Shown one piece after another: positions 1 through 20,733 of a DNA stretch of 20,733 nucleotides. The notes beneath the pieces are model-generated. The model did no database searches and was not told where the DNA came from. It worked only from the letters and a program-made list of their open reading frames with translations. A program made the position numbers and the translations under genes. The stretch's first letter is position 1, and the number at the start of each line of letters is the position of its first letter. This stretch comes from Physocladia obscura (taxonomy: Eukaryota; Chytridiomycota; Chytridiomycetes; Chytridiales; Chytriomycetaceae), in NCBI GenBank assembly GCA_027596945.1, contig JADGJH010000336.1:1-20733 (forward strand), in the 5' to 3' direction.

Positions 1-181
1 AAGATAGAGGGTGTGCAGTGAAGTATTCCACTAACCATTGCTTTTGTAATGCAGAAAACTTGCAATCAACAACTTTTGGGGGCCTTTTTGTCAATGTGGC
101 ATTTGATTCAAATTGCTTAATCCATTGGGCAATTGTTCGAGGTGATTTTTGGAAGATTGCCTCAACCCTTTCCATTGACAT
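1..181 (-). CDS. N-terminal part of a Tc1/mariner-IS630-like transposase (cut by window edge)
   Basis: An open frame starts at ATG 181 on the minus strand and runs 60 codons off the window with no stop. The peptide has the spacing of the helix-turn-helix N-terminus of Tc1/mariner and IS630 transposases: an SPRTIAQWIKQFE recognition helix, a short basic Pro-rich linker (KRPPK), then a second unit reading SALQKQWLVEYFTAHP, as in the 'L-T-x-E-Q-x-x-W-L-V-E ... H-P' pattern of that family. In-frame upstream there is a TGA near 200, so the ATG at 181 (or the one two codons later) is the natural start unless an upstream exon exists. The catalytic DDE/D domain would lie outside the window, so completeness cannot be judged. 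It lies 200 bp beyond the GH43 stop codon on the same strand. A non-transposase homeodomain-like protein is the alternative. Confidence 0.5.
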   Translation of the reverse strand, partial: MSMERVEAIFQKSPRTIAQWIKQFESNATLTKRPPKVVDCKFSALQKQWLVEYFTAHPLS

Positions 182-381
182 GCAATGGAAATAGTAGTTG
201 AAGAGGACATGCGCTCATGTGTTTGCACTGGCTTGCACAGATGTAACTTGAGCCTTGAGTGATTCCATCAAAAACTCGGAAAAATTGAAGTTTATTCAGA
301 AAGACTTTTTCAAGTGAAATGACAATATAAAAAGAAGAAAAAAACAAACAAAAAACAGGCAATCTTCAGGCTCGCAAGAAT

Positions 382-2067
382 TCAATCCACAATCAAGTTA
401 CTGAATTGTACTAGCAGATCCTCGTCAGAAATTGCAAACACTCCAATAATCGGGCCAACAAAATCATTGCCTGTCATGTTCAGCGAATCTACGGCCTCGA
501 ACGCAGTTGAATTCGTGTCTTGATCGGCGCGAAAAGAAAACACATATTCACTCTCTGTGTAATCGATGCGCAAATGGACTTTCGCTTGAATTTCGACGAA
601 ATGAGATACAACTTTTGAAATCACCTTGACTTTGTTAACGACTTTGAAAACAACCTGAGAGGATAAAAAGTTATAGAAAAGCTGGATATAGCGGTGCTCG
701 TCTTTGAAATACGCAAGCCCTGCTGCCAATTGCGTCTGCACGGCTACCGGAAACACCGAGATAGAAACGCTTGTTGAACCTTGAAGCCGGCGTTGCCGCT
801 TTCCGACAAAAGTTACCGGTTCTTCGAGTTGAGAAAACCCACCTCTTCCAGCCACAAGCGTGATGATCTTAAAGTCATCCGAAAACCTGTGGTTGCTTAG
901 AACTGCATCACGGATGTAAAGAAACCCAACATCCGGCGAAACTTCGTCAACGACACGGTGACTGCCATTCTCTCGGGCCGCAGCGGCCAGACTTTTTTCA
1001 ACGTCGCGGTGCAGAACTGGATTCAACCTGACTTTTTGAAACACAGGCCATCCGTCTTCCCAATCAAGAGTCGTGAGAAAAGTCTCCCTGCCAAGAACAT
1101 ACCGCTCTCCGTTCCTTCTAGCGCCCAGGCAAACAGCCCACCAATTTCCATGCAAGTCTTCAACAAGGTCCGTGTGGCCAACATGCTGGATGTATTCGTC
1201 CGTTCCACGCGCAGTGAGAACCGGGTTGCCGGACGAAAATGGATCATACGGGCCCCAAATGCTACGCGACCGCGCAACAGTCACCATATGATCTTCATGC
1301 GTCCCACCTTCAGAAATAAACAGGTAGTACCAGCCATCTTTCTTGTAAATATGTGGGCCTTCGGGATATATCCCACCAGTGCCTTTCCAAAGTTCGCGCA
1401 CGTCCGTGAGAGTCTCGCCAGTGTCTGCATTGATTTCAAACATGCGGATGACAGTCCACGGGCCCGGTCCCGCCGAGCCGTGGAGGTACGCTTTCTTCGA
1501 GCCGTTGTCGTCGTCGTCAAAAAAGAGACTCGGATCGATGCCGGGAAAATCAAAGTAAACCGGATCTGTCCACGGCCCGCCAGTGTGGATTGTTTTGGTA
1601 GACACGATAAAGTTTGCGGCGGTAGCACCGTGGACAACTTTTGTGCAGACAATATACGTTGTGTTTGTGCCTTTGTGGTGGCGGATTGTTGGCGCAAATA
1701 GGCCGCCTGTCGATAGAAAATGCGAGCCACCATCTAGTGGTATGATTTCTGTGGATGCGCTAGCAAGGCTGAGCTGAGATTGGCGGCAGATTGCATTTCC
1801 TAAACATCAAAAAAATTAATATAAAAATATTAAAAAATGCATTATTAAGATGCGGAATCGATGGTATTAGCAGCGATAGTGCTGCCAGGTTGATGAATTG
1901 CTCAGGTGCTCACCAATGTGCTTCCACGCAACAAGGTCCGATGAAGAGTAAATTGGCAACCCCGGAAACATGTGAAAGGTGCTATTGACAAGATAATATG
2001 TGCCATCAATCAGCGCGATCGAAGGGTCTGGTGAAAATCCCGGAACAATTGGATTAATTTCAGTCAT
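382..2067 (-). CDS. GH43 beta-xylosidase / alpha-L-arabinofuranosidase, two exons
   Basis: Exon 1 is 2067-1914 and exon 2 is 1799-382. The 114-nt intron (1913-1800) begins GTGAGC, ends TTTAG, and restores the family-typical 'H-I-G-N-A-I' junction. The product is 523 residues. All three GH43 catalytic carboxylates are present: base Asp14 in FSPDPS, the pKa-modulating Asp140 in GIDPSLF, and acid Glu198 in YPEGPH. GLFAPTIR near residue 84 is also characteristic. Residues about 1-310 form the five-bladed propeller; about 330-523 resemble the C-terminal beta-sandwich of fungal beta-xylosidases (the LQGSTS and AGLAYF segments). The enzyme should release xylose or arabinose from xylan or arabinan oligosaccharides. 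No signal peptide is visible: the protein opens MTEINPIVPGF, so it probably acts inside the cell on imported oligosaccharides. Exact substrate cannot be read from sequence. Confidence 0.9.
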
Positions 2068-2195
2068 TTTGAATTTGTGGAATCAAGAAAATTTTCAGAT
2101 GTCAAAATTCAGTTCTCGAAAATTTTGATCACTCAATTTTGAAACAGGAAAGAAAAAAAAATTTTTAAAAATTTAAAAAATTAAAAACGAAGGGC

Positions 2196-2203
2196 TTATA
2201 TAT
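2196..2203 (-). promoter_or_regulatory. TATA-like box upstream of the GH43 gene
   Basis: The minus strand reads TATATAAG here, about 130 nt before the GH43 start codon at 2067, in an A/T-rich leader. It is a good TATA match, but A/T-rich DNA makes chance matches common. Confidence 0.35.
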
Positions 2204-2290
2204 CCAGGAATACATCAATTTCATACACCATAACTTGTGTATATGTATTTTCCGCTCCTTTGGCAATTGCTAATATTAATAAACGGTGAT

Positions 2291-2554
2291 TCAAACAAGT
2301 TTGTCCTCGTCCAACACTCACGAGAACCTTCGCATCGATTCCATTGCTCTCTATCAGTTTGAAGCAAAATCCCTCGCCACATTCACGGACTCGGAAACAA
2401 ATAGGTGCTCGCAGTAATTGTTACGAAGGAGGCCAATGAATGGCTGAAAGCAGAACGGGTTGAGGGAGTATGCATTTTAAATTACTTGGAGACTAACAAG
2501 GCAGAAAAAAAAAGCCAGGTTCGAACAGTAGTAGATCTACCACGGGGGAATTGA
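2291..2554 (+). pseudogene. Possible decayed coding relic (weakly Nudix-like)
   Basis: This stretch is less A/T-rich than its surroundings and gives protein-like peptides in shifting frames: KFVLVQHSRE at about 2297-2326, then a 49-codon open stretch from 2405 to the TGA at 2552-2554 that includes VTKEANEWLKAERVEGVCIL and later QVRTVVDLP. Order and spacing are loosely reminiscent of a Nudix hydrolase, but no intact Nudix box (GX5EX7REUXEEXGU) can be seen. There is no start codon and no clean splice pattern. It may equally be chance. The rest of the 2068-2813 spacer shows nothing recognisable. Confidence 0.15.
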
Positions 2555-2813
2555 TTCATTTCTTATTTCAAGCATTGTGATGTATTTTCCACAAGACGCA
2601 TGAAACACCGGATACACGATAAAAGGTGAAGTTTCATCAACGTGCTGCAAACTTACTCTCTATTTATTTTTACGACTCTTGTTACGTTATATTGTAATCA
2701 CTGTTAATGCCAACGCTTCTTCAATGAAAAACTAACTTTCTCTGCCGAAGATTCTGTCCTGGAAAAAAACGGAGAAAAAAAGAAGACAGAGGACAGTAAT
2801 CAGCTTATTTGAA

Positions 2814-2819
2814 TTTATT
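2814..2819 (-). terminator. AATAAA-type polyadenylation signal of the RING-H2 gene
   Basis: The minus strand reads AATAAA eight nucleotides beyond the stop codon that ends at 2827, the expected side for 3' end formation of that gene. Confidence 0.45.
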
Positions 2820-2826
2820 CCTGCTT

Positions 2827-3654
2827 TCAACCATACATATGCCCCATAGGATCATCATCTTCTTCATCGTCCAATACAATTCCGCGTTTTTTTGCTTCAA
2901 CTTTCTGCCGCTGTTTTCTTCCACGTTCGTAGACTGCATCGTCAGTGGGAACCTCCCATCGACAAAACGGACATGTGTTGTGCAGTTTCAGCCATGGCGT
3001 GATGCACTGCTTATGGAACACATGGTTGCATGGCAACTGCTTGGCAGGATCATCACGAGATTCGGAATCAAAATTTTCAACGCAAATTGAGCAGGGAGCT
3101 GGTTGATTTTTTGTTTCGTTTCTTAGAATTCCATCAGACGCGTATGACAAAACAGAATAAAGAAAGATTTCAAGATAAAGTAAAACAGTTATAAGCTCAC
3201 TTGAAGTCACTTTTGCATTCGGAAGATTTCGCAAGAAGAATTTTGAGGCGACAGGTTGTCCAGCTGCTCCTGATTGTGCTTCTTGAGTCAGCTGAGAAAT
3301 CTGGATTATGATTTTCTTTGGTTGAGCCAGCGAGCAAATATGCAAAAACAAACAAACCAGCCCTTCCAGCATTTGCCGTTGTGGACTGTTGTCGGAAATG
3401 GCAGAGTTATCTCTAAGCAGAGAGCCAAAGATGCTGAAACAAAGGGTAGAAACATGTTAACGTTAAGCAAACGCAAAAGCAACGCAATGAAAAACAAACT
3501 CTGCAAGGCCCAAGAATGAATCCGGTTGGTGTGTTGGCGCAGTAGAAGTCCGAGATGCTGACGCTGTTGTTGTTGCCATGAAATCATCAAGATTGGGATT
3601 TGCTGCTGTCCGAGTTTGACGTAGGCGCAGTGCCGAACGCTCCGGATCTTCCAT
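2827..3654 (-). CDS. RNF181-like RING-H2 E3 ubiquitin ligase, four exons
   Basis: Exons are 3654-3500, 3433-3358, 3300-3201 and 3098-2827, giving 200 residues. Introns of 66, 57 and 102 nt have GT-AG ends, and the phases join the frames without a stop. Near the middle is 'E-G-L-I-S-Q-L-T-Q-E-A', spliced across intron 2. The C-terminal RING-H2 finger has all eight ligands: CSIC, then PCNHVFHKQC, then CPFC, with the Pro-Trp pair in 'TPWLKLHNTC'. The tail following the finger (EVPTDDAVYERGRKQRQ, then an acidic run ending HMYG) matches the tail pattern of animal RNF181, which argues for that subgroup over larger RNF115/126-type ligases; the N-terminal zinc finger of those is absent. The likely role is transfer of ubiquitin from an E2 to unknown substrates in the cytosol. 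The upstream in-frame TTG at 3684 is not needed as a start. Confidence 0.82.
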
Positions 3655-4518
3655 GTCTTTATCCTCTGTCAATCGCGGTTGCAATCATTGAATGATCAGT
3701 TGCGTTCGTTGCATTGTCTTCTCACCAAAATACGTGGCCATTTTTTTTTTAAATTCCAATTTATTTCACTCGCTTCCAGCTCCAGCATTGACTCCCTTCC
3801 AAACAGATTTATTACTCTTACGCTATGAAATTTTTAACTTCACAAATTATGCCGTTTTGGCCAAAATGCAATGTCAATAACGCCTGAGCGAAAGCAATAA
3901 AATTAAAAAATTAAAAAAAGGTTATGCTGTTCTCATGATATTGTTCTAGAGCATTCAAACCATTTTTACGAGAACATATTTGATCTTGTGTTATACGTTT
4001 TTTTATTTCATGCATCGTTGAATCGGTTTCCAGAACATTGGGAAACGTTGTTATATTCATTCAGAAAAACGTTATTCACCCTGGAGCATTTTTGGAATGG
4101 GTCTTTGAACTCCAAACGTACGAAATTTTTGTGGCAGATTTCGCCAATTCTTGTTTGTGAGTTTAAAAACTTTTTCAACTCAACTTGAATTGAATTAGGA
4201 AAACTGTTTCTTTTAATTATCATTGTTTTTCTTCCTCTTACTTTCTATGTATTCAGCCAAAGTATTCCAATAATCAGGTGATTTGGTTCAATGGGCCAAA
4301 GATGGTCAATTTTGTTCTCTTCTTTTTGTCTCAAAATTTTTTGTTCGGGTCATATGACTAATTAAAAATTTAATCCAAATGTTTATATTTTTTGACCACT
4401 TTGCATATTTTTTTTATTAACGCTGAAAACGAATATTAATACGGTTAAATTGTGCCATTTAAAATATTGAATAAATTGATTTCTTTTTATTTCCTTCTGC
4501 TTTATAGTTTCATTTCGT
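3655..4518. other. Divergent intergenic spacer, no gene seen
   Basis: This A/T-rich spacer separates the divergent RING-H2 and first pectin methylesterase genes, so both promoters lie here. Short ORFs on both strands overlap each other, lack recognisable motifs and have biased composition. I see no RNA gene or repeat. Confidence 0.5.
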
Positions 4519-4527
4519 TGATAACAC
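4519..4527 (+). promoter_or_regulatory. Shared esterase promoter 9-mer (GATA-like), copy 1
   Basis: TGATAACAC lies exactly 103 nt upstream of the first esterase ATG. The same 9-mer lies 103 nt upstream of the second esterase ATG (13525-13533), although most surrounding bases differ. Its core GATAA resembles binding sites of fungal GATA-type nitrogen or catabolite regulators. Conservation of sequence and spacing between paralogues supports function; regulator identity is inference. Confidence 0.4.
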
Positions 4528-4567
4528 CAACTTGAAATCAAAATTTGATAACAGAAGAAAAAAACCG

Positions 4568-4573
4568 TATAAG
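4568..4573 (+). promoter_or_regulatory. TATA-like box of the first pectin methylesterase
   Basis: TATAAG is found 54 nt before the start codon, in a plausible position for a TATA element with a short leader. Confidence 0.4.
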
Positions 4574-4621
4574 TACCATGAGTGATTAATCAAAGCGCCA
4601 CTTTCCAACTTAATCTGCAAA

Positions 4622-5605
4622 ATGGTCTCGTATTTTCAAATCGCTTTGACAGCCTCGCTGTTTATTATGCAGCGCGTGTTTGCAATCACAACACCACCGT
4701 CCGGAGCCATCACGGTCTCAAAATCTGGAGGTGGCGGTAAATACAGCACGATTCAAGCCGCTGTGAACTCTCTTCCCGATGCGGGATCTGCCGTTATTTT
4801 TATATACCCTGGAACTTATACCGAAATGGTGTACATTACCAGAACTGGTCCTTTGACGATTTACGGTTCTGCAGCCAGTGAAACCACATACACGGGAAAC
4901 ACTGTCCTGCTGACAAACAAGGTTTCGGCTGTTGCCATAGGTTCCGATGACTTGAGTGCTCCGCTCCGCGTTCACAAAAGTAATTTCAACCTCATCAACG
5001 TGAATGTCCAGAACACATTCAACACTGGAATTGGTGTTGCTGTTTCGTATTACGGAACCGAAATTGGCACATACGGATGCCAATTTCTTGCCTACCAAGA
5101 TACCTTGCTGACCGAGACTGGCGAGCATTACTTTGTGAACACTTATATCGAAGGGGCCGTTGACTATATTTTCGGGCAATACAGCAAGGCATACTTCCAG
5201 TCAGTTATTCTTGCTTCTACTCGCCATGGATACGTCACAGCAAACGGTCGCGCCAGTTCCAGCGATCCTGGTGCTTATGTTTTCAACGGTTGCACTGTCA
5301 CACTGTCGTCAAAAGCCGTTGCTGGGACTGCTGGAACAGTTTACTTGGGTCGTCCGTGGGGAGCATATGCACGCGTTATCTACATGTATTCTGATCTTAC
5401 TGATGTTCTAAACTCTGCTGGATGGTCTGAATGGACTGCTGGAGTGTATCCAAGTGACGTGTCGTTCTATGAATATAACAACAGTGGAGCAGGTGCATGG
5501 AATTCTAACCGTGCAAAGTTCGCACAAGAGATTTCTGCTACTGTTGCAAACGAATACTCGTTGAAAAATTTTTTCAGTTCTACTTCATGGATCTTGACGT
5601 TGTAA
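4622..5605 (+). CDS. Secreted pectin methylesterase (CE8), copy 1
   Basis: This single-exon gene gives 327 residues. It hydrolyses methyl esters of polygalacturonate, giving pectate and methanol, outside the cell. A signal peptide is clear: a hydrophobic stretch to residue 20, with likely cleavage after MQRVFA (residue 21). The right-handed beta-helix family motifs are all present: GGGGKYSTIQAA near 36-47, the oxyanion-side Gln130 in VNVQNTF, acid/base Asp160 in YQDTL, nucleophile Asp181 in GAVDYIFGQ, and the substrate Arg244 in LGRPWG. Length is normal for a fungal single-domain enzyme with no inhibitor pro-region. The start is fixed by the signal peptide; TATAAG lies 54 nt upstream. A close paralogue at 13628-14608 has the same orientation, and the mobile-element relic lies between them. 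Confidence 0.95.
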   Translation: MVSYFQIALTASLFIMQRVFAITTPPSGAITVSKSGGGGKYSTIQAAVNSLPDAGSAVIFIYPGTYTEMVYITRTGPLTIYGSAASETTYTGNTVLLTNKVSAVAIGSDDLSAPLRVHKSNFNLINVNVQNTFNTGIGVAVSYYGTEIGTYGCQFLAYQDTLLTETGEHYFVNTYIEGAVDYIFGQYSKAYFQSVILASTRHGYVTANGRASSSDPGAYVFNGCTVTLSSKAVAGTAGTVYLGRPWGAYARVIYMYSDLTDVLNSAGWSEWTAGVYPSDVSFYEYNNSGAGAWNSNRAKFAQEISATVANEYSLKNFFSSTSWILTL

Positions 5606-5685
5606 TTTTGAGTCTTAAGCAGTTGGTTTATTATTATTTCTTGGCTGAATCAGAACCCCTCACACTTTCTCTGTGAAAGTTTCCT

Positions 5686-5691
5686 AATAAA
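5686..5691 (+). terminator. Polyadenylation signal of esterase copy 1
   Basis: AATAAA occurs 81 nt after the stop codon. A small hairpin-capable inverted repeat (ACTTTC, 5-nt loop, GAAAGT, 5664-5680) precedes it; its meaning is unknown. Confidence 0.5.
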
Positions 5692-5817
5692 ATTTTGAAT
5701 TGTGACTCGCACCTCTACGGCCCTCTCAAAAAACTCAACTTTGAATATTGTTGGGATTGTTCACTCAAATATAGTGACGCACAACGTGTTTGATTTTAGT
5801 GGGCATTCTAACTGAAA

Positions 5818-5829
5818 AATGACGTCATT
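5818..5829. other. Perfect 12-bp palindrome at left end of the element
   Basis: AATGACGTCATT is a perfect palindrome containing the CRE/ATF-type core TGACGTCA. It ends 67 bp outside the first codon of gene X. A different palindrome occupies a similar place beside X' at the right end. It may be a promoter site for X, a terminus-associated signal, or host sequence. Confidence 0.35.
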
Positions 5830-5896
5830 CAAACAACTATTTATTTGAATTCGTTGATAGTTAATATTATTTATTTTCTTTTATATTATTAAAACA

Positions 5897-6525
5897 ATGA
5901 CTGTTGCAATTCCATCCACAAGTGTAAAAAATCGATTCTTGATGACCCTCCCAATTGGAACAATCTATAAAAACCCACGGAATGAACACCACTATGAAGT
6001 ACAAGAGCGAAAATTAATACCACCTTATCTAAAGTGGGAGTACCATACTTTGATTCAAATCAACCTGTTGTTATTGAAGTACCCAATAAATGGATGAAAA
6101 TGGCCAATCTGGCAAGAGTCAATATCAACCAATCCATGAAGGAAAGAATTCATGAACTGGAAGAGACTGTCAAATAATTGCAGTCAGAACTGAGAGAGGC
6201 AACTGACCCAGATTTTGACAAAATTATTGAAATTAAGCACTCATTTCTGGATAAGATTAAACAATTAATGAATGGGAATGAATTCTTTGAGACAGAATCC
6301 GAAATTTACTTTGTAGACAAGAACTTGGTGTATTATACACAAACAAAGTGAAATACTGACAACAAAGCAAGAGTGTTGAGAATAAAGACTGAAATGATGA
6401 GAAAGGGAGATACTAACCTGTGCAAGGAGCTCCATGATAATCAGCCTGCAATTCAAAAGAGATTGTATCACCATTTGAAGCAAAATGTTGATGAAAAAAA
6501 GATTTTCTCAATGAAGCAGCGTTAA
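5897..6525 (+). pseudogene. Gene X (left copy), inward-reading terminal gene, broken
   Basis: The frame opens at ATG 5897 with MTVAIPSTSVKNRF and is broken by a frameshift near 6030, a TAA at 6175-6177 and a TGA at 6349-6351; the final stop is 6523-6525. The remaining frame aligns throughout with the minus-strand X' copy at 12618-13225. Conserved blocks include LPIGTIYK, GVPYF, NINQSMKE, 'L-M-N-G-N-x-x-F-E-T', and a C-terminal block ending in GDTNLCKELHDNQPAIQK. The middle is charged and helical, with a possible short coiled coil at HELEETV. I recognise no family. About 208 codons is the likely full length. Its stop codon overlaps the stop of gene Y, which comes from the other strand, by two bases. 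Position just inside both termini would suit a replication or terminus-related protein, but that is a guess. Confidence 0.55.
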
Positions 6526-6818
6526 TCTCCTTCTGATTCGAGTCCTTGTGACAGGTATATATGCTCAAGAAAGTGTCCAATAGCATCAGCACTTGAACTC
6601 CTTGTATTATTTGATTCTTGTTGTTTGGTGGTTATGTACACACAGTTGGATTGTTCAAGTTCAGTGAAAACAGGCTCACCTGGACTCGATGCACATTTAG
6701 TGTGTACTGTTGATTCAATGATTGTGTCATTGGACATCAATTTGATGCTTGTGATTATAGCAACAGAGAGTAGTCTTGTTAATGCAATTAGTGCTACAAC
6801 CCATTTGTTACACTTATT
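6522..6818 (-). CDS. Gene Y (left copy): in-frame extension after the zinc-finger gene's stop
   Basis: Directly after the TGA of the RING/TRAF-type ORF, the same frame stays open for 98 codons to a TAA at 6524-6522. It starts without an ATG; the first ATG is about 27 codons in. The N-terminal part, WVVALIALTRLLSVAIIT, is hydrophobic enough for a membrane span. Later blocks (TKCASSPGEPVF, then 'C-V-Y-I-T-T-K', then an acidic C-terminus ending SEGD) align with Y' at 12322-12621. The family is unrecognised. It could be expressed by readthrough as a C-terminal extension of the zinc-finger protein, from an internal ATG as a short protein, or not at all. The right copy also has a stop just before the same point. 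Confidence 0.4.
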   Translation of the reverse strand, partial: NKCNKWVVALIALTRLLSVAIITSIKLMSNDTIIESTVHTKCASSPGEPVFTELEQSNCVYITTKQQESNNTRSSSADAIGHFLEHIYLSQGLESEGD

Positions 6819-7340
6819 TCAATAAATTAATGCTACAGCATCATGAGTTGTTAGCAACCCTCCTTCATTCAAATCATTTAATTCAATCTTATATCCTTGC
6901 TTGTTGAGGCCCCATCTGTTTGATTCTATTGGAGCCAAGTTGCGTTGGACTATTCTAATCTTGCATTTTGTTTCAAAGTGACTTTGTAATGTTTTCCTTG
7001 ATATCTTCTTTTGACATATGAAGCACTTGTGTTTCTTGTAGTCACAGTCTTCAACATGTTCATCAAGATTCCATTTCAACACTTTAAACTTACAGTTTTC
7101 ATTGGTACACGATTCCAAGTGTGGCATTAAAGTAACTTGCAACTGTTTATTATGAAACAATGATTCTGTCTTGCATTGCAGGCATTTTTGGCCCAGTTGA
7201 TGGTGGCATTTGATACAAGCAAAGTGTGGATTTGAATCTTTGGTGCATTGGATAATAGGAAAGTTTAGATGCTCAAAGCAAACACAGCATGTTAAATCAG
7301 ATTGTTTAATCTTCATTGAATACTTTATTTCTTGTTCCAT
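6819..7340 (-). CDS. RING plus TRAF/SIAH-type zinc-finger protein, intact ORF in the element
   Basis: The ATG at 7340 gives 173 residues with no interruption. Residues about 16-57 form a C3HC4 RING: CCVC, then QC, then HFACIKC, then CLQC. It is followed by two TRAF/SIAH-like zinc units, 'C-T-N-E-N-C ... H-V-E-D-C' and 'C-F-I-C ... H-F-E-T-K-C'. This order is typical of SIAH/TRAF-like E3 ubiquitin ligases, also known as captured genes in large DNA viruses. The likely role is ubiquitin transfer in the host cell, substrate unknown. The C-terminal half lies inside the left inverted repeat, so a second copy of that part, without the RING, occurs at 12025-12315. An intact frame beside a ruined replicase is unusual. 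The in-frame TTG upstream (7355) is a less likely start. Confidence 0.7.
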   Translation of the reverse strand: MEQEIKYSMKIKQSDLTCCVCFEHLNFPIIQCTKDSNPHFACIKCHHQLGQKCLQCKTESLFHNKQLQVTLMPHLESCTNENCKFKVLKWNLDEHVEDCDYKKHKCFICQKKISRKTLQSHFETKCKIRIVQRNLAPIESNRWGLNKQGYKIELNDLNEGGLLTTHDAVALIY

Positions 7341-7400
7341 TCTTATAATACACAAATATTTTTAATTTTAAGAAAAAATCCAAAGATTTGGACAAAATGT

Positions 7401-7691
7401 TTATGCCCTCTGACCCAACTCAATGTTCTCTTGTCTCAAAATTAGCCGCAGATTCCAATAGGCATTAATGTTCTTGAAGTCTTCATCTGTGGTATGCTGG
7501 CATCTTGGCCTGATGTCGTCAATCTCATATCCCTTCATTATCTTACCATCAGGTATACCAAGATGCTTGAATAATTGTTGTCTCGTTAGAAAAGTATGCT
7601 TCAAACTATATTCATCAGAGCATCCCTTTCAAACAATGTAATTGATTACTCTAACTGCTTCTATCCTCTTTTGTTTGAGGTCATCCTTCAT
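7401..7691 (-). pseudogene. HNH-like C-terminal tail of the polymerase-helicase gene
   Basis: This is the 3' part of the large minus-strand gene, reached from the helicase frame by one frameshift near 7690 and broken by a TGA at about 7631. It ends in TAA at 7403-7401. The peptide contains 'Y-E-I-D-D-I-R-P' followed about 20 residues later by 'N-A-Y-W-N-L-R-L-I-L-R-Q-E-N-I-E-L-G'. This resembles the HNH pattern 'E-I-D-H-I-x-P ... x-x-N-L-Q-P-L-x-x-x-x-N-x-x-K-G', with the first catalytic His replaced by Asp. If truly HNH-derived, the intact ancestor could have nicked or cut DNA as part of a replicase-recombinase. The match is short, so this call is tentative. Confidence 0.4.
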
Positions 7692-8828
7692 GTCACATTC
7701 TCTTTTCTTTCTTTGCTTAATCTTGTCAAAGTCTGTATTCTTTGTCTCTTTATGCTATACACCATCATTAACAACATTAATGTATCTTTTTTAGTGGTTC
7801 TATTTATTGCTGTGTATGGCACGTCTTTCTTCATCTGGCCCCATTCATGAATTGTAAATGGTTCATTTATTGAATCACCTTGTACACAATGGATTGTCAA
7901 ATAATAATTTACCCAAAAGTACAACTGAAATTACTCATCTGTAATCTCAATCTTGTCTTTGGTCACTGTATCTTCTAATAATAACAGGGGCTCAATCTTT
8001 TTCACTACAAATATTGCATTATTGACAAGGCCAAGTTTCTTGTAGTTTCTATTGGAAATCACTGGAGTTCCAACCATTAAAAGAACAACTTGTGAGTTTG
8101 GGTCATCCTTATTTGCTTCTATTCTAATCTTTTTCTTTTTCTTTAGTTTGTCTTGTTGCATCATGATTTCATTAATTTGTTTTCTCTTATTTTGAGTTTA
8201 TACTAGGTTTGCTCTGGTAAACAAGTGCTTGTTGTCAAAATCACCTGGATTCAATGTGTGCACAATATCAAATAGTACTGTTACTGAGTTATCTGAATGG
8301 TGATTAATCAAGAGTTTTGTTATACTGTAATCAACCAGTTCCTTCAATGCCATTGTGTATAGGTAATCATATTTTCTGTTGTTCCTTTCAACTCCACCAA
8401 GTTGTTGGTAGTCCCCAACTAATACAAACTTGACTTTTGCTTGCAGTTTCACATAATACAAGATTTCATAAATTGCTGCTCTCAGCATACCAACTTCATC
8501 AATGAAAATGTATTGATATCTGTTGGCTGCTTTTCCTGCTTCTTTCAAGTTGCACTTGTCATTATTGTCAATATGAAAGAAAAGGTGGACTGTATGACCA
8601 TTAATCAATTGTGCTGCCTTGTTTGTACTTGCCAAAAGTACAAATGAACCTGGCTCCAATTCTTTAATGGTTTCTCTCACTTCTGTTGATTTTCCTGTAC
8701 CAGCCATTCCAGTCAATAGTCGACATTCCAGTCTATCTTGAGTTGGAATCCAGTCTTTATTCTCAAGTTGAAAAATATATGTACTCTTGAATGGCTCAGA
8801 AATCTTGTATTCTTTTGGGTAATGCTTC
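7691..8828 (-). pseudogene. SF1 (Pif1/RecD-like) helicase domain of the large gene, broken
   Basis: Minus-strand pieces carry the ordered motifs of a superfamily 1B helicase: Walker A GMAGTGKST at about 8710-8684, Walker B FIDEVGM near 8506-8486, motif III GDYQQLGGVE near 8416-8387, a C-terminal 'V-G-T-P-V-I-S-N-R-N ... N-N-A-I-F-V' block near 8085-8010, and motifs V/VI 'T-I-H-C-V-Q-G-D-S ... Y-T-A-I-N-R-T' near 7895-7800. Frame is kept across the stop near 8195 and another at about 7933, so decay here is mostly point mutation. Upstream, the frame continues through 'W-I-P-T-Q-D-R' into the polymerase palm without a gap for a promoter or new start. The helicase was therefore probably translated as a fusion downstream of the polymerase. 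Confidence 0.75.
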
Positions 8829-11170
8829 TACCTAATAATTACCAAAACCTGGTTCACATTCAACATCATTGCCAACTTCCACAACAACACAATCAGTCTT
8901 TAACTTGACAATTCTGCCTCCCATTTTCATTGCCAATTGATGTAACATCATGTTGCCATTATCAATGACTTGCCAATATATTGGAATTGTATTAAAATGT
9001 TTAGAGATTCATTCTTTATGGAAATGTTGTACAACTTTGGGTCTTGTGATATGCATGAATACACTATATTGTCATTTGAGAAAAATTATTGAACTGCATC
9101 ATTCAAACTCATTGTAAATCTATCAGTCTGCTTCTTTTCACTTCTCTTATTCAAACATCCAACAAAGCAGTTTATTATTAATTTGGCATTATCACTGCTC
9201 TTGTCATAAATCCTCTTTACAAAATCATTGAAATAGTCTGCCTTTAATGTCTTACTTGGGATTATTTCATAGACAATTTTTATTGGGACTCCAATCATTT
9301 GACAATATCTTAGTATGGGTGCCGAATACCATCGAGTGCCTTGTAGTTTCAACATAATAGAAACCTGTTTTTAGTTTACCAGAATAAGGTTTGACTTCAT
9401 CAAAAATGCTGAACACTGACCAAGGGACTTCATTCTTCATTGTCAAGCATGATGTATGGCATTTCTGAATATCAAAGCTCCTTAGATTTACAGTCTCTAA
9501 TAGTTCATAAAATGTATCGACCATGGCTCCTTTCACACAGTTGAAGAATATTGAATGAGTCACCTGATTGAATGTACTCTCAATGATGTCATCTCTCTTG
9601 TATATTTGGAACGCCTCCAAAACCAAACTGATAAGATTTTGGTTTCTAAATGGAATCATTAATGCTTTTGATACTTGCAGGGACTCTTGATAATGCTTGT
9701 TGACTTCTATGATGACATTGTTCTTGTATTCAATTTGAACTATATGGCTGGCATTTCCTTGTGTCTTGTACACTGTTTGTTTGGTCTGAGCAAAGTACAC
9801 AACCAAATCTGAAAGGTCTGCTTTGTTTGTATATATAACATTGCAGTTATCAAGTTTGTTTAAAGACTAATATGCAACATTTAATAAAGGGTTGATTATT
9901 CCATCAAATGTATTCACTTGCTTCTCCTTGCTCTTGAAGACTCTTGTGTTGTTGGTATTATTTGTTCTCTCAGAAGCAATAATATTCCTTCTGAGCTTGT
10001 CTTTCAAAACAGGATACATGTGGTTGTTGGAAACAATGTAAATTAAACATGGAGCATGGTGATTTCTGACTTTGGGAATGTGCTGGCAAAATATGTCAAA
10101 CTCTAAATCCATTGCATACAAGCAGATTCTGTACTTTTCACAGAATCTAACTACTTGAATAGTTGTTACTCCCGTATTAATCTCGCCTTCTTCAAAAATG
10201 TTCATCAAGCTGTCAAATGTTACTCCTTCAATGTGTTTTGAATATGTGATTATTAAATGTTGATAAACAGAAATGTTTTAATTTGTAAAGTTTGGTCAAG
10301 ATTTAAATAGTGGTAGTTTAAAATACTCCCAAACATTCTTTGCTCCAATAATGCTACTTGTTGATATGGTACTGGTTGTATAGTGTAATCAATATCTAGT
10401 ATATCACAGCCATATGGCTGCCTCAGCATACTCAGTGGTTAAAGTGTCAAGGTGTTGTTCAATTAAATGGTCAGGAATATCTCAAATGATTCTGGTCTTG
10501 CTGTCATTGTAATCATAATTGCCGTAATGTATCACATATTTGGATTCATAAGTCACAATAACTCTGTGAGAAGAGAGTTGGAAGATAACTCAATACATAG
10601 TCAATGTGCCTTTCTTTTTGAGCATCAAATATGGCAAATGGCCTCTTTCTTTTTGAAATGTCCATTCATTGCTCCTTTCTTGATGATTCAGGTGAATGTG
10701 GTCTCATTCTTTTCAAAACATTGTTAACAACTTCCGTACCCCTGTTTTGAAGCTGTTTCATTGTCTTGTTAGTTTTCTTGATGAAAGTATTATCTAAAGT
10801 ACAAATACAGTTACCAAAAATTGCTGCTTTATTGCTCCAAATGAGATTTGTAATGTGTGATTGCAACTGCTTGTGTTCCTTCTCATCATGTGGAAGCTTG
10901 AACTGGTTTAAAATGGTGCTACTTCTCCTCTTAATGGTGATAAACTGACCCTTGTAAGTCAAGGCAAAGTTGTTTGGTTCAAATAGCTGTATACTTTGGC
11001 AGAAATCACGTACACTTTCCAACAAGAACCTGTTGACTATTATGAAAGAAAATAAGTTTTCAAATTTAATTCAGTTTTTTTTCAAAGGCTTCAAATTTTG
11101 TCTAATCTAATGGTGAGTTGACATTTGAACATACTGGGAATGCATTGTGAATAAGTTCTGTTGTGTTCAT
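8829..11170 (-). pseudogene. Family B DNA polymerase-like region of the large gene, broken
   Basis: The frame starts at ATG 11170 (MNTTELIHNAF) and is interrupted by a TAG near 11105 and further stops and frameshifts. Recognisable pieces, in order: an N-terminal domain (11025-10666); a region with FCEKYRICLYAMDLEF and the tell-tale NHMYPV (10208-9867); palm motif A in 'R-S-F-D-I-Q-K-C-H-T-S' (Asp codon about 9473); 'F-S-I-F-D-E-V-K-P-Y ... G-F-Y-Y-V-E-T'; GTRWYSAPILRYC; motif B AKLIINCFVGCLNK at about 9190-9145; and motif C with KTDCVVVE at about 8900-8877, where D-T-D would be expected. No exonuclease DxE motif is evident. K-T-D in motif C suggests a polymerase domain already inactive or unusual before this copy decayed. 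Frame continuity and order indicate one gene with the helicase. Its ATG faces the plus-strand ORF at 11246 across 75 bp. Confidence 0.65.
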
Positions 11171-11245
11171 CTTTAGACAAAAGAAACTTTACACTTCAGA
11201 TTTTTTCTAATTAGACAAAAAGTCTATTTTTGGAAATTCTAGAAT

Positions 11246-12035
11246 ATGCAGAATTTTACAATACAGAAAATACAACTGAAAATGCCACTTGATGCCTACC
11301 GTGATGCTTTCATCAAGTGGATGAGGGGAAAGCTAGCCAAACCAGCTAATGATTTACATCAAGATTTGCGCACTATCAAACTACCCATCATCAGAACCAT
11401 TCTCACCAAATTTGATGCTCTACAAGTCACTACAAATGGAACAACAAGTGACGCTGAGAGTGGCACACTTGTTGGAGAAAATACAGCAACATATCAAGGC
11501 TCAGATTATGTGGCACAATCTCAACAAGGTGGTTCTCCCCGCCCACTTCAACAACTTCTCCTGCTTCAACAGCACCATCTCCTATCCAACCAATCCACTT
11601 GGAGGCATATATTCCAGATTTGATAGCTCAATTTACATCAACTTCGACTACCACTACTATTGATAAGTTTGCAGAAGTCGAACCGTTTCTCTCAAAGTAT
11701 GCTCCCTAACCACTTGCAAGTATGCAGTTGCGAATTCCGAGTTTAACAATACGTATGATACATCAGAATCAAAGAAACGCCGTGATTATCAAAGCAATGA
11801 GCTTGCTGAAATGAAAATCAAGCTCATGGAACAAATCAGAAAGAGCCTTTACATGGCTGCAGCACAAGAAACGAAAGTAAAATTTTACAACTTGCAGGTG
11901 GGGGCACGTTTTATCCAGCTTCTGGACAAGTTTTGCAAGAATGACCTTCTGAAAGGCAAACAGTTTGCAGAGTTTTTAGCATATATTGACCAGGAGTTGC
12001 ACTTGAAGCAAGCTTCTTTCTATTTATACAAATGA
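11246..12035 (+). pseudogene. Unidentified broken ORF divergent from the polymerase gene
   Basis: ATG 11246 opens MQNFTIQKIQLKMP and continues about 95 codons. A frameshift near 11535 is needed to continue into a Ser/Thr/Pro-rich linker (TSTTSPASTAPSPIQPIH) and a following acidic segment ending at a TAA at 11707-11709. A second shift leads to 'S-E-S-K-K-R-R-D' (nuclear-signal-like) and a helical C-terminal region ending at TGA 12033-12035. The combined length would be about 260 residues. The N-terminal part (YRDAFIKWMRGKL) and C-terminal part (FIQLLDKFCKNDLLKGKQF) look alpha-helical; no family is recognised. The architecture of two helical domains joined by an S/T/P linker would suit a DNA-binding or accessory replication protein, but that is inference. 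It ends just before the right inverted repeat begins. Confidence 0.4.
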
Positions 12036-12315
12036 AAACTGTAAAATGCAAGTATTGAAATGGAATCTGAATGAACATGTTGATGATTGTGATTATAAAA
12101 AGATGAAATGCTTTGTTTGTCAACAGAAAATGATATCTCGCAGGACAATGGTTTCACATTTCAATAATAATAAATGTAAAATTGGAGTTATTGAACAAAA
12201 GTTTGTGAATGTTGAATTGAATGGATATGATTCAGAAGGCAAAGGATTTAAAATAAATTTGGACATGCTGAATGATGGAGTGTTGACAACTGAGCATGCT
12301 GCCGTCATAGTATAA
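12025..12315 (+). pseudogene. TRAF/SIAH zinc-finger tail (right-arm copy without the RING)
   Basis: From 'Y-T-N-E-N-C-K' the frame matches the C-terminal half of the RING/TRAF protein at 6819-7340, including 'V-L-K-W-N-L-N-E-H-V-D-D-C' and CFVCQQKMISRRT. It ends in TAA at 12313-12315. The RING half is missing because homology begins at the inner edge of the inverted repeat. The first ATG is 12046 (MQVLKWN), so a 89-residue zinc-finger peptide lacking the first Cys pair could be made, but more likely this is a non-functional repeat copy. An insertion in the second finger region (NNNKC) and a shorter linker distinguish it from the left copy. Confidence 0.5.
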
Positions 12316-12321
12316 AAGTGA

Positions 12322-12621
12322 GTGCAACAAGTGGATTATGTCACCCATGCACTTACAAAAATTCCAACAGTTGCAATAATAACAACCACTAAATTGCTGC
12401 CAAATGGAGCCATGGCAGAGACAACAATAAAAATGCAATGCGCCTCGAAATTGGCCAAACCTGTGTTCATAGAACTTGGGGAGTGTAGCACAATTTATGT
12501 GAACACAAAACGTTGTCAAGGAAACATAGAAAGCGGTGATAGAATTCAAGAATTTCTAGGCCGTATGTTTGCTTCAGATAGAGCTATACTATCTGCATTC
12601 TCAGACTCTGACAAAGATTAA
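12322..12621 (+). CDS. Gene Y' (right copy), open frame of unknown function
   Basis: An uninterrupted frame of 99 codons follows the zinc-finger tail in the same frame, after TAA (12313-12315) and TGA (12319-12321). It has no ATG until MAETTIKMQCAS, about 30 codons in; a GTG occurs at 12322. It aligns with the left Y: 'A-L-T-K-I-P-T-V-A-I-I-T', 'K-P-V-F-I-E-L-G', 'I-Y-V-N-T-K', 'I-Q-E-F-L-G', and an acidic end (SDSDKD). The N-terminal stretch is less hydrophobic than in the left copy, which weakens a membrane-span reading. The stop overlaps the X' stop by two bases. No family is recognised; expression is doubtful without an upstream start. Confidence 0.35.
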   Translation: MQQVDYVTHALTKIPTVAIITTTKLLPNGAMAETTIKMQCASKLAKPVFIELGECSTIYVNTKRCQGNIESGDRIQEFLGRMFASDRAILSAFSDSDKD

Positions 12622-13225
12622 CGTCTCTTTCTTTCAACAATCTTTTCCTTGCCTATCTCCTTCTTCAAGTGATAGTATAGTTTCTTCTGGATGGCAGGCT
12701 GGTTGTCATGGAGTTCTTTGCAGAGGTTAGTATCTCCCTTCATCATATCAGTCTTGATTCGTTTATTCTCTTTTTATTATCACCAGAGGTCTTCTTTCTC
12801 AGATAATAAACTAAATTGTTATCAACAAAAAAGAGCTCAGAGTGAGTTTCAAAGTATTGATTTCCATTCATTAATTGATTTATTTTATCCAATAATGAAT
12901 GATTTATTTCAATAACAGATAGTTTGTCAAATTCAGGGTCATTGCTTGTTGGAAATCCTTCACTGTTCCTTCCAATTCAACAATGCATTCCTTCATTGAT
13001 TGATTGATGTTGGCTCGTTGAGGGTTAATAATCTTCATGAATTTCTCTGGTATATCAATAACAAGAGGCTCAGTTGGGCCAAAATAAGGAACACCATATT
13101 TCGAAAGAGTTGTATTTATTCTTTTCGTAATTGTGTTGATTTCGAGGGTCTTTATAGATGGTTCCGATTGGTAGTGTCTTTAAGAATCAATTTCGTACCG
13201 TAGTCGCTGGAATAATTAAAGTCAT
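12618..13225 (-). pseudogene. Gene X' (right copy), broken
   Basis: The ATG at 13225 opens MTLIIPATTVRN and meets TGA at codon 13, at a point where the left copy has CGA. After that the frame again follows the left X: 'L-P-I-G-T-I-Y-K-D-P-R-N', KYGVPYFGPTEPLVID, NINQSMKE. Further breaks follow near 12905 and 12765, and the final block GDTNLCKELHDNQPAIQK ends at TAA 12620-12618. Both X copies are broken at different positions, so neither can be the functional source. The C-to-T change at a former CpG is of the type produced by methylation-driven decay. Confidence 0.55.
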
Positions 13226-13278
13226 TGTTTGATACTATTGCTAAAGAAAATAAAAATACAATTATATCGTTTTATTTC

Positions 13279-13292
13279 ATTTTCGCGAAAAT
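13279..13292. other. Perfect 14-bp palindrome at right end of the element
   Basis: ATTTTCGCGAAAAT is a perfect palindrome with an E2F/MBF-like TTTCGCGAAA core, 53 bp outside the X' start codon. It mirrors the position of the 12-bp palindrome outside the left X. Confidence 0.35.
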
Positions 13293-13313
13293 CCCATTTT
13301 CCATCAACCTGCG

Positions 13314-13329
13314 TCTCACCGCAGTGAGA
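13314..13329. other. Hairpin-capable inverted repeat beside the right end
   Basis: TCTCAC and GTGAGA are separated by CGCA, a six-base-pair stem with a four-base loop. It lies just outside the 14-bp palindrome. It could be a terminus remnant or chance. Confidence 0.25.
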
Positions 13330-13524
13330 AACGAATCAATTCAACATTTTATTAGAGAATTCACACTGAGTTGCCGCACAGGGCACGAAAACAACCCCCA
13401 AAAATTTTATAACAAAAAACTGTTTCCTTAGCTTAAAAAAAAAAAACAAACAGTACAAATTTCTCGAGACAAAAGAACTTAATTTCTTTTTCATCTGACT
13501 TTATAAATTTGGATCAAGTGGTTG

Positions 13525-13533
13525 TGATAACAC
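13525..13533 (+). promoter_or_regulatory. Shared esterase promoter 9-mer (GATA-like), copy 2
   Basis: TGATAACAC sits 103 nt before the second esterase ATG, exactly as in the first gene, and is followed in both by an A/T-rich TTGAAA-type stretch. It shows that the proximal promoter of copy 2 survived the nearby insertion. Confidence 0.4.
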
Positions 13534-13547
13534 AAGTATTTGAAAAA

Positions 13548-13565
13548 TTGAAAATCTTGAGAAAT
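13548..13565 (+). repeat. 18-bp direct repeat, copy left of second esterase
   Basis: TTGAAAATCTTGAGAAAT is repeated exactly at 14669-14686, in the same orientation. The pair brackets the second esterase gene. Confidence 0.4.
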
Positions 13566-13584
13566 GATTACACAAAAAATTTCA

Positions 13585-13590
13585 TATAAA
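13585..13590 (+). promoter_or_regulatory. TATA box of the second pectin methylesterase
   Basis: TATAAAG begins 43 nt before the start codon, a strong TATA match at a plausible distance. Confidence 0.5.
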
Positions 13591-13627
13591 GGCTGGTGAT
13601 TACCCGAGCTACCATAGCTCTACAAAA

Positions 13628-14608
13628 ATGAATTCAATTCTTGGAAATATTATGGCTGCTCTGCTGATGATCGGGCAAGTCTCAGCAATTACAACACCGC
13701 CGTCGGGAGCCATCACGGTCTCAAAAGCTGGAGGTGGTGGAAAATATATGACAATTCAAGCCGCTATCAATTCTCTTGCGGACACGGGAGCCGTGACAAT
13801 TTTTATTTATCCGGGAACGTACACTGAGATGGTGTATATTACCAGAACTGGTCCTTTGACGATTTACGGTTCTGCAGCCAGTGAAACGACCTACACTGGT
13901 AACACTGTTCTGCTCACAAATAATGTTTCTGCTGTTGCTATCGGCGCCGATGACTTGAGTGCTCCACTTCGCGTTCACAAAAGTAATTTCACTCTCATCA
14001 ACGTGAATGTCCAGAACACATTCAACACTGGAATTGGTGTTGCTGTTTCGTATTACGGAACTTATATCGGGTCATACGGATGCCAGTTCCTTGCATACCA
14101 AGACACTTTGTTGACCGAGACTGGCGAACATTATTTTGAAAATACATATATTGAAGGCGCTGTCGACTATATTTTCGGACAATACAGCAAGGCGTACTTT
14201 CAATCTGTTATTCTTGCTTCAATTGGCCATGGTTATGTCACAGCGAATGGTCGCGCCAGCTCAACTGACACTGGCGGGTATGTTTTCAACGGCTGTACAG
14301 TTACAGCTTCGTCAAAGGCGGTTTCCGGAACGGTCGGGAAAGTCTACTTGGGGCGTCCATGGGGAGCATATGCTCGTGTTATCTACATGTATTCTGATCT
14401 CACAGATGTTCTCAACCTTGCTGGATGGTATGAATGGACTGTTGGAGTTTATCCAAGTCATGCGTCGTTCTTTGAATATAACAACAGCGGAGCGGGTGCT
14501 TGGAATTCTCAGCGTGCGAACTTTTCGCAAGAGATTTCTGCGACTGTTGCGAACGAATATTCATTGGCAAACTTTTTCAGTTCTACTTCTTGGATTTTGA
14601 GTTTGTGA
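13628..14608 (+). CDS. Secreted pectin methylesterase (CE8), copy 2
   Basis: This single-exon gene gives 326 residues, with a signal peptide cleaved probably after 'G-Q-V-S-A' (residue 20). It shares almost the whole mature sequence with copy 1. Catalytic residues are shifted by one: Gln129, acid/base Asp159 in YQDTL, nucleophile Asp180 in VDYIFGQ, Arg243 in LGRPWG. Differences include STRHGY to SIGHGY and EIGTYG to YIGSYG, none at the catalytic core. It should demethylate pectin outside the cell like its neighbour. Same-strand paralogues imply a tandem duplication, later separated by the element. Some blocks are identical at silent sites (14001-14061) while neighbouring blocks differ at many third positions, which suggests local gene conversion. 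Confidence 0.95.
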   Translation: MNSILGNIMAALLMIGQVSAITTPPSGAITVSKAGGGGKYMTIQAAINSLADTGAVTIFIYPGTYTEMVYITRTGPLTIYGSAASETTYTGNTVLLTNNVSAVAIGADDLSAPLRVHKSNFTLINVNVQNTFNTGIGVAVSYYGTYIGSYGCQFLAYQDTLLTETGEHYFENTYIEGAVDYIFGQYSKAYFQSVILASIGHGYVTANGRASSTDTGGYVFNGCTVTASSKAVSGTVGKVYLGRPWGAYARVIYMYSDLTDVLNLAGWYEWTVGVYPSHASFFEYNNSGAGAWNSQRANFSQEISATVANEYSLANFFSSTSWILSL

Positions 14609-14658
14609 GCTGATCTTTGTCCCGAGTTTGACCAGCAAGCATACCGTTTTCACTTCAT

Positions 14659-15114
14659 TTGAGGTGTCTTGAAAATCTTGAGAAATATGTGAAAAAGAAA
14701 CGTGACCTGTTTAAAAATTTGTTTTGTCAGCACCAAAAAGAAAAAGCACGAACCAAAAATAAACAAAAAAAAGCAAAAAAAACCAACGAAGAAGTGAATC
14801 ATATCCTTTTAGAAAAATCTATTTACCAGCGAAAGTATATGCATTTTGATTTTCACAACGCAATTTGTACTATTTTCAAATTGAGTGTCAAGATTTTAAC
14901 CGAATTAGTTGATTCTTCAATCAAGATACTTCATTCAGATTATAAAATTGATAATTTTTGGATCTGTGAAAGTCCAGATTTTCTGAATGCTACTCTGACG
15001 CAGAAATCGACATTGTATATTTCAGAGATGTCGGGTGGCTTTTCATCTCCACTGAAATTATTAATGTATTTCCTGCATCACTGCCGGCATTTGCTAGTCC
15101 GGAATTTCAAATAA
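14659..15114 (+). CDS. Doubtful 151-codon ORF between esterase and glucosidase
   Basis: An open frame starts ATG 14659 and ends TAA 15112-15114. The N-terminal third is a Lys-rich, A-rich low-complexity run (KNKQKKAKKTNEE) that avoids stops by composition. The rest reads like ordinary protein, without signal peptide, membrane span or known motif (for example LTELVDSSIKILHSDYKIDN). Its start falls 51 nt after the esterase stop, where a 3' UTR is expected. An ORF of this length is somewhat unlikely by chance in A/T-rich DNA, but nothing else supports it. The rest of the 14609-15360 spacer contains no other gene that I can see. Confidence 0.2.
   Translation: MRCLENLEKYVKKKRDLFKNLFCQHQKEKARTKNKQKKAKKTNEEVNHILLEKSIYQRKYMHFDFHNAICTIFKLSVKILTELVDSSIKILHSDYKIDNFWICESPDFLNATLTQKSTLYISEMSGGFSSPLKLLMYFLHHCRHLLVRNFK
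14669..14686 (+). repeat. 18-bp direct repeat, copy right of second esterase
   Basis: This is the exact second copy of the repeat at 13548-13565, 61 nt after the second esterase stop codon. The spacing between copies is 1121 bp. Confidence 0.4.
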
Positions 15115-15360
15115 TCGATATTATTAAGTATAATTGTTGCAAACTTTGCATCGAATGCGTTAAATCACTTACGTAAGAAAAAATACAGCTCCGCGCCTAA
15201 TTTTGATTTCACAACACCCTCAAAATTTTCCTGAATTTACAACTCAGAATTTTTTGGATCGCAACAAAAAATTGATGTTCACATGACTCGGGAAATCTTG
15301 GTTAAAAGAAAGAGAATTTCCGGCCTGGTGAATTTCTAACAGGAAGACAAGCAACCGAGA

Positions 15361-18300
15361 ATGAGCATCACGTTTCAATCGGGCAACAATGGCCTTGTCA
15401 TGTACGCTCTTAATTGCGACTGGACAGGTGGAGACATTGGTAGCACTCTAGACACTGGCGCCGAATGCGGTTTGGATTGTGTCAACTTTTCTGGTTGCAC
15501 GCATTTTACATGGAGTTCGTATAACGGGGGCACATGCTGGTTCAAGAACAACAATGTTGTTGGCAATGCGTTTTACAGTTCCTCGGCAGCCGTCTGTGGA
15601 TACACAGTTGCCGGTCAAGTTGCCGTCCCTCCCGTTAACCAGACGCTGAATCCATTGGTATACATTACGCCAAGATCATGGGAAGATTCGCTTGCGTTGG
15701 CCCAATCTGTTGTTTCACAACTCACATTGGAGCAAAAGGTTGCTCTAGGATCCGGTTTGGGTTGGGAAAATATTAATACTCCTTGTGTGGTATGTGTTGT
15801 GTTCCTTTACTCTGGCTCGCTTGCGACTAGCAAACCATAATTTTTTTCTGAAGTTTACATTCTGTTTTTTTTTTGTTTTTTTTGTAACATCTTCGTCATT
15901 TCTAGGGTCAAATAAGTAACATTTCTAGCGTTGGATTCCCTGGTCTGTGTCTTCAAGACTCTCCCACCGGTATTCGTTTTGCTCACAACATCAGCGCTTT
16001 CCCAGCTTCGATGTAAAAATGATTAATTTAAACAATTTGAAATCTTCCTGAAAATTTTCACTTTCATTCACCAGTAACGTTGCAGCCACATGGGACACTC
16101 AACTTATGTACGACAACGGTCGCTACATGGGTGAAGAAGCACGAGACAAGGGTGTCACGACTCACCTCGCTCCCGTTGCGAACATGATGAGAACACCACA
16201 AGGTGGAAGAATCTGGGAAGCTCAAGGAGCCGATCCGTTTTTGACTGGTGTTTCTGTGACAAACATTATTAATGGTGTTCAATCTAACGGTGTTCAATCT
16301 ACTTTGAAACAGTTTAGTTTTTTTATTTCTGGGAGCGTGTTCGTTTATTGAAAATAACCGCCGAAAATACAGCTTTGTTGCCAACGATCAGGAAGCTTTC
16401 CGTAACAGTGACCCCGACCATGGCGACAGCTTTGTTGACAAAAAAACGTTGATGGAATACTATGTCCGACCGTTTAAAATGGCCATTGACAATGCGGGGC
16501 CTGGCGCTATCATGTGCAGTTGTAAGTCGATAAAAGTGTAGTATTTATAGAAATAAGTTCAATTAACGTACAAAACCAGACAACCAACTCAACGGACTCA
16601 ACGCTTGCCAGAACCCTGCCGTCATGGCTATTCTCAAAGATGAGCTTAAGTACGAAGGTTATGTTATGTCTGACTGGTGGGCAACTGGTTACGGTCTGCC
16701 CGAGATTTCTGGACCCAACTCTGGTCTAGATATGGTTATGCCAGGAACGCAAGCATGCTGCTCTAGTTCGCTTGATCAACCGTTCTGGTGGGGGGCAACC
16801 CTTGTTAACGATACTATTGCTGGACTTGTCAACGTGTCGCGTGTCGACGATTTGGCTACACGAATTTTGACGTCATGGTTCAGAGTTAGACAGGATGCCG
16901 ATTTTCCAGTTAATAATGCAACAAACGTGAATTTTAACTCCTGGACTCCGGCAACTGAGGAGTTGAATGTTCAACGCAATCACGCTGCTCACATTCGTGC
17001 GGTTGGGGCAGCTTCGTCTGTCTTGTTGAAGAACGATGGCGTCCTTCCTTTGACGTCAAAACTCACTTCTATCACATTAATTGGCTCAGATGCTATTTAC
17101 CCACCTGATGGTCCAAATGCTGGAAGGTAGATTATATCTGGTTTCCCTGATCTTAAAAATAAAGCTTTGTTTTTATACTATACTAAACAAAATTTTTCAA
17201 CAGTGATCATGGAATCGCCCCATCTGGAACTCTTGCTCAAGGTTGGGGATCTGGAACTACCATTTTCCCATACTTGATTGCTCCCCAGGATGCGATTGAA
17301 AGCGTTGCTGCCGGACTTAACATTAAGGTCACAAATTCATCAAATAACTGGGACGTTGAAGCTGCTACTGCCGCTGCGGCTGCAGCAGATGTTTCAATCG
17401 TTTTTGGTAACAGTGACTCTGGTGAAGGATACATCACAGTTGCCAACTTTCCTGGTGACCGTCTTAACTTGACTCTCTGGAACAATGTTGATGCGCTTGT
17501 TGAAGCCGCTGCCTCGCAAGGGCCAACAATTGTTGTGATCCACTCACCAGGAGCTGTTAATATGCCGTGGATCAACCACCCCAACGTGTCAGCTGTTATT
17601 ATGGCTTTCTTCCCTGGCCAGGAATCTGGAAACTCAATTACTGATGTTCTGTTTGGTGCAGTCAACCCATCTGGTCGACTTCCTTTCACTATTGGACACA
17701 ATGATGACGACTACGTCACCAGAATTAACTTCACTGATCCTAATGTTACATACAGCGAAGGAGGATACTTTGACTACCGCTGGAACCAAAAATACAACAT
17801 CACACCCCTCTTTCCATTTGGTCATGGATTATCGTACACTACATTTACTTACGCAAATATTGCAGCGTCCGCACCTAGCTGCACCAGCTCAGTAAATGTG
17901 ACTCTCGATGTGACAAACTCAGGATCTGTTGATGGGCACGAAGTTGTGCAAGTGTATCTTGCTTACCCGTCTAGTGTCACGGACGAGCCTGCGCAGCAGT
18001 TGAAGGGATTCACTCGTGTTCTAATTGCTGCTGGTGCGACTCAAGCTGTAAATATCGAAATCACTCAAGACGACATTGCCGTTTACGATGTTGCGACTAG
18101 TTCGTGGGTAGTTCCAACAGGAACTTATACTGTGTATGTTGGTGCTTCTAGTGCCGACATTCGTGGAACCGCGTCTTTCGATTCGGGACCTGGATGTGAA
18201 GTCGCGACAACCGAGACTTCTGCTTCTTCGGCGACGAGTTCTGCTACTGCATCTGCCAGTGCTTCTGGTTCTGCCACTAGTTCTGGTTCTGTTTCTGCCA

Positions 18301-18449
18301 CTGGCTCTGTTGTTGTCAGCTCTTCTGTTGGCTACATTGCCCCATCCACTATTGGCAGCGTTGTATCTAACCCAGGCAACTTGTACAGTGATGCCAAAAG
18401 TATTTCATTTGCAGGACTTGCGGTTGTTGCTGTTGTCATGCTGATGTGA
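15361..18449 (+). CDS. GH3 beta-glucosidase with Apple/PAN-like N-terminus and GPI-type tail, six exons
   Basis: Exons are 15361-15789, 15906-16012, 16075-16311, 16373-16521, 16580-17126 and 17204-18449, giving 904 residues. Every junction has GT-AG ends and restores GH3 motifs, such as KHFVAND across intron 3 and CSYNQLNG across intron 4. Residues about 10-80 form a Cys-rich Apple/PAN-like module (DWTGGDIGS, GCTHFTW, GGTCWFK). GH3 N-domain follows from about 105, with nucleophile Asp339 in VMSDWW; the C-domain has the likely acid/base Glu564 in SGEGY; a fibronectin III-like domain lies at about 690-800. A Ser/Ala/Thr-rich stalk precedes a hydrophobic end (FAGLAVVAVVMLM), as in GPI-anchor signals. 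It should hydrolyse cello-oligosaccharides or other beta-glucosides at the cell surface. Oddly, ATG 15361 gives no signal peptide and an in-frame TAA lies at 15337-15339. An upstream signal-peptide exon is probably missing; TTTCTAACAG ending at 15342 could be its acceptor. Confidence 0.88.
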
Positions 18450-18484
18450 TCTGATTGTTCAAGAAATTTAAAGAAGAGTACAAG

Positions 18485-18490
18485 AATAAA
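18485..18490 (+). terminator. Polyadenylation signal of the GH3 gene
   Basis: AATAAA occurs 36 nt after the GH3 stop codon, in the 113-bp convergent spacer before the next gene's 3' end. Confidence 0.5.
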
Positions 18491-18562
18491 CAGTTTTTTT
18501 TATAGTTTTAACACATTATAAATTTAAGCTGAAACAAAGGGACTCAGAGTAAAATCAAATTA

Positions 18563-19075
18563 CTAAAAATTGAAAGGATTTTCACAGAAATTTTTTCCTG
18601 TGGTTGAGTTGCTCCATTTTATGCGGGGCAAACTGTTGGTTGGTTTCTTGAATCGGCGCCGATCAAAAAGCAGACGCGGTTTACGAGCACTTGGAGATGC
18701 CCTTAATATTCTTGATGGACAAGGGGAAGGAAAAGGAACCGCGGGACTGCGCGCAGTTTGCTTTGGTGTTGTCGCAGATGTTCTGCTTGTTGTTGCCATT
18801 TGTTTTTCATCCGGTTTCAATAACTGATTCCGGCAAAGCGGACCTGGATGTGGATTTTGCTGTCTTATATGTAGTTGCACTTGCTGCTGTTCCTTTTCAA
18901 GTAGTTTCTCTTGATCCCAAGACGATTGTTTCTGCGATGATTGCTTTCGGGGCTGGGATGTTTTCTGGTTGAGCTTCTTCTTCGCGAAAAGGTTCGTCGG
19001 TGCATATTGTGTGTCAATTGCTATTGCCGGAAGTGATGCGCGTGGGATTTGGAATGGATTGATTGCAGCACTCAT
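18563..19075 (-). CDS. Small basic, low-complexity protein of unknown function
   Basis: ATG 19075 gives 170 residues (MSAAINPFQIPRAS...). I do not recognise a family. Residues 45-75 are Gln/Glu/Lys-rich and may form a short coiled coil (KLLEKEQQQVQLHIRQQ). The region 95-130 is rich in Ser, Thr, Pro and Arg, and 131-144 is strongly basic (RKPRLLFDRRRFKK), suiting nuclear localisation or nucleic-acid binding. There are no membrane spans in this frame. The open frame extends further upstream to 19234, but that part overlaps the divergent membrane gene and is not needed. The two start codons lie only 39 bp apart. It converges with the GH3 gene, 113 bp between stops. The opposite strand also has ORFs here (up to 93 codons), so strand choice is moderately uncertain. 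Confidence 0.45.
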   Translation of the reverse strand: MSAAINPFQIPRASLPAIAIDTQYAPTNLFAKKKLNQKTSQPRKQSSQKQSSWDQEKLLEKEQQQVQLHIRQQNPHPGPLCRNQLLKPDEKQMATTSRTSATTPKQTARSPAVPFPSPCPSRILRASPSARKPRLLFDRRRFKKPTNSLPRIKWSNSTTGKNFCENPFNF

Positions 19076-19114
19076 TTTGAACTGTTTCTTTCGACGGTGA
19101 TCAAAAGGACAGAA

Positions 19115-20662
19115 ATGGAAGCCATTCTCCTCAACATTATCACTGCACTGCAACCGGAGCCGGCATTGGAACCAGAAGACAAGGACGAAAACGAAGGCGG
19201 GCGCTGGTGGATTCGCGGAATCGAGAGACTGCACAGTGCGTTTCTCTTTTTTTTTTAATTATTTATTTTTTATAAATGTATTCACTGTATCCAGAGCGGT
19301 TTCTTACTTTTTCAAAGCTCCATCGCCCTGCAAATTTCAATGCCGAAGATGAGGATGCTGATGAAGCAGTAGATCCCGAAGAAAAGCTTGCGCGCTTCGT
19401 CAGCGCTGTTTGCACACATCAGTTGGGTATTACACATCACGTCCACAAAAAAAATACTCATCCTGAAATTGGCCGTTCAATTTTACAGACCCATCTCGTA
19501 TTCGTTCGTTGGCATGTTTATTCAAATGTTTATTGTATATGTAACATACTGTCGTTCAGCGTGGTGCGTTGATGCCATTGCAGCAATGCAAGAAGCTGTT
19601 TCTCCACATCCCAAATCTTGGTGGACATGGCCGTTCCGATTCGTCTATTACTCAATATTTCCTGCAAATCTGTCGGTATTAAATGTCTTGGGTTGTCCTA
19701 CGCGTCCACCCACGTTTTACCATTTTTGTTCAATTATCCAACTCGTGTTCTACTCAACTGTTCTATGTCTCCGTCTAATTCCACCGCGCTTCATTAAAAT
19801 GAACTCGACAGTCCGCAATTTCGACCGTCTGCTTTTCAGTTTCGTTCTGCCCATTGTCAATGGCGCAGTATGGCTTCCTGTTTTCATTGTCCCACGTTCC
19901 CGGACGAAGTTTAATGCATTTGACCCTGCGATATTCTCCTCTCTGTCGTTATCGCCCGCATCGTCATCTTTGACACCTTTGCTCCCATCTGTCTATACTA
20001 TCGTGCCTGGACTTTCCCCTCAAACACGCATTGTGACTTCGTTTTGGGGTTCTTGGGTCTTTGGAGGAATATACACTGGCCCCGTCTTAATATGGTGGTT
20101 TTTCAATATTTGCAATCGTACTGCAATAGGATTTTATAACTGGCAAACTGATCAGGACGTTGCAACTGCCGACGAACGTGTGTCTGCATTGAAAAACAGT
20201 GATACGTCGTACGATAGTCCTGCCGATAATGATTTCGATGGAAGAATGGGTGGAGGGCGCATTGTTGGATGGCTGCGGCGGATGTGGACGCGGTTTGCAG
20301 GCGTCCTTGTGTATTCTTTGTGGACTTGGTATTTGTATGCATCAACAAATGGGTTTGTTCGAGAAGGAGAATCGAAACTTTTTGCCAGCGGTTTTGGCAG
20401 TAGTAATGGATATTTCAACGGTAATGCATTCAAAATTCATGTAGGCACAGATGTCGGTGTAGACGCGTACCCGGGTCTTTTGTGGATGGGGATCGGCGTC
20501 ACGGTTCCTGGTATGGTTTTTGCAGTTTGGCTGAATTTTTTGAACTATCAGCATCGACTTGTGGTTTGGCGCGAGCGTGTCGGTAATGATGACAGCAGTG
20601 GTGTTGTTGGGCTTGTCGTGGATGAAGAGGATGATGAATTGAAGGTGGGAATAGTGTATTGA
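19115..20662 (+). CDS. Multi-pass membrane protein of unknown function, three exons
   Basis: Exons are 19115-19235, 19295-19421 and 19489-20662, giving 473 residues. Intron 1 (GTGCGT...CCAG, 59 nt) is solid. Intron 2 (19422-19488) uses a weak GTTGGG donor, chosen because it keeps frame; GTATTA five bases on is stronger but changes frame. The N-terminal 82 residues are acidic and hydrophilic (DEDADEAVDPEEK). About seven hydrophobic segments follow, for example SYSFVGMFIQMFIVYVTY, FCSIIQLVFYSTVLCL, LFSFVLPIVNGAVWLPVF, WGSWVFGGIYTGPVLIWWF, FAGVLVYSLWTWYLY and MGIGVTVPGMVFAVWL. A hydrophilic acidic loop (SDTSYDSPADND) lies between the fifth and sixth. The C-terminus is acidic and probably cytosolic. 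I recognise no transporter or receptor motif. AATAAA lies 27 nt after the stop. Confidence 0.7.
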
Positions 20663-20688
20663 AAGTATCGGTATTTACTATCAAGCAA

Positions 20689-20694
20689 AATAAA
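20689..20694 (+). terminator. Polyadenylation signal of the membrane-protein gene
   Basis: AATAAA starts 27 nt beyond the stop codon, within an A-rich tail. Confidence 0.45.
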
Positions 20695-20733
20695 ATAAAA
20701 ATAGCAAAATAAGTCTTGTATCTATTGCTATGC

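Follow-up and report, generated by a model that had tools for sequence, protein, structure and literature searches.

Transpovirons are thought to have descended from polinton-like viruses (PLVs) through loss of the capsid module (PMC11071308). In the available descriptions they are linear episomes of ~7 kb carried with giant viruses, with terminal inverted repeats (TIRs), a central tandem repeat, a Tlr1-like helicase, a zinc-finger protein, a small protein of unknown function and no capsid (PMC7031253, PMC11788076). Tlr1-like helicases are also found in PLVs and in the Tlr1 element, where excerpts from three studies place, one after the other, a vOTU protease, a protein-primed family B polymerase (pPolB) palm whose motif C lacks the first Asp, a superfamily 1 (SF1) helicase and a nuclease at the C-terminus (PMC11071308, PMC3671162, PMC12721341); the viral elements are larger than the chytrid copies described below and carry capsid and ATPase genes. 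PLVs, which are Preplasmiviricota-type DNA like the present family, have been reported in the chromosomes of zoosporic fungi, namely the chytrid Spizellomyces punctatus and Allomyces, where they were identified via capsid genes and where target-site duplications (TSDs) of 5-7 bp are given for three elements that encode a recombinase or integrase; the same source also mentions polintons of Rhizophagus that lack a capsid (PMC7805220). In the accessible parts of the open-access literature on fungi or chytrids with transpovirons or polintons, the Spizellomyces and Allomyces PLVs were found and nothing was recognised as this chytrid family.

We analyzed a stretch of 20,733 nucleotides (the window) from Physocladia obscura, in which an earlier sequence-only reading had placed the relic of a single 7.4-kb element in fungal-type DNA. 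The DNA is indeed of fungal type, and the window reads as two different broken copies of one mobile DNA family in opposite orientation, with the following features:

4586-5605, plus strand: host flank, pectinesterase, outside the element (Pectinesterase 4.5e-42)
5655-5819, plus strand: copy 1 TIR at the helicase-3' end, beginning ACCCC (5656-5819 matches TIRs of L010, L011, L013, L019, L021, L022 and L026)
5861-6522, plus strand: copy 1 orphan gene 'C222', ~215 aa, broken (own-genome protein search, C334:5861-6016 and 6004-6522)
6525-7385, minus strand: copy 1 gene for a zinc-finger protein of RING/TRAF type, ~290 aa (72% to its L010 counterpart over 5-294)
7404-7690, minus strand: HNH-like tail of the copy 1 core protein (motif EIDDI)
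7784-8827, minus strand: copy 1 SF1 (Pif1/Dda/RecD-type) helicase region, frameshifted (domain matches)
8835-9866, minus strand: copy 1 pPolB palm region, frames broken (motifs A, B and altered C; motif table of relatives)
9867-10277, minus strand: copy 1 vOTU-like region (retains the His motif NNHMYP; Ser in place of the catalytic Cys)
10278-11070, minus strand: N-terminal stretch of the copy 1 core protein, putatively the position of a terminal-protein domain
11219-12035, plus strand: copy 1 divergent accessory gene fragments (tblastn of the L018 insert, 11219-11479 and 11710-11853; DNA match to L018, 11210-11853)
12005-12030, no strand: junction of copy 1 and truncated copy 2, whose zinc-finger gene begins internally at about residue 92
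12007-12567, plus strand: copy 2 zinc-finger gene, 5'-truncated (47% to L010 over residues 92-283; zf-TRAF 0.0011, below the cut-off)
12621-13258, minus strand: copy 2 orphan gene, ~215 aa, broken (C334:12758-13258 and 12621-12782)
13334-13404, minus strand: copy 2 decayed TIR-like end (96% match with the L022 TIR over 25 bp; remainder read by eye)
13568-14608, plus strand: host flank, second pectinesterase (Pectinesterase 1.9e-40)

The core gene lies in the minus-strand frames, where the palm motifs are, N-terminal side first, A (SFDIQKCHTSCL), B (IINCFVGCLNKRS) and an altered C (KLKTDCVVVE). Motif C is without the first Asp, reading LKTDC in the window, and DTD was seen in none of 25 relatives. 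An SF1 helicase follows C-terminal to the palm (window:8198-8827; AAA_19 3.7e-13, AAA_30 6.7e-13, PIF1 1.3e-9, Dda-like PHROG 2.6e-16), and the vOTU-like region upstream of the palm shows NISVYQHL, with Ser at the position of the catalytic Cys of relatives (CVYQHL). An HNH-like motif was present in 18 hits, with its His kept in all except the window (17/18); the window's tail piece has the motif and no Pfam HNH match, and sub-threshold matches were obtained in two related copies (HNH_3 0.0022, HNH_4 0.013). The order given in the sequence-only reading, pPolB motifs A, B and altered C, then SF1 helicase, then HNH-like tail, was confirmed, the last by motif only, and the copy is a relic, its core gene being disrupted by stops and frameshifts. 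In predicted structures of relatives, the palm matches phi29 polymerase, in an alignment that begins at polymerase residue 4-6, within the exonuclease part, and the helicase matches Pif1; the OTU domain is weakly supported. Judged by its motifs together, the core gene encodes a putative Tlr1-like helicase composed of vOTU protease, pPolB palm, SF1 helicase and HNH-like tail. Its domain order is the one published for the Tlr1-like helicases of PLVs and transpovirons (PMC11071308), which supports the proposed kinship to transpoviron/polinton-type replication proteins. The remark that no standard named family has this gene set holds in part only: the fusion, including forms with C-terminal GIY-YIG or HNH nucleases, has been described for PLVs. 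The chytrid family is judged to be a new, capsid-less variant amplified in chromosomes.

Two complete copies were found elsewhere in the genome as integrated DNA (C307, 7155 bp; C365, 8698 bp), with TIRs of ~150-300 bp that start in a C-run. They have in common the helicase, a RING/TRAF-type zinc-finger protein and the ~215-aa orphan; a complete member of the family is 7-9 kb long and has, besides these and its short TIRs, a variable accessory gene. The sequence-only reading had named intact elements of 7-10 kb with the same order as support, and the other copies do measure 7-9 kb, carry TIRs and keep the order of genes. The zinc-finger gene of copy 1 gave matches to zf-TRAF (1.7e-5) and Sina_RING (0.024), both below curated cut-offs. 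No capsid, packaging or integrase gene was recognised among those ORFs of the copies, a part of the total, that were compared with protein families, and the absence of capsid and packaging genes from the window, as originally noted, held for the pieces scanned. TIR-only derivatives are also present in the genome.

No consistent TSD was seen among six end pairs (C365, C431, C307, C1210, C638 and C1148), C184 having been excluded from the test because its ends are decayed. Short end repeats measured 5 bp in C365 and C431, 4 bp in C307 and 3 bp in C1210, with none in C638 and C1148; since the ends could be shifted in 12 x 13 ways, such 3-5 bp matches in four of six pairs are near chance level. 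A 6-bp repeat, the polinton-type TSD, occurred in 0/6 pairs. Polintons (Mavericks) share with the family a pPolB ancestry, TIRs and chromosomal copies. They have an RVE integrase, a separate pPolB with DTD, a 6-bp TSD and about double the size, whereas the chytrid element is half as large, lacks the TSD and a separate pPolB with DTD, and yielded no RVE/integrase family among the ORFs scanned, a part of those present.

The family is abundant in P. obscura, with at least 63 helicase loci, and related proteins are also found in Obelidium and Chytriomyces. The copies are broken and mostly CpG-depleted, and codon positions indicate past selection on the core protein. In trees the lineages are interleaved across chytrid genera, a pattern that would fit either horizontal transfer between genera or old shared lineages.

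The region is, in our judgement, probably made up of two decayed, oppositely oriented copies of a capsid-less chytrid mobile DNA, proposed to copy by protein priming and break capture. The large protein would copy a linear, episomal form of the element by protein-primed synthesis from its C-rich ends, with the vOTU cutting the priming part free and the helicase opening the template. Linear copies may then be captured where chromosomes break, perhaps through cutting by the HNH domain, and such capture would leave no target duplication. The host would silence insertions by CpG methylation, after which the copies would decay. More tentatively, and with somewhat less than even confidence, we suggest that the family is a capsid-less branch of Preplasmiviricota living as a fungal chromosomal transposon without a giant virus. 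It would replicate itself by protein priming through one protein that unites polymerase, helicase, protease and nuclease, insert without duplicating its target, mobilise derivatives that consist of TIRs only and be common to Chytriomycetaceae genera. If so, loss of the capsid can give rise to a transposon within a cellular host, and culturable fungi would allow tests of the fusion proteins' disputed polymerase activity and of their protein priming. Surveys keyed on capsid genes would overlook such elements.

Alternatively, the copies could be remnants or satellites of an encapsidated PLV whose autonomous form, with capsid genes, packages shorter genomes. We consider this unlikely, even with PLVs reported in Spizellomyces and Allomyces (PMC7805220) and TIR-only derivatives implying that something can act in trans. 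Two viral contigs also speak for it: L121 encodes an N-terminal part of the family protein (33% to P0033 over 358 columns) and an A32-type packaging ATPase (Pox_A32 3.4e-17), and L037 a full-length family protein with GIY-YIG (7.3e-8). Both have putative capsid genes; these gave no match to Pfam capsid families, PHROGs or sequences in the PDB, and are so named by eye only. The helicase search of viral contigs used one back-translated pattern and kept 80 of at least 155 confirmed loci; among the matches listed, only that of L037 also spans the N-terminal and palm regions. Motif scans of viral contigs returned 0, 1 (L121) and 0 contigs, and a profile search aimed at more remote relatives yielded 16 proteins, of which none carries the name transpoviron or Tlr1. 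Against an encapsidated origin, L037 falls outside the chytrid clade and the fetched copies contain nothing recognised as a capsid-like gene. Searching the P. obscura genome with PF04451 and with the putative major capsid proteins of L037 and L121 also gave no hit, which shows little because these searches had no positive control. The sequence-only reading had named intact relatives with capsid and ATPase genes as evidence against itself, and the outcome is mixed: the two distant viral contigs do carry virus-type genes, whereas the chytrid copies carry none recognised.

It is less likely still that the copies are genuine transpovirons, with repeated accidental integration of episomes from some undescribed giant virus of chytrids. 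The family does consist of ~7-kb DNA with TIRs and a Tlr1-like SF1 helicase, without recognised capsid genes in the part of the ORFs scanned. The best structural match in BFVD, far above the next (1.5e-18), was H6WBE3 (999 aa, E 1.6e-43), an accession of a type that we take to stem from lentille virus material of 2012. The zinc-finger protein and small unknown protein agree with the transpoviron core set by kind, as far as the descriptions go (PMC7031253, PMC11788076). In contrast to transpovirons, however, the chytrid element is chromosomal, in high copy and in a fungus, with no giant virus known, and its many loci and lineages common to several chytrid genera look like amplification in fungi. 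Transpovirons have their central tandem repeat, of 180-600 nt, close to the helicase; the three copies tested with TRF (L019, L022 and L029) lack it and have only 29-39 bp arrays. A search without positive control gave no NCLDV capsid match.

The idea of one element with genuine 1.24-kb TIRs, limited to 5850..13270, is very improbable. The arms are present and inverted, with the core gene between them, and align in two blocks (5865-6480 vs 13258-12663, 69% over 625 columns, E 2.6e-66; 7000-7107 vs 12137-12027, 77%, E 5e-18). However, both map to the helicase-3' end of a copy in 13 of the 20 stretches fetched from the same genome, and in the arm-gene tree the left arm groups with copy L016 (100/98) while the right arm falls elsewhere on a long branch. 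Arms that match one same end and differ in lineage point to two broken copies, and we rejected them as TIRs; the limits drawn from them are therefore wrong. The TIRs of complete copies are short and lie at other coordinates, and in the window a family TIR lies just outside the former left limit (~5655-5819) and a decayed TIR-like end at ~13334-13404. An ordinary Helitron (HUH Rep and Pif1 helicase, without TIRs) or a mitochondrial or cytoplasmic linear plasmid is equally hard to credit, given the TIRs, the palm and helicase in one protein, the nuclear code, the many chromosomal places and the lack of any Rep/HUH match above cut-off in the scanned pieces (one sub-threshold Gemini_AL1 match, 0.025, in P0008).

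Rfam and tRNA scans of the window gave no match. In the host flanks, the second pectinesterase is a direct duplicate of the first (300-nt direct repeat, 81%).

The sequence-only reading had proposed a single 7.4-kb element at 5850-13270, bounded by 1.24-kb inverted arms. Self-comparison of the window confirmed that the arms are inverted (5865-6480 versus 13258-12663, 69%, E 2.6e-66; a second pair, 7000-7107 versus 12137-12027, 77%), but the single element did not hold up. In 13 of 20 fetched stretches (L010, L014-L019, L022-L024 and L026-L028; alignments spanning 120 columns or more) both arms aligned to one place, where a copy ends on its helicase-3' side, and in the remaining seven arm 2 had no match of that length. 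A 28-row tree of the arm-borne gene paired the left arm with L016 (100/98), placing the right one elsewhere on a long branch. On these two grounds we rejected the arms as ends of one element and read the window as two copies, which nested insertion, recombination or deletion may have brought together:

~5655 (TIR) to ~12010, copy 1
~12007 to ~13404, copy 2, truncated and inverted

Two tandem pectinesterase genes (4586-5605 and 13568-14608; 81% over 300 nt) flank the region, with both copies between them; GH43-like and GH3-like genes were recognised nearby by eye. In the order that the sequence-only reading gave, palm motifs, an SF1 helicase and an HNH-like tail lie in minus-strand frames. The helicase matched AAA_19 (3.7e-13) and PIF1 (1.3e-9) in Pfam and a Dda-like helicase in PHROGs (2.6e-16). 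Aligned to the Obelidium protein, the core gene is interrupted, requiring several frames and containing many stops.

The host genome (21.76 Mb, 1222 contigs, the window being contig C334) contains many relatives. The window helicase fragment gave 97 protein matches at E <= 0.001, grouping into at least 63 loci on 60 contigs, many of them fragments, and the orphan protein gave at least 151 (150 of 175 candidates scored). Next to one copy, on L012 at 3937-5441, two ORFs look by eye like a Copia-type reverse transcriptase and an integrase.

TIRs of ~150-300 bp were found in the C365 copy (L022), L015 and L019, the left TIR of L015 lacking its tip; the aligned tips start with a C-run. None was seen in L122, from another subfamily. 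Paired ends were retrieved for seven members of the family:

C365, complete copy, 8698 bp
C307, complete copy, 7155 bp
C184, ~8.8 kb, ends decayed
C638, short derivative, 4285 bp
C1210, short derivative, 2707 bp
C1148 (L035), short derivative, 624 bp
C431 (L036), short derivative, 529 bp

The C1148 and C431 derivatives are MITE-like, consisting largely of family TIRs. Among six end pairs, with ends allowed to shift, TSD candidates were 5 bp and of low complexity in C365 and C431, 4 bp in C307 and 3 bp in C1210, with none in C638 or C1148 and no length common to the six.

The recurring genes encode the core protein, the zinc-finger protein (17 of 29 sequences by tblastn) and the orphan protein (15 of 29), the survey taking in the window plus 28 loci, of which six are short end pieces; which accessory genes precede the core gene varies among copies. 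Pfam scans of selected ORFs returned helicase domains, along with weak zinc fingers of RING/TRAF type that stayed below cut-off (Sina_RING 2.9e-5, zf-TRAF 1.7e-5). No capsid, packaging or integrase family exceeded cut-off in these ORFs.

None of the window and 22 compared copies retains an uninterrupted core frame, and that of L122 is likewise broken. Third codon positions account for 64-69% of differences in the three youngest pairs (0.44 to 0.69 across all pairs printed), so selection acted on the core protein as the family multiplied. Copy 1 has a CpG O/E of 0.22 and copy 2 one of 0.59; L009, L010, L022, L023 and L029 range over 0.19-0.66, L019 and L122 over 0.76-0.85, and the flanks over 0.97-1.02. 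Stops in aligned frames are TGA 141, TAA 43 and TAG 31, overlapping matches possibly counting twice. Strong CpG depletion with TGA-rich stops marks window 5656-11853 and other copies, and not the flanks. Low CpG O/E and TGA-rich stops fit C-to-T decay at methylated CpG, suggesting that the chytrid methylates this repeat.

Ends, gene set, copy number, selection and decay are all observed. The element works like a Tlr1-like helicase element, and its replication protein is of that kind. The palm class, vOTU and terminal C-run point to protein priming; a linear intermediate would be captured at breaks, without TSD. Since short TIR derivatives exist, the ends may be recognised in trans. We did not file the family with transpovirons, which propagate with giant viruses and whose central repeat was not found in three copies scanned for it, or with polintons, whose DTD was not found in the window or 25 relatives and whose 6-bp TSD was not found in six end pairs.

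The genome holds other polymerases. A PolB_2-type polymerase (4.2e-46) at C443, 15007-16198 (L117, L118), whose reading runs through several TAG codons, is perhaps a mitochondrial plasmid remnant; chytrid mitochondria read TAG as Leu. A separate, polinton-like PolB_2 fragment on C275 (L119, 1840-2220) has an intact DTDS motif and lies near a stretch resembling a DDE transposase end.

In a 33-row tree, a single clade (100/100) unites the chytrid proteins with the environmental P0008 and P0009; outside it, the protein of viral contig L037, with a C-terminal GIY-YIG (7.3e-8), groups with P0037. Viral contig L121 encodes the N-terminal part of a core-type protein (33% to P0033) together with an ATPase of A32 type (3.4e-17), and an adenovirus-type protease matched there below threshold (0.11). 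Putative capsid genes of both contigs, recognised by eye, had no match in Pfam, PHROGs or PDB sequence searches. Relatives of the orphan protein occur in Chytriomyces hyalinus (93%), C. cf. hyalinus, C. confervae, C. sp. MP71 and Obelidium; the Physocladia copies do not all group together in its tree, where the starred branches require no fewer than three changes. A 716-aa annotated C. confervae protein (P0043) ends in a piece of core protein and is perhaps a chimera or gene-model artefact.
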